Assembly: GCF_900142465.1 (NCBI RefSeq)
Contig: NZ_FRAX01000006.1
Span: 62,001 to 126,000 of the forward strand
DNA length: 64,000 bases
Direction of reading: 5' to 3'
Origin: Fibrobacter sp. UWH6
Lineage (GTDB): Bacteria; Fibrobacterota; Fibrobacteria; Fibrobacterales; Fibrobacteraceae
Part shown: in pieces, positions 1 to 64,000 of the stretch
Layout: each line of letters begins with the position of its first letter
Position numbering within the stretch: position 1 is the first letter of the stretch
Notes under the pieces: model-generated
Databases searched by the model: none
Told to the model about the DNA's origin: nothing
Seen by the model: only the letters and a program-made list of their open reading frames with translations
Program-made: the position numbers and the translations under genes

Positions 1-379
1 ACTGGCACTGCTTTTCGTGGGGGCAGACGCGGCTGCAGATGGAGGGCAGCAGGGAAGTGGCGCGGATCATTTCCACAGCGCCTTCGATGTTACCACCGGC
101 CAGCAACTTCAGGTACTGGGGGATAGGCATGCTGATGGGGCAGGCTGCGGTGCAGAACGGCTTCTTACAGTCCATGCAACGGCTAGCTTCGAGACGAGCC
201 TGTGCCAGAGACATGGTTTTGGTGCTTTCGTCCATGGTTGTGCGGTATTCGCGATGGGGAAGTTCTGCACCACGCTGGGGCGGAATGGCCATCTTGTCTT
301 TCAGAGTCACCGTGGGGAGCGCGTTGATGCGATCCAATTCTGCCTGAGCGGCTTTATCCATTGCGGAAGAGTCCTGCAT
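1..379 (-). CDS. gltD: glutamate synthase small subunit-like, N-terminal fragment (runs off left edge)
   Basis: Only the first 126 codons are present; the gene continues past base 1. In family terms this is the NADPH-dependent glutamate synthase small (beta) subunit or its stand-alone homotetrameric form, which passes electrons from NADPH for glutamate synthesis. The fragment shows the N-terminal Fer4_20 4Fe-4S region: CMDCKKPFC, then TAACPI with IPQYLKLL, then CSRVCPHEKQC. The ATG at 379 follows GAAGGTG, a usable ribosome site, and a TTT-N19-TATATTTG promoter lies at 423-452. The flavin and NADPH domains are not visible, so a related Fer4_20 oxidoreductase cannot be excluded. Confidence 0.75.
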   Translation of the reverse strand, partial: MQDSSAMDKAAQAELDRINALPTVTLKDKMAIPPQRGAELPHREYRTTMDESTKTMSLAQARLEASRCMDCKKPFCTAACPISMPIPQYLKLLAGGNIEGAVEMIRATSLLPSICSRVCPHEKQCQ

Positions 380-422
380 AATCACCTTCGGGTTTGATGC
401 CTGTTTTCAAATTTTTCGCGGG

Positions 423-452
423 CAAATATAAAAAATATACGATGCCTATAAA
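423..452 (-). promoter_or_regulatory. promoter of gltD-like gene, TTT-N19-TATATTTG
   Basis: On the minus strand TTT (450-452) is followed by 19 bases and TATATTTG (430-423). It matches the arrangement seen before the tRNA, recA and leuA genes here. The implied start gives a leader of roughly 40 bases. Confidence 0.5.
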
Positions 453-468
453 GGTTTTGTCAGTATCG

Positions 469-1608
<1,140 letters not shown>

Positions 1609-1822
1609 TTACGATTCTTTAACTTTTTTTGTAAAGATAGCTTTTTTTTCCCGATTTCCCATAGTATGGGCGAAGCCGCGTTTCCTATAGCGCTTGTAAA
1701 TATTTTGCCGTTGTCAATTTGTCCATGACAAGGTGGATTCGAATGTTCATATTCCATTATTATAGAGTATTTTCCTATAAGAATAATTCCAATGGGTGGG
1801 ATATTCGTGTATGGAGTAAGTT

Positions 1823-4102
1823 ATGAAGATGAATAAGCTCGCGACAGCGGCCCTTCTCTCTCGCAAGTTTGTGGCTGCCGCCGTTTTTGGCCTGGCCGCA
1901 TCCGCAATGGCGGAAAATCCTATTTCCAGTTATCATTATCTGGCAGACCCTTCTGCCGCTTCTGATGGTGATACCTTCTACATTCTGACCGATACGGACG
2001 ATATGTGCGTCAGCACTGACCCGTTCCAGTACAATATTATCGGTCTGTATGCTTTCAGTTCCAAGGATATGGTGAACTGGACCGACCATGGCATGGTTTT
2101 CCAGTCAAAGCGTGAATTTGGTTCTTATCCCGGCAATACCTGGGCTTCCGGCATTGCCGTCCGTAATGGCAGACCCTTTATTGTGTATCCCGACGGCGCA
2201 AGTGGCGTGGGTATGATTACCGCTCCTAGCATTGATGGTCCCTATACAGACCCCATTATGGATGCTTATGGCAAACCTCGAATTGCCGGTGGCTCCAATA
2301 GCTTCCTCGGCAACTGCGATGACATCGACCACTGCTTTGACCCGGGTATCTTCATTGAAGAAGATGGTACCGGCTATGTGATTTTTGGTGGTGGATCGGC
2401 CAGCTCTGTGAAGCGTCCCATCGGTAATAACTTCGATATTATCAAGTTTACCGAAAGTAACGGCAAGGTGACTTTGGACAGGAACTCTCTGACTCGAGTC
2501 CAGGCAGAAAAGTCCTTTGAAGCTCCTTACATCCATAAGCATGGTGACTGGTACTATATCAGCTTCAACAATAGCGGTCAGGAAATCGGTTACGGTATGT
2601 CCAAGAATCCCCTTGGTCCTTACTCCTACAAGGGTATCGTTATCGAAGCCGTGTGGAAGATTAACGACTGTGAAACTCATAGTTGCGATGGCGGTAACAA
2701 CCACCAGGGTTTTGCTGAATTCAAGGGCAAGACTTATGCTGTTTATCATGATCGTCGCCTTGTTCGCGCTAAGGAACATCCTGCTTCCCTGGGTGTTGCC
2801 GATCCGGAACCGGGTAACCATCGTAGTGTAAGTATCGATGAAATTACCTACGCGGCTGATGGCTCCATGAACAAGCTTGTGTTCACCAAGGAAGGTCCTA
2901 AGCAGGTAGGCAAGTTCGATCCGTACAACACCTACAAGGCTCTCACCAGTTCCAAGCAGCGCAATGTCCGTAGCCGTACCGACTGGACCAAGGGCCAGGC
3001 TGTTAAGCATGTGCTGACTCCCCTTGCCACCAAGGAATCCTGGATTCGCGTGACTGGCGTGGACTTCGGCAAGGGTGCCCAGAATCTTCGCATCAAGGCT
3101 GCTAACGTGGGTAACGACAACAAGGTTGAAATCCATACTGGTTCTGTCACCGGTACTTTGGCAGGTTCCTGCGATTTGGCAAAGACTAGCGGCTGGAATG
3201 ACTATGCCGATAATGATTGCGAAATGAAGGGTCTTACCGGAGAAGTTGATCAGGTGTTCTTCGTATTCAAGGGTGCAAAGGACTCTACCATGGGTATTCT
3301 TGAATGGGAATTCCAGGGAACCAAGCGCGAACCGGAACCCCAGACCGCTCATAATGAGACCCAGACTCCCTGGACTGTTCCTGGAATTGTACAGGCCGAA
3401 GACTTCGATGATCCGGGCTACGGCGCAGGCAATGATTCCTACTATGAAGATGATGCCGATAACCACTCTTGTACCGACGCAGGCAAGGAAGCTGAATGCT
3501 CCAAGTATCGCGATGGCACTGGTGTTGACATCTACAAGAAGAGTGAAACGAAGACTGTGGTTGGCTATATCAGAAAGGGCGAATGGCTGGAATACTCTGT
3601 GAATGCTGCTGAAGCTGGCGATTACACCATGTACATTGCCGCAGCTTCTAACGGCGGTGCAAGTTTCGGTGTGTCTGTCAATGGTACTGAAGCCGGCGAA
3701 GTTGAAGTTCCTGCAGCAACTTCTTCTAGCGATGACGAACAGAACTTCGATGATTACAACAAGATTTCCACTAATGTGGCCTTGAAGGCCGGTGTGAATA
3801 TCATTCGCATTACTGCAACCGCAGACTGGTTTGACCTTGATTACTTCAACCTGGTGAAGGGCAAGAATGCCGACGATGACAATCCTCTTGGCGAAACAAC
3901 CGCTATGAAGAAAATCAACTTCGTTGCAACTTCTGGCATGAACTACGATGTGTTCGATGTTCAGGGCAACAAGGTCGGCCTGGTTAACCTGGCTGGAAAG
4001 AGTGCCGCCAAGGCTCTTAACGCTGCCGGCTATGCCAAGGGCGTATACCTGCTGAAGCAGGTGGACGGTGCCAAGAAAATGATGGTGAATACCGTTAAAT
4101 AA
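1823..4102 (+). CDS. secreted GH43 arabinofuranosidase/xylosidase with CBM6 and T9SS-like C-terminal domain
   Basis: Predicted extracellular hemicellulase of 759 residues. It has a signal peptide (about 1-30, cleavage after AMA). The GH43 five-blade propeller (about 35-350) shows the family triad pattern: Asp of LADPSA (42), Asp of CFDPGIF, and Glu of SFEAPYI. A CBM6-like beta-sandwich follows (about 365-495), then a second, clearer CBM6 (about 515-680, starting PGIVQAEDFD). The last 65 residues (YDVFDVQGNKVG to GVYLLKQ to VNTVK) resemble type A sorting domains of the type IX secretion system. GGAG sits 6 bases before ATG 1823. Exact substrate (arabinoxylan side chains or xylose units) is inferred from family only. 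It is monocistronic, closed by a strong terminator. Confidence 0.92.
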   Translation: MKMNKLATAALLSRKFVAAAVFGLAASAMAENPISSYHYLADPSAASDGDTFYILTDTDDMCVSTDPFQYNIIGLYAFSSKDMVNWTDHGMVFQSKREFGSYPGNTWASGIAVRNGRPFIVYPDGASGVGMITAPSIDGPYTDPIMDAYGKPRIAGGSNSFLGNCDDIDHCFDPGIFIEEDGTGYVIFGGGSASSVKRPIGNNFDIIKFTESNGKVTLDRNSLTRVQAEKSFEAPYIHKHGDWYYISFNNSGQEIGYGMSKNPLGPYSYKGIVIEAVWKINDCETHSCDGGNNHQGFAEFKGKTYAVYHDRRLVRAKEHPASLGVADPEPGNHRSVSIDEITYAADGSMNKLVFTKEGPKQVGKFDPYNTYKALTSSKQRNVRSRTDWTKGQAVKHVLTPLATKESWIRVTGVDFGKGAQNLRIKAANVGNDNKVEIHTGSVTGTLAGSCDLAKTSGWNDYADNDCEMKGLTGEVDQVFFVFKGAKDSTMGILEWEFQGTKREPEPQTAHNETQTPWTVPGIVQAEDFDDPGYGAGNDSYYEDDADNHSCTDAGKEAECSKYRDGTGVDIYKKSETKTVVGYIRKGEWLEYSVNAAEAGDYTMYIAAASNGGASFGVSVNGTEAGEVEVPAATSSSDDEQNFDDYNKISTNVALKAGVNIIRITATADWFDLDYFNLVKGKNADDDNPLGETTAMKKINFVATSGMNYDVFDVQGNKVGLVNLAGKSAAKALNAAGYAKGVYLLKQVDGAKKMMVNTVK

Positions 4103-4126
4103 TTGATGGAAAAATCAAACGGATGA

Positions 4127-4154
4127 GCCTCCCGAATCTCTTCGGGAGGCTTTT
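4127..4154 (+). terminator. Rho-independent terminator of GH43 gene
   Basis: Perfect 10-bp stem (4127-4136 with 4141-4150), tetraloop TCTC, then TTTT, 25 bases after the GH43 stop. Confidence 0.9.
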
Positions 4155-4163
4155 CTGTTTTGT

Positions 4164-4201
4164 GCGCGTTTTGTTGATGTTTGACTGATTATAAAACGCG
4201 C
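4164..4201. repeat. 9-bp inverted repeat GCGCGTTTT / AAAACGCGC
   Basis: Two perfect 9-bp arms around a 20-base loop in the gap between the GH43 terminator and the tRNA genes. No T-tract follows; function unknown. Confidence 0.5.
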
Positions 4202-4300
4202 GTTTGGGATGTGTGCGGAAGTTTGGGGGCGCGGGACGGAACCGGACGTTTTGAATATGTACAGGATGTTTTGGGGGCGTGGGATGTTTTAGGAGTGCGT

Positions 4301-4370
4301 GGAATCAGCGTCGGTGTTCTAAAAACGCGGAATCAGCGTCGGTGTTGAAAAAAAGCGGAATCTGTGTCGG
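4301..4370. repeat. 28-bp-period tandem repeat, about 2.5 copies
   Basis: GGAATCAGCGTCGGTGTT occurs at 4301 and 4329, with a degenerate copy (GGAATCTGTGTCGG) at 4357: a constant 28-base period. It is non-coding and lies between GH43 and the tRNA-Leu terminator. Too few units and no spacers for a CRISPR array. Confidence 0.6.
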
Positions 4371-4374
4371 CTAA

Positions 4375-4409
4375 ATAAAAAAATAACCCGCTTTTTCAAG
4401 CGAGTTATT
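4375..4409 (-). terminator. terminator of tRNA-Leu copy 1
   Basis: 12-bp stem (4382-4393 with 4398-4409) followed on the minus strand by a run of T. One pair is G-U only on the minus strand, which supports that direction. Almost the same terminator follows copy 2. Confidence 0.85.
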
Positions 4410-4412
4410 TAC

Positions 4413-4496
4413 TGCGGTCGGACAGACTTGAACTGTCATGGGATCGCTCCCACTAGCACCTCAAGCTAGCGTGTCTACCAATTCCACCACGACCGC
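4413..4496 (-). tRNA. tRNA-Leu(GAG), copy 1
   Basis: 84-nt type II tRNA: acceptor GCGGTCG/CGACCGC with discriminator A, long variable arm, anticodon loop TTGAGGT giving anticodon GAG (reads CUU/CUC). CCA is not encoded. It is identical over its length to copies at 4664 and 7634, and has its own promoter (4520-4550) and terminator. Copies 1 and 2 share flanks, so they arose by local tandem duplication. Confidence 0.95.
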
Positions 4497-4519
4497 GAGG
4501 TCCTTTTAATGGAACGGCT

Positions 4520-4550
4520 CAAAGATAATAACAAATTGCGTTTTTGTAAA
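4520..4550 (-). promoter_or_regulatory. promoter of tRNA-Leu copy 1, TTT-N20-TATCTTTG
   Basis: TTT (4548-4550), 20-base spacer, TATCTTTG (4527-4520), about 23 bases before the tRNA 5' end. The duplicated copy keeps the same geometry although the spacer sequence has diverged, which points to selection on these two boxes. Confidence 0.6.
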
Positions 4551-4624
4551 TGTTTGAACGGAAATTTTTTTGAAAAAAATGAAGAAGTTTTTGGGGGTGA
4601 AAGCGGGCGTGAAAACGTCTGACT

Positions 4625-4660
4625 ATAAAAAAATAACCCGCTTTTTTCAAGCGAGTTATT
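4625..4660 (-). terminator. terminator of tRNA-Leu copy 2
   Basis: Near-duplicate of the copy 1 terminator: AATAACCCGC paired with GCGAGTTATT and a T-tract on the minus strand. Confidence 0.85.
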
Positions 4661-4663
4661 TAC

Positions 4664-4747
4664 TGCGGTCGGACAGACTTGAACTGTCATGGGATCGCTC
4701 CCACTAGCACCTCAAGCTAGCGTGTCTACCAATTCCACCACGACCGC
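4664..4747 (-). tRNA. tRNA-Leu(GAG), copy 2
   Basis: 84 nt, identical to copy 1, anticodon GAG, no encoded CCA, its own promoter at 4770-4800 and terminator at 4625-4660. It lies 251 bases from copy 1 in the same orientation, with shared flanking sequence on both sides. Confidence 0.95.
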
Positions 4748-4769
4748 GAGGTCCTTTAACGGAACGGCT

Positions 4770-4800
4770 CAAAGTTAGTTATTTCGTTTAATCTTGTAAA
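4770..4800 (-). promoter_or_regulatory. promoter of tRNA-Leu copy 2, TTT-N20-TAACTTTG
   Basis: TTT (4798-4800), 20-base spacer, TAACTTTG (4777-4770). Same spacing as copy 1. Confidence 0.6.
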
Positions 4801-4828
4801 GGGTTTTAACCGCTTTTTCTCAAAAAAA

Positions 4829-6193
4829 TTAAACTTCAGAAACTAGCTTGTCAAAAACCTGGCCGCGAACTTTATAGTTCTTGAACAGACCGAAGCTTGC
4901 GCAGGCGGGGCTCATGATAACGGTACCGCCTTCACCGATATTCAGGCTGTCTGCGAAAGCTTCTTCAAGAGTGGGGAAGATGGCCGTCTTGATGCCTGCT
5001 TCATCTACACCAGCCTTCTTCAGATCGTCAAGCATGCGTTCTGCAGTGGCGCCTATGAGGGCCACGCGCTTCAGGTTGGGGCGTTCCTTCACCAGGATGT
5101 TGCTAAGTTCCGTAAAGTCGGCGTTCTTTTCGGAACCGCCCAGAATCAGCGCGAAGGGGCGCTTCATGCTGCCTGTGGCTGCGATGGTGGCGTCGGGGCG
5201 GGTGGCGTAGCTATCGTTGTAGAATTCAATGCCCTTCTTTTCGCCTTTAAATTCCATGCGGAAGGGGAGGGTTTCGTAAGACTTCAAGGCTTCGAAAGCG
5301 TCGGCTACCTTGATGCCCAGGGCGGTGCAGGCGAGGGTTGCTGCCGCCATATTTTCCAGCTGATAGATGCCGCGGACCTTGCAATCGCCCAGGAACAGCT
5401 TGTCGCTGCCGATGGTCAGCGTAGAGCCTTCGATAACGGCGTTTCCGTCATTGCTTCCGTTTTCGCCGTCGCCGAAGCTAACAGCCAGCTTATTGCGGGC
5501 GGGGCTTTCGCTTGCGATCTTTGCGGTAGGTTTTGCATCCTTCAGGTAGACGCAAGTGCCGCTATTCTTCTGCCAGCGAACCAGATTTGCCTTGGCGTCG
5601 CGGTATTCCTCGACAGTCTTGTGCCAGTCCAGATGTTCCGTAGACACGCGCAGAACCACGCCTACGTCCGGCGACTTCGAAAGCGTCATCAGCTGGAAGC
5701 TGGAAAGTTCCAGAATGCTGATTCGGTCTGCGGAATCGTCTTCCAGCAGGTCCAGCGCCGGCACGCCGAAGTTACCGCCGATGATGTTTGCCTTGCCGCA
5801 CTTGTCGAGAATGTGACTGATCATGCTGACGGTGCTGCCCTTGCCCAAGGTGCCGGTAACTCCCACCACCTTGCTGGACTTGGTCTGTTCCAGGAACAGC
5901 TGAATCTGACTAGTCATCATGCCACCGTTCATCTGGAACTTGAACAGTTCCTGACTCATGGGGTATACGCCTGCAGAACGCACTACGGTCACGCAATCCT
6001 TGAGGCCGTCCATGTAGCTTTCGCCGCTGCAAACCTTCACGTTTACGCCTGCAGGAACTTCCGGCAAGTTCACCGGATTCTTGTCCATCACGACAATGTC
6101 CTTGACGCCTTCACGGAACAGATAACGCAAGGTGCTCTGGCCTTCAACGCCAAAGCCGAGAATGCCTACAGGAGAAACCAAATTGTTGTTCAT
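4829..6193 (-). CDS. murD: UDP-N-acetylmuramoylalanine--D-glutamate ligase
   Basis: Adds D-glutamate to UDP-MurNAc-L-alanine using ATP in cytoplasmic peptidoglycan synthesis. The 454 residues fit MurD. The N-terminal Rossmann-like domain begins GILGFGVEGQSTLRYL. The Mur ligase P-loop is GVTGTLGKGSTVSMI (about 112-126). The substrate segment is FYNDSYATRPDATIAA and the C-terminal domain holds LILGGSEKNADF. AAGG lies about 10 bases upstream of ATG 6193. Unusually for mur genes it stands alone, with no division/cell-wall cluster around it; a dispersed repeat lies just upstream. Confidence 0.95.
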   Translation of the reverse strand: MNNNLVSPVGILGFGVEGQSTLRYLFREGVKDIVVMDKNPVNLPEVPAGVNVKVCSGESYMDGLKDCVTVVRSAGVYPMSQELFKFQMNGGMMTSQIQLFLEQTKSSKVVGVTGTLGKGSTVSMISHILDKCGKANIIGGNFGVPALDLLEDDSADRISILELSSFQLMTLSKSPDVGVVLRVSTEHLDWHKTVEEYRDAKANLVRWQKNSGTCVYLKDAKPTAKIASESPARNKLAVSFGDGENGSNDGNAVIEGSTLTIGSDKLFLGDCKVRGIYQLENMAAATLACTALGIKVADAFEALKSYETLPFRMEFKGEKKGIEFYNDSYATRPDATIAATGSMKRPFALILGGSEKNADFTELSNILVKERPNLKRVALIGATAERMLDDLKKAGVDEAGIKTAIFPTLEEAFADSLNIGEGGTVIMSPACASFGLFKNYKVRGQVFDKLVSEV

Positions 6194-6215
6194 GTTAAAC
6201 CTTTATCTTCAAATG

Positions 6216-6294
6216 TCATCCCGGCCAATGTTATCCTCGACCAGTCATTCTGGAGGACAGCAGGTCCGATAGAATCAAGGATCTAGACGGGATT
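6216..6294. repeat. dispersed REP-like intergenic element
   Basis: GC-rich stretch with GTCATCCCGG, AGTCATTCTGGAGGACAG and AAGGATCTAGACGGGAT. The phrases GTCATTC/CCGAG and GGA(A/T)TCTAG recur at 33031-33076, and relatives occur at 22801 and inside the gene at 35156. It lies upstream of murD. Confidence 0.5.
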
Positions 6295-6364
6295 TCCTTT
6301 TTAACGGGGTAAAATTTAGCAACCGTCAGTTCTTTTGTTCAGCGGATTGGCTGCGTTGTTCTGG

Positions 6365-6595
6365 CTAATTACTGCACTTGTAGGTGCTTTGGTCCTTGCA
6401 GAATTCTTCAACGTTAGTCATTGCTTTTTTTGAATATTTCTGGATGCAAGTCTTGTAGGCGTCTTCGTCGATGCAGTTGTTTTGTCGGTCGATATCGTAG
6501 TCTAGGCAGAAATCTCTGTCTTCTAGGCACTCACGCTCCGAATCTAATGAGCAACCGCAAATGAAGATAGCTGTCGCGAAAAAAAACTTGATCAT
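6365..6595 (-). CDS. small cysteine-rich lipoprotein, unknown function
   Basis: 76 residues from the ATG at 6595. That start is fixed by the strong ribosome site GGGAGGA 7 bases upstream; a longer reading would run into the terminator and tRNA fragment. The N-terminus MIKFFFATAIFICGCS is a short lipoprotein signal with lipobox FICG-C. The mature part is acidic, with six further cysteines, suggesting disulfides in a periplasmic or surface protein. I recognise no family. It lies in the patchwork between murD and the truncated tRNA-Leu. Confidence 0.65.
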   Translation of the reverse strand: MIKFFFATAIFICGCSLDSERECLEDRDFCLDYDIDRQNNCIDEDAYKTCIQKYSKKAMTNVEEFCKDQSTYKCSN

Positions 6596-6630
6596 GAATC
6601 GTCCTCCCTCGATAACCGTAGGGCTAAAAT

Positions 6631-6656
6631 AAAAAAATCCGCCCCCAAAGGACGGA
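6631..6656 (-). terminator. terminator following truncated tRNA-Leu
   Basis: Minus-strand stem TCCGTCC/GGGCGGA (one G-U pair), then TTTTTTT. It sits where a tRNA terminator belongs, so the fragment at 6665 was once a complete gene. Confidence 0.75.
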
Positions 6657-6664
6657 CTTCTTGC

Positions 6665-6698
6665 TGCGGTCGGACAGACTTGAACTGTCATGGGATCG
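6665..6698 (-). pseudogene. truncated tRNA-Leu(GAG), 3' 34 nt only
   Basis: 34 bases identical to the 3' end of the intact tRNA-Leu copies (T arm, acceptor 3' strand, part of the variable arm). The match stops abruptly at 6698, followed by TTTTTTTT on the plus strand. The intact third copy lies 935 bases further on in the same orientation. Confidence 0.9.
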
Positions 6699-6710
6699 TT
6701 TTTTTTGCAT

Positions 6711-6905
6711 TTAGTGATTTGCTAGCTCTTCGGCTTCTTCAAAGTCTTCGCAGAAAGGTTCTTCGGCGTCTTGGAATTTGCTTAGCCAAATATAGTTTGT
6801 TTTGGGGCTAGAAAAGATTGTGTTGATGCGGGCTGATTGTTCTGCTGGCTTTAACTCTAATTTTATTTCGTGAATTTTTGCGTTTAATTTATTGTTCTGG
6901 CTTAG
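6711..6905 (-). pseudogene. 3' remnant of an unidentified protein gene
   Basis: Open frame of 64 codons ending TAA at 6713-6711 with no ATG, GTG or TTG; it is closed upstream by an in-frame TAA. The residues look coding (KTNYIWLSKFQDAEEPF, then an acidic tail) and codons are AT-rich (AAA, TTA, ATA), unlike the neighbours. I read it as the C-terminal end of a gene cut off by rearrangement, next to the truncated tRNA. No family recognised. Confidence 0.35.
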
Positions 6906-7001
6906 TTAAGTGAAAGATAAATTTTGCGAATATGTTTTTTGCAAAACTTATTTGTACTTTTGTAACGTTGTTTAACATCTATTATGCTCTAGGAACGTCC
7001 C

Positions 7002-7583
7002 ATGTTTTATAGTCTCGTTTGTAAATCCATTTTGTTAATTACGCTGGCGGCTTCGCTTTCTTTCGCTGAGGGGTGTGTTTCTGAAAATGATTCTTCCGAA
7101 ACGGACCCCATCTTTGCCAATTTCTGTTTTTACAAGGATACCAGCGTCTTTGTTGGTAAGGACAGTGGATTTGTGTTGACGGCCTACGAGATGATTGATG
7201 ACATTTCTTTTACCATCGATGCTCGAAATAGAGTGACGAAAACGTATTTTGATGTAAGTCTGGTTGGTGTGAGTTCGGATAAGGCTAAGATAAACCCGTT
7301 TAGGGGAATGTCGGGGGGGACGTGTTTAGGGGCCCGCTGCAGACACTCTTTAGCTGTTTCGCCTTATGATTTGATTGATTTTTATTTTAGTGCAGCGGAT
7401 TCTCTTTATGTTAAATCTCTCGCTGGATTGGTTCATCCGCTGAAATGGAAATACGAGCTGGATTTTGGAAGACAGAAACAGTCCGTTTCTGGAGAAAACT
7501 ATATCTATGTATCAGGTTTTTGTAATCAAATGCAGTTGGAGAAAATTCGAAAACGAGGGATGCAGCCTTCTTTGAATAAGTGA
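7002..7583 (+). CDS. secreted protein of unknown function
   Basis: 193 residues with a clear signal peptide (MFYSLVCKSILLITLAASLS, then FAEG, cleavage about 22). The mature domain has paired cysteines (GCVSEND, FCFYKD, GTCLGARC, FCNQMQ) and no recognised family. AGGAA precedes the ATG. Codon use is more AT-rich than in neighbouring genes. The gene is alone between two tRNA-Leu sequences, one broken and one intact, so it may have arrived with an insertion. Confidence 0.7.
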   Translation: MFYSLVCKSILLITLAASLSFAEGCVSENDSSETDPIFANFCFYKDTSVFVGKDSGFVLTAYEMIDDISFTIDARNRVTKTYFDVSLVGVSSDKAKINPFRGMSGGTCLGARCRHSLAVSPYDLIDFYFSAADSLYVKSLAGLVHPLKWKYELDFGRQKQSVSGENYIYVSGFCNQMQLEKIRKRGMQPSLNK

Positions 7584-7603
7584 TTTTTTTGAAAAAAGAA
7601 AAA

Positions 7604-7631
7604 GGCTCAGTTTTTGAACTGAGTCTTTTTT
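7604..7631. terminator. terminator shared by the 7002 gene and tRNA-Leu copy 3
   Basis: Stem GGCTCAGT/ACTGAGTC (G-U pair on the plus strand) with T-tracts on both sides, between convergent units. Confidence 0.8.
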
Positions 7632-7633
7632 AC

Positions 7634-7717
7634 TGCGGTCGGACAGACTTGAACTGTCATGGGATCGCTCCCACTAGCACCTCAAGCTAGCGTGTCTACC
7701 AATTCCACCACGACCGC
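7634..7717 (-). tRNA. tRNA-Leu(GAG), copy 3, downstream of secG
   Basis: 84 nt, identical to copies 1 and 2, anticodon GAG, no encoded CCA. Its flanks differ from those of copies 1 and 2. No TAnnTTTG box is seen in the 66 bases back to secG, so it is probably co-transcribed with tpiA-secG. A secG-tRNA-Leu(GAG) order is also known from Escherichia coli (secG-leuU), so this is likely the ancestral locus. Confidence 0.95.
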
Positions 7718-7783
7718 GAACCTTGCGCTGCAGCGTCGCAGACGAATCTGCAAGCTTACGCGCAAAAGCTGTTTACCAGGTAA

Positions 7784-8167
7784 TTATTCTGCGGCGGGAG
7801 CCGGAACTTCAGCTGCGGGAGCTGCTGCCGGTGCACCGAAGTCAGCGGGGAGAGCCGGGATTGCCGGAGCCTGCTGGGCTGCATTTTCGCGAGTAGCCTT
7901 CTGCATGGCGGATTCTTCGACAGCCTGATCCTGCTTGGCAGTGATGAGGCCGAGGGCGAAAACGACGATGAAGAAGATAACTGCAATGGCACGGGTCAAC
8001 TTCTGGATGAAGGTCGCAGCACCTGCGGTAGAGAAGGCAGACTGAGAAGTCATGCCGCCGAGACCTGCGAGGCCGCCCATCTTGTCGTTCTGAACCAGAA
8101 CGAGGAGCATGAGGAACAAGCAGAGGAACACGTGGAGGACGATAAGAATCCAGAAGAGAGTTGCCAT
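7784..8167 (-). CDS. secG: protein translocase subunit SecG
   Basis: Small inner-membrane subunit that joins SecYE in the Sec translocon. The 127 residues contain two membrane helices (about 5-23 and 55-75) with the SecG loop QNDKMGGLAGLGG and SAFSTAGAATFIQKLT between them. A low-complexity Ala/Pro tail of about 45 residues follows, as in many SecG proteins. AAGGTAA lies before the ATG. It follows tpiA by 46 bases on the same strand, a common bacterial pairing, and precedes tRNA-Leu copy 3. Confidence 0.93.
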   Translation of the reverse strand: MATLFWILIVLHVFLCLFLMLLVLVQNDKMGGLAGLGGMTSQSAFSTAGAATFIQKLTRAIAVIFFIVVFALGLITAKQDQAVEESAMQKATRENAAQQAPAIPALPADFGAPAAAPAAEVPAPAAE

Positions 8168-8213
8168 AATAGTTATTTACCTTGGTTTTAAATTGTTGTG
8201 CTAAAAGCTTTAA

Positions 8214-8975
8214 TTACTTAGCTTCTGCAGCAGCGATGATTTCCATGAAGGTGTTAGCCTTGAGGCCTGCACCACCAATGAGACCGCCGTCGATATCCTT
8301 CTGAGCCAGGAGGCCTGCAGCGTTGGCGCCCTTCATAGAGCCACCGTACTGGATGCGCATGCCTTCAGCAACTTCAGCACCGTAGACTTCGGCAACGACG
8401 GAACGAACGTATGCCTGGGTGTCCTGAGCCTGTTCGTCGGTAGCGGTAACGCCAGTACCGATTGCCCAAACCGGTTCGTATGCGAGAACGCACTTAGCAG
8501 CGTCTGCAGCGGAAACGCCTTCGAAAGCGCCCTTAACCTGAGTGGAGAGAACGGCTTCCAGCTTGCCGCCGTTACGTTCGTCGAGAGTTTCGCCAATGCA
8601 GATGATGGGCTTCAGACCGGCTTCGAGAGTCTTCTTAACCTTCAGGTTAACAGTTTCTTCGGTTTCGTGGAAGTACTGACGCTGTTCGGAGTGACCGATG
8701 ATGATGTATTCTGCGCCGATTTCCTTAACCATGTCAACGGAAACCTTACCGGTGTATGCGCCCTGGTCCTTCCAGTGGATGTCCTGGATAGCGAGCTTCA
8801 CGTTGGTGCCCTTAACGACGTCTGCAACCTTAGCAGCGGCGAGGTAGGTCGGAGCGATGACCACTTCGGTCTTCTTCACGTCCTTGACGGCTTCAACGAT
8901 GTCCTTAGCGAGCTGAACGGATTCGCTAACGGTCTTGTTCATCTTCCAGTTACCAGCAATGATATACTGACGCAT
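8214..8975 (-). CDS. tpiA: triose-phosphate isomerase
   Basis: Interconverts dihydroxyacetone phosphate and glyceraldehyde 3-phosphate in glycolysis; cytoplasmic. The 253 residues are full length for a TIM barrel. Motifs: GNWKMNK (substrate Asn and Lys), IIIGHSEQRQYF (catalytic His about 98), LAYEPVWAIGTG (catalytic Glu about 170), and the C-terminal phosphate-binding GGSMKGAN and DGGLIGGAGL. AAGGAG precedes ATG 8975, and TAAATTTA at about 9011-9018 is the likely promoter box. First gene of tpiA-secG. Confidence 0.98.
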   Translation of the reverse strand: MRQYIIAGNWKMNKTVSESVQLAKDIVEAVKDVKKTEVVIAPTYLAAAKVADVVKGTNVKLAIQDIHWKDQGAYTGKVSVDMVKEIGAEYIIIGHSEQRQYFHETEETVNLKVKKTLEAGLKPIICIGETLDERNGGKLEAVLSTQVKGAFEGVSAADAAKCVLAYEPVWAIGTGVTATDEQAQDTQAYVRSVVAEVYGAEVAEGMRIQYGGSMKGANAAGLLAQKDIDGGLIGGAGLKANTFMEIIAAAEAK

Positions 8976-9049
8976 AATTAACTCCTTGAGAGGTTTAAAA
9001 TTTAACGCGGGTAAATTTAGTAAAAAAGGACTGCCTGTGGTAGACCGAA

Positions 9050-9083
9050 TAAAAAAATAGCCTCAAGTTGTGGGCTTGAGGCT
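9050..9083 (-). terminator. terminator of BamE-like lipoprotein gene
   Basis: Perfect 9-bp stem (9059-9067 with 9075-9083), 7-base loop, and seven T on the minus strand. Confidence 0.88.
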
Positions 9084-9095
9084 GAAAAATACCGA

Positions 9096-9536
9096 TTAGT
9101 AGTTGCTAGAATGCTTGGAAACCGGTGCCGGAGAGCCACCATAACGGTCGCCTTCGATCTTGTCCAGGATCCATTCGCCTTCGTAACCCTTCAGACGGGC
9201 CTGGTCGGGGTGCTTCCAGATAAGGCGGGTAATCAGCTTACCTTCGCGGGTGTAGTATTCCCAAACGCTGCTGGAAGAAGTTTCCTTTTCGTGGTCGGGA
9301 GGGCCCCACAGGAGGTTGACCATGTCGTTGGTCATGCCTTCTTCGATATAGCCCTGCTTGAACACGTCCTTCAGGCGCTTGTCGATACCCATACTTTCCT
9401 TAATGGCAAAGTATTCACGTTCATATTCCTTGCGACCTTCGCCACGTTCGATAAGAATGGGGGAAGAGTAACGGCTGGCGCAGGCCCAGAACATCAGGGC
9501 GCTAACACCGAGCAGGCAAATATGAGAGAGCTTCAT
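9096..9536 (-). CDS. lipoprotein with BamE/SmpA-like fold motif
   Basis: 146 residues with a lipoprotein signal (MKLSHICLLGVSALMFWACA, lipobox FWA-C). The segment YIEEGMTNDMVNLLWGPPD resembles the BamE/SmpA pattern (G-M-T-...-V-...-L-G-x-P), followed by WEYYTREGKLI and WILDKIEGD strands. By analogy it may sit in the periplasmic leaflet of the outer membrane. A role in the BAM complex is only a possibility because the match is short. GAGGAG before ATG 9536 supports the start. Single gene with its own terminator. Confidence 0.7.
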   Translation of the reverse strand: MKLSHICLLGVSALMFWACASRYSSPILIERGEGRKEYEREYFAIKESMGIDKRLKDVFKQGYIEEGMTNDMVNLLWGPPDHEKETSSSSVWEYYTREGKLITRLIWKHPDQARLKGYEGEWILDKIEGDRYGGSPAPVSKHSSNY

Positions 9537-9664
9537 AATTTCTCCTCTAATTTTATCTATAAAGTCAGCTTTTTAATCGTCTGATTTTATCATTTCGTTT
9601 TGTTGACCACAAAATAAGAACTTTATTAGGCAAAAGATGAAAATATTTTTAATTTTACACTGAA

Positions 9665-10657
9665 ATGAACGGTTTTGGAAAGAAATTTGGCGCTGTAGCC
9701 ACTCTGTGTGCTCTGTTTGCGGTTGCAAACCCCGTTGATGCCTATGCTGATGGCTATAACGAGAGCTCTCAGACAGCCTTTCGATATGGTCCCAACCTGG
9801 CTTATGGCTTGAGTGGCAATACTCCCTTTGTTTTGGGGCAGTGGTTGCCTCAGCTGTTCGGGACGCTCCATTATACTTGGCTGGAGCCTCTGGACATGTT
9901 GTCCTACGGCGAACGACTGGGACGTAATCCCAGCTACCTTCGCATGGATGGCGGGCTGGAATTGACTCCCTTCTATGGAGGTTACTCCGCAGGTCTTGGA
10001 CTGCGCCCTTTCAAGATCAATCCGTCCTTTGAACTGAATTTCAATTATGAAAGCTACCTGTACTTCAAGTCTAACCTGGAAATGGTGACTTCTGATGTGA
10101 CAGGCAGTGGAAGGATTGCGGAAACATGGAACGCCGATTACGTTCTCGATAACGTGGGCGGCGAAGATGCTGAATTTGACTATGCCCAGTTGTTTGACTT
10201 CTGTCTAACGATGAACTATGAATTCCGTGGTGGTTCCGATTTAGGATTCACCTTGCATTACATTCTTTCGGATGTAAGCACGGATTTCGATGGCAAGAGT
10301 TACGATTACAAGCGTAACATTCCTGTGTTCAGTCGTGACTTCCTGATTGTTGTAGAAACGTTCGGGCGTATTCCCCTGGACGAAAATTTTGCATTGCTGT
10401 TTGAAAATAACTTCTACAGAACAGGTTACCTGCGCAGCCACAATACCGTAGAAAAAGAGGCTTTGAGCTATGTCAAGTCTATGGCTGGCGTTCATTTTTC
10501 ATGGAATGAGGGACTCCAGAACCTGACCTTGGAAGTGGGTGGCTGGAACCGCATCAGGAAATCCTTCTACGATGGATCACTCGCGCAACAGTTCTTGATT
10601 CAGCTTGAGTATCAGGGGTATTTTTCTTTCCCCTTTCATTGGAATTTTGCGGAATAG
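9665..10657 (+). CDS. predicted outer-membrane beta-barrel protein
   Basis: 330 residues. The signal peptide is about 1-28 (VDAYADG around the cleavage). The mature protein is a series of alternating amphipathic strands rich in Tyr/Phe at the ends (LTPFYGGYSAGLGLRPF, FELNFNYESYLYF, LTMNYEFRGGSDLGFTLHY) and ends in an aromatic-rich strand FSFPFHWNFAE. This fits an outer-membrane barrel, but no named family is recognised. No Shine-Dalgarno is visible; TAATTTTA ends 7 bases before the ATG, so the message may be leaderless. The last 81 bases overlap the convergent gene at 10577. Confidence 0.65.
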   Translation: MNGFGKKFGAVATLCALFAVANPVDAYADGYNESSQTAFRYGPNLAYGLSGNTPFVLGQWLPQLFGTLHYTWLEPLDMLSYGERLGRNPSYLRMDGGLELTPFYGGYSAGLGLRPFKINPSFELNFNYESYLYFKSNLEMVTSDVTGSGRIAETWNADYVLDNVGGEDAEFDYAQLFDFCLTMNYEFRGGSDLGFTLHYILSDVSTDFDGKSYDYKRNIPVFSRDFLIVVETFGRIPLDENFALLFENNFYRTGYLRSHNTVEKEALSYVKSMAGVHFSWNEGLQNLTLEVGGWNRIRKSFYDGSLAQQFLIQLEYQGYFSFPFHWNFAE

Positions 10658-11341
10658 CTCAGGCTGCTGAGGCTGTGCTTTCTTGGCGACGTTCTTCTTG
10701 AGCGGGTCGGATTGCAGTGCCTGGATAGGATAGGCGGAACGGATCCAGATTTCTCCGTTGTACTGTTCGCTTTCTAGTTTGACCAGAGTGGGCAGTGTGG
10801 ATCCCGAATAATTTCTCCACTGACGGATGGTGAATGTTCTGGTTTCCTTGCGGGCTCCTCGCATGGTTACACTCTGCGGAGTGGGGAGCGTGTCTGCAGT
10901 AAGACTCCACCAAGTCATAGACAGGGCGGTAGAAAAAACGTTCGACTTCTGTTCTGTGGGATTCTTGCACAGGAACTGCCCGTTGGCCAGCAATTCCATA
11001 TCGTCTAACTTTAGCGGAGTGTCGCCAATAGTTTCTTTTAGATGGTGGGTGCCCAGCTGGCGCTTTATCTTGGCGTCGGGAAATTCCATATAGCGGTAAC
11101 TTCCTGCAGTAATGAAGTTGAACTGCGGACGGTTAGATGCATTGACAAAAAACGTGTCTAGACTTTCGGGGTGGTGACGCCATTCCACATCAATGCTTTC
11201 GCGGGAATTCTTTACGTTAATAAAATGGCCTTCGATGTTTACGACCATGGGCGCTTCTAGAATAAAGTGTGGGCAGGATGTCTGGGCTGACGCTGCTGTC
11301 AGTGCCATCGATATTGCCAAAGTCCACAAGCGCTTATTCAT
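10577..11341 (-). CDS. exported protein of unknown function
   Basis: 254 residues with an N-terminal signal (MNKRLWTLAISMALTAASAQ, cleavage about 19). The rest is hydrophilic with a basic C-terminus (KKNVAKKAQPQQ, MKGERKIPLILKL). No family recognised. TATCTTAC followed by exactly five bases and ATG 11341, without a ribosome site, suggests a leaderless transcript. The 3' end overlaps the barrel gene by 81 bases in tail-to-tail orientation; both frames keep plausible protein there, but a shorter product cannot be excluded. It lies beyond the recA terminator, so it is not part of the recA unit. Confidence 0.6.
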   Translation of the reverse strand: MNKRLWTLAISMALTAASAQTSCPHFILEAPMVVNIEGHFINVKNSRESIDVEWRHHPESLDTFFVNASNRPQFNFITAGSYRYMEFPDAKIKRQLGTHHLKETIGDTPLKLDDMELLANGQFLCKNPTEQKSNVFSTALSMTWWSLTADTLPTPQSVTMRGARKETRTFTIRQWRNYSGSTLPTLVKLESEQYNGEIWIRSAYPIQALQSDPLKKNVAKKAQPQQPELFRKIPMKGERKIPLILKLNQELLRE

Positions 11342-11397
11342 AAACCGTAAGATAGTTAAAATTCAAAAAAATTGGACGTTGCTTCCTCTAAAAAAGT

Positions 11398-11441
11398 AAA
11401 CTCCGGCCCATCCCAATGGCTAAAGGATCGGTCGGAGTTTT
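11398..11441. terminator. terminator downstream of recA
   Basis: Stem AAACTCCG/CGGAGTTT with further pairing inside (ATCC/GGAT) and T-rich flanks on both strands; it closes recA on the minus strand. Confidence 0.7.
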
Positions 11442-11473
11442 GCTTTAGGAAGAAATTTTTGAAAGTCTACGAA

Positions 11474-12580
11474 TTAGGCTTCGTCGGTGATTTCCAGAGT
11501 TTCGTCGTCTGCGGCCAGAGCGTCACCGTCGTTCAGCTTGAAGAGTTCTACATCCTTCATGCTTTCGCGGATCTTCTGTTCGATCTCGTTGCAGAGTTCT
11601 GCGTTGTCCTTCAGGAACAGGCGGGTGTTTTCGCGACCCTGGCCAATACGTTCGTTATTGTAGCTGAACCAGGAACCGCTCTTCTGGATGATATCCAGTT
11701 CGGTAGCCAGATCCAGGATGGAGGCTTCGCGAGAAATGCCGCAACCGTAGAGAATGTCGAATTCGCACTGGGTGAAGGGTGCTGCAACCTTGTTCTTTAC
11801 AACCTTCACGCGGGTACGGTTACCGATGACATCTTCGCCGTCCTTGATGGCTGCGATGCGGCGGATGTCGATACGCTGGGTGGCGTAGAACTTAAGGGCG
11901 TTACCGCCGGTGGTGGTTTCGGGGTTGCCGAACATGACGCCAATCTTCATACGCAGCTGGTTGATGAACAGCATGCAGGTGTTAGACTTGGAGAGAATGC
12001 CGGTAAGCTTACGCAGGGCCTGGCTCATGAGGCGGGCCTGCAGACCCACGTGATTGTCGCCCATTTCGCCGTTGATTTCAGCCTGGGGCACGAGGGCTGC
12101 CACAGAGTCAATAACGATGATGTCGATGGCACCGGAACGGACCAGGGTTTCTGCGATGTCGAGAGCCTGTTCACCGGTGTCGGGCTGGGAAACCAGGAGG
12201 GATTCGATATCGACACCCAGCTTGCGGGCATAAACAGCGTCGAAGGCATGTTCTGCGTCGATGAAGGCTGCCACACCGCCAAGCTTCTGAGCTTCAGCAA
12301 TGGCGTGGAGGGTGAGGGTAGTCTTACCAGAGGATTCAGGTCCGTAGATTTCGATGATACGGCCACGGGGGAAACCGCCTACGCCCAGAGCCATGTCCAG
12401 CTGGATACAGCCGGTGGGGATAACGGGGATATCTTCGTTGGGCTGATCGCCCAGAGCCATGATAGAACCCTTTCCATAATTCTTTTCAATCTGTGCGATG
12501 GCAGCTTCTACTGCCTTTGCCTTATCTGCGGAAAGGTTGCCGAGAGTGTTGATACCGTTTGTGTTCGTCTTCTTAGCCAT
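11474..12580 (-). CDS. recA: recombinase RecA
   Basis: ATP-dependent strand-exchange protein and co-protease for LexA. It has 368 residues from ATG 12580; that start is chosen because GGAG lies just upstream and MAKKTNTNG begins a normal RecA. An upstream TTG frame start at 12622 has no ribosome site. Motifs: Walker [11 protein letters not shown], Walker [14 protein letters not shown]1/L2 region [14 protein letters not shown] and [17 protein letters not shown], and an acidic C-terminus. It lies downstream of the cinA-like gene, a common pairing, but has its own promoter with an overlapping LexA-like palindrome. Confidence 0.99.
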
Positions 12581-12610
12581 AATTGACTCCGTTTTGTTTT
12601 TTTTCGTTAA

Positions 12611-12641
12611 AAAATATAACAACTAGTGTTCACTTGTGCAA
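12611..12641 (-). promoter_or_regulatory. recA promoter, TTG-N20-TATATTTT
   Basis: TTG (12641-12639), 20-base spacer, TATATTTT (12618-12611), with a leader of about 25 bases before ATG 12580. The upstream end overlaps the stop of the cinA-like gene. Confidence 0.6.
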
Positions 12642-13144
12642 GTGCTTTTTTGAACTATTTTTTCTAGAAGTACCTGCAATGTTCTATACACGCTTTTTTC
12701 GCGGACTTGATTGCGGTTTCCCGAAAAAATTTCGCAAAAAGCTTCATTTTGCAAACTATTGGCGACACCAATCCACACTGTACCAACAGGTTTGCCTGGT
12801 TCAGCGCCGCCCGGGCCTGCGATTCCCGATGTGGAAACCGCCCATTCGCAACCAAACTTCCTGCGGGCTCCTTCAGCCATGGCCTTGACGGTTTCTGCAG
12901 AAACGGCACCAACGGTGTTGAGGATTTCTGCGGGAACGTCCAGGAGGTTTTCCTTGACTTCGTTCTGGTAGGCGACAATGCCTCCTGCCAGGACTGCGGA
13001 ACTGCCCGGAATGTCGACCAGGGTGCTTGCGATAAGCCCGCCGGTGCAGGATTCTGCGGTGGCCATCATCTGGCCTTTTGCTTGCAGAGCTTCCTTGACG
13101 GCGATTGCCAACTGCTCGAGATTCATTTCGTTTGCGTTGTTCAC
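12623..13144 (-). CDS. CinA-C/PncC-family nicotinamide-nucleotide amidohydrolase
   Basis: 173 residues covering only the CinA C-terminal domain (PncC type), which in the family deamidates NMN to nicotinate mononucleotide for NAD recycling. Motifs: MMATAESCTGGLIASTL, GGIVAYQNEVKENLL, and TSGIAGPGGAEPGKPVGTVWIG. The N-terminal COG1058 domain of full CinA is absent. The start is the GTG at 13144: AAGGA lies 8 bases upstream, while the internal ATG (codon 7) has none. TATATTTG at 13174-13167 is the probable promoter box. It precedes recA by 42 bases. Confidence 0.9.
   Translation of the reverse strand: MNNANEMNLEQLAIAVKEALQAKGQMMATAESCTGGLIASTLVDIPGSSAVLAGGIVAYQNEVKENLLDVPAEILNTVGAVSAETVKAMAEGARRKFGCEWAVSTSGIAGPGGAEPGKPVGTVWIGVANSLQNEAFCEIFSGNRNQVREKSVYRTLQVLLEKIVQKSTCTSEH
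12627..12640. promoter_or_regulatory. LexA-box-like operator of recA
   Basis: TGTTCACTTGTGCA differs at one position from the LexA target I recall for Fibrobacter succinogenes (TGCNC-N4-GTGCA). It covers the upstream box and spacer of the recA promoter, where a repressor would act. The recalled motif needs checking. Confidence 0.45.
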
Positions 13145-13309
13145 TTTGTTGTTCCTTTTACGTGTTCAAATATACAAAACGGTTGTGTCATAAAATGTCA
13201 ATTACGACATTCCCCCAAAAAAATACAAAATAACGTTTTGCGCGACTTTGACGTTCATAGGCGTTGACGTAAATAAAACCTTGTATAGACTTTTATATAT
13301 TTGCGCTCA

Positions 13310-14317
13310 ATGTTAATGAGTTGGTTCAAGCCTATCCGGAGTCGCTCCCTGCGGGCCGGAGTCCTGGCCCTGCTGCTGTTGGTGGCCGGGGTCTTTGCCG
13401 CTGAATCTCCTCAAGACAGTGTCAATCCCATGCAAAAGGGCGTTACCGGAATTAGGGCCATCGATACCCTCAAGGTAAATGAATGGGATATTCCTACCGA
13501 GCGGAATTCTCTTCCCTTGACCATGCTCTTAAGTATCCTGCCGGGTGGTGGTCATTATTACACGGAACATTACGTTCGTGGTGGATTCATTACCGCAATC
13601 GAACTTGCTCTTTTTTACGAAGTTGTCTACAATAAGGACTTCCAGTATCGACGAGTCCTGGAACAGGCGGAACCTTTTAGAGATTCCGTCTCCTTCTATA
13701 CCCGAAAGATCATGGGTTTGCAGTCTAGGGACAGCCTTGAATATTATCAAAAAAAACGTACGGACAACATCAATCGTCTGAGAGCCTACAGCGACAAGAA
13801 AATGGAACAGGAAGACCTGCGCAAGGCTGAAACGGCCTGGCTCTATGGTCTGCAGTTGTATAGTATGTTCGACGCCTTTGGTATCTGGTATAAGAACAAT
13901 TATCGAAGCAATGAATTGAGGAGTATGAAGTCTGCCGCCTTGTGGGCCATTATCCCCGGTTTTGGACAAATGTATAATGGGGAGTTTGGCAAGGCCGGCT
14001 TACTATATATGGGACTGATGGGAGCAAGCGTCAGCGTCTGGACTTCGCAGAACATGGTAGAATATTACCTCGACCGCAAGCATATGCAGGCTGGAGAAAG
14101 CACGACTAGTGAAGACTACGAACGTGTGGTAGAGCGTGTGACCTATTACCGCAAGAACCGTAACCAGTATATCTGGGCTTCGGCGCTCCTGTATCTGTAT
14201 TCTATTGGCGATGCGGTGGTGGACGCCCTGTTGAGCGACTTTGACAACCCGCTGCACCTGGCTCTGTTGCCGAATTTCAACGGCGGCGCCCAGGCTCTGT
14301 TTACCTTTGATTTTTAA
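13310..14317 (+). CDS. membrane-associated exported protein, DUF5683-like
   Basis: 335 residues from ATG 13310 (ATG 13316 is the alternative). An N-terminal signal or anchor (about 10-28) is followed by two copies of a small-residue turn motif: SILPGGGHYYTEHYVRGG near 65 and AIIPGFGQMYNGEFGKAG near 215, each continuing into a hydrophobic segment. The PGxGQxYNGxxxKA pattern resembles DUF5683 of Bacteroidetes-type genomes; function unknown. TATATTTG ends six bases before the ATG and there is no Shine-Dalgarno, so it is probably leaderless. It is divergent from cinA-recA. Confidence 0.7.
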   Translation: MLMSWFKPIRSRSLRAGVLALLLLVAGVFAAESPQDSVNPMQKGVTGIRAIDTLKVNEWDIPTERNSLPLTMLLSILPGGGHYYTEHYVRGGFITAIELALFYEVVYNKDFQYRRVLEQAEPFRDSVSFYTRKIMGLQSRDSLEYYQKKRTDNINRLRAYSDKKMEQEDLRKAETAWLYGLQLYSMFDAFGIWYKNNYRSNELRSMKSAALWAIIPGFGQMYNGEFGKAGLLYMGLMGASVSVWTSQNMVEYYLDRKHMQAGESTTSEDYERVVERVTYYRKNRNQYIWASALLYLYSIGDAVVDALLSDFDNPLHLALLPNFNGGAQALFTFDF

Positions 14318-14323
14318 ACGGAA

Positions 14324-14347
14324 AAAAGCTGGCGTTTGCCAGCTTTT
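14324..14347. terminator. bidirectional terminator
   Basis: Perfect 10-bp stem AAAAGCTGGC/GCCAGCTTTT with loop GTTT between two convergent genes; A and T tracts make it work both ways. Confidence 0.88.
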
Positions 14348-14350
14348 GCT

Positions 14351-14968
14351 TTAACCGATTTTCAGCGGAACCATCTGGATTCCGTCATGAATCTTTGTGT
14401 AGGTTCCTCGATAGTGGCCTTCGGCGTTACGCTTGAATTCAAAGCGGGTGACCATGGCGTAACTGAATGCACCTTCTACGAACTGGTCGTCGGGGAGTCC
14501 GCAGGCGAAGTGCTGCAATGCGGCGATTACACCTGCGTGGCTGATCCACAGAAATTCTCCATCGTCGTCGAGGCTGTCTAGCAGGCGGCCGGCGCGCTTG
14601 TCGATGTCATAGAAACATTCGCCGTTGTTGAACCTGTAACCTCGGAGGTCGTTGGCCCATCCCAGCATTTGTTCGCGAGGAACCTGATCCATCTTCTGAC
14701 CTTCCCAGTCACCGAAGTTGATCTCGATGATTTCGTCTCGCTTCTCGACTTCGAGGCCGGTCACCTTGGCGGCCTTTTCGGCTAGGCGGGTGCAGCGGAG
14801 CAACGGGCTTGAAAACAAACGGGTGGGCTTGGCTCCAGCGGCCACCAGGGCCTTCAGGGCGCCCTCGCTTTCTTCTTCGAAAGTAGGGGAAACGTCAAAG
14901 TCCAGTCTGCCGTAACAGACATCTTTGGGATTGTAAGGCTTGGTATGGCGGATGGTCCAGAGAATCAT
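14351..14968 (-). CDS. histidine phosphatase, CobC (alpha-ribazole phosphatase)-like
   Basis: 205 residues. MILWTIRHTKPYN contains the histidine phosphatase RHT signature, and CYGRLDFDVS is the segment typical of CobC-like members; SSPLLRCTRLAEKAA and ISHAGVI (second catalytic His) complete the active site. In the family it removes the 5'-phosphate of alpha-ribazole in cobalamin assembly, but no cobalamin genes are nearby, so the substrate is open. The start at 14968 is where homology begins; the frame stays open upstream through a heptamer repeat that abuts the start and would add YSLFT repeats. No ribosome site is visible. Confidence 0.8.
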   Translation of the reverse strand: MILWTIRHTKPYNPKDVCYGRLDFDVSPTFEEESEGALKALVAAGAKPTRLFSSPLLRCTRLAEKAAKVTGLEVEKRDEIIEINFGDWEGQKMDQVPREQMLGWANDLRGYRFNNGECFYDIDKRAGRLLDSLDDDGEFLWISHAGVIAALQHFACGLPDDQFVEGAFSYAMVTRFEFKRNAEGHYRGTYTKIHDGIQMVPLKIG

Positions 14969-14972
14969 GAGA

Positions 14973-15035
14973 GTAAACAGTGAATAGTGAACAGTGAATA
15001 GTGAATAGTTAAGAGTGAATAGTGGTGAGTTAAAA
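14973..15035. repeat. nine tandem heptamers, consensus GTGAATA
   Basis: 63 bases of head-to-tail 7-mers (four GTGAATA plus GTGAACA, GTAAACA, GTTAAGA, GTGGTGA, GTTAAAA), ending five bases before the CobC-like start codon. Copy-number change would alter the leader length and the upstream frame. Confidence 0.85.
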
Positions 15036-15083
15036 CCGGGCGCCTCCGGCGCGATTATTTGGCACAAAGGAGCCGCAGGCTCC
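15036..15083. repeat. pair of short GC-rich hairpins
   Basis: GCGCC-TCC-GGCGC (15040-15052) and GGAGCC-GCA-GGCTCC (15069-15083), between the heptamer array and the small-RNA terminator; probably part of a dispersed repeat. Confidence 0.5.
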
Positions 15084-15111
15084 GCCCTCATACCTCGTTC
15101 CTCTTTCTCAA

Positions 15112-15143
15112 AAATAAAAAAACTGCCGTTTTCCAGCAGTTTT
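15112..15143 (-). terminator. terminator of the small RNA
   Basis: 8-bp stem AAAACTGC/GCAGTTTT; the minus strand continues into a run of seven T and a second T-rich stretch. Confidence 0.8.
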
Positions 15144-15151
15144 AAAAAAAA

Positions 15152-15245
15152 TCCTAGGCTACCTGAGCACATAAAAATCCGCAAGTCCGTTGCTGCTTTC
15201 GCCCTGGCGAGTTGCCCGCAAATAGTCATTGCGCAGGGCCTAGGA
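15152..15245 (-). ncRNA. ffs: structured small RNA, probably SRP (4.5S-type) RNA
   Basis: No protein frame fits, yet there is a promoter (15250-15279) and a terminator (15112-15143). The ends pair perfectly over 8 bp (TCCTAGGC with GCCTAGGA), then CCTG with CAGG and CGCA with TGTG, giving one long hairpin of about 94 nt. Its tip reads CCAGG-GC-GAAA-GC-AGCA, close to the SRP domain IV pattern (AGG, tetraloop, AGCA) that binds Ffh. The apical stem is one pair shorter than in Escherichia coli. That it is a structured RNA is well supported; SRP identity is likely but not certain. Confidence 0.62.
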
Positions 15246-15249
15246 GCCT

Positions 15250-15279
15250 CAAATATAGAACAATTTTGACATTTTTCAA
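15250..15279 (-). promoter_or_regulatory. promoter of the small RNA, TTG-N19-TATATTTG
   Basis: TTG (15279-15277), 19-base spacer, TATATTTG (15257-15250). The predicted start five bases on coincides with the first base of the RNA's closing helix. Confidence 0.65.
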
Positions 15280-15408
15280 GAGATTAGGCCGTTTCTATGG
15301 ATTATTTGACATAAGAAACCGCTTTTAGGTTTCGTTTTGTTAACGTTGTAAATTTTATTTTATTATTTTATGGGATAGGGTATAGGGTTGAATTTGCGGA
15401 GGTTTATT

Positions 15409-18400
15409 ATGTTTTTGTATGATTTTAGAAAGATTTGGCTAGTTTTGCTAGTTCTGGGTTGCTGTAGCGCATCTTTTGCAGAGGGACTCCCTCTGGAAGT
15501 GCTCCCTTTTAAGTTTACAAAAATTGCCGGGGATTCTGCGTCTCAGACCAATGCATGGAATGACCTCATGAAGTATAAACTTTGGGGTACCGGTCTGTAC
15601 GAAGGTGATGGCATTGTCGGTAACGGAAAAAATGCCGGCGATGGTATTGTCTTTGATGGTGGAAAAATCCATATTACGGATTCTTCTGGCTATGTTGGTA
15701 GTGCCACTGGCGACTTCGTCATGGTAAATGATGTGCATTCTATTGGCGGCCCCCTGGTTTTTGGAGGCTCCTTTAAGGGTGGAACCGGACTGGATTCCAT
15801 CTTGATCGGACCTTCTCATTTTAGGGGTACTTTTGAGGCTTCCTTTAATGGCCGAAATAACGAATTCTTTGCAGGCATGTATTGTGTAGAAAAAGGCTTT
15901 GTCGTAAACAATAATTGTGACGGCGAATATTATTGCGCAACGCAGGGCCTTCGTGATACAAAGGCTACTATTGGGTGTGATGGAGCTATCCCCATTGATG
16001 AGGATCTTGATGTTCCTGTTGTTGATTACTCTTTCTTTGACGGTATGGATGCTGATCATTATCTGAAAATTGATACGGTCATTCATGCTTCTTCCACGAC
16101 TCCCAACGCCTATATTGATGTGCCCCCCGGTGATATTGACGATATGTATAATATCCGTGTTGCGGGTATCAGACTGGAAAATGACAAGCCCTTGTATGTT
16201 CGCATGCAGAAGAGCGGTCGTTTGACTCGCGTCTTTTTGGATGGTGGACTTGAAATCACCAACCATAGTAATATTCGCGTAATCCAGGCTTCCGATGATA
16301 GTGAATGGGATAGGGAATCTAGAACGTGGACCACATCTGATGAAAATTTGGTTAGCAATAAGGATTATGCCGGCAACCTTTTGTTTTACACTCCCGAAGA
16401 GATTAACTGGACTGCTGGCGAAAAGCATCTTCAGGGTACATTCATTTCTGGCAAGACCATTACCATTGCGCAGCAGGCCCGTTTCGCTGGCCAGCTGATT
16501 GCCAAGGCTATTTATGTACAGTTTGACTTCAAGGCCGAAGACTTCCGCTATGTGCGCTTCAACCCGTCTGTAATTGACCCGACCTTGTTTGCTACGGTTG
16601 AATTCCCCGAAAGCGAAAGAGATACGGTTATTCCCTTGAAGCTGAACAAGAAGACACAGGTGAAGGTGACATTTGATTATTGCTTCAGTGTGTCTTCTGA
16701 AACTCCGGTTGATGGAAAGATCAGTGGCGCTCTGGCAGATGCTTCTGACTTTGTGGGGCTTACTCCTATTTGCGGAGATTCTTTGGCTTCCGCAGAAATT
16801 GACGTTGATTCTGACACTCTCGATTTGAAAAATCAGATCAAGATTCACGCAAAGCTGGATCAGTTTGTCGAAGCGTATGGCACGAACAATAAAGAAAAAT
16901 TCCAGTTGAAGATTTCGAATCTTGTCGGTGCCGTTTTGAAGAATGCTTCTGGTGAATACGTTCGCGAAGGTGCCTTTGATATGTACATCATCGATCAGGA
17001 TGTTGTCCCTGTGACTAGGGACACGGTTATTGACGCTGTTGAAGATTCTGTATTCACCTTTGCGGCTGATATGTTCCCCTATGAATCGCCCCTTGATCGA
17101 GAAATGGGTGGTGTCGTTATCGAAGCTGTCCCTGCAAAGGGCTCGTTGACCTATTTTGGAAAAACGTTGACTAAGAGTGATGTGGGTAGGAAGATCCCGG
17201 CTGATTCCCTTGGTCAGTTGAAGTATGTGCCCGTGGCTGATAAATATGGTGATTCGCTGTCGAATTATGAATACACGACTCTGAAATTTGCAGTCTATGA
17301 TTCTCAGAATTCCGTAAGCTCCAGTGATAAAAAGGAAGGCTCCAAGACACTAACCGTTGTTGTCACTCCGGTGAACGATGCTCCGATTACTGGCCCTGCC
17401 ACTTTCACTATTTCTGGCCATGTGATTAATGGTGGCGATAAGGCAATCCTTGACGGATCCATTTCTGTGAAGGATGTCGATGACGATACATTTACCTACG
17501 CCTTTGATCCTGATGATCCGAACTTCGCCGTTGTGGATTCCCTCTTTGTTATCGATGAAAATACTGGCAAGATCCATGTGAAGGATGGCATTGAACTGAA
17601 TGAAAACGTCTCTAAGTCCAAGTACGAAATCAACGTGATTGTAAGCGACAAGAGTGCCTCTACCGGTAAGGACGAAGATATTCTTACTGCAAGTTCCAAG
17701 GTGACCATCGAAATCGACTTCAATAACAATCCGCCGACTATCATGACGGATACGGTCCACGTGGTTGAAAATTCCAAGTCCGGAACTTCTGCAGATTCTT
17801 CGCTGAAGTCTATCGATAAGGATGCTGGCGATACCGTAAAGACTTATACCTTGGTTGGAACTTCTAATTGGTTTGAAGTTTCTAAGTCTGGCGTAATCAC
17901 CGTAAAGGAAGGTGCCAAGATTGATTACGAAAAGTCTAAGAATGAGACTCTTACCATTCAGGTTTGCGATGAATACAATGGCTGCTCCGAAAAGAACGTG
18001 GTGGTTGCCATCGTGGACGTGCCCAATTCCAAGGTGAAGATTGTTGAAGGTAAAAATGAACAGGGCGAGTGGCCGAACCCCACGACCATTTATACCAACG
18101 TTCCGAACATCGAGTTGAGCTGCACCTTCGATAACAGTCCTTCAGCCGAGAAATGCAAGGAAGCTAACTTGAAGGATGGTTGCCAATACGTTACAGTTGA
18201 GTATGACAATCCGGATCTGGATGGTGCAGCCCGCGATTCCGTCAAGGTATGCTATAGCTCTGCCGCTCCGATTGTGACTGTTGGCGCCGGAGACAACGAA
18301 GTTGTGGCCGACAACATTTATACCATCGTTGAAAGTTTGGATGAAGATGATGCCAACACTTATGTGAATGCAACTAAGAACAAGATTCATGTAACGGTAT

Positions 18401-20028
18401 CTGATCCTGTTTCCAATGTGAAGAAAGACTACTACATAGAGATTGACCTGGATACTACGGGAATTCCCAGTTCCACTCTTTCTACTATGGGAACGGTGGA
18501 AAAGGCCAATATCCTTCTTGACGAAACGAAGGTGACCGAACGTACTCCTGTGAATGGCGATGTGGTGGTTCTCTCTTACAAGGAATCTTTTGCGGGTCGC
18601 GATTCTGTAACGGTTTCTTACGAGGTGGACAAGAACGGCGACATTATTAAGGTGCCGGTCATGAATTCGAAGGGCAAGTACGACTCTGTTGAAGTTTATA
18701 CGGTTTCTTACGAAACAGTCGTGAACGGCAGAACCGTAACCATTTCCTATAAGGCTGACGCAGCTACCGGAGCGGTTTTGCTGGTGGACGCCAATGGTAA
18801 CCTGATGACGGAAAGTGCCGCTTCGAAGAAGGACATTGATGCAGTCCCGTATACTGTATCTTATGACTATGTGGATGCCAACGGCAACTCCGTCAATATT
18901 GCCTACGGTGTCAATCGTAAGGGCGAACTGGTTCGTAGCGATGTTGGCGATATCGGCTATTCCGTTTCTTACACCTATGTCAACGTTTATGGCAATGGGG
19001 CTACCCAGTCCGTGTTCATTGTGCTAGACCGCGTTGGTCCCAAGGTTGAAATTACCTATCCTCAGACAGGTGATCTCGTCCGCGCAAACTTTGTAGAAGT
19101 AACCTGGAAGGTGAACGGCGTGGTGCAGGATACCCTGGTTCTCCAGAGTCTGGAAAAGGGTACCAATCCGATTATCCGTTTCTATAAGGATAAGGCCGGC
19201 AACATGGGTGCTGATACCGTCTGGGTTGTGATGAAGGACGCCAAGGATGTCGAGATTTCTGTTGAACAGCCTGTGGCTGTCGTGACCAAGGAAAAGGTCG
19301 AAGAATACTATGCCTCTAATCCTCCCAAACCTGGTGAAACCTTTGCTGTTAGTCTTCGCAATCCCTCTACCGGCAAGGAAGCGGAAACCCTGATCGGTGG
19401 CAGCTTCAAGAACGAAAATGGCAGCGGCAAGGTTCCCTACGAAGGCGTTGAAGAAGGAACTCACCTTGGTCCTACATTGGTCATGGACGTGAAGGTTCCT
19501 GTGGTTAGTGGCGTTGGTGGCCTGGCTACCTTGGATGACTTGGTCGGTTCTGATGGCCTTGTGGCCATTGAAGGTGTGAGTGCCGCAAACAGTGTAAAGC
19601 TGACGGTTAGTGATTACGTTAATCAGTACTGCGAAGACGGATTTGATTACGTCAATGCTTCCAACGCTAACCTGTACGACATCAAGATGGATGTGAAGAT
19701 CTGGGTGTACACGACCTTGGGCAACTTTGTGGATTACTATCGATTCACTCAGGAATTGAACGATCCTTCCTTTGCCAACGAGGCTGGCTTGCTTCAGATG
19801 TTCTTTGAACTGAAACCGGACAAGGATGGCTATGTGCGTGCTGAATCCGGCAAGCTGTTTGCTACGGGTGCCTATGTCTACAAGGTTGATGTTGGCATGA
19901 AGTCTGTTCTGAAGTGTACCTTGCCGCCGGTGAACGATCTTACTGCCAAGAAGAAGGGCGATATCATCAAGACTAGCGACGATATGCTGAAGTCCTTCGG
20001 CTACAAGCGTCCTGGCAACAAGAAGTAA
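15409..20028 (+). CDS. giant secreted multidomain protein with cadherin-like repeats (paralogue of 47298)
   Basis: 1,539 residues. ATG 15409 is chosen because GGAGG lies seven bases upstream; the frame is open further back but would include the ribosome site. Signal peptide about 1-24. Residues about 30-395 resemble a choice-of-anchor A-type region (GGPLVFGGSF ... LQGTFISGKTITIAQQARFAGQLIAK). A Calx-beta-like segment, a VCBS/cadherin-like segment (VVVTPVNDAP) and about three cadherin-like domains follow to about 920. About 1050-1210 hold VSY...GD/GN strand repeats. The last about 300 residues form a module shared with the other giant, containing an FlgD/T9SS-like strand pattern (LYDIKMDVKIWVY ... 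FATGAYVYKV) and ending DDMLKSFGYKRP. Probably surface-exposed; adhesion is an inference. Confidence 0.85.
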   Translation: MFLYDFRKIWLVLLVLGCCSASFAEGLPLEVLPFKFTKIAGDSASQTNAWNDLMKYKLWGTGLYEGDGIVGNGKNAGDGIVFDGGKIHITDSSGYVGSATGDFVMVNDVHSIGGPLVFGGSFKGGTGLDSILIGPSHFRGTFEASFNGRNNEFFAGMYCVEKGFVVNNNCDGEYYCATQGLRDTKATIGCDGAIPIDEDLDVPVVDYSFFDGMDADHYLKIDTVIHASSTTPNAYIDVPPGDIDDMYNIRVAGIRLENDKPLYVRMQKSGRLTRVFLDGGLEITNHSNIRVIQASDDSEWDRESRTWTTSDENLVSNKDYAGNLLFYTPEEINWTAGEKHLQGTFISGKTITIAQQARFAGQLIAKAIYVQFDFKAEDFRYVRFNPSVIDPTLFATVEFPESERDTVIPLKLNKKTQVKVTFDYCFSVSSETPVDGKISGALADASDFVGLTPICGDSLASAEIDVDSDTLDLKNQIKIHAKLDQFVEAYGTNNKEKFQLKISNLVGAVLKNASGEYVREGAFDMYIIDQDVVPVTRDTVIDAVEDSVFTFAADMFPYESPLDREMGGVVIEAVPAKGSLTYFGKTLTKSDVGRKIPADSLGQLKYVPVADKYGDSLSNYEYTTLKFAVYDSQNSVSSSDKKEGSKTLTVVVTPVNDAPITGPATFTISGHVINGGDKAILDGSISVKDVDDDTFTYAFDPDDPNFAVVDSLFVIDENTGKIHVKDGIELNENVSKSKYEINVIVSDKSASTGKDEDILTASSKVTIEIDFNNNPPTIMTDTVHVVENSKSGTSADSSLKSIDKDAGDTVKTYTLVGTSNWFEVSKSGVITVKEGAKIDYEKSKNETLTIQVCDEYNGCSEKNVVVAIVDVPNSKVKIVEGKNEQGEWPNPTTIYTNVPNIELSCTFDNSPSAEKCKEANLKDGCQYVTVEYDNPDLDGAARDSVKVCYSSAAPIVTVGAGDNEVVADNIYTIVESLDEDDANTYVNATKNKIHVTVSDPVSNVKKDYYIEIDLDTTGIPSSTLSTMGTVEKANILLDETKVTERTPVNGDVVVLSYKESFAGRDSVTVSYEVDKNGDIIKVPVMNSKGKYDSVEVYTVSYETVVNGRTVTISYKADAATGAVLLVDANGNLMTESAASKKDIDAVPYTVSYDYVDANGNSVNIAYGVNRKGELVRSDVGDIGYSVSYTYVNVYGNGATQSVFIVLDRVGPKVEITYPQTGDLVRANFVEVTWKVNGVVQDTLVLQSLEKGTNPIIRFYKDKAGNMGADTVWVVMKDAKDVEISVEQPVAVVTKEKVEEYYASNPPKPGETFAVSLRNPSTGKEAETLIGGSFKNENGSGKVPYEGVEEGTHLGPTLVMDVKVPVVSGVGGLATLDDLVGSDGLVAIEGVSAANSVKLTVSDYVNQYCEDGFDYVNASNANLYDIKMDVKIWVYTTLGNFVDYYRFTQELNDPSFANEAGLLQMFFELKPDKDGYVRAESGKLFATGAYVYKVDVGMKSVLKCTLPPVNDLTAKKKGDIIKTSDDMLKSFGYKRPGNKK

Positions 20029-20099
20029 TATTTGATATGGCTATGTTCTTTCAAAGTGTAGATGTAATATAACTATCTAAAAACTTTATCTTAGATACT

Positions 20100-20139
20100 T
20101 GGTCTAACCTAATTTTTGTTGGGTTAGACCATTTTTTTT
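20100..20139 (+). terminator. terminator of the 15409 giant gene
   Basis: Perfect 10-bp stem TGGTCTAACC/GGTTAGACCA then eight T, about 70 bases after the stop codon. Confidence 0.9.
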
Positions 20140-20157
20140 ATTTAAAAGTATGCGGAA

Positions 20158-20192
20158 ACAAAAATAAACGCCGCTTTGGAGCGGCGTTTATT
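20158..20192 (-). terminator. terminator of thrH
   Basis: 13-bp perfect stem AATAAACGCCGCT/AGCGGCGTTTATT with a 4-base loop and T-rich tail on the minus strand. Confidence 0.88.
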
Positions 20193-20211
20193 AGCAGTAA
20201 AGCCCTAATAA

Positions 20212-20829
20212 TTAAAGGGTGTCCTGGAACTTATGGAACTTTTCGAGGAGCTCTGCGTAAGTCTTGGTGGCTTCCAGCTGGGGGAACTGAGCGACGATGG
20301 AATCCGGTGCGCAGAAGAAGCAACCCTTGTCTGCCTGCTTCAGCATGCCGGTGTCGTTAAAGGAGTCGCCGCTGGCGAATACCTTGAAGTTCAGGTCTTG
20401 CAGGGACTTGACCACCTTGGTCTTCTGGTCGTTCAGGCGCAGGTGGTAACCCTTGATCATGTCATTTTCTACAACAAGGTTGTGGCAGAAAATGCTGGGC
20501 ATGCCCAGGTTCTTCATGATGGGGTAGGCGAATTCCTGGAAGGTGTCGCTGAGGATGATCACCTGGGCTTCGTCGCGGAGTGTGTCCATGAAATCGCGGG
20601 CGCCTTCCAGCAGGCCCAGGTTGGCGATTACATTCTGGATGTCGCTGAGCTTGATGCCTTCGCGTTCCAAAATCTTGATACGGCCCTTCATCAGAACGTC
20701 GTAGTCGGGAATGTCGCGGGTGGTCAGGCGCAGGTCGGCGATGCCGGTCTTTTCTGCAACGGCAATCCAGATTTCCGGAGCGAGAACGCCTTCAAGGTCC
20801 AGGGTGACGACACATTGTTTGGTAAACAT
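20212..20829 (-). CDS. thrH: phosphoserine phosphatase / homoserine phosphotransferase, ThrH type
   Basis: HAD-superfamily enzyme of 205 residues, the length of ThrH. In the family it dephosphorylates phosphoserine and can transfer phosphate to homoserine, bridging serine and threonine synthesis. Motif 1 is DLEGVLAPEIW with the nucleophile Asp, which is ThrH-specific wording. DIPDYDVLMKGRI and ILSDTFQEFA (motif 2) follow, then DQKTKVVK (motif 3 Lys) and ASGDSFNDTGML (motif 4). AAGGA precedes ATG 20829. It is followed on the same strand by its terminator. Confidence 0.93.
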   Translation of the reverse strand: MFTKQCVVTLDLEGVLAPEIWIAVAEKTGIADLRLTTRDIPDYDVLMKGRIKILEREGIKLSDIQNVIANLGLLEGARDFMDTLRDEAQVIILSDTFQEFAYPIMKNLGMPSIFCHNLVVENDMIKGYHLRLNDQKTKVVKSLQDLNFKVFASGDSFNDTGMLKQADKGCFFCAPDSIVAQFPQLEATKTYAELLEKFHKFQDTL

Positions 20830-20849
20830 ATTAATCCTTCGGATTGACG

Positions 20850-21731
20850 TTAATTCTTTTTACGGCTGGCGATGATTTCGCGCAGGTCGTTCAGGGTGAT
20901 CTTATACTTGTTGCGGCAGAAGTCGCAGGTGACGTCCAGGTCTTCGCCGTCTTTTTCCAGATCTTCCAGGTCATTGAGGGGGAGGGTCGCTACGGTACCC
21001 ACCATGCGTTCCTGGCTGCAGGGGCAGTAGGCCTTGGGTTCAATTTCCTTGACGATGTCGATTTCGTAGGGGCCGCGGAGCTGGTCCAGCAGTTCATCCA
21101 GGTCAAAGCCTTCGGCCTTGGTCATGTCCTTGAAGGTGGGCAGGTTCTGGATGATCACTTCAATCAGGTTGATGTCCTTGTCTTCAAGATCCGGAAAGGC
21201 TTCGATGTAGAAACCGGCGGCGTAGTCCAGTTTGCTGGGGTCTTCTTTATTGAAATTGGCTTCGATACCCACAGCGGAACGTACCTGTTCGGACTGCAAG
21301 AGGTAGCTGGCCAGATTCTGACCCATAGAAACGGAGGGGGCCTCGATAATGCTTTCGTGAACGCGCTTGCCCTGTTCGTTCAGCTTGACCACCTTGACGG
21401 TCTGGGGAACGAGTGCGGGTTCGTTGCCGCCGATGGCCTGCAGTTCGCTCTGCGGAATCATGGCGCGGATCAAACCCTGGGGAGTGGAGTCTGACTGGAT
21501 GCAGGTGATTTCGCCACCAAAGCTGGTGGTGAAACTTACGGTGCCGGGGAACTTGAGGCCTGCGCTCAAAAAGAGGCTGGCGATGGAGTTCTCGGCCATG
21601 AGCTTGAGGGCGTAACCCTTGGCGTCATGCTGCTTGCCGATGGTGTTCATGGTCTTGGTCAGGTCAACCACAATCAGGCGGAAGGGAGTCTTCTTGCCTG
21701 TGGCGCGGATAATGCGATCTTGAAAATTCAT
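20850..21731 (-). CDS. hslO: redox-regulated chaperone Hsp33
   Basis: Holdase that binds unfolding proteins under oxidative stress. From ATG 21731 it has 293 residues, the usual length. The start MNFQDRIIRATGKKTPFRLIVVDLT matches Hsp33; an upstream GTG would place codons inside the preceding terminator. The redox switch is CPCSQERM and, further on, CDFCRNKY, the expected CxC...CxxC zinc site; the linker region ENSIASLFLSAGLKFPGTV is also recognisable. TAAATTTG ends exactly five bases before the ATG and no ribosome site is present, so the mRNA is probably leaderless. thrH follows 20 bases downstream on the same strand. Confidence 0.93.
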   Translation of the reverse strand: MNFQDRIIRATGKKTPFRLIVVDLTKTMNTIGKQHDAKGYALKLMAENSIASLFLSAGLKFPGTVSFTTSFGGEITCIQSDSTPQGLIRAMIPQSELQAIGGNEPALVPQTVKVVKLNEQGKRVHESIIEAPSVSMGQNLASYLLQSEQVRSAVGIEANFNKEDPSKLDYAAGFYIEAFPDLEDKDINLIEVIIQNLPTFKDMTKAEGFDLDELLDQLRGPYEIDIVKEIEPKAYCPCSQERMVGTVATLPLNDLEDLEKDGEDLDVTCDFCRNKYKITLNDLREIIASRKKN

Positions 21732-21746
21732 AGGGCCAAATTTAGT

Positions 21747-21776
21747 AAAAAAGCCCCAAGGTTTCACCTTGGAGCT
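21747..21776 (-). terminator. terminator of the DJ-1 gene
   Basis: Stem CCAAGG/CCTTGG with an outer AGC/GCT pair and six T on the minus strand, just ahead of the hslO promoter box. Confidence 0.8.
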
Positions 21777-21832
21777 GTCGCAAACTGAGCCGTTTCAAAG
21801 GCCTGCGCTTCGGTGGAGCGCGCCCCGAAGTT

Positions 21833-22396
21833 TTAGCGGGCTACCACCTGCTTGCGGATCTTTTCGGAGGTTTCGCGGTTGGCTGCCTGGGCCAGGCATT
21901 CAAAGGCGAATTCTTCGGCGGTACCGGCGCCGCGGCTGGTAATGATGTTGCCATCGACGACTACGCGGTCGGTAAGGAACTGCTTGCAGTCCAGTTCCAC
22001 TTCGCAGCCCGGGAAGCAAGTACACTTGCGGGTCTTGAGGAGACCTGCCTTGGAAAGAACCAGCGGGGCGGCGCAGATGGCGAAAATCCACTTGCCTTTG
22101 GAATCAAAGTCGCGCAGGACGTCGGCAACGGCTGGGTCAGCCTTCAGGTTCTGAACGCCGGGGCCGCCACCGGGGAGGCAGACTGCATCGAAGTCGGCGA
22201 GGCTAGCTGCGGCTCCTGCCATCACGTCTTTCAAGAGAACGTTTGCCTTGATGGCCAGACCATGGGCGCCTACAACTTCCAGGCTATCGCTGATGGAAGC
22301 CAAAGTCACATTCAGACCGCCACGCTGCCAGTAGTCAAAAGGAGTAACGAATTCGGTTTCTTCAAAACCGTTAGCCATCAAGAAAAGAACGTTCAT
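21833..22396 (-). CDS. DJ-1/PfpI family protein
   Basis: 187 residues from ATG 22396, supported by GAGGT upstream. DJ-1 fold markers: MNVLFLMANGFEETEFVTPFDYWQR, with the conserved Glu near the active-site Cys, and IFAICAAPLVLSKAG with the nucleophilic Cys at the elbow. Relatives include deglycase/stress proteins (YajL, DJ-1) and glutamine amidotransferase-like chaperones; the ICAAP form is nearer YajL/DJ-1 than PfpI protease. It is alone, with its own terminator, downstream of a 445-base non-coding region. Confidence 0.9.
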   Translation of the reverse strand: MNVLFLMANGFEETEFVTPFDYWQRGGLNVTLASISDSLEVVGAHGLAIKANVLLKDVMAGAAASLADFDAVCLPGGGPGVQNLKADPAVADVLRDFDSKGKWIFAICAAPLVLSKAGLLKTRKCTCFPGCEVELDCKQFLTDRVVVDGNIITSRGAGTAEEFAFECLAQAANRETSEKIRKQVVAR

Positions 22397-22540
22397 AAAT
22401 ACCTCGTTGTTTGCGGGTTCCATCTAGAGGGGGCCGAAGACCATGCGTTTCTTAGGTTTGTAGGAGTGGAATCCAATTTTTTCACAATATAACAAGAAAT
22501 GAATCTAATCGGAGTGAAAGTGGTGTCTTTTCGGCAAAAT

Positions 22541-22760
22541 GGGTTACTAAATATGTTTGAAGATGTGTTTTAGTAACCCCTTTTTTGAATAAATTAAACA
22601 AAAAGTGCTGGTGAAAGGAGCTTTTCCTGTGTGAGGCTCTTATTGTGGGTTACTAAAATTGATGTGTAAAGGACTTTAGTAACCTTTTAAAGAGAAAATG
22701 TTGTAGATAAACTAAATATTGGGTTACCAAAACGTTGAAAATGGTTTGTTTAGTAACCCC
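22541..22760. repeat. three GGGTTACTAAA inverted repeats
   Basis: This fills most of the gap 22397-22841, which holds no convincing gene. Palindrome 1 (22541-22580) has perfect 11-bp arms GGGTTACTAAA/TTTAGTAACCC. Palindrome 2 (22647-22684) has 10-bp arms. Palindrome 3 (22721-22760) has one change (GGGTTACCAAA). Each plus-strand hairpin is followed by 4-6 T. Arms are conserved while loops differ, implying selection on the arms. Function unknown. Confidence 0.85.
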
Positions 22761-22800
22761 TTTTGTAAAAATACGCTCAAAGATGGGGGGCGGTTGTGTT

Positions 22801-22839
22801 TTCCGGTGACACGCGGAGGGGCGCTCAGGATGACACGCG
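22801..22839. repeat. REP-like element next to sufB 3' end
   Basis: GTGACACGCGGAGGGGCG then CTCAGGATGACACGCG: two GACACGCG phrases, sharing the CAGGATGACA theme of dispersed repeats elsewhere in the window. It ends three bases from the sufB stop. Confidence 0.45.
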
Positions 22840-22841
22840 AG

Positions 22842-24257
22842 TTACCCCACGCTGTGTTCCAGCTTCAATGTCAGAAGCTGGCGGGCTTCGGTGGCGAATT
22901 CGCCGGGGAGTTCCTTGAACACGTCCTTACAGAAACCGCCTACCATGGCCTGAATGGCGTCTTCGCGCTTGATGCCGCGACTCTCGAAATAGAACAGCTG
23001 GTCTTCGCTGATGCGGCTGGTGGTGGCTTCGTGTTCCGTCTGTGCGGTGGGGTTTGCCACCGTGATATACGGGAACGTATGGGCGGCGCTCTTGTCACCA
23101 ACCAGCATGCTGTCGCACTGGGTGTAGTTGCGGGCGCCTGCGGCTCCCTTACGGATAGAAACCTCGCCGCGGTAGGCGTTGCTGGAGCAGTCGGCGCTGA
23201 TACCCTTAGAAATAATGGTGCTCCTGGTGTTCTTACCGATGTGGATCATCTTGGTGCCGGTATCGGCCTGCATGTGTCCGTTGGTAAGGGCAACGCTGTA
23301 GAATTCGCCTACGGAGTTGTCGCCAACCAGAACGCAGCTGGGGTACTTCCAGGTGATGGCGGAGCCGGTTTCTACCTGGGTCCAGCTGATGCGGCTGTTC
23401 TTGCCGGCGCACTTGCCGCGCTTGGTCACGAAGTTATAGACGCCACCAGCACCAGTTTCGCGATCGCCGGCGTACCAGTTCTGCACGGTGCTGTACTTAA
23501 TCTTGGCGTTTTCGTTGGCTACCAGTTCTACGATAGCGGAATGGAGCTGCTTGCTAGAGAATTCAGGAGCGGTGCAGCCTTCCAGGTAGCTGACTTCGGC
23601 ATTGTCGTCGGCGATAATCAGGGTGCGTTCGAACTGGCCTGCTTCCTTGTTGTTGATGCGGAAGTAGGTGGACAGGTCCATGGGGCACTTGACGCCTGCG
23701 GGAATGTAGACGAAACTTCCGTCGCCAAAGACGGCGCTGTTCAGGGCGGCAAAGTAGTTGTCGCCTGCGGGGACCACGCTACCCAGGTACTGTTCAATCA
23801 GTTCCGGATATTCCTTGATGGCGTCGGAAATACTGCAGAAGATAATGCCCATTTCCATGAGCTTCTTCTTGTGGCTTGTATAAATGCTGACGGAGTCGAA
23901 CACGGCGTCCACGGCTACGTTGGCCAGGCGCTTCTGTTCGTCCAGGGGAATTCCCAGCTTTTCGAAGGTGGCCAGAAGTTCCGGGTCCACGTCTTCGATC
24001 TTTTCGTGGGATTTCTTGTTCTTGGGAGCGGAATAATAGACGATGTCCTGCAAATCTACAGGTTCAAAATTCAGTTCGCCCCACTTGGGCTGCTCCATGG
24101 TCAAGAGCTTTTCGTAGGCCTTCAGGCGGAAGTCCAGCATGAACTGAGGTTCGCCACGGAGAGCGCTGGCACGGCGGATGACATCTTCGTTAAGACCCTT
24201 TTCAAAAGCCTCGTTCTCGATATCAGTCACAAAACCATACTTGTAATTTTCGCTCAT
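22842..24257 (-). CDS. sufB: Fe-S cluster scaffold SufB
   Basis: Core scaffold subunit of the SUF iron-sulfur assembly complex SufBC2D; cytoplasmic. 471 residues from ATG 24257. Hallmarks: GYGFVTDIE-type N-terminus ([17 protein letters not shown]), [77 protein letters not shown] and the C-terminal [23 protein letters not shown]19-TATATTTG promoter lies at 24291-24320. sufC and sufD are not adjacent, which is unusual; they must be elsewhere. It is divergent from the phosphatase lipoprotein. Confidence 0.97.
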
Positions 24258-24355
24258 GATCAACCTACGTTCTTTATAAAATTAGCGGCTCAAATATACA
24301 AAAATTAAAAAAGTGGAAAATCTTGAAAAAGATCATCTTACTATATTGGAACATT

Positions 24356-25396
24356 ATGATGAAGAAATTTTTATTGCCCATTTCTATAGCCGCCATGCTC
24401 TTTAGTGCATGTGGTAGTGATAGTTCCAATGATTCTGGTGTGGCCGTCAATCCGCCTGCCGATGATCCGCAGACTCCTCCCATAGAAACCCCGGTTAATC
24501 CGGCCAGCTCTGCCACGGTTGGTGATGATCCCAACTCGCAGCCCATTGAATCTTCTGCCTCGCTGGAAATTTCTTCTGCATCCGAGATGCCTCTGGATAC
24601 TTCCTTTGTGCCCGAGGGCGATACCTCTTCTATCAGCGGCATTACCGGTAACGATATGCCCTTCGAAATCCTGACTGAAGAAATCGAAAAGGACCGTCAG
24701 TATGTCGCTGCTTCGGCCATTACCGATTACGAAACGGTTCAGTCTGTTTATGAAAGCCTGGAAGAGGGCGACAAGGTTGCCTTTGTCATTCGTCATGGAC
24801 GTCGCGAAAGTGGTGTCGGTGTTGAATCCAAGCTGACCGAGGCCGGTATCGAACAGTCTCAGCGCCTGGGCGGTTTTTTGGCCAGTTCCGAAGCTTTCTC
24901 TTATGGTCATACCGATTTCGTGCGTACTCGCAGTACCGCAATCAACATTGCCTACGGTCGTGGTGAAGATACGACCAGCTTCCAGTCTGTCATTACCAAT
25001 CGCCTGGTGGCCAGCACCTACATCAAGGACATGGAACTTTTTGAACAGTACAAGAAGGATTCTACCGCCAGTATTAATGAAGGTGAAGTATACTCCCAGT
25101 GGGCCTTCGATGGTTTGCTGACCTCTGCCTTCTATGACCTGGAAGCCCGTGCCGTTCAGACGATTGTGCAGGGAATCATTCCCAACATGTCTGAAACCAA
25201 CCGTGTGAATATCTTTATTAGCCACGATATGTTCCTGATGCCCTTGATGATTTACGTCTCTGACCGTAAGATTGATCGTTTGCGCTACCATGTTTCCAAA
25301 AAGGGTGTGTACTACCTAGATGGCGTGGCCGTAGTTATCAAGGCTAACGGAGAACGTCGCTACCACGTTGTGAACGGCATTGAATTTGGAACCTAA
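24356..25396 (+). CDS. lipoprotein with histidine phosphatase domain
   Basis: 346 residues. Lipoprotein signal MMKKFLLPISIAAMLFSACG (lipobox FSA-C), then a Pro/Ser/Asp-rich linker of about 85 residues. The histidine phosphatase domain (about 130-340) has KVAFVIRHGRRESG with the RHG motif, LTEAGIEQSQRLGGFLA, FVRTRSTAINIAYGRG and a second catalytic His in IFISHDMFLMPL. It probably acts on the outer membrane or surface; substrate unknown. ATG 24356 follows TATATTGG by six bases with only a poor GGA upstream; ATG 24359 is an equally possible start. An earlier TTG (24323) would precede the signal peptide and is disfavoured. Confidence 0.83.
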   Translation: MMKKFLLPISIAAMLFSACGSDSSNDSGVAVNPPADDPQTPPIETPVNPASSATVGDDPNSQPIESSASLEISSASEMPLDTSFVPEGDTSSISGITGNDMPFEILTEEIEKDRQYVAASAITDYETVQSVYESLEEGDKVAFVIRHGRRESGVGVESKLTEAGIEQSQRLGGFLASSEAFSYGHTDFVRTRSTAINIAYGRGEDTTSFQSVITNRLVASTYIKDMELFEQYKKDSTASINEGEVYSQWAFDGLLTSAFYDLEARAVQTIVQGIIPNMSETNRVNIFISHDMFLMPLMIYVSDRKIDRLRYHVSKKGVYYLDGVAVVIKANGERRYHVVNGIEFGT

Positions 25397-25417
25397 GAAA
25401 TCTGCGGGTTATTGAAA

Positions 25418-26827
25418 ATGAATCAAAGAGAAAATTTTAAATCTCGTCTTGGCTTTATTTTGATTGCGGCGGGTTGCGCCATTGGTATCGGTAATGTTTG
25501 GCGTTTCCCCTTCATTACGGGCCAGTACGGTGGTGCCGCATTCATCCTGATCTACTTGTTCTTCCTGGTGATCTTGGGCTTGCCCGCCCTCATTGCCGAA
25601 TTTGCTGTCGGTCGTGCCAGTAAGCGCGGTATCGGCCGATCTTTCGAAGAACTGGAACCTGCCGGTTCCAAGTGGCATATTGCCAAGTATCCCATGATCG
25701 TCGGTGACTACCTGCTGATGATGTTCTACACCACGGTGAGCGGCTGGATGATGTACTACTTCTACCACATGGCGGTGGAAGGGGATATTCATGGCCTGTC
25801 TCCTGAACAGGTGGGTGAACGATTCGGCACCATGTTGGGGAATCCCAGCGTGCAGGTGGGCTGGATGGCTATTGCTACCATTCTCGGTCTGGGAATCGTT
25901 TCTCTGGGCTTGCAGAAGGGCGTGGAACGTGTAACCAAGAGCATGATGTCTATGCTTTTCGTGATCATGATTATTCTTGCCATCCGCGCTGTGACCTTGC
26001 CCGGTGCTGAAGAAGGCCTCAAGTTCTACTTGCTCCCGGACTTTGCCCGTCTGCAGCAGCAGGGCGTTACCGAAGTAATCTTTGCCGCCATGGGACAGGC
26101 TTTCTTTACCTTGAGTATCGGTATCGGTTCCATGTCCATCTTCGGAAGCTACATCGGCAAGAAGCATACCCTAGCCAAGGAAGCGGTGAATATCTGCGTC
26201 CTGGATACGGTGGTGGCCTTGCTTGCCGGTTTGATCATTATTCCCAGCTGCTTCGCTTTCAATGTGGAACCGGGTGCTGGTCCTGGCCTTGTGTTCGTGA
26301 CTCTGCCCAACATCTTTAGCCAGATGCCTGCGGGTCGCTGGTGCGGTGTGGCCTTCTTCCTGTTCATGAGCTTTGCCGCCCTGAGTACCTTGGTGGCCGT
26401 GTTCGAAAACATCATCTCTTTCTGGATGGACCTGAAGGGTTACGACCGCAAGAAGGTGGTGAAGTGGAACATTCTGGCGATTATCGTTCTTTCCTTGCCT
26501 TGTGCTTTGGGCTTTAACGTGCTTTCTGGCTTTCAGCCCTTTGGTGCTGGCAGCGGCGTTCTCGACCTGGAAGACTTTATCGTTTCTAACACCTTGCTGC
26601 CTCTCGGTAGCTTGTTCTTCGTGGTGTTCTGCAACTTCCGTTACGGCTGGGGCCAGAAGAATTTCTACGATGAAGTCAATACCGGTAGTGGTATGAAACT
26701 TCCCGTAAACGGGATTGTCCGTTTTTACATCAAGTGGATTCTGCCCTTGATCGTGCTGGTCATTTTCATTATGGGTTACATCCAGAAGTTCGCTCCGGAT
26801 TTCTACAACCAGATTCTTGGTAAGTAG
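25418..26827 (+). CDS. neurotransmitter:sodium symporter (NSS/SNF family) transporter
   Basis: Sodium-coupled transporter with the LeuT fold, 469 residues and about 11-12 membrane helices. TM1 contains AAGCAIGIGNVWRFPFITGQYGG, the Na+/substrate unwound segment of the family, and TM6 matches GQAFFTLSIGIGSM. Bacterial members import amino acids such as leucine, tryptophan or tyrosine; the substrate cannot be read here. Length is short by one C-terminal helix compared with animal members but normal for bacteria. It follows the lipoprotein gene by 21 bases, so the two may be co-transcribed. ATG 25418 is preferred to TTG 25412. Confidence 0.92.
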   Translation: MNQRENFKSRLGFILIAAGCAIGIGNVWRFPFITGQYGGAAFILIYLFFLVILGLPALIAEFAVGRASKRGIGRSFEELEPAGSKWHIAKYPMIVGDYLLMMFYTTVSGWMMYYFYHMAVEGDIHGLSPEQVGERFGTMLGNPSVQVGWMAIATILGLGIVSLGLQKGVERVTKSMMSMLFVIMIILAIRAVTLPGAEEGLKFYLLPDFARLQQQGVTEVIFAAMGQAFFTLSIGIGSMSIFGSYIGKKHTLAKEAVNICVLDTVVALLAGLIIIPSCFAFNVEPGAGPGLVFVTLPNIFSQMPAGRWCGVAFFLFMSFAALSTLVAVFENIISFWMDLKGYDRKKVVKWNILAIIVLSLPCALGFNVLSGFQPFGAGSGVLDLEDFIVSNTLLPLGSLFFVVFCNFRYGWGQKNFYDEVNTGSGMKLPVNGIVRFYIKWILPLIVLVIFIMGYIQKFAPDFYNQILGK

Positions 26828-26874
26828 TTTTGCAGGCTGTTAAAGTCTAACTGATAAATGATCGACAAATAAGT

Positions 26875-26904
26875 CCGGCGGGTAAAACCGTCGGTCTTTT
26901 TTTT
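26875..26904 (+). terminator. terminator of the NSS transporter gene
   Basis: 7-bp stem CCGGCGG/CCGTCGG (one G-U pair) with loop GTAAAA, then TCTTTTTTTT. Confidence 0.85.
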
Positions 26905-26979
26905 GTATATAAAATTGTCAGAAATTGACGCGAATGTAAACCTATATTTGTACACGTAAAAAAGAAAAAAGGATTAACT

Positions 26980-27147
26980 ATGCACAATATTCTGAACATC
27001 CAGCGCAACAACACTCTCTTCGGTCTTCTTCTGGCAGCAGCTCCCGCTGTTTTCTGTGCAATGCTGGTGGGGGCCGGCAGTGTCGTGGCTGCAGCCGCTG
27101 TTACCGTAGCTTACCTGAGCGTTCTTGTGGGCGAACGGATCGATTAA
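26980..27147 (+). CDS. 55-residue small membrane protein
   Basis: ATG 26980 with AAGGA seven bases upstream; TATATTTG at about 26943-26950 is a likely promoter box. The product begins MHNILNIQRNN and then has one or two hydrophobic segments rich in Ala, Val and Leu (about 14-50) before GERID. This looks like a single-pass or hairpin inner-membrane peptide. No family recognised. It lies tail to tail with topB, six bases apart. Confidence 0.6.
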   Translation: MHNILNIQRNNTLFGLLLAAAPAVFCAMLVGAGSVVAAAAVTVAYLSVLVGERID

Positions 27148-27153
27148 GGTTTG

Positions 27154-30100
27154 CTATTTCTGCTTGATGACTTCAACAGTCAACTTGTTAAAGCCCAGCT
27201 TTCCGCCTTCGCGGATTTCTAGGGCGGCACGGAAGGTGGTGACGTCCTTCTTGAACGGTTCTAGCACCGGCGAGAACTTGTTCTTCAGCAGATATTCCAC
27301 TTCTTCGTCAGAGAATTTGCGCTGGTAGAACACTTGCGGAATGCCGTAACCGCATTGCATGCACTGGTAGCCGCCATCTACCTTGCGTAGGAAACCTCCG
27401 CAACCGGGGCAGGGGTATTCGCGACGGAGGAACTCAAATTCTACGCGGCCTACGGGGCTCATTTTCAGGAAGGCGTCAAAGTTTTCGCCCTTCTTGTTCT
27501 TGAATCCGCTGATCAGTTCCGTTTTTTCGCCGTTGAGCAAGGCCTTGATGTCGGCGGCACGGAGTTTCTTGCCGGCGACTGTTTTGAACAGTGTGAACTT
27601 GCAGTCACAGGGATTGCCTTGTTCATCGCGGTCGGAACCTTTACCTGTGCAGAAAATGGCGTTCTTGTTTTCTTCTAGGGTGTGTTTGCAGATGGGGCAC
27701 TTAAACTTGGTTTCGGTACCGTGGAAGTGTCCGTCATTTTCGAAGGCGAAGGTGGCCTTGTGATCGCTATCCCAGACCACCTTGGCGCTAAAGGCCTGGC
27801 CCTTCTTAGTGATAAAGTCGGTGATGACGTCGGTGGTGCCGTTGTTGAACAGCTCCGCCATTTCTTCGTCGCTCATGACGTGGCCGGCGATAGTCTTATA
27901 GAAAACGAAATCGCAAGGCTCTTCGCAAATGAGACGGTTGCCTAAACTTTTTAGTTTCTTTTGGCACTTGGGGCAGGTATAGTCTGTGGGGGCTGCGTCC
28001 TGGGGTTCGTCGCTAAATTCAAATCCGATGTTGCCGTCTTCGCCAAGAACCAGGTTGGCGCTGAAGGTGGTTCCCTTCTTGCTCTTGAAGCCGCTGAGCA
28101 AGTCAGATTTGCCGGTGGCCAGAAGCTTGCCCATTTCGGCGTGGCTAAGGGTGCGGCCTGCAATGGTGTGGCCTGCCTTGAAACCGCATTCGCCATTCTT
28201 GCAGACGTATCCCCAGGGGGCGATTTCCATGGGCTGGCTGCACTTGGGGCAGGGGAGAGCTTCTGTTACGGTTTCTCGTTCAAACTGGCTGCCGTATTTT
28301 TCGTGAAGCTGAACAAAAAGTTCCTTCACATATTCCACGATGCCGTCGCGGAATTCCTTGGGATCCAGGTTGCCCTTTTCTACTTGGGAAAGCTTGTATT
28401 CCCATTCGCCGGTCATTTCGGGGGACTTGACTTTTTCGTCCATGAGGGCGATGACTTCGCGGCCGCGGGCGGTACTGACCAGATTGTTTTTCTGGGCTTC
28501 GATGAATCCGCGCTTTTTCAAGGTCTCGATGATGCCTGCCTGAGTGGCTGGAGTTCCAAGACCGCGGTCCTTCATGGCTTCGGCCAGTTCTTCGTTGTCG
28601 ATCTGCTTGCCTGCAGTCTTCATGGCGGCAAGGAGGGTGGCTTCGGTATAATACTTGGGCTTGGACTTCTTTTTCTTCTGAAGTTCCAGGGCGTCGAAGG
28701 GGGCCTTGTCGCCCTGCTTCCAGTCGGGGAAGGATTCCACGATATTGGTAATGTCGTCAGAATTGCCGCTGTCGTCGCCGGATTTTCCGTCGGCTGCGGC
28801 GGAGTCGGCGCCTGCGTCGCCCTTCTTCTTGGATTTGGCCTTCTTCTCTTCTTTGACCAATGCGCGGAAACCTAAGTCCTCGTTTTTCTTAAGCTTAAGG
28901 CGGAAGGTTTCTGCGTCACTGCCCGCAGGGGCGGTCAGTGTCACTTCCATTTCATTCCAAACATAGGGTTTCAGCCATGCCTGGACAAAACGTTCCTTGG
29001 CCAGATTGTAGATGTTCTCTTCCATTTCAGGGAGACCGTTGGGCAGTTCCCCTGTAGGAATGATGGCAAAGTGGTCCGTGACCTTGCTGGAATTGATGAA
29101 GACGAAATTTTCCGATTCCGGACGCATGATCCCTTGCTGCTGGGGCGTTGCCAGGCGTTGTGCCAGGGCGTAAGCTTCCTGCTTCATGGTGTCGGGCAGG
29201 TAGGCGGAGTCGGTACGGGGATAGGTAAGCAACTTCTTTTCGTAAAGATTCTGGGCGCAATCCAGCACTTGCTGGGCGCTGTACTTAAAACGCTTGTTGC
29301 CTTCTTTCTGCAGTTCCGTCAGGTCGAAAGGTTTTTGGGGGAACTGCTTTTTCTGCTGGACGTCAATGCCTGCGATGACCGCATCTTCGGGCGGGGCGCA
29401 TTTGTCCACTACGGCCTGGGCCGGTTCCTCTTTTTCAAAGACCGCCACTTTCAGGGCAGGGCCTTCTGCGCTGTCCTTGCCAGAATCCTTGGCGTCGCGG
29501 TCGGGGCGCAGCAACTGTGCCTGGAATCCTTTCCAGGTTCCCACTACGCTGTAGTAATACAGTTCCTTGAACTGTTCCACCAGGGCGTCACGTTCTACAA
29601 TCAAGTTTAAAGTGGGTGTCTGCACGCGGCCCACAGAAATCATCTTGCCGCGGCCAGCCGTAAGCGTATAGGCTCGAGTGGCGTTAAGGCCTACCATCCA
29701 GTCGGCGCGCTGACGCAGGCGAGCGGCATAACTCAAGTTTAATCGCTGGGTGGCATCTTCCAGATTTTTCCAGGCCTTGTCCAGATCCTTGGCCACATAG
29801 CTGTTCACCCAAAGACGCTTGATCTGCTTTTGCTTAAAGGCGGGGGTAAAATCAAGGACCAGGTCAAAAATCAGATTACCTTCGCGGCCGGCATCGGCGC
29901 CGTTCACGAGGACATCCGCCTTACTCATCATTTCTCGCACAACAGTTAGCTGTTTTCTTGTGCTTTCAATCTCCATAAGGCGGAACTTTTCGGGGAGCAA
30001 AGGCAAGTTGCCCAACTTCCAGCCCCCTTCGAAACCGGGGTAGGCATCAAGGGGGGCCAGGGTAATCAAGTGACCCACACACCAGGTAATGCAATGGTTC

Positions 30101-30213
30101 TGCCCAATCAGGCAACCATCTCCCTGTGTGAATTTTTCGCCCTCCAGGCGTTCCAGCATAGGTTTGTAATGTTGGTTTGCAACGGAAGGTTTTTCGGCCA
30201 CTAATAGAATCAT
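27154..30213 (-). CDS. topB: DNA topoisomerase III with four C-terminal zinc-ribbon repeats
   Basis: Type IA topoisomerase that passes single strands to relax or decatenate DNA. 1,019 residues, longer than the usual 650-700. The Toprim domain is MILLVAEKPSVANQHY and NGADAGREGNLIF; the core has SVGRVQTPTLNLI and the catalytic Tyr in LLTYPRTDSAYLP. A Lys/Asp/Ala-rich insert (KKKGDAGADSAAADGKSG) interrupts the core near 470. After about 660 come four repeats of about 90 residues, each starting CPxC and ending in a GF...KKG...F strand unit, as DNA-binding ribbons. TATCTTTG ends five bases before ATG 30213 with no ribosome site, so it is probably leaderless. Confidence 0.95.
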   Translation of the reverse strand: MILLVAEKPSVANQHYKPMLERLEGEKFTQGDGCLIGQNHCITWCVGHLITLAPLDAYPGFEGGWKLGNLPLLPEKFRLMEIESTRKQLTVVREMMSKADVLVNGADAGREGNLIFDLVLDFTPAFKQKQIKRLWVNSYVAKDLDKAWKNLEDATQRLNLSYAARLRQRADWMVGLNATRAYTLTAGRGKMISVGRVQTPTLNLIVERDALVEQFKELYYYSVVGTWKGFQAQLLRPDRDAKDSGKDSAEGPALKVAVFEKEEPAQAVVDKCAPPEDAVIAGIDVQQKKQFPQKPFDLTELQKEGNKRFKYSAQQVLDCAQNLYEKKLLTYPRTDSAYLPDTMKQEAYALAQRLATPQQQGIMRPESENFVFINSSKVTDHFAIIPTGELPNGLPEMEENIYNLAKERFVQAWLKPYVWNEMEVTLTAPAGSDAETFRLKLKKNEDLGFRALVKEEKKAKSKKKGDAGADSAAADGKSGDDSGNSDDITNIVESFPDWKQGDKAPFDALELQKKKKSKPKYYTEATLLAAMKTAGKQIDNEELAEAMKDRGLGTPATQAGIIETLKKRGFIEAQKNNLVSTARGREVIALMDEKVKSPEMTGEWEYKLSQVEKGNLDPKEFRDGIVEYVKELFVQLHEKYGSQFERETVTEALPCPKCSQPMEIAPWGYVCKNGECGFKAGHTIAGRTLSHAEMGKLLATGKSDLLSGFKSKKGTTFSANLVLGEDGNIGFEFSDEPQDAAPTDYTCPKCQKKLKSLGNRLICEEPCDFVFYKTIAGHVMSDEEMAELFNNGTTDVITDFITKKGQAFSAKVVWDSDHKATFAFENDGHFHGTETKFKCPICKHTLEENKNAIFCTGKGSDRDEQGNPCDCKFTLFKTVAGKKLRAADIKALLNGEKTELISGFKNKKGENFDAFLKMSPVGRVEFEFLRREYPCPGCGGFLRKVDGGYQCMQCGYGIPQVFYQRKFSDEEVEYLLKNKFSPVLEPFKKDVTTFRAALEIREGGKLGFNKLTVEVIKQK

Positions 30214-30228
30214 GGGGGCAAAGATAAT

Positions 30229-30242
30229 AAAGTTCGAACTTT
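30229..30242. promoter_or_regulatory. 14-bp perfect palindrome abutting the topB promoter box
   Basis: AAAGTTCGAACTTT sits two bases upstream of the TATCTTTG box of topB, in the spacer of the promoter. Position and symmetry fit an operator; the regulator is unknown. Confidence 0.45.
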
Positions 30243-30246
30243 TTTA

Positions 30247-30711
30247 TTACAGGATGGGGTCCAAGTTCTGCAAAGCCTTGGCGGCGGCTCCCTGGGCGAA
30301 TTTCTGTTCCAAATCCGTGAACTTCTCGTTCCAGAATTTTGTTTTTTCGCAGGAGAGGCGCGCTCCCCGTTCATAAATCCACAGGTAACAATCCTCGTCG
30401 ACGACTTCGTAATCGGATCCGCCGTTGAACACATTGGCTACACCGTAAACTTCGTGGTCCTTGCTCAGGATGACCTTGCAACCCAGAAGCATGGAGAGAT
30501 TTTGACAAGCCTGTTCCAGGGCGGCATTGTCCAGGTCCTCGCTCTTCATCGAGAATCGGGAAACGTTCCGCTCGTCGATTTTCAAACCCAGGGATTCGAA
30601 GTCCTGTTCGACCCAACTCATCTTGTTGATAAACTTGCGAAGCGAAGAAATGTCCTGAACCTGGTCCGGTTCCGGAAAAATTCGCCCTCTGACAGTATAC
30701 TCGTGTTCCAT
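30247..30711 (-). CDS. hypothetical cytoplasmic protein
   Basis: 154 residues with no signal peptide or membrane segment; acidic alpha/beta composition (MEHEYTVRGRIFPEPDQVQ, then helices and a central VNVFNGGSDYEVVDEDCYLWIYERG-like strand pair seen in pieces). No family recognised. TACTTTTC ends five bases before ATG 30711 and no ribosome site is visible. It precedes topB by 33 bases on the same strand, so a link to topB expression is possible, although topB seems to have its own promoter. Confidence 0.6.
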   Translation of the reverse strand: MEHEYTVRGRIFPEPDQVQDISSLRKFINKMSWVEQDFESLGLKIDERNVSRFSMKSEDLDNAALEQACQNLSMLLGCKVILSKDHEVYGVANVFNGGSDYEVVDEDCYLWIYERGARLSCEKTKFWNEKFTDLEQKFAQGAAAKALQNLDPIL

Positions 30712-31033
30712 AAAAAGAAAAGTAGAAAAAACGCAGCGCGATTATAAAACTAGTATCTCCCCGCTTTGTCGCCTTTTACGAAGAAATCCACCTACGTTTC
30801 CAAAGCCCGAATACGAGCAGAATGGTCTGCGATATCCGCCTGCTGTTTTATCCATGGGGGCGAGGATCGCATTTCCCGTAGTGCGAAATAAATTCGCGGG
30901 CGATTGTCGGGCGATATACAAAAAAGTCGGTGTTTCCGACGGAAAGAATATATGAAATTCAAGAGTCATGTCTGACATCTATGTTTAAGGAAGATATGAC
31001 CGTTAACAGTGCGTTCTTGTCGGTGAGCATACC
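30712..31033. other. non-coding stretch upstream of leuA region
   Basis: About 320 bases without a supportable gene. Short open frames on both strands lack ribosome sites. ATGTCTGACATCTATG near 30968 resembles ATGTCTGGTATCTATG near 31054, so the region may contain decayed copies of a sorting-domain coding sequence. Confidence 0.4.
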
Positions 31034-31123
31034 ATGGAACTGGAAAAGCCGGCCATGTCTGGTATCTATGTCCTTCGTGTCTCGGCAGGAAATTCAAGTC
31101 GGAACATGCTGATTAAATTCTAG
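31034..31123 (+). pseudogene. remnant of a T9SS-like C-terminal sorting domain
   Basis: A 29-codon open stretch reads ...AMSGIYVLRVSAGNSSRNML and ends IKF-stop. This is the typical end of a type A sorting domain (GxYxxR/K...K), comparable to GVYLLKQ...VNTVK of the GH43 protein. Upstream the frame is broken by TAA at 31004. No start or ribosome site is present. I infer a decayed secreted-protein gene. Confidence 0.4.
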
Positions 31124-31156
31124 CAGTCTGGTCTTGTTGAACAGCTACTAAAAAAT

Positions 31157-31189
31157 AAGGAGTTTCCCTTGCCGTGGGGGAAACTTCTT
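31157..31189. repeat. 12-bp inverted repeat within the leuA leader promoter
   Basis: AAGGAGTTTCCC pairs with GGGAAACTTCTT (one G-U). The tail is not a T-tract. The hairpin overlaps the promoter of the leader peptide and could be an old terminator or an operator. Confidence 0.5.
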
Positions 31190-31199
31190 TGTATATTCA
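31169..31199 (+). promoter_or_regulatory. promoter P1 of the leu leader, TTG-N20-TATATTCA
   Basis: TTG (31169-31171), 20-base spacer, TATATTCA (31192-31199); the leader ATG follows after five bases, so the transcript would start at or next to the ATG. Confidence 0.55.
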
Positions 31200-31204
31200 T
31201 CAGC

Positions 31205-31273
31205 ATGAAAATGATCCTAGACCTACAACTTCTACTTTGCACCGCTCTGTGTAATACCGAGGCGAGGTTTTAG
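31205..31273 (+). CDS. leuL: leucine-rich leader peptide of leuA
   Basis: 22 codons, MKMILDLQLLLCTALCNTEARF-stop when read in two parts (MKMILDLQLLL and CTALCNTEARF). Six of the 15 codons from 5 onward are Leu (CTA, CTA, CTT, CTA, CTT, CTG), clustered as in leu attenuator leaders of proteobacteria. It is followed 44 bases later by a terminator and then by 2-isopropylmalate synthase. The expected action is that ribosomes stall on Leu codons when charged tRNA-Leu is scarce, favouring read-through. No Shine-Dalgarno is present; the ATG lies five bases after the promoter box. Rarely noted outside proteobacteria and actinobacteria. Confidence 0.72.
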   Translation: MKMILDLQLLLCTALCNTEARF

Positions 31274-31317
31274 GGTATTGAATCAATAAGACTTTTTTTA
31301 TTGAAATTGAACACTAA

Positions 31318-31356
31318 AAAGGCTTGCTTCCTCGGGAAAGCGGGCCTTTGTTTTTT
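31318..31356 (+). terminator. transcription attenuator before leuA
   Basis: Stem AAAGGC/GCCTTT extended by pairing of TTGCTT with AAGCGG, followed by TTTGTTTTTT. It lies between leader peptide and leuA, so it would stop leader transcripts when leucine is plentiful. I could not define an antiterminator by eye with certainty. Confidence 0.75.
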
Positions 31357-31385
31357 GGTCAGAGGGATAAAAAAAGCTATCTTTG
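31355..31385 (+). promoter_or_regulatory. promoter P2 of leuA, TTG-N20-TATCTTTG
   Basis: TTG (31355-31357) lies in the T-tract of the attenuator; 20-base spacer; TATCTTTG (31378-31385). It would give leuA mRNA that escapes attenuation. Confidence 0.6.
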
Positions 31386-31450
31386 AGATTGAAAATTAAA
31401 TGACTTTGCGTTCCCGGTGAAAATCGAAGGAAGCGGCAAGGAGATGAAAA

Positions 31451-33022
31451 ATGAAGTGCATGATGGATTGTGCCGATCAGGCAAGAAAACCGTTTTTTTA
31501 CGACGTCACTCTGCGTGACGGTAACCAGGCTCTGCCCAAGCCCTGGAATAACGCCCAGAAGAAGGACGTTTACCTCCAGTTGTTGAAGCTGGGTGTGCAG
31601 GGGGCCGAAGTGGGTTTCCCGGCTTCTAGCGAAATGGATTTTGAATCTTGTAAGGAACTGGCCCAGCTCACCGCAAAGATGGCTGAAGAAGGTGATGAAG
31701 TCGCCCAGAAGATCGTGGTGGCTGGTCTTGCCCGTTGCGTCCCCAGCGACATTCAGCGCTGCTGGGAAGCGGTCCAGTATGCTCCCAATCCTCGTATCCA
31801 CACCTTCTTGGCAACTAGCCCCCTCTCCATGGAACATGTGCTGCACATGACTCCGGAACAGGTGAAGGCCAAGGCCGTGGAATGCGTGAAGTTGGCAAAG
31901 TCTCTGGTGGGTGACCGCGGTACCGTGGAATTCAGCTGCGAACATTTCGGTGACTGCCTGGAAAACATGGACTTTGTCATTGAAGTTTTGAAGGCCGTGG
32001 TGGAAGCGGGGGCAACTACCTTGAACTTGCCCAACACCGTGGAACGTTATCGCCCCATGCTGTACATCTCCCAGATCAAGCAGGTGTACGATGCTCTGCC
32101 CAAGAACGTGACTATTTCTGTTCACTGCCATAACGACCTGGGCATGGCAACTGCCGCTACCCTGGAAAGTTTCTTCGTGGGTGCAACCCAGATGGAAGTG
32201 GCCTTGAACGGTCTGGGTGAACGTTGCGGCAATACCAACTTCTACGAAGTGGCTGTGGGCCTGCACAACTCCGGTGTAGACACTGGCCTGCATCTGGAAA
32301 GAATTTACGAAACCGCCATCCTGATTTCTCAGTGGTCCGGTATCAACATCTACAATCGTGCTCCGTTGATCGGTGCCGAAGCTATCGTCCATCGTAGCGG
32401 TATCCACCAGGATGGCGCCAGCAAGACCAAGGACATGAAGAAGGGTGCATACCGCCCCATCGACTACTCCATCATCGGCCGTAACCAGAACGATTCCCTC
32501 AGCTTCACCAGCCAGAGTGGTCGTACCGCCGTGTACGAAATCATCACCAAGTTCGGTTACAAGATGAGTCTGGCCGAAGCCGCCGAACTGCAGCCCATCT
32601 TGAAGGCTTGCAGCGAAAAGGAAGGCGAGCTGAGCGCCGAACGGGTTCTGGATGTTTTCCGCGAACAGCGCGTTAACGTGAACGGCCGTTTGGTGTTCAA
32701 CAACATCGAAGTTGTTCCCGATGAAAACCGTTTCGTGTTCCACTTCAAGAAGGACAAGGAGCCCATAATCAAGTCCATCACTGCCGAAGGTCCCATTGAA
32801 GCTGGCCTTATGCTCATGCGTGAAATCGGCATGCCGGTGGAACTGGTGAAGTATCGCCAGGTGGTGGTTCCTGAAAAGGATTCCATGTGGGCTGGTCGCG
32901 GTCTCAGCCGTATTGTGCTGAAGGCCAATGGCAAGGAAGTGGAAGGCCGCGGTGTTTCTAGCGATACTCTGAAGGCTAACATGCGCGCCCTGTTCGGCGG
33001 TGTGAACCTGCTGTACAGGTAG
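31451..33022 (+). CDS. leuA: 2-isopropylmalate synthase
   Basis: Condenses acetyl-CoA with 2-ketoisovalerate, the first step of leucine synthesis. 523 residues: a DRE-TIM barrel with DVTLRDGNQALPKPW (catalytic Arg-Asp; the LRDGNQAL wording is that of the longer, yeast/actinobacterial LeuA group), SVHCHNDLGMATA (metal-binding HxH), NGLGERCGN, and a C-terminal allosteric domain (about 385-520; NGRLVFNNIEVVPDENRF) where leucine feedback would act. AAGGAG lies seven bases before ATG 31451. The leucine leader and attenuator upstream support LeuA over citramalate or homocitrate synthase. No leuBCD neighbours. Confidence 0.94.
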   Translation: MKCMMDCADQARKPFFYDVTLRDGNQALPKPWNNAQKKDVYLQLLKLGVQGAEVGFPASSEMDFESCKELAQLTAKMAEEGDEVAQKIVVAGLARCVPSDIQRCWEAVQYAPNPRIHTFLATSPLSMEHVLHMTPEQVKAKAVECVKLAKSLVGDRGTVEFSCEHFGDCLENMDFVIEVLKAVVEAGATTLNLPNTVERYRPMLYISQIKQVYDALPKNVTISVHCHNDLGMATAATLESFFVGATQMEVALNGLGERCGNTNFYEVAVGLHNSGVDTGLHLERIYETAILISQWSGINIYNRAPLIGAEAIVHRSGIHQDGASKTKDMKKGAYRPIDYSIIGRNQNDSLSFTSQSGRTAVYEIITKFGYKMSLAEAAELQPILKACSEKEGELSAERVLDVFREQRVNVNGRLVFNNIEVVPDENRFVFHFKKDKEPIIKSITAEGPIEAGLMLMREIGMPVELVKYRQVVVPEKDSMWAGRGLSRIVLKANGKEVEGRGVSSDTLKANMRALFGGVNLLYR

Positions 33023-33030
33023 GCTGTAAG

Positions 33031-33076
33031 TGTCATTCCGAGCGTAGCCACGAAGTGGCGAAGTCGAGGAATCTAG
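33031..33076. repeat. REP-like intergenic element
   Basis: TGTCATTCCGAGCGTAGC, then a CCACGAAGTGG hairpin, then CGAAGTCGAGGAATCTAG, filling the gap after leuA. It resembles the element at 6216 and the insertion within the gene at 35156. Confidence 0.6.
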
Positions 33077-33088
33077 AGTAGAGGAATT

Positions 33089-33466
33089 ATGGATTTAACT
33101 GGTAGACTGACACGTCCGTTCAAGAAACGCTACGCCATGTACGCCGACAAGGTCGGTGGTTTTGTGGTGCCGATAAAGGATGCCGTGGCAGGTCTGCTGG
33201 GCCACTTTCCCGATGTAAAGGCTTTTGCCGGTTCCGAGGATCTGGCTGATTCCGATGAGGCTTCTGCCGGTGCCGAGGGTGCCGCAAATGGTGCCGCTCC
33301 GGCAGGGAAGGTGGGCCTGCTGGATCGCATTAAGAACTTCAAGAAATCCCTGAAGGAAATGAGCGACTTCCAGAAGCTGATCCTTTTGACCATCGCCGTT
33401 GTTCTGCCTGCCGGAATTTTGGTGGCCACGATTCTAGTGGGCCTGATCAAGAAGCACAAGAAATAG
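33089..33466 (+). CDS. hypothetical membrane-anchored protein
   Basis: 125 residues; basic N-terminus (MDLTGRLTRPFKKRYAMYADK), low-complexity Ala/Ser/Asp/Glu linker (about 48-75), then KNFKKSLKEMSDFQK and a C-terminal membrane helix (about 96-118) ending IKKHKK. No family recognised. AGAGGAA precedes the ATG. It sits between leuA and the alpha-glucosidase gene, 12 bases before the latter. Confidence 0.65.
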   Translation: MDLTGRLTRPFKKRYAMYADKVGGFVVPIKDAVAGLLGHFPDVKAFAGSEDLADSDEASAGAEGAANGAAPAGKVGLLDRIKNFKKSLKEMSDFQKLILLTIAVVLPAGILVATILVGLIKKHKK

Positions 33467-33478
33467 TTTTGACGTCGT

Positions 33479-35152
33479 ATGCAGCGCTGGAAACATACCA
33501 TTGCCTACGAAATTTATCCCAGCAGTTTCCAGGACTCCAACGGAGATGGAATCGGGGACCTGAACGGCATTACCAGCCGGCTGGATTATCTGAAGTCTTT
33601 GAACGTGGGGGCGATCTGGCTTACGCCGGTGTATGCGTCTCCCATGGTGGATAACGGCTACGACGTTTCCAATTTTTACGAAATCAATCCCCTGTATGGA
33701 ACCATGGCCGACATGGACAACTTGATTGCCCAGGCCCATAAGCGTGGCATCAAGATTGTGATGGACCTGGTGTTCAACCACATGTCCGATCAGTGTGAAT
33801 GGTTCAAGGAATCCAAGTCCAGCCGCCACAATCCCAAGAGCGATTGGTTCATCTGGAAAGATGGCGTTGCTGGCGAACCGGGAACGCGACCGGCTCCTCC
33901 CAACAACTGGCGCGGTATCTTTGGCGGCTCCGTGTGGGAATGGAATGAAGAACGTCAGCAGTACTACATGCACACCTTCGCCACCCAGCAGCCCGACCTG
34001 AACTGGGAAAATCCCGACGTGCGCCAGGCCCTTTTCGACATTGCCAACTTCTGGATTAAAAAGGGCGTGGGCGGTTTTAGAATTGACGCCATTCCCTACA
34101 TCAAGAAACCGAACGGCTTTGAAAGCGGAACCCCTGATGCAAGCGATGGCCTGGTCAGCGTTCACACCATGACCGTAAATACCCCGGGTGTCCTGGATTT
34201 CTTGCAGGAGTTCAAGAAGAACGTGACTCAGGGCAAGGACGTGTTCACCGTGGCCGAGGCAAACGGCGTGGGACCCGACGACTTGAAATATTGGGTAGGG
34301 GAGAACGGCGCCTTCGATATGCTCTTCGAGTTTGGCCACCTGCACGATGTTGAAATCTGGTGCAAGCCGTCGCCCTACGGCATCATGGATTTTAAGAAGG
34401 CTCTGCTGGCAAGCCAGGAGGCCACTGCGAAGAACGGCTGGTATCCTGCCTTTTTCGAAAATCACGACAAGCCCCGCTGCGTGAACAATTACTTTAGCGA
34501 ACGGGTGGCTGCCGATCCCAAGCTGCGCGTGTTGGCGGCTAAGGCCATGGCTACGCTGCTCTTGACCTTGCGAGGGACTCCCTTCCTTTACGAGGGTCAG
34601 GAAATCGGCATGACCAACGTGCAGTGGAACGACCTGGAAAAGTACGACGAAATCAATACCAAGGCCCAGTACAAGATGGCCCTGCAGGAAGGCTTTTCCC
34701 ACGAGCAGGCCATGGCCTTCGTAAACCGTTTTAGTCGCGACAATTCCCGCACGCCCATGCAGTGGAACGCCGACGCCAACGCCGGATTCACCACGGGCAA
34801 ACCCTGGCTCTCCGTGAACGACAACTATGTCGAAATCAACGTGGCGGCCCAGGAATCGGACCCAAACTCCGTGCTGAATTTTTACCGTCGACTGATCGCC
34901 TTGCGCTCTTCCAATACCGATCTGGACGGGGGCCCCTTTACGGCGCTGCTCCCCGAACACGAACAAATGATGGCCTATAGGCGAGGTGACGGCACTGTGG
35001 TGCTGGTTAACCTTGGCGAGACGGAAGTTGAATATGATGGACGCCTGGTAGAGAACCGCAAACTATTAATAGGCAATTACGAAGGTCCGTTTGAATCGTC
35101 GGGCGTAACAAGAGTTTTAAGACCGCTAGAAGCTGTAATCTATGGGATGTAA
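33479..35152 (+). CDS. GH13 alpha-glucosidase / oligo-1,6-glucosidase
   Basis: Cytoplasmic (no signal peptide) retaining alpha-glucosidase of 557 residues. The (beta/alpha)8 barrel shows AYEIYPSSFQDSNGDGIGDLNGI (calcium-loop region of this subfamily), DLVFNHMSDQ, GVGGFRIDAIPY with nucleophile Asp, TVAEAN with acid/base Glu, and FENHDKPR with the third Asp. The opening resembles oligo-1,6-glucosidase, dextran glucosidase and trehalose-6-phosphate hydrolase; the true substrate is open. It likely trims glucans from glycogen or imported oligosaccharides. No ribosome site is clear. The stop is three bases before the aminotransferase start, so they form one unit. Confidence 0.9.
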   Translation: MQRWKHTIAYEIYPSSFQDSNGDGIGDLNGITSRLDYLKSLNVGAIWLTPVYASPMVDNGYDVSNFYEINPLYGTMADMDNLIAQAHKRGIKIVMDLVFNHMSDQCEWFKESKSSRHNPKSDWFIWKDGVAGEPGTRPAPPNNWRGIFGGSVWEWNEERQQYYMHTFATQQPDLNWENPDVRQALFDIANFWIKKGVGGFRIDAIPYIKKPNGFESGTPDASDGLVSVHTMTVNTPGVLDFLQEFKKNVTQGKDVFTVAEANGVGPDDLKYWVGENGAFDMLFEFGHLHDVEIWCKPSPYGIMDFKKALLASQEATAKNGWYPAFFENHDKPRCVNNYFSERVAADPKLRVLAAKAMATLLLTLRGTPFLYEGQEIGMTNVQWNDLEKYDEINTKAQYKMALQEGFSHEQAMAFVNRFSRDNSRTPMQWNADANAGFTTGKPWLSVNDNYVEINVAAQESDPNSVLNFYRRLIALRSSNTDLDGGPFTALLPEHEQMMAYRRGDGTVVLVNLGETEVEYDGRLVENRKLLIGNYEGPFESSGVTRVLRPLEAVIYGM

Positions 35153-35155
35153 TAA

Positions 35156-36595
35156 ATGAACCGTTTGAATGTTAGACTTTCTGAAAGGCTTCCCAATGAT
35201 TTGACTCCCAGCCCCTTTTTCGAAGAGTTGGAAAAAGCGAAAAAGGAAAGCGCTCCGTTTATCGACATGACCGTCAGTTCGCCGGTTCGCGTGGGACTGC
35301 CTGTGGAATTGGACTCCGCGGTAGACGAAGCCCGCAAACAGTTCGGCCATTGGTCTCCCGATGCCTCGGGCTGGCGTGAGGCCCGAGACGCCGTTGCCGC
35401 TTACTATCGTGAAAGAGGTGGTCGCTTTACTGCAAACCAGGTCATCATTACCGCAAGTACCAGCGAAGCTTACTCTGTACTCTTTAAGACATTCTGCAAT
35501 CCAGGCGATGCCATCTTGACGCCGATGCCCGGCTATCCGCTGCTGGATACGCTGGCCCAGTTGGAACATCTGGAATGCGCTCCCTATTTTTTGAAACTGA
35601 TCCGCGAGAAGAAAACTGGGCTAAAGACCGTTCGCTCTTTACGTCAGGAACTTTCCGCGCATCATGCTGAGCGAAGCCCGCAGACTCCCGCCGAGTGTCA
35701 TGCAGAACAGAACGTCGCTCCTTCGCATCATGCTGAGCAAAGCCCGCGGGGCGGAGTCGATGCATCTTGCCTTCCTGAATCTTCCGCTCCCCAGTTCCGC
35801 TTCGTGCTGGATACAGACAGCCTGCTGGCCGCTCCCGAAAACGCCCGCATCCTTCTGCTGGTTTCGCCCCATAATCCCACAGGCCATATTGTGGGCCTCG
35901 CCGAGTGGAATGAAATTGTTCGCTTCTGCGAAGAGAACAACTTGATTCTCGTGGTAGATGAAGTCTTCGGCGATTATGGCTTCAGCGACGAAGTCAAACG
36001 CAGTTGGCTGTATTTGCGCGGCGGAAACCGCAATGGTCTTGGTGACGGAAACATTAACGCCGACTTCTTTGACTGCGGTGGAAACGACATTGTCTTTGCT
36101 CCTGTAAACGGACCCAAGTGTCCCATTTTCTGGCTCAATGGTTTGAGCAAGGCTGTTGGCGCTCCGCAATTAAAATTCGGCTGGATGGCCTTCTATGCCC
36201 CCCGTGAAAATTTCGAAGAAATCCGTGCCGCCCTTGAATTCGTTGAAGACGCTTACTTGAGCGCTTCTTCTTGCGCCCAGTCTCTGGCGGCACCGCTGTT
36301 GGCTCGCTCCGCCGATTACGAAGCACAAGTTCGTGAGCGTCTGCAAAACAATTGGGAAACCCTTCGTGCCGCATTCCCCGGCAAGTATTGTCCCAAGGTT
36401 CTTGGGGGCTGGTATGCCGTGTTGCATCTGGGCGACGATGACGAGGAATTGACTCTTCGCCTACTTCGCGAAAAACGTGTGCTGGTACAGCCGGGATTCT
36501 TCTTCGATTTCGAAGATGACGGCTGGGTTGTAATTAGCTTGTTGCAAGAGCCTGCGTTGTTCGCCGAAGCGGTCGAACGCATGGTTGAGCTTTAA
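35156..36595 (+). CDS. PLP aminotransferase (class I/II) with in-frame repeat insertion
   Basis: 479 residues, about 50-60 more than usual. The fold-type I pattern is clear: VIITASTSEAYSVLFKTFCNPGD, TPMPGYPLLDTL, LLVSPHNPTGHI, LILVVDEVFGDY and the PLP-lysine segment NGLSKAVGAPQLKFGW. The amino acid substrate is unknown. Residues about 165-210 (HHAERSPQTPAECHAEQN ... HHAEQSPRGG) interrupt the domain and are encoded by a REP-like repeat (35659-35747) whose length kept the frame. It continues the unit of the GH13 gene and overlaps the convergent mqnE by four bases. The enzyme may still be active if the insert forms a surface loop. Confidence 0.87.
   Translation: MNRLNVRLSERLPNDLTPSPFFEELEKAKKESAPFIDMTVSSPVRVGLPVELDSAVDEARKQFGHWSPDASGWREARDAVAAYYRERGGRFTANQVIITASTSEAYSVLFKTFCNPGDAILTPMPGYPLLDTLAQLEHLECAPYFLKLIREKKTGLKTVRSLRQELSAHHAERSPQTPAECHAEQNVAPSHHAEQSPRGGVDASCLPESSAPQFRFVLDTDSLLAAPENARILLLVSPHNPTGHIVGLAEWNEIVRFCEENNLILVVDEVFGDYGFSDEVKRSWLYLRGGNRNGLGDGNINADFFDCGGNDIVFAPVNGPKCPIFWLNGLSKAVGAPQLKFGWMAFYAPRENFEEIRAALEFVEDAYLSASSCAQSLAAPLLARSADYEAQVRERLQNNWETLRAAFPGKYCPKVLGGWYAVLHLGDDDEELTLRLLREKRVLVQPGFFFDFEDDGWVVISLLQEPALFAEAVERMVEL
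35659..35747. repeat. REP-like element inside the aminotransferase gene
   Basis: Direct repeats GCATCATGCTGAGCGAAGCC (35659) and GCATCATGCTGAGCAAAGCC (35725), 66 bases (22 codons) apart, with GAGTGTCATGCAGAAC between. The CATGCTGAGC and GTCAT phrases are those of intergenic dispersed repeats. Confidence 0.75.
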
Positions 36596-37632
36596 GAGAA
36601 TCGTTCGTAAAGAGCGTCGCGTTCCACCGGTTCCAAACCTTCGTTCAAAATCAGCTGACGCATACGTTCCGGACTCATGCCCACGGGAACCTTGGCTCCT
36701 GCGGCGTGGGTAATCTTTTCTTCGATGATAGTTCCATCCAAATCGCTGGCACCGGAGTGCAATGCCTTCATGGCGGTCTCGATTCCCATCTGGATCCAGT
36801 AAGCCTTGATGTGGGGGAAGTTATCCAGGAACAGTCGTGCCACCGCCACCGTACGCAGAATATCTTCCTGACTGGTCATGTTGGGAACGATGCTGTGAAG
36901 GGCGTTGTGTTCCGGATGGTACACCAGAGGAATAAATGCGAAAAAGCCGGGGGCTTCATCTTGCAGGTCGCGGAGCATCTTCATGTGAGCGATGCGATGT
37001 TCCGGAGTTTCGATATGGCCGAACAGCATGGTGGCGTTGGTAGGAATGCCAATCTTGTGTGCCGCACGGTGTACATCCAACCATTCTTCGCCAGTTTCCT
37101 TACCCGGGCAAATCTGGTCGCGAACACTCTGCACCAAAATTTCGGCACCGCCGCCGGGCAGTGCATCAAGACCTGCGCCCTTCAACGTTTCCATGATCTG
37201 CAGGGGAGTCTGCCCAGACAGTTTGGCGAAGTGGGCGATTTCTACTGCGGTAAAAGCCTTCAGGTTGACCTTGGGAAATTCTACGCGAAGCTTGCGCAAC
37301 ATTTCGATGTAATAATCGAATGGGTGATCCGGATGGAGGCCGCCAACAATGTGCAGCTCTCTTGCACCGCCTTCAATGGCGAAAGCCGCCTTGTCGCGAA
37401 TGGTGTCGTAATCCCAGTCGTAGGCGGTAACGCTATCTTTCTTGATCTTGCTGAAGGCACAGAACTTACAATGCAGAATGCATACGTTGGTGTAGTTGAT
37501 CTGGCGGTTGTTCACCCAATAAACTGATTTGCCGTGGCGACGTTCCTTCTCTACATTTGCCCTGGCGCAAAGTTCTTCCAGGGGGGCGTTCAAAAATAAA
37601 TCAAGAGCTTCGGATTCTGTTAGACGCGACAT
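36592..37632 (-). CDS. mqnE: aminofutalosine synthase (radical SAM), menaquinone futalosine pathway
   Basis: Radical SAM enzyme that makes aminodeoxyfutalosine from the MqnA product and SAM in the alternative menaquinone route. 346 residues. The [4Fe-4S] motif is CILHCKFCAF (CxxxCxxC) near residue 55. The family segments REYHIVGGLHPD-like (ELHIVGGLHPDHPFDYY), KAFTAVEI and ALPGGGAEILVQSVR are present; the HIVGGLHPD wording favours MqnE over MqnC. Its first 13 bases overlap the end of the histidine kinase gene upstream, so translation is probably coupled. Other mqn genes are not in the window. Confidence 0.92.
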   Translation of the reverse strand: MSRLTESEALDLFLNAPLEELCARANVEKERRHGKSVYWVNNRQINYTNVCILHCKFCAFSKIKKDSVTAYDWDYDTIRDKAAFAIEGGARELHIVGGLHPDHPFDYYIEMLRKLRVEFPKVNLKAFTAVEIAHFAKLSGQTPLQIMETLKGAGLDALPGGGAEILVQSVRDQICPGKETGEEWLDVHRAAHKIGIPTNATMLFGHIETPEHRIAHMKMLRDLQDEAPGFFAFIPLVYHPEHNALHSIVPNMTSQEDILRTVAVARLFLDNFPHIKAYWIQMGIETAMKALHSGASDLDGTIIEEKITHAAGAKVPVGMSPERMRQLILNEGLEPVERDALYERFS

Positions 37633-39371
37633 ATAAGATTCTTCGGTAGATATTTCAGTACCATTTTTTCAAGCTGGTCGGCATGGATCGGCTTTGACAG
37701 GTAGTCTACAAAACCCTCACTCAGGTATTGTTCCCGTGCGCCTTCCAGTGCGTTGGCTGTCAACATGACAACAGGCGTATTAGGATTCATGTTGTCTAGA
37801 GACCGCATCAGACGGAAGGTTTCGACACCGTCCATCTTGGGCATCATGTGATCCAGGAAAATCAGGTCGTACTGTTTTTCGCGAACCATCTTCAAACATT
37901 CTTCGCCGCTGACGGCCGTATCGATTTGCATCTGGGTCTTCTTGAGAAGTCCCGAGAAAACCTTCAGGTTCATAGATACGTCGTCGACGACCAGGATGTG
38001 GGCGTTGGGGGCGTGGAACTCTTCGTGGTAAGTAGGTTCCTCTTCCTGAACAGAAACATTTATGTCGCCTACCGGCGTTGCAGAAACAATCTTTTGGGGA
38101 AGGCTAACCTTGAATGTGGATCCGCGTCCTGCAATGCTTTCGACTTGAATGGTTCCGTTCATCAGTTCGACCAACTGCTTGGTGATGGCCAGACCCAGAC
38201 CGGTTCCTTCGATATTGCGGTGAAGCCTTTCATCAATTCGGCTAAAAGAATCAAACAGGTACTTCAGATTGTTTTCGGAAATGCCTACGCCAGTATCCTG
38301 GACTTCGATAATCAAGTTGATCCAGTCTTTTTCGCCAATGGTCGTATAAACGCGAAGCGTAACGGAACCGCTCTTGGTGTATTTGATGGCGTTGGTCAGC
38401 AGGTTGCTGCAAATCTGGCGGATACGGGGTTCGTCGCCTAGCAGGACCGAGGGCGCAGCCTGTTCAACATCTGTTCGCAGTTCCAGTCCCTTGCTTTCTG
38501 CTCGGTTAGCAATCAGGTTGAAGGAATCCTTAACCAAAATTCCCAGGTTGTATTCTGTGGGAATGATGTTCAGTTTACCCGATTCGATCTTTGAAAAATC
38601 AAGAATGTCGTTAATAAGGGAAAGCAAGGCCTTGCTAGATGTCTTGATATTCTTTGCGTATTCCAGGGAATCAGGTTCCTGGGATTCTCTCAGGATCAGT
38701 TCGTCGTTTCCCAGAATGGCGTTAATGGGGGTGCGAATCTCGTGGCTCATGTTTGCGAGAAAATCGCTCTTTGCCTTGCTGGCCGCTTCTGCCTTTTCCT
38801 TGTATTGGATGTTCTGGCGGAGCAGGTGGTTCATGTATTTCTTGTTCAAGTTGATATTTCGCTTGAGCAAGATGGCTATGGCGACTTCAGCTGTGTAAAT
38901 GAAGGGGAGGCGGACGCGTACAGATTCCTGGTACTGGTAGCAGTATTCAAAGACTGGAGTGAAAAAGGCTATGGCTAGGATGGCTCCGATGAACAGAGGG
39001 AAGCCTACCGCTAACTTTGTGTGGAAACAGTAAAGGGCGATGACAGGGACTAGCACCACCCACATGACACCGAAACCTTCGTGACCGCCATTGATGATGT
39101 AGGTGATAATCAGGACGGTCAGCATCAGCATCGTGACGGGGGTTGCAACTTTTAGGGAGTCGAAACGGATGATGGTGAAGTAGCTGAAGAACATGATGAA
39201 CGCGATACCACCATTGATGGCGGCGATCAGGGGCTCTTTTTGCATGATGTTCACCGCGATGAACATGGTGCAGATTATGGCGAAAACCAATGTCACAATC
39301 CTCATTGCGGGAATGTACAGGATTTTATCGTCGTTAATCAGTCTTGAAAAATTGTCGTCTTTTTCCTTCAT
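37620..39371 (-). CDS. hybrid sensor histidine kinase with receiver domain
   Basis: 583 residues. About six N-terminal membrane helices (about 20-170) form the sensor without a periplasmic domain. HisKA has SHEIRTPINAILGN with the phospho-His (about 210). HATPase_c has NLLTNAIKYT, VQDTGVGIS and GTGLGLAITKQL. A C-terminal receiver (about 455-575) has ILVVDD and the phospho-acceptor Asp in LIFLDHMMPKMDG. No output domain or partner regulator lies nearby. TAAATTGC ends six bases before ATG 39371 with no ribosome site, so the mRNA is probably leaderless. It overlaps mqnE by 13 bases, but a functional link is not implied. Confidence 0.93.
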   Translation of the reverse strand: MKEKDDNFSRLINDDKILYIPAMRIVTLVFAIICTMFIAVNIMQKEPLIAAINGGIAFIMFFSYFTIIRFDSLKVATPVTMLMLTVLIITYIINGGHEGFGVMWVVLVPVIALYCFHTKLAVGFPLFIGAILAIAFFTPVFEYCYQYQESVRVRLPFIYTAEVAIAILLKRNINLNKKYMNHLLRQNIQYKEKAEAASKAKSDFLANMSHEIRTPINAILGNDELILRESQEPDSLEYAKNIKTSSKALLSLINDILDFSKIESGKLNIIPTEYNLGILVKDSFNLIANRAESKGLELRTDVEQAAPSVLLGDEPRIRQICSNLLTNAIKYTKSGSVTLRVYTTIGEKDWINLIIEVQDTGVGISENNLKYLFDSFSRIDERLHRNIEGTGLGLAITKQLVELMNGTIQVESIAGRGSTFKVSLPQKIVSATPVGDINVSVQEEEPTYHEEFHAPNAHILVVDDVSMNLKVFSGLLKKTQMQIDTAVSGEECLKMVREKQYDLIFLDHMMPKMDGVETFRLMRSLDNMNPNTPVVMLTANALEGAREQYLSEGFVDYLSKPIHADQLEKMVLKYLPKNLICRV

Positions 39372-39472
39372 CGGTGGGCAATTTAGAAAAATATGGATGT
39401 TTTTTAGAATACTATCAATTGGGTGTGAGGTTAATAACGTTGTTTTGGAAACAATGCTAACTAGGAGAAATG

Positions 39473-39509
39473 CAAAAAAGAAAAGAGATCTAAACTAGAT
39501 CTCTTTTCT
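39473..39509. terminator. terminator of initiator tRNA
   Basis: 14-bp perfect stem AGAAAAGAGATCTA/TAGATCTCTTTTCT with a 3-base loop; T-tract on the minus strand, three bases past the tRNA 3' end. Confidence 0.9.
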
Positions 39510-39513
39510 TTAG

Positions 39514-39587
<74 letters not shown>

Positions 39588-39600
39588 TCGATGTTGAGAC

Positions 39601-39631
39601 CATATATAGAAAAAGCCTTGAACATTGTCAA
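39601..39631 (-). promoter_or_regulatory. promoter of tRNA-fMet, TTG-N20-TATATATG
   Basis: TTG (39631-39629), 20-base spacer, TATATATG (39608-39601), 13 bases before the tRNA. AAGCCTTG...CAAGGCTT forms an inverted repeat across the upstream box. Confidence 0.6.
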
Positions 39632-39687
39632 GGCTTCTTGTGCATTTTTTTTGTCCGTCGGACGTACCGACTAGATCTGTATACTGA

Positions 39688-40863
39688 TTAGACGAACTTC
39701 TTAAGGATATGCTTGCTAGAAACGAAGTAGTCTACGCCACTGAGTACAGTCACTGTGGTAATGACGCCCATGACAATCTGCGGGAAGTTTTCCCAGATGC
39801 TATCAAAGCCGGGAATCATCATGCGCACGGGGTCAATAGCGCCTAGGAGAATGGCTACAATGCCTGCGCCCTGGAGGGCTGTCTTCCATTTACCGCTGCG
39901 ACGGGCCGGCATAATCAGACCTTCGCTTGCCGCCAGAGTGCGTAAGGTTTCAACGCTGGATTCGCGGAAGTAAATAATCGCGACCATCCAGACGGGTGCG
40001 TAACCTGTTGCGATAAAGCACATGAAAATGGTCATGTTGGAAATCTTATCGCTGAAGGGGTCCAGATATTTTCCGAGGGTGCTGACTTCACCCATTTTGC
40101 GGGCGAGATGTCCATCCAGAAAATCGGTCAGCATAAAGCCAAGAACCATCACTAAGGACAAAGTCTTAAAGACCAGGCTGTTGTTGCTGTAGTTCAGGTC
40201 GTTGTCGTAGAAGAATACCCACAGGAAGAAAGGCGTCAGAACAATGCGGCTCATGGTGAGCTGGCTAGCAATAGAAAGAGGCTTGCGGTGTGCGGGGTCG
40301 CGGTAGTACCAGTAAGCGTAAGCTGCTGTTGCTGCAAGAACCAGCAGGATGCTGGTGACCATGGCAATCTGCTGATAGTCTTCCAGGTTCAGCAGGTAGA
40401 CACCCATAGTTACTGTAATAGAAATGTTTGAAAGCTTGCTCCAGCGGCGCTTACGGGGAAGTGTCTTTCCTTCGCGAAGAACTCCAAGAGAAAACAGAGT
40501 GTGCGCAATGGTTCTTGCCAGTAGAACTACGCAACCTACTGCCAGCAGCTTTTCCGCCTGGTCATTCTGCATCAAGTCGCGAATGAAAATGCTGGTCAGA
40601 ACGGTAAAGGAGAGCATCCCGTCGATAAAGTTCAGCCACAACCTGTAATAGGGCTTTTCGATTTCCTGGGATCTGAGCTGGTAAAGATTGACCCAACCCA
40701 TGATCAAGGCGATGCCGACAAATGCACAGGCCGTCTTGGCCATGCCAAGCCAGATGAAGGCGATGACCGCTAAAAAGACAACAGCGCGCATAGCGCTCCA
40801 GATACGAGTGCGTAGTCTTACTTCAGATTTTTTCTCTTCAGTTAAGATAGTTTCTTCAGTCAT
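39688..40863 (-). CDS. pgsA: CDP-alcohol phosphatidyltransferase (PgsA-like) with N-terminal membrane extension
   Basis: 391 residues from ATG 40863; a longer frame start overlaps recN and is not used. The C-terminal half (about 205-391) is the catalytic domain, with the family motif DFLDGHLARKMGEVSTLGKYL plus DPFSDK (D-x2-DG-x2-AR-x9-G-x3-D-x3-D), as in phosphatidylglycerophosphate synthase. The first 200 residues add about five membrane helices and contain LWLNFIDGMLSF, vaguely like a decayed copy of the same fold. PgsA proteins are usually about 180-200 residues, so this is a fusion or duplication. The role in phosphatidylglycerol synthesis is probable; another CDP-alcohol enzyme is possible. 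Confidence 0.82.
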   Translation of the reverse strand: MTEETILTEEKKSEVRLRTRIWSAMRAVVFLAVIAFIWLGMAKTACAFVGIALIMGWVNLYQLRSQEIEKPYYRLWLNFIDGMLSFTVLTSIFIRDLMQNDQAEKLLAVGCVVLLARTIAHTLFSLGVLREGKTLPRKRRWSKLSNISITVTMGVYLLNLEDYQQIAMVTSILLVLAATAAYAYWYYRDPAHRKPLSIASQLTMSRIVLTPFFLWVFFYDNDLNYSNNSLVFKTLSLVMVLGFMLTDFLDGHLARKMGEVSTLGKYLDPFSDKISNMTIFMCFIATGYAPVWMVAIIYFRESSVETLRTLAASEGLIMPARRSGKWKTALQGAGIVAILLGAIDPVRMMIPGFDSIWENFPQIVMGVITTVTVLSGVDYFVSSKHILKKFV

Positions 40864-40894
40864 TTTTTTGTTCTCTACAAATTCCGTATAAAAT

Positions 40895-42547
40895 CTACAA
40901 GTTTTCGTCCAACAATTGTTTTGCGTGTTCGCGAACTGTATCGGAATCACCCCCTAACATGCGGGATATCTCGGCGATACGCCCATCTCGGTCTAGTTCG
41001 ACCACAGAAGTGAAGGTTCTGCCGTCAATTTCCTTCTTGCTGACGGCCAGCTGGTTCTCTGCGCGGCTGGCGACCTGGTGCAAGTGGGTGATGGTCAAAA
41101 TCTGGTGGTGCTTGCCCAACTTGCGGAGTGCGTCTCCGATGCTGTTTCCCACTTCGCCGCTGATACCGGAGTCCACCTCGTCAAAAATCAGCAGGGGCAC
41201 GCGGTCCAGTTCCGCCATAACGCTCTTGATGGCCAGAAGCATACGGGAAAGTTCACCGCCAGAAACGGCCTTCTGCAGGCTCTTGAATCCTTCGCCGGGG
41301 TTGGGGGCCAGCAGGAATTCAATGCGGTCGGCGCCGTTGGGCGTGAGGGCCTGTTCCTCGATGGAGGTCTTGAATTCAGCCTTGGGCATGCCCAAACTAT
41401 GGAGAATTTCGCTGACGGCGCTGTCGTAACGTTCGGCGGCGTTCTTGCGGGCTTCGGTCAAAAGGCTTGCGATGCGGTTCAGTTCCGCCTGTTCCTTGTT
41501 TGCCTGGCGTTCCAGTTCCTCAAGGTCGGCGTCCAGATTTTCAAGACTATCCAGTTCGGTGCGACGCTGCTCGGTCAGTTCTATAAGGCCTGCCACGTCG
41601 GTGCGGTACTTGCGCTTCAATTTCTGGATCTGGGCGATGCGGGCATTGGCGCGATCGATGTCTGCCGCACTTACCGCTGCAGACGGCGACAGTCTCATCA
41701 AGTCCTTGCAGATACTTTCAAAGGGGTCCGCCACTTCAACCAGGGCGTTCAAATCTTCGTCGTAGTCGGGAACCTTGGCGGCCAGGGTGCGCATCTTGGC
41801 CTGCAGCAACTGCACCTGGTCTAACAGTCCGTTTTCACCGCCGAGAATTCCCTGGACTTCATCCAGGTAACGGCGTTCCGCTTCCACCTTGGAGGCGCTG
41901 TTTACCTTTTCTTCAAGAGCTTCTTCTTCGCCTTCTTTCAGGTTGGCCTTAGAAAGTTCCTCGAACTGGAACTTTAAAAAGTCCTTCTGGGCCGCAAGAT
42001 TCTTGGCCTTTTCTTCGGTTTCTACAATCTTGGACTTGATACCGTTCCATGCAGACCAGTGGCCTGCATATTCTGTCAGCAGGTTTCCGTTGCCGGCGTA
42101 GTCGTCCAGCATCTTGGCGTGGGTGCGGGTGTCGCGGAGCAGCAGCTGTTCGCTCTGGCCGTGCATCTGGATCAGTTCTTCGCCCAGCTTCTGCAGGTCA
42201 GACAAGTTGACCACGGAACCGTTTACGCGGGCTCGGCCCTTGCCGTTTTCCAGGACTTCGCGGCGGATGATCAGTTCGTCATTTCCGTCGTCCAGTTCCA
42301 GTTCCTTGAGAACGTTCCTTACGTCATCTTCGCCAGAAATGTCGAAGGTGGCTTCCACAACGGCCTTGTCGGCGCCAGTACGAACAAAGCTCCCTTGAGC
42401 CTTGTCTCCGCAAACCACGCGAAGTGATTTCAGGAGAACGGACTTACCAGCACCGGTTTCGCCGGTGATTGCAGTGAATCCCTGACGGAAGGGAACTTCC
42501 GCTTCCGAGATCAGGGTGAAACCATTAATAGAAAGCTGCTTTAACAT
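40895..42547 (-). CDS. recN: DNA repair protein RecN
   Basis: SMC-like ATPase for double-strand-break repair, 550 residues. Walker A is AITGETGAGKSVLLKSL; a long coiled-coil middle (about 160-380) follows; the ABC signature is SGGELSRMLLAIKSV and Walker B LLIFDEVDSGISG, then ILTITHLHQVA. The start MLKQLSINGFTLI is standard. The 58-base gap to trmB contains TGTCA-N5-TGACA. TAGTTTGT lies seven bases before ATG 42547. pgsA follows on the same strand after 31 bases. RecN is commonly SOS-controlled, but I see no good match here to the recA operator. Confidence 0.96.
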   Translation of the reverse strand: MLKQLSINGFTLISEAEVPFRQGFTAITGETGAGKSVLLKSLRVVCGDKAQGSFVRTGADKAVVEATFDISGEDDVRNVLKELELDDGNDELIIRREVLENGKGRARVNGSVVNLSDLQKLGEELIQMHGQSEQLLLRDTRTHAKMLDDYAGNGNLLTEYAGHWSAWNGIKSKIVETEEKAKNLAAQKDFLKFQFEELSKANLKEGEEEALEEKVNSASKVEAERRYLDEVQGILGGENGLLDQVQLLQAKMRTLAAKVPDYDEDLNALVEVADPFESICKDLMRLSPSAAVSAADIDRANARIAQIQKLKRKYRTDVAGLIELTEQRRTELDSLENLDADLEELERQANKEQAELNRIASLLTEARKNAAERYDSAVSEILHSLGMPKAEFKTSIEEQALTPNGADRIEFLLAPNPGEGFKSLQKAVSGGELSRMLLAIKSVMAELDRVPLLIFDEVDSGISGEVGNSIGDALRKLGKHHQILTITHLHQVASRAENQLAVSKKEIDGRTFTSVVELDRDGRIAEISRMLGGDSDTVREHAKQLLDENL

Positions 42548-42605
42548 ACCGCAAACAAACTAGAAAAAATAGCATGTCAAAAGATGACAAGGACCGGTTG
42601 CTTTT

Positions 42606-43382
42606 TTACTTCTCGAACTCGATGATGGAGCGGTAAATGGGGCGGCCTTCCTTGCGGTACTTCTTTTCGAAGCCGGTCATGATACCTTCGGTAGGCTCAG
42701 CTTCGTTGCGGACCAGCACCTTGCAGCCGGGGAAGTTGTCGAACACTTCAAGAGCCACTTCGTTGTATTCCTTGTGGTCGGTGCCCCAGTAGAAAATACG
42801 CTTGCCGGGCTTCATCACGCGGGCCACCTGTTCCAGGAAGTCGGGGCGGAGCAGGCGGTTCTTGTGGTGGCGTTCCTTGGGCCACGGATCCGGGAAGTAC
42901 ATGTGGAAGGCGTCTACGGTATTGTCCTTGACGCAATCGCGGAGGAAATAGAATACGTCGCCGCGGAGCATGCTGGCGTTGTTCAGAACGCCTGCCTTGT
43001 CCATCTTGCGCTGGGCGAATGCGGCCCAGGTGTAATCCCATTCGCTACCCATAATGAAATAGTCTGGGTGCTTGGCGGCATAGTCCGAAATAAAGCTGCC
43101 CTTGCCGGAACCGATTTCCACTTCGATGTGGTCGTTGTGGGTGGGGAACATGTCCTTCCAGTCAAAGTCCAGCTTGTGGGGGAGTCCGTCGGGGGTTGCA
43201 ATGGGCTTGCGGTCACCGTTGGTGCGGAATACATAGTGCCAAAGGGCCTTGGCGTTTTCGTCTTCCTTCAGGTCGCGGAAAAATTCCGGAATGACCACTT
43301 CCTTTTCTGCGGCTGCGGCGGCGCCTTCAACCACTTCTTCAACTTCGTTTTTTGCTTCTTCGTTCATAATTTCTTTTTCCAT
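42606..43382 (-). CDS. trmB: tRNA (guanine-N7-)-methyltransferase
   Basis: SAM-dependent enzyme forming m7G46 in tRNA. 258 residues, with an acidic Ala/Glu-rich N-terminal extension of about 30 residues absent from most TrmB proteins. The core shows EVEIGSGKGSFI (SAM loop), GSEWDYTWAAFA, DAFHMYFPDPWPKERHHKNRL (the TrmB signature) and TDHKEYNEVALE. The start is uncertain: ATG 43382 has no close ribosome site, while ATG 43367 (MNEEAKN) has GGAAAAAG before it. It is in a run trmB-recN-pgsA on one strand, 20 bases after the MBL gene. Confidence 0.94.
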   Translation of the reverse strand: MEKEIMNEEAKNEVEEVVEGAAAAAEKEVVIPEFFRDLKEDENAKALWHYVFRTNGDRKPIATPDGLPHKLDFDWKDMFPTHNDHIEVEIGSGKGSFISDYAAKHPDYFIMGSEWDYTWAAFAQRKMDKAGVLNNASMLRGDVFYFLRDCVKDNTVDAFHMYFPDPWPKERHHKNRLLRPDFLEQVARVMKPGKRIFYWGTDHKEYNEVALEVFDNFPGCKVLVRNEAEPTEGIMTGFEKKYRKEGRPIYRSIIEFEK

Positions 43383-43402
43383 TTTTATTCGGTTTGCACG
43401 CC

Positions 43403-44293
43403 TTATAGCAGAACCACAATTTTATCCTTGAATTCTTCGGGAATAGCCTTGGCTATTACATCGCGGATGTACTTGTCGGAGTACTTCATGGAGAAATGGC
43501 TCAGGATGATCTTTTCGCACTTGACACTGTCGCCCATTTCCTTGAGGGCGTGTACAATGTGGTTGATGTGGCTGTGTCCTTTCTTTACACTCATGGCCTC
43601 ATCTTCTGGCGAAAGGAATGTGCATTCCGTAATCAAAATCTTGGACTGGAAAACGCGGTAGTTGTCCAGCAGGCTTTCTCCCAGGCAGTCTCCCATGAAG
43701 CTGACCAGGGGCTCGTAAACTTCGCGGGTGATTTCCACCTTGTTTTCGCGGAGGGCGATCAGCTCGGCAGGGGTTTTCTGCAGGAATTCTTCCTTCAACT
43801 TTTTTTTGTAATGGTATACGGTGCCGCCCATAGCCGGTATGGAATGCTTTACTTCAAAGGCTTCCAGGGCCAGGTCCTTACGGTACTCCAGGAACTGCAA
43901 TTCGTTTGGGGCCACGGGGACAATGGTGGGCAGACGGAACTTGTTTTCGGCGACCCCTTCGAACAGGGCTTCGGCACGGATCCAGTCCTTGGCCCGTTCC
44001 GCGATGTTTTCGGGAATGTAATAGACGCTATCCCGTTCTACACCCATCATCTTGCGCAGGCTGTGATGACGCATCAGGCAGCGAGCATGGTCGCCATGGG
44101 CGTGAGTCAGAAATACATGATTGATGGAGGTGGCCGACAGGGGGCATTCGCCCAAATCAACGCAGAAATCCAGTTCGGGCATCTGCAAGTAGGTGGCCAG
44201 CCCCGAAATAGAGAAACCCGACACAGAAGTGGTCGGTATTTCTACATGAACTTGCTTCAGGGCATTATGGATGTATTTATTTTCTGCAGCCAT
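43403..44293 (-). CDS. MBL-fold hydrolase, ribonuclease Z-like
   Basis: 296 residues with the metallo-beta-lactamase metal motif HAHGDHARC (HxHxDH) near residue 65, FMGDCLGESLLDN (metal Asp) and ILSHFSMKYSD (metal His). The layout (SGLATYLQMPELDFCVDLGEC, then HVFLTHAHGDH) is like short tRNase Z proteins that cut tRNA 3' trailers. None of the tRNAs here encode CCA, so such an enzyme is needed, but this protein is divergent and could be another hydrolase. TAAATTTG lies about 30 bases before ATG 44293. It is followed by trmB, another tRNA gene. Confidence 0.78.
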   Translation of the reverse strand: MAAENKYIHNALKQVHVEIPTTSVSGFSISGLATYLQMPELDFCVDLGECPLSATSINHVFLTHAHGDHARCLMRHHSLRKMMGVERDSVYYIPENIAERAKDWIRAEALFEGVAENKFRLPTIVPVAPNELQFLEYRKDLALEAFEVKHSIPAMGGTVYHYKKKLKEEFLQKTPAELIALRENKVEITREVYEPLVSFMGDCLGESLLDNYRVFQSKILITECTFLSPEDEAMSVKKGHSHINHIVHALKEMGDSVKCEKIILSHFSMKYSDKYIRDVIAKAIPEEFKDKIVVLL

Positions 44294-44337
44294 TAAAAAC
44301 CAGTCAATTTTTATGGCGCAAATTTAGAAAAACCAAT

Positions 44338-44931
44338 TTATTTGGTCTTTGCATTCTCTTCGATCAGACGATCAAAGTCGGCACAGCTCAGAGCTTCGAT
44401 ATGGTTACCCATGGCGACGCTACGAGTACGGGCGTTACCCTTCTTTTCGGGAATTCGGAAGCAGAAATTATAGATGTTACCCTGGTCGGTGGGGATGCCC
44501 ATCTTGAAGACGCGGATACGTTCTGCACCCTTGTTGTAAATTTCGTGATAATCGTAAGTGTTCTTGATCTTCTGCAGGCGCTTTTCCTGGCTGAATTCCA
44601 TTTCGTCGACGATAGGGCCGTCCAGATAGAGGGGGAGGGAGTTCTGGAAACGGAGCTCCAGCATGTTGCCGCTCTTGACGATGGAAGTTTCCTGAGGCTT
44701 GATCAGGTAGCGCTGCTGAGGAATGTTCTTATAGGCGCGGCTCTTGACCGTTCTTACACCGCACATTTCGCGCATATCGGGTTGTTCCACAAAGTCGATG
44801 TCTCGGCAGATGGGGGGCAGGTTTGTGGGAACTTCAAGATTCTCTCCGCTGGAAGAACCGGCGCAGCCAGTCAAAAGGGAGATTGCAGACGAAAATACGA
44901 TGCCAGATAAGAACAGAACTTTAGATTTCAT
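44338..44931 (-). CDS. lipoprotein of unknown function
   Basis: 197 residues; lipoprotein signal MKSKVLFLSGIVFSSAISLL with lipobox LTG-C. The mature protein has paired cysteines (PPICRDIDF and EMCGVR; FCFRIPE and LSCADF) and mixed beta content. No family recognised. TATATTTA followed by five bases and ATG 44931 without a ribosome site suggests a leaderless mRNA. Confidence 0.72.
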   Translation of the reverse strand: MKSKVLFLSGIVFSSAISLLTGCAGSSSGENLEVPTNLPPICRDIDFVEQPDMREMCGVRTVKSRAYKNIPQQRYLIKPQETSIVKSGNMLELRFQNSLPLYLDGPIVDEMEFSQEKRLQKIKNTYDYHEIYNKGAERIRVFKMGIPTDQGNIYNFCFRIPEKKGNARTRSVAMGNHIEALSCADFDRLIEENAKTK

Positions 44932-45103
44932 GGTTTTAAATATACGTTTATTATTTGGATATGCGTTTTTTTTATTAAGATAATTAAAAAAGATTTAACA
45001 TTTTTATAAGCGCGTTTTGTAAACTTAATTTAACGGAGTTGCTTTTTTTTGTGTTTTTGGGCATGAACCTCCCTAAGTGAAAAAACGAACACTTTTTTTG
45101 ACA

Positions 45104-45133
45104 TTGAATGACAGGCTAAAAAAGCTATCTTTG
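45104..45133 (+). promoter_or_regulatory. promoter of exoA, TTG-N19-TATCTTTG
   Basis: TTG (45104-45106), 19-base spacer, TATCTTTG (45126-45133). AAAAAGCTATCTTTG is the same string as in leuA promoter P2. Confidence 0.65.
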
Positions 45134-45160
45134 GCGCCGAAAATAAAGATTAGGTGTCGA

Positions 45161-45967
45161 ATGAACATATACAGTTGGAACGTCAATGGCTTGAGATCTG
45201 CTGCCAAGAAAGGCTTTGCCGATTGGTTTAGCTCTACAAAGCCGGATGTCCTCTGCCTGCAGGAAGTGCGCGCAGAAGAAGATCAGATTGACGAAGCTAT
45301 TGCACATCCCGAGGGCTATTTTGCCTACTGGAACGCCTGTAAGCGCAAGAAAGGCTACAGCGGGGTGGGTGTCTTGTCTCAGATTGAACCTGATCGCGTG
45401 AATTACGGCTTCGATATCGAAGAATTTGACGACGAAGGCCGTGTTTTGCAGTTGGTCTTCCCGGACTGGGTGCTGAACTGCATCTATTTCCCCAATGGTG
45501 GCTCCGGCGACGACCGCCTCGACTACAAGCTCCGCTTCTACGATGCCTTCCTTGAAAACAGCAAGCGCTGGTTGGACGATGGCAAGCATGTGGTGACCGT
45601 TGGCGACTACAATACCTGCCACAAGGAAATCGATATTGCACGTCCCAAGGAAAACGCCGATGTCAGCGGCTTCCTGCCCATTGAACGCGCCTGGATGGAT
45701 AAGTATGTGGAAAACGGCTTTGTGGATAGCTTCCGCAAGCTGCACCCCGAAACCAAGGACGTCTATTCCTGGTGGAGCAACCGTTTTGGCGCCCGTGCCC
45801 GTAACGTGGGCTGGCGTATTGACTATGCCTTTGTAGATGCCGCCCTGGTTCCTAACATTGTCAGCGCCGAAATCCACACCGACGTAAAGGGTTCAGACCA
45901 TTGCCCCATCAGCATCGAGCTGGAACCGCCCTTTGCCCCTCTTCCGATCAAGAAGAACGAAGGCTAG
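45161..45967 (+). CDS. exoA: exodeoxyribonuclease III (AP endonuclease)
   Basis: Base-excision repair enzyme that cuts abasic sites and has 3'-5' exonuclease activity. 268 residues from ATG 45161, chosen because MNIYSWNVNGLRSA is the normal start and TAGGTG lies upstream; the earlier in-frame start lies before the promoter box. Motifs: WNVNGLRSAAKK, VLCLQEVRAEEDQ (metal Glu), GYSGVGVLSQ, TVGDYNTCHKEID (catalytic Asp/Asn), and GSDHCPIS (catalytic His). Single gene, tail to tail with potD two bases away. Confidence 0.97.
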   Translation: MNIYSWNVNGLRSAAKKGFADWFSSTKPDVLCLQEVRAEEDQIDEAIAHPEGYFAYWNACKRKKGYSGVGVLSQIEPDRVNYGFDIEEFDDEGRVLQLVFPDWVLNCIYFPNGGSGDDRLDYKLRFYDAFLENSKRWLDDGKHVVTVGDYNTCHKEIDIARPKENADVSGFLPIERAWMDKYVENGFVDSFRKLHPETKDVYSWWSNRFGARARNVGWRIDYAFVDAALVPNIVSAEIHTDVKGSDHCPISIELEPPFAPLPIKKNEG

Positions 45968-45969
45968 TT

Positions 45970-47037
45970 TTATCTTCGTTTGATGTATTCCCAGGCCTGA
46001 TCGTAGAATTCTACGGCTTCGCCCACATCTTTCAGGAACACCAGTCGGGAAATGTCGCCCCTGGTGGGGTTGACTACATTGTTTTTCTTGAAAACGCTGT
46101 CGATGATGTTCAATGAGGACTTGTTGGGGGTGGCGTAATTGATGTATTTGGCCAATTTAGCCCCGGTCTTGGTGTCGAGAATGTAATTCATGAAGGCATA
46201 GGCTCCCTCAGGGTTCGGGGCCTTGCTGCTCAGGAGCATGGCGTCTACCCACATGAAGGAACCCTCGATTGGAATGGCGAACTGTAAGGTCGGATCTTCT
46301 GTCATGGCGGCCATGGCTTCTCCGTTAAAGACCACTGCGGCCCAGTTTAGCCGAGAAAGGACCTTGTTTTTACCGCTGACAGAGCCGTCAAACCCTAGGA
46401 AGTTCTTCGATTTGGTAATGCCCTTGATGTACTCTGCGGCTGCTTTGATCTGTTCGGGATCGGTGGAGTTTGCGTCATACCCCTTGGCCATAAGGGCCAT
46501 GCTGAGCATGGAACGGCTTTCGTCAAGGAGGCTAAAGGACCCTTTGTTCCTTTTTTCATCCAAAAGTGTGTTGTAGCTGACCTTAGAAGGGCTTAGGGTT
46601 GTGTCGCGGTAAAGGATTCCCGTTGTACCCCACAGGTAAGGCACGGAATATTCGTCGGTGGTGTCATAAGGCGGGTTGAGGAACTGTTCTGCAATATTTC
46701 TTCGGTTGAACACCTGGTTCGTATCAATTTTTCCGATGAATCCCAGGCGGATCAGCTGCGGAATTACCACGTCGCTGGCGATGATGACGTCATATTGACT
46801 GTTGCCGGAGGTCTGTATCTTGCTGATCATCTCTTCCTGGGCTTCGTAAAGTTCCAGGTGGAGTTTGTAGCCGGTCTTCATCTGGAAGTCTGTCAGCATG
46901 GACGGGTCAAAGTATTCGCTGTAAATCATTACAGTTACTTTGTTTGGGTCTTGGTTCTTGTTCTGATCGCCTCTGCAGCCAGCCATGAAAACGGCCAGGA
47001 AGACGAAAGAAAACGTGATTAGAAAAAACTTTTTCAT
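45970..47037 (-). CDS. PotD-like polyamine ABC transporter substrate-binding lipoprotein
   Basis: 355 residues; lipoprotein signal MKKFFLITFSFVFLAVFMAG then Cys (lipobox FMAGC). The mature protein is a type 2 periplasmic binding fold close to PotD/PotF: MIYSEYFDPSMLTDFQ, YDVIIASDVVIPQL, PYLWGTTGILY, AAVVFNGEAMAAM and PNPEGAYAFMNYILD. It would capture spermidine or putrescine for a PotABC importer, but no transporter genes flank it in this window, so partner and ligand are open. Confidence 0.88.
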   Translation of the reverse strand: MKKFFLITFSFVFLAVFMAGCRGDQNKNQDPNKVTVMIYSEYFDPSMLTDFQMKTGYKLHLELYEAQEEMISKIQTSGNSQYDVIIASDVVIPQLIRLGFIGKIDTNQVFNRRNIAEQFLNPPYDTTDEYSVPYLWGTTGILYRDTTLSPSKVSYNTLLDEKRNKGSFSLLDESRSMLSMALMAKGYDANSTDPEQIKAAAEYIKGITKSKNFLGFDGSVSGKNKVLSRLNWAAVVFNGEAMAAMTEDPTLQFAIPIEGSFMWVDAMLLSSKAPNPEGAYAFMNYILDTKTGAKLAKYINYATPNKSSLNIIDSVFKKNNVVNPTRGDISRLVFLKDVGEAVEFYDQAWEYIKRR

Positions 47038-47171
47038 TTACAAGAGAAAAATAACAAGGAAATCGTAATGAAAAAAACACTTTTTGTGTAAAAAATGATG
47101 CCTTAGGTCACTGAATACCCGTTTTTTGACGATTTTAGCCCACTTTTGGGGGTGTTGTGTAGATATTCCTG

Positions 47172-47202
47172 TTGAAAAAAGATTGTAAAACTTTTATATT
47201 GA
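47172..47202 (+). promoter_or_regulatory. promoter of the 47298 giant gene, TTG-N20-TATATTGA
   Basis: TTG (47172-47174), 20-base spacer, TATATTGA (47195-47202). It gives a leader of about 90 bases that contains the small hairpin GTAACT/AGTTAC at about 47209-47225. Confidence 0.6.
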
Positions 47203-47297
47203 CCTATTGTAACTAAAAAAGTTACGGACTAAGTTGTTCGTGGTTGGATTATCTTGGTCGGCATTGGTTTGGTTTTCATCTTAAAGGAGATGAACTA

Positions 47298-50200
47298 ATG
47301 TGGTTTGGAAAGAATAAGTTTGCAAAATTTGCCATGGCTCTTGCTATGGCAGTCTCTGCTGTCAGTCTGACTTGGGCTGAAGAAAGCGTAGATATTCGAG
47401 ATACGCTGTATCCCCTGTACTTCAAGAATGTTACCGAAGATCCGAAAGGGATGCGTGCTGAACAGCAACTTGAATGGAACTACTTGATGAAGTTCAAGAT
47501 GTTCGGTGCCGAGGGCATTGAATTTGGAAACAGGGAAATCAAGATTCCTGATTCCGTTGGCTGGTTTGGTACTGCAACGGGTGACTTCAAATTGGGACAG
47601 AATGGTGATAGTAAGGTGGGTGGTCCCATCATGATTGGCGGTGACGTCATATTTGCCCAAGGTCCTGATACCATCTTGACTGGCCCCATGCGAGTCAATG
47701 GGAAAGTTCGTGTTTTGCAGGCGAATAACTTCAAGGATAAGGAGAACTACATGGTGGGTGTCCATTGTGTAGGGGGGGGTTATGCTCCTGAGTATGCCAA
47801 GTTTGTTGGCGCGGGGCTTCTGCGGGATATGGACTCCTGCCCGGATTCCATTCCCGAAGTAAAAACGGATTTGAAAGCCCCTTCGTTTTTTTACGATGCT
47901 AAAATGATCGAGGCCGCCGATGGTGGAATGCGTCCGGCTCTGAATGTGAATGGTGCTGAATGTGCGAGTGGGTTGAAAGATGGTAATAACTTCTGCATTC
48001 ACTACATCGATGTACCTTATGATGAGTATCGCGATAACCCTTATGATATCTATATCAAAAGTATTTCGATTTCCAACGGTGGTAAGATCGTTTTTAGAAT
48101 GCAGCCGAAGGGCCGACTGACCCGCGTGTTTTTCCAGGATGGTTTGGATTTGAACCCTAGTTCCAAGATTCAGATTATGTACATGGACGAAGACGCTAAG
48201 TTTGACAAGGGCGTCTGGTCTGGAAATGGCTCCATTGTCGAGAATAAGAAATACAGCGGTGAGTTGTTGTTCTTTACTCAGAATGACATCATATTTAAAA
48301 CATTTAATGCAGGTACTGATACATTACAGGGAACCTTTATCTCTGAAAGAACAATCAATGTGGCTCAGCATATGATTCTTGCTGGTCAGCTCCTTGCAAA
48401 TAAGATTACCGTTGATACGGACTTTGATGGTACCGGCTTCCGTTATGTGCCTTACAACTCTCCCGAAGTCGACATTGAATTTAACAAGGCTGGAGAAGAG
48501 CTGTATCTCCTGGCAGAAGGTCATGATGTTGATACCGTTAAGATTCTGCTGGATAAAAAGGCGGAAACAAAGATCTCTCTAGAATATTGCTTTGCCTTTG
48601 GCGGTTCCGAAGCTGGCGTAAACTACGCTGTCGAAGACGATATTGACCTGGAAAAGGATCCGACATTCCCCATATGCGGAAAGTCTACGAAGCCGGTTTC
48701 TTTTGTTGTTGGTGAAAAGTATTTGGCTACCCCGATCTTGGTTTATATCAAGGATGATAAAGAAATTGAAGAAACTGAACGCATCACTTTCCGCGTCGTA
48801 AACTTGTCTGGCGCAAAACTGAAAAAGAATGGTGGCTCTAGTGGTGATTTCCCGCTAGAAATTGAAGATAACGATAAACAGTTAATCAGTATCGATGGTC
48901 TTGAAATCAACGTGATCGAAGATGAAAAGTTCATCTTTAGTCGTGATATTTTCCCCATATTTGAAATGGGCGGCGACCCCTGGGCAGGGGATTTCGGTAT
49001 CTATGTCGTAACTCCCCCGAAGAAAGATAGCCTGAAGACAATGGTTAACTGGGGCGATGATAAGGGTTTGGAAGAAGCTGTTGACTATAATCGTAAGATT
49101 GGTGGTAAATATGTTGGCGTTCCCTCTGGAATTTTGGATGGTTCAATGGGTTGGAATCTGGTTTATAATCCGCCCGAGGATGCTTTTGGTGAAAAGTATG
49201 ATTTCTTGAAGTTTAGGGTTTTGCGTGATGGACTTTTGTCTGATGATACCTATACTCTGTACATCAACATCATTCCTGTAAACGATCCTCCGGATGCTCA
49301 CGACACTACCTATAATTTCCTCGAAATGGTAGACACTAAGAATGGTGCTGTTCCCGCCAAGGAAACTATTCGTGTCGAAGACAAGGATGATGTTGCTTTC
49401 ACTTATTCCTTCAGTACAACGTATGAAGACAAATACACCGAAGCAGTTCATGATCGAATTCTTGAACTTTATGAACTGGATCCTACGACCGGTGTCCTTT
49501 CTGCCAAGAAGGGTGCTGTTCTTAACTATGAATCTTCTGACAGTGTGTTGGTTGCAAGAATTGTGGTTAGCGATGGTAATGGTCAGACCGATGACGATGA
49601 CAATATCCTAAGAGATGTCATTACTGCAACAATCCGAATTAACGATGATAATGACAAGCCTGTTGTTGTTCAGGGCCAGGTTTTCGTTGTTGATGAAAAT
49701 GCGGGCAAGATTCCTAGTGTTAGCAGGGAAGCTGTTGCTGTGGATTCTGTGGTTCGTAAGGCTAACAACCAGGATCCGAAGAAGGTGCTGGCTGATGATG
49801 AAGACCTTAATAAGAATCCTCCTAAGGGTTGGGGTTACCTGACCTACTCTATCAAGGATGCTTCCGGTAATTTTGAAATCAATTCCAAGACCGGTGTGAT
49901 TTCTGTTAAGACCGGCGCAGACATTGACTTTGAAGATGATTCCAAGAATTCCTTTAGCGTTACCGTCTACGTTGTTGATGGCGGTGGACTGAAGGATTCT
50001 GCCGAAGTGATTATCAATGTGACCGACGGTAATGATATCCCAGAATTTGTGAATGTCGAGGACCTCTATGATACCGATGAACATGTGGCTAAAGAAACCG
50101 TTCTTGGCTTGATTGAAATCAAGGATCCGGACGCTAGCGATGCTGAACCGTCTGACTTCAATGTTTCCTTGAAGGACAACAATCTGGCTTGCGGCGCCTC

Positions 50201-53200
50201 TTGCGCAGAACTCTTGTTCAGTACTAGCGTTATTAAGGATGAAGGCAAACTTTATGTTCAGCTCTTTGTTTTGGATAGCTCCCTGGTAAATTATGAAGAT
50301 CTTCCCAATGATGTCTTCGATGTGACTCTCACTCTGAGCGACAATGACACCTCCGTTTCCGCAGTGACCAAAATTCAGGTCAATGACATCAATGAACGTC
50401 CCTTTGCAAGTAACTTCCTTGATTCCATCGTGGAAAAGTCTCCCAACGGTACTAAGGTGGGTTCCTTGGTGGCAGGTGATCCTGATACAAAGAACAAGTC
50501 TTTCAGCACTTTGACTTACACCATTGTTGAATCTGGAATCCCCTTTGAAATGAGTGGTAAGGACATCTTGGTCAAGGATAGCACTGCCTTGAACTATGAA
50601 GATGTTACGGACCATCAGTATGTATTCCACGTAACGGTTAGCGATGGTAAACTTGACTCCACCGTCTCCGTGACTGTCAATCTGATCGACAAGAATGAGA
50701 AACCGGACATTATAACAAAGTGTGATGAAAGTGATCCTGAATGCAATTCTTGCGATGCTACAATCAAGGATTGCGATAAGCCCACCACACCTCCGGATTC
50801 CACCTGTAAGGAAAATTGCGGTTATAAGGATCCTGCTTCCGATAAGATTTTCGTGAATGTGGCTGAAAATTCCAAGACCGGTATGGTCCTGTTCGAATAC
50901 TTGATCGTTGACGAAGATGCCGGTGATATCGAAAAGGATATCGTATCCTTCGAGAATACCAATGGCTCAGGCGCCGATAGCCTCTTCAAGATTGAAAAGG
51001 TGAAGGATGGCGATACCTATAAGTTGGTCGTCACCGTGAAGGATGGCTCTAAGCTGGACTACGAAAAGGTTAAGGCAACTCATGAACTTGATCTGGTTGT
51101 GTCCGACCCGACTATCTTGACTCTTAGGGATACTGTTAAACGTACCATCAATGTTATCGACGTGAACGAAGCTCCTTCTGCGGAAGATTTCAAGGATTCT
51201 ATTCCTGAAAATTCCCCCAAGGGCACTAAGGTTGGTACTTTGGTGGCCAGCGATCCCGATACAAAGAACACTGTCTTCGGTACTTTGACATACACCATTG
51301 TTGAATCCGGTGTTCCTTTCGAAATGAAGGGCAAGGACATCTTGGTCAAGGATAGCACTGCTCTGGACTATGAAACCGTTCCGGATCATAAGTTCGTCTT
51401 CCATGTGAAGGTGAGCGATATCGAATACGATACGACTGTTACTGTAACAATTTCACTGATTGACAAGAATGAAAAACCGGAAATCATTACAAAGTGTGAT
51501 GAAAGTGATCCTGAGTGCAATTCCTGCGATGCTACGATCAAGGATTGCGATAAGCCCACCACACCTCCGGATTCCACCTGTACTGAAGATTGTGGCTATA
51601 AGGATCCCAAGTCCGATAAGATTATCGTGAACGTGGCTGAAAATTCCAAGACTGGTATGGTCCTGTTTGAATATGTCATCAAGGACCAGGATGCCGGCGA
51701 CATCGAAAAGGATTCCGTATACTTCGTCAATGTCCAAAACAAGAAGACTGGCGCCGATTCTCTCTTCAAGGTTGAAAAGGTGAAGGTGGGCGATACCTAT
51801 AAGTTGGTCGTCTCTGTCAAGGATGGCTCGAAACTGGACTACGAAAAGGTTGAGCCGGTTCATGAACTTGTTCTTACCGTATCTGATCCCAAGAAGTCCG
51901 ACTTGAAGGATACCGTGATTCGTACCATCAACGTTATTGACGTGAACGAAGCTCCGGTTGCAGAAGACTTCAGCGAATCCATTTACGAAAATAGGCCTAA
52001 GGGTGCCAAGGTTGGTTCCTTGGTCGCTAGCGATCCTGATACGAAGAATACCGTATTTGGTACCTTGACTTATACCATTGTTGAATCTGGCGTACCTTTC
52101 GAAATGAAGGGCAAGGATATTTTGGTGAAGGATAGTGCCGCTCTGAATTATGAAACTGTACCTGATCATAAGTTCGTCTTCCATGTGAAGGTAAGCGATA
52201 TTGAGTACGACACCACTGTTACCGTAACTATTACCTTGAAGGATTTGAACGAAGGTCCTAAGATTGTGACCGAGTGCGATCCTAGCGATCCCAAGTGCAA
52301 GGATCCGGGAACTTGCGATGCTGTGTTCAATGACTGCAGCAAGCCCACTACACCTCCGGATTCCAGCTGCACCGAAAATTGCGGTTATAAGAATCCTGTA
52401 AATGATAAGGTTGTTGTAAACGTTCGTGAAAATTCCAAGACCGGTCTTGTGGTCCTTGAATACATTATCGTGGATGAAGATGAAGGCAAGAATGGCATTG
52501 ATGCCGATTCTGTATATTTCACCAACACCAACAAATCCGGTGCCGATTCTCTCTTCAAGATTGAAAAGGTGAAGGATGGCGATGTGTATAAGTTGGTGGT
52601 GACTGTCAAGGATAGTTCTAAACTTGATTATGAAAGCACCGAACATCTCCATGAGCTGACTCTTGTTGTTGTTGCTAAGAATGATCCGACCTTGGTTGAT
52701 ACGGTTATTCGTACCATCAACATTGTTGACGTAAATGAACCTCCCTTTATTAAGGACGGTAACTTCAAAATCAAGGAAAATCTGCCGAAGGGTACAACCG
52801 TAGGCCAGGTTGTATTTGGTGATGATAAGGACCTGAAGGGAGTCTCTAACCCGGCCTTCGTGAATAACGTGGTCACTGTCATCGGTGGTGATTCCGATAA
52901 GTTCAGTGTTAGCCAGGGTGGCATGATTTCCACCAAGACTGTCCTTGACTACGAAAATGACAAGCATGACTACATTCTGGTTGTTGAAGTCACTGACCGA
53001 AATGATCCTACGCTCTCTGCCGTGGATACTATTCGAATCGAGTTGATCGATGTTGAGGAACAATCCAATGTGGAAATCACAAAGGTGGTCACAAAGGATT
53101 CCACCTACAAGAATCCCGACACCGTCTATACCAATCAGTCTAATATCACGGCTCACTGGAGAGGTGGATATACTCTGCCGGATCAGAAGACTACCTGGAC

Positions 53201-55193
53201 CGTTAATAACGACACTTCTACTACCTTGGTACCTGGCCGTAACGTGATCCGCATTGAATATAAGGATCCCACAGCCAACACCTCCGTCGTGGATTCTGTT
53301 GTGATTTACTATAGCAACACTCTGCCTACGGTGACCATCAGTGCTAATGGCGATGCTGCAAATGCTCATAACATCTATACCATCGTCGAAACTCCGGATG
53401 TTTCTGATACTACGATTTACGTAAATCACGAATCCAACGATGTGGTTATTAAGATTCACGATCCCGCCAAGGAAATGCTGGGCGACAAAAAGTCTGCAGA
53501 TACCGTTATCGTGATTTCTATGGAATTGGGTACGGCTAAGGTTGATTCCAAGACCTACACCAACCTGGACAAGGTTGTAAAGGAAACTGTGGCCCTGGAT
53601 CTTGATGCTGCCGCCGATGCCAAGCGCAATGTCAAGGCCGATGGCAAAACCGATGTGTCTTACACCGAAAAGGTGGCTGGCATCCAGGTGACTATCAGCT
53701 ACACTGAAGACAAGCATGGCGACGTGGTGAAGGTTCCTGTTGTTCAGGATAATGGCAAGGTGGAAAACATCGAAGTCATTAAGGTCAGCTATGTCACTAA
53801 GGACCAGAAGGGTAACGAAATCACGGTTTCTTACTATGCCGATGCTTACACTGGAGTGGCCCTCATGTCTGATTCTCAGGGCAACCTGATGACCAGCGGT
53901 GCCGCAAGTAAGCAGGAAGGTGCTTCTAGCAAGACTTCTACTGTGGGTATCTACAACGTATCTTACCTGCCTACTATGGAATCTAAGGATACCTTGCTTG
54001 TGTCTTACACAGTGGATCGTAAGGGTAACCTGATCAAGAATGCTAGTGGCGATATCGGTTACCATGTGTCTTACACTTATACCGATGCCTGCAACAACTC
54101 CATGACCAGTTCCGTATTCATTGTGCTGGATAAGGTTAAACCTGAAGTTGTGATTCTTTCTCCTGCAAACAGGGACATTATCTATTCTAACTTCACGGAA
54201 GTGATTTGGACCGTAGATGGTGTTAATCAGGATACGCTTACGACACAGGGATTGCAGCCTGGTGGTAATACCATCGTGCGCTTCTTCCGTGATAAGGCCG
54301 GAAATGAGGCTTCCGACACTGTATTCGTAATCATGAAGGACGGCAAGAATGTTGTGCTTTCTGTTGAAAATCCGGTGACCGAAGTTTCTAAGGAAAGGGT
54401 TGATAAGTACTACAGCAAGAATCCTCCCTCCGAGGGACAGACTTATGCTGTAACCGTGCAGAATCCCAAGACCGGTAAGGAAGTTGAAACCATTAAGGGT
54501 GGCAGCTTCGGTACCAAGAAGGGCAGCGGAAAGGAACCGTATCCGGGTCTTGATGAAGATGAAGGTCACCTCGGTCCCACCTTGGTCATGGAAGTCAAGC
54601 TCCCCGTTATCTCCGGTAAGGACGGCCTGGCAACCTTGGACGACATCTTGAGCAAGGATGGTCTGTATGTTCTTAAGGAAGGTATTGACGCCGCTTCTGG
54701 TGATATCAAGGGCGTTGATCCTCTGACTGGAGAGGTTCCGGATGACGGCAAGATTCTTATCGCCGACTACGTCAGGGAACATTGCGTTGATGAAGTCCAG
54801 AACAGCTACAAGCCTGGCGATGACCTGAGCAAGCTGAACCTGTATGACACCAAGGTGAACATCAAGCTCTGGATCTACACCACGATCGGCGGCTTTGTGG
54901 ATTACTACACCTTCAGCCAGGATATGAACAACCCCGACTATACCGATGAAACTGGTATGTCGAAGCTGTTCTTTGAACTGAAGCCGGATATCAATGGTAA
55001 TGTTCGTGCTGAAGATGGACGTCTGATTGCTACGGGCGCCTACCTCTACAAGGTTGAAGCTTCTGTCCGCGCCAAGGCTCGCTGCGACATTCCTTCTCTG
55101 ACCAGTTCTAACGGTCGTAAGAAGAATGACGTGGTCAAGAACGATGATGACCTGCTGAAGAGCTTCGGTTACAAGCGCCCGACAGAGAAGTAA
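47298..55193 (+). CDS. giant secreted cadherin-repeat protein (paralogue of 15409)
   Basis: 2,631 residues. ATG 47298 is chosen from GGAG 8 bases upstream; an earlier frame start would lie before this site. Signal peptide about 1-27. Residues about 30-400 resemble the choice-of-anchor A-type region of the paralogue; Calx-beta-like about 400-540; cadherin-like domains about 650-1030 (DENAGKIPSVS, DFEDDSKNSF). Then come three near-identical units of 258-263 residues (about 1033-1813), each with two cadherin-like domains joined by a Cys-rich linker (CDESDPECNSCD, TTPPDSTC, NCGYKDP). About 1930-2300 are VSY strand repeats. The final 300 residues are the shared module ending DDLLKSFGYKRPTEK. Probably cell-surface; ligand unknown. 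Confidence 0.87.
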   Translation: MWFGKNKFAKFAMALAMAVSAVSLTWAEESVDIRDTLYPLYFKNVTEDPKGMRAEQQLEWNYLMKFKMFGAEGIEFGNREIKIPDSVGWFGTATGDFKLGQNGDSKVGGPIMIGGDVIFAQGPDTILTGPMRVNGKVRVLQANNFKDKENYMVGVHCVGGGYAPEYAKFVGAGLLRDMDSCPDSIPEVKTDLKAPSFFYDAKMIEAADGGMRPALNVNGAECASGLKDGNNFCIHYIDVPYDEYRDNPYDIYIKSISISNGGKIVFRMQPKGRLTRVFFQDGLDLNPSSKIQIMYMDEDAKFDKGVWSGNGSIVENKKYSGELLFFTQNDIIFKTFNAGTDTLQGTFISERTINVAQHMILAGQLLANKITVDTDFDGTGFRYVPYNSPEVDIEFNKAGEELYLLAEGHDVDTVKILLDKKAETKISLEYCFAFGGSEAGVNYAVEDDIDLEKDPTFPICGKSTKPVSFVVGEKYLATPILVYIKDDKEIEETERITFRVVNLSGAKLKKNGGSSGDFPLEIEDNDKQLISIDGLEINVIEDEKFIFSRDIFPIFEMGGDPWAGDFGIYVVTPPKKDSLKTMVNWGDDKGLEEAVDYNRKIGGKYVGVPSGILDGSMGWNLVYNPPEDAFGEKYDFLKFRVLRDGLLSDDTYTLYINIIPVNDPPDAHDTTYNFLEMVDTKNGAVPAKETIRVEDKDDVAFTYSFSTTYEDKYTEAVHDRILELYELDPTTGVLSAKKGAVLNYESSDSVLVARIVVSDGNGQTDDDDNILRDVITATIRINDDNDKPVVVQGQVFVVDENAGKIPSVSREAVAVDSVVRKANNQDPKKVLADDEDLNKNPPKGWGYLTYSIKDASGNFEINSKTGVISVKTGADIDFEDDSKNSFSVTVYVVDGGGLKDSAEVIINVTDGNDIPEFVNVEDLYDTDEHVAKETVLGLIEIKDPDASDAEPSDFNVSLKDNNLACGASCAELLFSTSVIKDEGKLYVQLFVLDSSLVNYEDLPNDVFDVTLTLSDNDTSVSAVTKIQVNDINERPFASNFLDSIVEKSPNGTKVGSLVAGDPDTKNKSFSTLTYTIVESGIPFEMSGKDILVKDSTALNYEDVTDHQYVFHVTVSDGKLDSTVSVTVNLIDKNEKPDIITKCDESDPECNSCDATIKDCDKPTTPPDSTCKENCGYKDPASDKIFVNVAENSKTGMVLFEYLIVDEDAGDIEKDIVSFENTNGSGADSLFKIEKVKDGDTYKLVVTVKDGSKLDYEKVKATHELDLVVSDPTILTLRDTVKRTINVIDVNEAPSAEDFKDSIPENSPKGTKVGTLVASDPDTKNTVFGTLTYTIVESGVPFEMKGKDILVKDSTALDYETVPDHKFVFHVKVSDIEYDTTVTVTISLIDKNEKPEIITKCDESDPECNSCDATIKDCDKPTTPPDSTCTEDCGYKDPKSDKIIVNVAENSKTGMVLFEYVIKDQDAGDIEKDSVYFVNVQNKKTGADSLFKVEKVKVGDTYKLVVSVKDGSKLDYEKVEPVHELVLTVSDPKKSDLKDTVIRTINVIDVNEAPVAEDFSESIYENRPKGAKVGSLVASDPDTKNTVFGTLTYTIVESGVPFEMKGKDILVKDSAALNYETVPDHKFVFHVKVSDIEYDTTVTVTITLKDLNEGPKIVTECDPSDPKCKDPGTCDAVFNDCSKPTTPPDSSCTENCGYKNPVNDKVVVNVRENSKTGLVVLEYIIVDEDEGKNGIDADSVYFTNTNKSGADSLFKIEKVKDGDVYKLVVTVKDSSKLDYESTEHLHELTLVVVAKNDPTLVDTVIRTINIVDVNEPPFIKDGNFKIKENLPKGTTVGQVVFGDDKDLKGVSNPAFVNNVVTVIGGDSDKFSVSQGGMISTKTVLDYENDKHDYILVVEVTDRNDPTLSAVDTIRIELIDVEEQSNVEITKVVTKDSTYKNPDTVYTNQSNITAHWRGGYTLPDQKTTWTVNNDTSTTLVPGRNVIRIEYKDPTANTSVVDSVVIYYSNTLPTVTISANGDAANAHNIYTIVETPDVSDTTIYVNHESNDVVIKIHDPAKEMLGDKKSADTVIVISMELGTAKVDSKTYTNLDKVVKETVALDLDAAADAKRNVKADGKTDVSYTEKVAGIQVTISYTEDKHGDVVKVPVVQDNGKVENIEVIKVSYVTKDQKGNEITVSYYADAYTGVALMSDSQGNLMTSGAASKQEGASSKTSTVGIYNVSYLPTMESKDTLLVSYTVDRKGNLIKNASGDIGYHVSYTYTDACNNSMTSSVFIVLDKVKPEVVILSPANRDIIYSNFTEVIWTVDGVNQDTLTTQGLQPGGNTIVRFFRDKAGNEASDTVFVIMKDGKNVVLSVENPVTEVSKERVDKYYSKNPPSEGQTYAVTVQNPKTGKEVETIKGGSFGTKKGSGKEPYPGLDEDEGHLGPTLVMEVKLPVISGKDGLATLDDILSKDGLYVLKEGIDAASGDIKGVDPLTGEVPDDGKILIADYVREHCVDEVQNSYKPGDDLSKLNLYDTKVNIKLWIYTTIGGFVDYYTFSQDMNNPDYTDETGMSKLFFELKPDINGNVRAEDGRLIATGAYLYKVEASVRAKARCDIPSLTSSNGRKKNDVVKNDDDLLKSFGYKRPTEK
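50394..52736 (+). repeat. three long in-frame direct repeats (774, 780, 789 bp)
   Basis: Units start at 50394, 51168 and 51948 and end at 52736, each beginning NER/NEA and running through SDPDTKN, FEMKGKDILVKDS, KPTTPPDS, NVAENSKTGMV and TINVIDVNE. All lengths are multiples of three. High similarity suggests recent expansion or ongoing recombination, and assemblies may mis-collapse this stretch. Confidence 0.9.
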
Positions 55194-55215
55194 CTCTAAC
55201 TTTTTAAAAGCGAAG

Positions 55216-55242
55216 ACGCCCGGACATAATCCGGGCGTTTTT
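55216..55242 (+). terminator. terminator of the 47298 giant gene
   Basis: Perfect 9-bp stem ACGCCCGGA/TCCGGGCGT with loop CATAA and five T, 22 bases after the stop. Confidence 0.92.
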
Positions 55243-55297
55243 GCTATTTCGTGCAAAACTTTTGCTAAAATTGTGAAAAAACAGAAAAGGGTTTAAT

Positions 55298-55624
55298 ATG
55301 GGTATTGAAGAACGTTCTACACTTGTCTATTCTACCGGAGTCGGCCGCATTAAGGAAGAAAAGCCTAAGGCTGAACGCCCTAAGGGCGATGGAGTCGTCC
55401 GTATCATGTTAAAACGTCTGGGTGGCGGCAAGATGGCTAGCGTGGTCACCGGTGTGCCCATGGACGAGGATGAACTGAAGGAACTGGGACGCCAGTTGAA
55501 GCAGAAATGCGGTGTTGGCGGTTCTGTGAAGGACTTTGCCATCGAAATTCAGGGTGATAAACGCAATATTTTGAAGGCTGAGCTGGAAAAACGCGGTTTT
55601 ACCGTGAAATTAGCTGGCGGTTAG
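55298..55624 (+). CDS. SUI1/YciH family translation factor-like protein
   Basis: 108 residues. The SUI1 domain (about 30-105) shows VVRIMLKRLGGGKMASVVTG, ELGRQLKQKCGVGGSVKD and IEIQGDKRNILKAELEKRGF, the eIF1/YciH fold. In bacteria YciH affects start-site fidelity in vitro; the role is not settled. AAAGGG lies before ATG 55298. Single gene between the giant-gene terminator and the FecR operon. Given the many apparently leaderless genes here, an eIF1-like factor is worth noting, though no link is shown. Confidence 0.9.
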   Translation: MGIEERSTLVYSTGVGRIKEEKPKAERPKGDGVVRIMLKRLGGGKMASVVTGVPMDEDELKELGRQLKQKCGVGGSVKDFAIEIQGDKRNILKAELEKRGFTVKLAGG

Positions 55625-55655
55625 CTTGATTTGTATCACCTATTGTAAAGAATAC

Positions 55656-55687
55656 TTGACGTTTCCCCTCAAAAAAGCATATTTTTA
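55656..55687 (+). promoter_or_regulatory. promoter of the FecR operon, TTG-N21-TATTTTTA
   Basis: TTG (55656-55658), 21-base spacer, TATTTTTA (55680-55687), about 55 bases before ATG 55743. Slightly off the usual spacing. Confidence 0.45.
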
Positions 55688-55742
55688 ACATAAAAAGTGT
55701 ACGAGGCGGTGCCAAAGTACGTTCTTTAAAAGTTGAGGGATT

Positions 55743-57377
55743 ATGTTCGGTAAAATCCTTAATTCTCGAGTAAAGTTTGATTTTAGACTGGCTGTCGCTG
55801 TGGCCTTGCTTCCGGCGATGGCATTTTCTGCTCCTGCCGTGGGTAAGGTTCGTTCTGCCTTGGGTACTGTGGACCGTATCAAGATTAAGCAGAGTGAATG
55901 GTCCGCCCTTCGCGTGGGGGCCCACGTCTATCAGTCTGACCGCGTTCGTACTGGCGTGGAATCCGAAGTGATTTTTGGCCTTCCTGATGGAAGCTCCATT
56001 ACTATTGCCGAAAATGCTGAAGTCGAAATGACTAACCTTCTTGAACCAAATAACGAAGGTGGCTTTGAAACCCGCCTCGATATTAAGAAGGGGCACCTTA
56101 ACTTTGCTGTTCCCAAACTGCTGAAGGACAAGTCCAAGTTCATCTTCAAGACCGGAACTGCAACGGCATCTATCCGTGGTACTGAAGGTTATATTGGCGG
56201 CGAAGGCGTTTTCTTTGCTGGTCTGAAGACCGGTAAGCTGGAAATTTCTCCCAACGGTAGCGAACAGAGCGTGGCCATCGTTGCTGGCGAAACGACTTTC
56301 GGAACCGACTCCCTGGTGGTCTTGAAGTTGGCTTCTTCCGGTGAAGCTCGCTTTGCCAAGAAAATCGAGAAACTTCTGGCCGACAAGTCCAAGAATGTTG
56401 CCGACTTGATTCCCGAAATTCAGAAGGCTGACTCGACCTATCAGGAAGAACTGAAGGAAGAAGCTCGTAAGGCAGCCCAGTCCCTTCCCGAAAACGGTTT
56501 CTCTGTTTCTACGAATTCTCCGGTGGATGTCTGTGACCAGGGCCTGATGGTAGAAGGCTTCTACCGTACCAAGGACGAAGCGGCTACCCTTATTCTCAAG
56601 GTTGGCAATTCCTATCAGTCTGCAAACCTGATCCGTGTTGCCGATGGCGTATCTCATTCCTTTGCCCAGAAGGTTGTCCTGACCGATGCAAATGGTCTGT
56701 GGAATGTCAATAAGGCTACTCTAACCTTTATGAGTGCCGGTTCTGTTACTTCCAAGACAATCGATATCAATGTCAACAAGGCCTGTTCCGAGGTTAACAC
56801 CAAGGCTCCCGTGGTGACTATTTCTGCCTACGATTCTCTGCGCTGCTCTGCAACTGCCTCGGTGAGCGAAATGCAGAATGATGCAGGCGATGTTTCTGTG
56901 GAAATGGAAGGATCTCCTATTTCTGGATTGTCCATTACCAAGAATGCTCAGCATCGTGTCAAGCTGATTCCTGGCAATCATGAATACTTTGTAAGAGTCA
57001 AGGATCAGGCCGGTAACGTTTCTACGATTTCCAAGTTTATGGGATGCTATCCCAAGAAGCGTTTCAGCGTAGATGTTATCGGTGGTAATCGACAGCTTCT
57101 GAATCCTCCGCCTCCTCCGCCGGGAATGGATAATCGTATCACCCAGACATTACAGTTTAGAATAAAGATGTCTGAAAATAATCCGACTTATCTGTATAAG
57201 GTTGTTGTAAAACAGAATGGAAAAACTATATTACAAGAAACCCAATCCCAGATCCAAGGCTTGGATTATCAGATTCCTGTGGAATTGAATCGTGAATCCG
57301 TCAACAAGTTCGATATTGAAGTCATTCACAAGAGCGGATATAGGGTAAAGGCTAAGAAGGTTTACGAGGTCCGTTAA
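55743..57377 (+). CDS. exported FecR-domain protein
   Basis: 544 residues; signal peptide about 1-30 (AMAFSAPA). The FecR domain (about 30-170) shows GKVRSALGTVDRIK, GAHVYQSDRVRTGVESEVIFGLPDGSSITIAENAEVEM, KKGHLNFAVP and TATASIRGTEGYIG. Exported FecR domains of this kind occur in envelope proteins rather than sigma regulators, and no sigma factor is nearby. A helical linker (about 200-250) and two or three Ig-like regions follow. GAGGG precedes ATG 55743. The stop shares a base with the next start (TAATG), so the two products are translationally coupled and probably act together at the envelope. Confidence 0.85.
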   Translation: MFGKILNSRVKFDFRLAVAVALLPAMAFSAPAVGKVRSALGTVDRIKIKQSEWSALRVGAHVYQSDRVRTGVESEVIFGLPDGSSITIAENAEVEMTNLLEPNNEGGFETRLDIKKGHLNFAVPKLLKDKSKFIFKTGTATASIRGTEGYIGGEGVFFAGLKTGKLEISPNGSEQSVAIVAGETTFGTDSLVVLKLASSGEARFAKKIEKLLADKSKNVADLIPEIQKADSTYQEELKEEARKAAQSLPENGFSVSTNSPVDVCDQGLMVEGFYRTKDEAATLILKVGNSYQSANLIRVADGVSHSFAQKVVLTDANGLWNVNKATLTFMSAGSVTSKTIDINVNKACSEVNTKAPVVTISAYDSLRCSATASVSEMQNDAGDVSVEMEGSPISGLSITKNAQHRVKLIPGNHEYFVRVKDQAGNVSTISKFMGCYPKKRFSVDVIGGNRQLLNPPPPPPGMDNRITQTLQFRIKMSENNPTYLYKVVVKQNGKTILQETQSQIQGLDYQIPVELNRESVNKFDIEVIHKSGYRVKAKKVYEVR

Positions 57378-60300
57378 TGAATTTTAGAGTTCATGCTCTA
57401 ATGACGATTTTTGCAGCAGCACTCCACGTGAGTGCTTTTGCTGTTGAAACGGAATTGGGGGGCGTTTTTTCGGGTTTCATAAAGAAGGAAGGTTCTCCTT
57501 ACCTTGTTAAGGAGACGTTGATTGTTCCTGATGGCAAGTCCGTTTTGGTGGAACCTGGTGTTGTCGTGAAATTTGCTGAAGGGGCTGGCCTGGATATCCG
57601 GGGTGGTTCCTTGGCTGTCGTGGGCGACTTGAACAAGCCTGTAATTTTTACGTCTGAAGATGAATCGGGTACCTGGAACGGTATTTCCATTACGGGTGTC
57701 AAGAAATCTGAAGCGCAGTACCTGCAGGTGGTGAATGCTGAATTTGGCTTTGCTGTAGAAAGCGGTGTGCTGGAACTTCGTGACGTCACCATCGACAATC
57801 CGCAGCAGGCGGGTGTCTATGTGCGAAATGGCTCTGCGGAAATGCAGTGGAGCAAGATCCGTAATGGCGTCAATATTGGAGTCTGGGCAACTCAAAGTGC
57901 CGAGGTGACTCTTGATGGTTCCACCTTAGAGAATAACCGAGTGGCCTTGGTTTCTGCAGAAGGTTCTTCTGTGATGTTGCAGCGTTCCAAGTTGCTGAAC
58001 AATAAGATTGCCGTTCTCGACTTTGGACACAACGACCTTAAACAGCGGAATTCCCTGATTCAAGGCAGCAAGATCGGATATTTGTCTAAGGATTTGCCGT
58101 CTGCAGACATTAAGCGTTCCTTGAATGACAACGAAACTGCTGTCGCCCAGAATGTGGATGGCGTTGCGGAAAATTTGGGTGATGAACCTCGCAATCCCTA
58201 TGCTGACGGAACAAAATCGTATAACATGTTTAGCGGAATCGGAGAAGTGGATCCTTGGAAGGTTTCAGGAAACCTGGCTCTCGATGTTGGTTACCATAAG
58301 GTGTTGATGCGCCATAATCCTACAGGTGCGGACTACCTTGCTGGTCGTGATACGGTAAAGCCTGGTGACTATTATAAGAACTATTTCCAGGTTCCGGGCT
58401 TGTTTGCCAACTGGAATGCCAGCATGGTGATGGAATCTCCTTCGGGCCAGACCATCGAATTTAATGCAGACATTTCTAATGATTCCTGGGATAAGTTTAA
58501 GGTATATACTCTGCAGATGGTTTATACCGACCAGATGAATTCCTTTACTCTGGGTGATTTTTCTCTGAGTGCCGGAGACACGTACCTGGCAGGCATTAAT
58601 GCCTTTGGCGCCATGTATCAGCTGAATCTCTTTAAGAACGCCGCAGGAGAACCTCTGTTTGTGGGTACTGCCTTTGCTGGTGAAGCTCAGGCTCCCAAGA
58701 TTGTTGGCGAACGCAATTATGACTTGTACAACGAATATATTGAAGACGGCGAAGCCGAAGCTCAGAACATCGTGGTGGGTGGTCGCGTTCGCTGGAATAT
58801 GCACCGTCGCTTCAATGGAACCTTGGGCTTTATCGGTAGCAAGGATTACCTGGAAGATCCGTTCTTTAGGGATGGTCAGCCTGGTGATGTAAATACCGTG
58901 GACCCGCTGGTAACGTCCCGTAATTTCTTCGCCGATGGTAACTGGCTGTTCTTCCCTGGTGATATCAAGTTAAATGGCCAGATTGCTGTTGGTGCCGCAG
59001 ATACGGCAAACGCGGCGAAGATTCGTGCGATTAACCAGGTGTTCCTGGGCGCCGGTCTGGATGCCTCTAACTTGGGCTTGCTCAATAAGCTGATGAAGAA
59101 TCCCCAAGAGGTGAATGGCCTGTCTCGCGACCAGTTGGCATCTATTTTTGGCGAAAGCAGCATGCTTACTCCTTCCGAGATGCGTGAAGAATTGCGCAAA
59201 CTTCTTGACAAGGCTTCTAGAGTCGCAAAGAATACCGTGGTTCAGGATCTTGACCCTACCAGCGGAGAATTGTGGGATCACAACCATGTGGCCTTGGCTG
59301 GATCATATGAATGGTCTAACGAGAATACGTTTATTGAAGGCTTCATGCGTTATGTGGGCAAGGAATACTACAGCGCCGGTTCTCCGGACTTGCAGCAGAA
59401 TTCCCGAATGGTCGGTGGTAATTTGCGACAGAAAATCTTTGACTTCTGGCGATTCTCCTTTGGCTACGTCATGAATGTTGAAAATGCTGCCGGCGAAGGC
59501 TCCAGCTATAACATCATGGGCATGGGCGAAGGTACCAAGTGGGGTATGTTCTCTGGTGCAGAAAAGGATTGGCTGGAGGAACATGAACAGGACGAAAATA
59601 GAACGCTCTACACTCATGACGCCTATGTAGGAAACCAGTTTAGGCTGAACAAGAATATTGACCTTTCTCTTCGCTATGCCGTGAACTATAGGACTCGCAG
59701 TACCGCCCAGAGACTGTACGCCAACTACAGTGTCAATTCCGGTATTTATAACGATGACTGGTTTAAGGCAAGGGATGGCCGTCCTACAGTGGATGTGATT
59801 AACGGAAATGACACTTTGAAGATTGACTCTGCCCACTGGGCCCATTACTATGGCTTGTCTAAGTACGAATATCTGGCTACGCAGTTTGATGAAAAGATCT
59901 TAAGACATCATGCCCAGATCGGTTTGACATTTAAGTTGCCGATGAACGTTTTGAAGGTTGGCGCCTCCCTTATGGTTCGCAAGGATTATTCGGAATTTGT
60001 TCAGGATAAGTTGCTGAACGGTCTGGACTTGTCTGATGAATCTTTCGGTATTCTCGGATATCAATTCCATGGCAGTGAATTCTTTGAACAGCGCTATCCT
60101 ATTTCTCTGGCAACGACTGTTGGCGGATTCAAGAATGTGCTGTCTGTGACTCCCCGTTACAAGATTTTCAATCGCAACAACATGACTGAATTTGAATGGA
60201 TCCTGGATGAAAATATGACGTTCCCCATGGCAAACCAGTTCCTGGAACTGACCTTGAATGGTGGCGTTCGTCAGAATTTCCTGGACTACGAAGTCAGAAA

Positions 60301-60478
60301 GCAGAAAATGGATGAAATGGAATTGGATCTGAATGGTTCTGTAGCTCTGCGCGTAAATCATTCCGATAAACTTTATACGGTTTGGACTCTTGGTACGGTC
60401 ATGAATTACAGACCCGACAATCTGGCTGACGAATATAAGGACCTTTATATTATTGCATCCCTGAATTACTCATTCTAG
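57377..60478 (+). CDS. outer-membrane protein with N-terminal beta-helix and C-terminal barrel-like region
   Basis: 1,033 residues; signal peptide about 1-22. Residues about 30-225 are right-handed beta-helix-like (short repeats such as [58 protein letters not shown]). From about 290 to the end the pattern is alternating strands typical of a large outer-membrane barrel ([39 protein letters not shown]), ending in an aromatic strand [11 protein letters not shown]. The final Phe fits BAM recognition. It is coupled to the FecR protein by a TAATG overlap, so a two-part envelope complex is plausible. No named family recognised. Confidence 0.75.
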
Positions 60479-60480
60479 TT

Positions 60481-61314
60481 ATGTTGCATATCGGTTGTCA
60501 TCTTTCTTCTTCGAGCGGTTTCCTTGCAATGGGGCAGACCGCTCTTTCTATTGGTGCAGATACATTCCAGTTTTTTACCAGGAATCCTCGTGGCGGTGCG
60601 GCCAAGCCTTTTGACAAGGCGGATGCTTTAAAACTGGTTGAATTGCTGGAAGCGAATCAGTTTGTCCCCATTTTGGCCCATGCTCCCTATACGTTGAACG
60701 CCTGTGCTGCAGATGAAGGCTTGCGTCAGTACGCAGAAGATGTAATGGCCGATGATATTTTCCGTATGGATCATTTTCCTGGAGCGATGTACAACTTCCA
60801 TCCCGGAAGTCATGTGAAGCAGGGGGCTGAAGTCGGTATCGAATTTATTTCGGCTATGCTGAACCGTCTGCTGAAACCGTCCCAGAAGACGACTGTCCTG
60901 CTGGAGACCATGGCTGGAAAGGGCTCTGAAGTGGGTCGAACCTTTGAGGAATTGAAGGCTATTCTCGATAGGGTAGAACTTTCTAGCAAGATGGGTGTCT
61001 GCATGGATACCTGCCATGTCTTTGATGGTGGTTACGATATTGTGGATCATCTGGACGATGTGCTGGAGCTGTTTGACAGGGTGATTGGTCTGGACAAGCT
61101 GAAGGCGATACATCTGAACGATAGCAAGAATCCCATGGGTAGCCATAAGGATCGCCACGAGGTTATTGGTGGCGGTTTTATTGGCTTGGAAGCTTTAACC
61201 CGTGTGGTAAATCATCCTTCCTTAAAAAATTTGCCGTTCTATCTTGAAACCCCCAATGAATTGCCAGGCTACGCAGCCGAAATCGCCTTGATGCGGAGTC
61301 GGTTCCAAGAGTAA
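60481..61314 (+). CDS. nfo: endonuclease IV (AP endonuclease)
   Basis: Zinc-dependent abasic-site endonuclease of 277 residues, TIM-barrel fold. Metal ligands are visible in [89 protein letters not shown] and FYLETP. The start is two bases after the preceding outer-membrane gene, so it is read from the same message. With exoA at 45161 the window carries both classes of AP endonuclease. Placement behind an envelope pair is probably incidental. Confidence 0.97.
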
Positions 61315-61329
61315 ACGTTATTTTCAAAT

Positions 61330-61356
61330 AAAGGAGTCCATTTGTCGGGCTCCTTT
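61330..61356 (+). terminator. weak terminator after nfo
   Basis: 7-bp stem AAAGGAG/CTCCTTT with a 13-base loop and only a short T-rich tail, which overlaps the GH9 promoter box. Confidence 0.45.
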
Positions 61357-61372
61357 AATATATTCTTAGGGT

Positions 61373-63133
61373 ATGGACGCCCAAGAACAGTTAAACATGC
61401 CGATTCGATATAACCATATAGGTTATTTGCCTAATGGTCCCAAGGTTTTCTTTTTGAATCCCCGCTGCCTAGATGTGGAGGAGTCTCAATGGCCGATGCT
61501 GTATTACCGTATTGTCGGTGCGTCGGGTTTTGCTGATTACAAGGGCTGTTTTGAAAAGGGCTCTTTCAAAAATGACGGCGTCTGCGGTTATACGGGGGAA
61601 TCCCTCTGGAGCGGAACTTTTTCCAATGTTCACGAAACGGGCTCCTATCGTATTCTGATTTTCTTGGGTAGAAATTCCGGTAATGACCGTCTGCTTTTTG
61701 AGTCGCCTGCATTTGAAATTTCTGATGACTGGGTTCTTAGACAGCTGAAGGCCAACATCAAATCTTTTTATTTTCAGCGTAGCGGTGTTGAGCTGACCCG
61801 TGAATTTGCAGGACCGTGGGCAAGGCCTGCAGCCCATTTTGACGACTGCATCAAGTTTCATGCCTCCATGAACCGCGAAGGCGTGTGGAATGCCCATGGT
61901 GGCTGGTATGATGCCGGTGATTATGGCAAGTACATTGTGAATGGTGGCGTTTCTGTAGGAACCCTTTTGCTTGCCTGCGAACTGTGTGATGAACGTTTGC
62001 GCCAAAAGAAGGCTAAGGGAACTCTTGCCGAAGATGTGATCAACGAAGGTGGAACCTTCAATTTGCCTTTTAGTCTGAAAGATGAAATTCGTTTTGAACT
62101 GGATTTCTTCTTGAAAATGCAGGATGAAGATGGGGGCGTTTTTTTCAAGGTGACTCCCGAACGTTGGGATGGCTTTGTGACTCCGACGGTTTCTGATTCC
62201 ACGCAGAAGCGTTTGATTCTTGGTAAGTCAACTACATCGACCTTGAATTTTGCTGGGTGTATGGCTGCGGCCAACCGCGTCTATCGTGGTTCCGACCGCG
62301 CTTTTTCCAATCGGTGTCTGGGGGCTTCTATTCGGGCCTATCAGTGGGCTTGCAGGAATCCTGAGGCGGATTGGCCTCATAATACAGAAGGCAGTGGCGG
62401 CTATGGAGACTCCTGTTATACGGATGAGTTTTTCTGGGTCCGCAGCATGCTTTATCGTGAGTTGCAAGGCGTGAAGAGTTTCCCGAAAAAGTCCATGGAT
62501 AGTTTGCGTTCAATCCTCTTGAAGGATATGGATAAGAACAAGATCAAGCTGGGACTGGACTGGCGTGATACCCAGAATTTTGGGTGGATTGCTCTGGCCT
62601 TGCAGGACTTTGACGTGGAACTTCGAGATCGAGCCCGTAAGACTCTAGAGGGTGCCGCCGCCGAGATAATTCGCTTACAGCAGGCGGATCCTTACGGATT
62701 GTCGATACGGAGTTTTATCTGGGGTAGCAATGGTGAAATTTCTAACCATGCGCTAACCTTGATGGTTGTAAACACCTGGCGGAAAACCGTAGAGGGGCAA
62801 TCCTTGATTAAGTGGAGCCAGGAACAGTTGAATTTTGTCTATGGACGTAATCCGTTGAATGTCTGCTTTGTGACGGGATCTGCCTGGAGTTCGCCTAAAC
62901 GCCCTCATCATCGTTTGAGCCATTCAGACAAGGTGGTGGACCCTATTCCGGGGTTGCTTGTGGGGGGAATCAATGCGGATCGTCAGGACTTGCATCGTTT
63001 TCCGACATATCCTAATGAATTGCCCGGATACTCTTACTCCGATGAACAGTGTTCCTTTGCCAGTAATGAAACAGCCATCAACTGGAACGCTCCGTTGACG
63101 GCTGTATTGGCTTTACTCGTTGCTTATAACTGA
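61373..63133 (+). CDS. GH9 cellulase-family enzyme without signal peptide
   Basis: 586 residues. An N-terminal Ig-like domain of the CelD type (about 8-115: IRYNHIGYLPNGPKVFFL ... FEIS) precedes the (alpha/alpha)6 GH9 domain (about 125-586): GGWYDAGDYGKYIVNG with the catalytic Asp pair, FVYGRNPLNVCFVTG, HHRLSH substrate residues, and SNETAINWNAPL with the acid Glu. There is no signal peptide: an in-frame TAG lies two codons before ATG 61373. No carbohydrate-binding or sorting domain is present. It therefore looks cytoplasmic, perhaps a cellodextrinase on imported oligosaccharides. TATATTCT ends six bases before the ATG, so it may be leaderless. Confidence 0.9.
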   Translation: MDAQEQLNMPIRYNHIGYLPNGPKVFFLNPRCLDVEESQWPMLYYRIVGASGFADYKGCFEKGSFKNDGVCGYTGESLWSGTFSNVHETGSYRILIFLGRNSGNDRLLFESPAFEISDDWVLRQLKANIKSFYFQRSGVELTREFAGPWARPAAHFDDCIKFHASMNREGVWNAHGGWYDAGDYGKYIVNGGVSVGTLLLACELCDERLRQKKAKGTLAEDVINEGGTFNLPFSLKDEIRFELDFFLKMQDEDGGVFFKVTPERWDGFVTPTVSDSTQKRLILGKSTTSTLNFAGCMAAANRVYRGSDRAFSNRCLGASIRAYQWACRNPEADWPHNTEGSGGYGDSCYTDEFFWVRSMLYRELQGVKSFPKKSMDSLRSILLKDMDKNKIKLGLDWRDTQNFGWIALALQDFDVELRDRARKTLEGAAAEIIRLQQADPYGLSIRSFIWGSNGEISNHALTLMVVNTWRKTVEGQSLIKWSQEQLNFVYGRNPLNVCFVTGSAWSSPKRPHHRLSHSDKVVDPIPGLLVGGINADRQDLHRFPTYPNELPGYSYSDEQCSFASNETAINWNAPLTAVLALLVAYN

Positions 63134-63934
63134 GTCTGTTTTTTCTTTAGCAGGCTCGGGAATGGTATCCACGGCCTTGCTTTTTTCTGAAACCTTTGGA
63201 ATCAAGGACTGCAAATCTACAACAGGATTTTTCTGTTCTTCAAATTTCTTGAGGGACTGAATCCTTTTGTAGAAGGCGGAATCATTGGGTGTTAGAATTC
63301 CTGCCGGCCAGAGTTCAAATGTGGCCATAGCCAAGGCTGCCCATTCTCTAATCCAGGTCTTGCGGGATTCGCGATTGGTGTACCAGGAATCGGCGTTGTA
63401 CTGATAATGGTGGATGTCTACGGTCTTGTATACAGGTTTTTCTCCAGAAAGGGTCGAGAATATTTTCTTGACTCGGTGGGAGGCGGCTGCGGAAGTCAGC
63501 AGCAAGACCGTGTCGGCATTGTGTTTCTTTAGCCAGGGGATAATGGTGAAGGCTTCGCCGATGGTGGAGGCATCGTCGTGAGGGGCGAGGAAGACCGCGT
63601 TGCTGTCGAAACTTCCTAATCTCATAAATTCTTCGACGTAGAATTCCGCGTTGCTGCGGTTGCGTAGGCAACGTCTGCCTAAAATCAAGACGGAGTCGGC
63701 CTGGCCATTAGCGACAAGGTCTGCTGCGTAGTCAATACGTTCCAGGTCTGCTGATTGTCCGTCGAGAACGGCAACCCAGGTAACGTGGTTTATTTCGTCA
63801 TCGTCAACCAGCCAATGGCCGCTTTCTGTGATGACCAGATAGAAAAGGATGATGACAATGACTGCTGCCGCTGCGATGAGGCTTGCAATAATGCGGCGTG
63901 CGCGGATCTGCTTTTTGCTGAGAGACTTTGCCAA
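63113..63934 (-). CDS. DUF218 (SanA/ElyC/YdcF-like) membrane protein
   Basis: 273 residues from a TTG start at 63934, which AGGAG six bases upstream supports. One N-terminal membrane helix (about 14-35) anchors a periplasmic DUF218 domain: WVAVLDGQSADLERIDYAADL, SVLILGRRCLRNRSNAE, DDASTIGEAFTI and VLLLTSAAASHRVKKIF. Relatives affect envelope integrity or lipid-carrier metabolism; the reaction is unknown. The C-terminal 45 residues are charged and low-complexity. Its 3' end overlaps the convergent GH9 gene by 21 bases. Confidence 0.85.
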   Translation of the reverse strand: MAKSLSKKQIRARRIIASLIAAAAVIVIILFYLVITESGHWLVDDDEINHVTWVAVLDGQSADLERIDYAADLVANGQADSVLILGRRCLRNRSNAEFYVEEFMRLGSFDSNAVFLAPHDDASTIGEAFTIIPWLKKHNADTVLLLTSAAASHRVKKIFSTLSGEKPVYKTVDIHHYQYNADSWYTNRESRKTWIREWAALAMATFELWPAGILTPNDSAFYKRIQSLKKFEEQKNPVVDLQSLIPKVSEKSKAVDTIPEPAKEKTDSVISNE

Positions 63935-64000
63935 TTGAAACTCCTAATATTTAGGAACCTGTCTTGTAGAGTACAGCATCCTCTCCATCGGAATAGTACT

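Follow-up and report, generated by a model that had tools for sequence, protein, structure and literature searches.

Cysteine-responsive leaderless short ORFs of mycobacteria were reportedly described by Canestrari et al. in 2020. Leaderless leader peptides occur in Streptomyces lividans at leuA, leuS and trpE, the leuA leader being without a typical Rho-independent terminator (PMC8079986); a LEU-element pseudoknot at actinobacterial leuA involves the leuA Shine-Dalgarno (SD) sequence (PMC1262725), and leaderless leader peptides of mycobacterial cysteine operons are cited in PMC13236596. The locus considered here lies in a window of 64,000 nucleotides, the whole stretch of Fibrobacter sp. UWH6 DNA that was analysed (contig NZ_FRAX01000006.1, positions 62,001 to 126,000 of the forward strand). 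We put at about 0.88 the probability that the element preceding its leuA gene attenuates transcription in response to leucine, by a ribosome-mediated mechanism and with a leaderless leader peptide. Such a mechanism is known in other bacteria; new would be its occurrence in Fibrobacterota, a phylum for which a search of the literature on Fibrobacter attenuation and leader peptides, most subscription journals lying outside it, yielded no description. The reading rests on the anatomy of the region, its conservation, the covariation of an antiterminator helix (2:3) and a near-invariant spacing between promoter and leader AUG.

On the plus strand, the region opens with a candidate promoter, P1 (31169-31197), made up of TTGCCG at 31169-31174, a 17-nt spacer and TATATT at 31192-31197, and followed at 31205-31273 by the conserved in-frame leader ORF MKMILDLQLLLCTALCNTEARF, with 22 codons, six of them for Leu, and the stop codon TAG. 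The layout in which a first-pass annotation had recognised leucine attenuation, namely this frame, a terminator and then leuA, is present and conserved in relatives; loss of the Leu-rich frame or of the terminator in close relatives, which the annotation had named as evidence against its own proposal, was checked for, and both are retained. The leader ATG lies 7 nt downstream of TATATT, rather than the five bases given there, and transcription is accordingly expected to begin on the A of that codon, at 31205 ± 2. The distance from the promoter TTG to the leader ATG is 35-37 nt in 57 of the 59 Fibrobacter leuA upstream regions, and exactly 36 in 50, while none of these 57 carries an SD-like sequence before the leader. 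Because the spacing is fixed and the SD absent, the leaderless start that had been suspected appears to be conserved, and a predicted 5' end at the AUG would account for both features. The two regions outside the spacing count (G035 and G042) both retain the leader, G042 with no clear promoter found upstream of it.

The alternative that survives best, although it is unlikely, holds that attenuation is real and the leader not leaderless, its translation taking place on a longer transcript or by a route other than leaderless initiation. The 5' end of the leader transcript is itself a prediction, and related phyla are known to initiate on leadered mRNAs independently of an SD (for Bacteroidetes, PMC3155529), but a leadered start sits poorly with the promoter-like TTG...TANNNT that is fixed at 35-37 nt from the ATG in the 57 regions and recurs upstream of the leader ATG in other families of the class, or with the genes downstream of a -10-type motif, TTTTCTATCTTTG, which often have their ATG 4-7 nt past it. 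A TTGCC...TATATT-type promoter also precedes ilvB. Around P1 itself, a 15-pair inverted repeat at 31157-31189 overlaps the -35 box in this genome; we dropped this terminator-like hairpin as a candidate operator or upstream terminator because its sequence is not kept in the -35 region of relatives (alignment A1). Further upstream of the attenuator, a direct repeat, CATGTCTG(AC/GT)ATCTATGT, occurs at 30967-30984 and 31054-31071, and a divergently oriented ORF starts at 30711, on the far side of the intergenic region from leuA.

We searched for LeuA in 101 genomes and retrieved the upstream regions. Each of the 59 Fibrobacter regions obtained upstream of leuA encodes a Leu-rich leader that follows the pattern M(K/R)KxL(N/D)LxLLLxIAxxARF or a variant close to it, and the gaps within these leaders are multiples of three. 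The control Leu codons of the window leader (31217-31249, plus strand) are CTA 31217, CTA 31223, CTT 31229, CTA 31232, CTT 31235 and CTG 31247. Of the 233 Leu codons in 42 distinct leaders, 194 are CTA (95) or CTT (99); CTA provides 22 of the 431 Leu codons (about 5%) in eight window genes, and its use for three of the six Leu codons of the window leader has P = 0.002. The leaders of G036 and G032 are rearranged, Leu-rich nonetheless, and their 2:3 pairing is intact. One genome (G001) has two leuA loci (L117 and L132), whose attenuators belong to different subtypes; mixed strains in the assembly are a possible explanation.

Between the leader ORF and leuA, an intrinsic terminator (31318-31356, plus strand), consisting of the 3:4 hairpin at 31318-31349 and a U-tract reaching 31356, folds with z -3.4 against shuffles and is present across alignment A1, which comprises 47 sequences. 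The 5' arm of this terminator contains segment 3 (CTTGCTTC, 31323-31330, plus strand), which is complementary to GAGGCGAG in the last leader codons; there, segment 2 (GAGGCGAGGTT, 31259-31269, plus strand, codons Glu-Ala-Arg-Phe) would form the 5' strand of an antiterminator of which segment 3 would be the 3' strand. A check for alternative pairings had been suggested in the first-pass annotation, and it brought out this pairing, which the annotation itself did not contain. In A1, the variants GAAGCG, GGAGCG and GAGGCG at the leader end are complementary to CGCTTC, CGCTCC and TGCTTC in the terminator 5' arm, and the six core 2:3 pairs are intact in 47/47 sequences. Two-sided changes affect 27 cells of the helix, a figure reached by none of 500 shuffles, and the complementarity is lost when the partner is slid by 1-3 columns. 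When the Leu codons are masked, mimicking a stalled ribosome, the antiterminator folds in all 47 sequences, at -15 to -29 kcal/mol; in the window its z is -3.3 against shuffles. Segment 1 (31220-31232, plus strand), which lies in the Leu codons and is the partner of segment 2 in a 1:2 anti-antiterminator, has 97% of its cells paired in the 47 sequences. Of all the elements, this 1:2 hairpin is the one least firmly established: its own fold in the window (z -1.3) is not significant alone, and no covariation beyond that of shuffles was found in the 47 sequences. In one clade, the leader has an insertion and AGGTT lies past the stop codon, and its retention there, outside the ORF, suggests that AGGTT plays a role in the RNA and not in the protein.

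All the conserved elements, namely the Leu codons, segment 2 in the final codons of the ORF, the covarying antiterminator and the terminator, are accounted for by classical ribosome-mediated attenuation, and stalling of the leader ribosome would very probably decide between a stop and a continuation of transcription. In the course of events that we infer, running from the transcription start through leader translation and ribosome stalling, with leucine as the signal and P2 active, P1 would start the RNA at or beside the leader AUG and a ribosome would initiate on this 5'-terminal AUG. With ample Leu-tRNA, the ribosome would reach the UAG and cover segment 2, leaving 3:4 to pair and to stop transcription before leuA. 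With scarce Leu-tRNA, it would stall on the CUA/CUU run and break the 1:2 hairpin, and the GAGGCGAG thus freed would pair with the terminator 5' arm, so that no terminator would form and leuA would be transcribed. In untranslated RNA, 1:2 would fold and termination would follow, while P2, located between the terminator and leuA, would probably supply a basal, unattenuated transcript.

The -10 region of P2, CTATCTTTG (31377-31385, plus strand), has the hexamer TATCTT at 31378-31383 and lies in the -10-like element GCTATCTTTG at 31376-31385; its core, CTATYTTTG, is conserved in 47 of 47 A1 sequences with hardly any variation. The pattern TTYTATYTTTR has 82 genomic sites, compared with 49 for the reversed pattern, and all 20 sampled sites of TTCTATYTTTG precede an ORF on the same strand, with an ATG 4-7 nt later in about half of them. 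Since the core is conserved and the motif widespread before same-strand ORFs, P2 is probably a genuine promoter, of a type common in Fibrobacter. The second promoter proposed in the first-pass annotation is thereby upheld as to its -10, which is conserved and of the genome-wide TTTTCTATCTTTG type; the idea that it uses the terminator T-tract as its upstream box is unsupported, because the -35-like TTGGTC at the end of the T-tract (31355-31360, plus strand, 17 nt from TATCTT) is peculiar to this genome, no conservation of it being found in A1 and its spacing being suitable here only. Across the genome, TTTTCTATCTTTG recurs as a promoter -10 motif, with no obvious -35 accompanying it. Genes starting 4-7 nt past it look leaderless and point to widespread leaderless mRNAs in Fibrobacter; when 37 genes of the window were roughly scanned, seven had a leaderless-type signature and no SD. 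Together, the promoter motif and the leaderless-start signature are useful for annotating rumen Fibrobacter genomes.

The conserved -10 of P2, being of a widespread type, is also what lends some substance to the improbable reading that the terminator is constitutive, that P2 supplies most of the leuA mRNA and that the P1 RNA or its peptide acts in trans like the Sinorhizobium peTrpL, the trp attenuator RNA and peptide of that bacterium being known to act in trans (PMC7298713). A constitutive terminator, however, would have no use for covarying antiterminator complementarity, and the preservation of Leu codon identity and of the CTA bias likewise speaks against this reading.

The leuA gene (31451-33022, plus strand) encodes a 2-isopropylmalate synthase, its product matching the NCBIfam model for LeuA2 (NF042434) above cut-off with 524.5 bits, and its ATG at 31451 is preceded by the SD AAGGAG at 31438-31443. 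Part of this SD is covered by a CTTTGC/GCAAGG hairpin (31404-31441, plus strand), and a similar stem, of CTTTGC or CTTGC with GCAAGG and the like, forms in nearly all of the 47 folds of A1 sequences. The hairpin may add translational control, which we regard as a lead only. There is a comparably slim chance that leucine acts mainly on leuA translation through this hairpin, with the leader as an accessory, in the manner of the actinobacterial LEU element, whose Leu codons pair with the leuA SD (PMC1262725). Common as the stem is in the folds, its energy in the window is no better than that of shuffles (z -0.7), no pairing between Leu codons and the leuA SD was seen, the SD stem using the local CTTTGC instead, and a clear intrinsic terminator with a covarying antiterminator exists. 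Also in the window, on the minus strand, are three equally scoring tRNA-Leu (GAG) genes (4413-4496, 4664-4747 and 7634-7717); that they share the window with a leucine attenuator is likely a chance association.

Other families of the class Fibrobacteria also have Leu-rich leaders whose ATG is closely preceded by a promoter-like box: f2 (G062), f3 (G063, G065 and G067-G074) and f4 (G064). Their segments differ in sequence, and complementarity is kept where examined, as GGCGGG/CCCGCC in G062 and GGAGAGTG/CACTCTCC in G071. Outside the class, an ORF filter with ATG or GTG starts detected nothing comparable in the regions retrieved upstream of leuA for other classes of the phylum, and no convincing leader was found with LeuA relatives from other phyla. 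That a Leu-rich ORF stands beside an unrelated terminator by chance, as the modest Leu enrichment of the window leader alone (P = 0.011) might allow, has next to no likelihood, being refuted not by single-sequence statistics but by conservation across relatives in the genus and the class, together with the fixed promoter spacing and the covariation.

Two other amino-acid genes of the same genome are preceded by leaders of this kind: trpE by MKMIYALTVAFDGRWWRGL (L226, G000:C5, leader ATG near 205008) and trpB by MKMINVLCENFDGRWWRGL (L227/L214, G000:C5, leader ATG near 233998). In either case the leader follows immediately on a TTGCC promoter and contains tandem Trp codons, and in both GAGTCTGG has alternative partners, GGACTC at the leader end or CCAGACTC in the terminator, with 2:3 energies of -24.1 kcal/mol for trpE and -16.8 kcal/mol for trpB. 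Related trpE leaders are found in G001, G003, G004, G005 and G061. On sequence grounds, trpE and trpB have leaderless Trp-Trp attenuators that follow the same 2:3 logic as leuA. Attenuation at ilvB and hisG was considered and rejected, the 5' regions of these genes being short and without a leader.

These observations would extend ribosome-mediated attenuation to Fibrobacterota, with a comparative record, from the genus and other families, that shows the competing pairing by covariation. That leuA, trpE and trpB share one design suggests an association of leaderless initiation with attenuation in bacteria as distant as Actinobacteria, Sinorhizobium and Fibrobacteria, and makes it testable whether leaderless leaders help to couple the first ribosome to RNA polymerase. 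We tentatively suggest, at somewhat less than even odds, that leaderless initiation is a standing part of the amino-acid attenuators of the class Fibrobacteria (leuA, trpE and trpB): a ribosome would load at the 5'-terminal AUG as this codon emerges from RNA polymerase, so that each polymerase is tied to a pioneer ribosome; basal expression would come from a separate SD-led gene start together with a Fibrobacter-specific bypass promoter, the whole having arisen apart from the actinobacterial leaderless leaders.

Compared with known systems, the Fibrobacter element resembles the enterobacterial leu and trp attenuators (Leu_leader and Trp_leader of Rfam) in its leader rich in the regulated amino acid, in the exclusive 2:3 and 3:4 pairings and in the order of control codons followed by segment 2, but differs from them in having no SD, with the AUG at the predicted RNA 5' end, and in carrying the antiterminator strand inside the leader ORF, in its last four codons. 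No Rfam leader model, Leu_leader included, scored above its gathering score, Thr_leader, with its gathering score of 55, reaching 19.8 bits. With the mycobacterial cysteine ORFs, compared here by citation, it would share a leaderless ORF with a run of regulatory codons serving as attenuator; these differ, judging by the title of the cited work, in responding to cysteine and in belonging to another operon class. As in the trpL of Sinorhizobium meliloti (rnTrpL/peTrpL, PMC7298713), the attenuator RNA would start at the leader ATG, as predicted for Fibrobacter, whereas that system is concerned with Trp, is alphaproteobacterial and has known roles in trans (PMC7298713). In Streptomyces lividans and other Actinobacteria, a leaderless Leu-rich leader precedes leuA (LeuL1, MRFGLLLLSCRGEGL) and a leaderless Trp-rich one precedes trpE (PMC8079986, PMC1262725), an arrangement that the predicted Fibrobacter leaders share. 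The features of the actinobacterial LEU element, a Leu codon run pairing with the leuA SD and no obvious terminator, were not seen at the Fibrobacter locus, which, unlike the actinobacterial leuA leaders, has a terminator and a covarying antiterminator; the likeness noted is one of layout.
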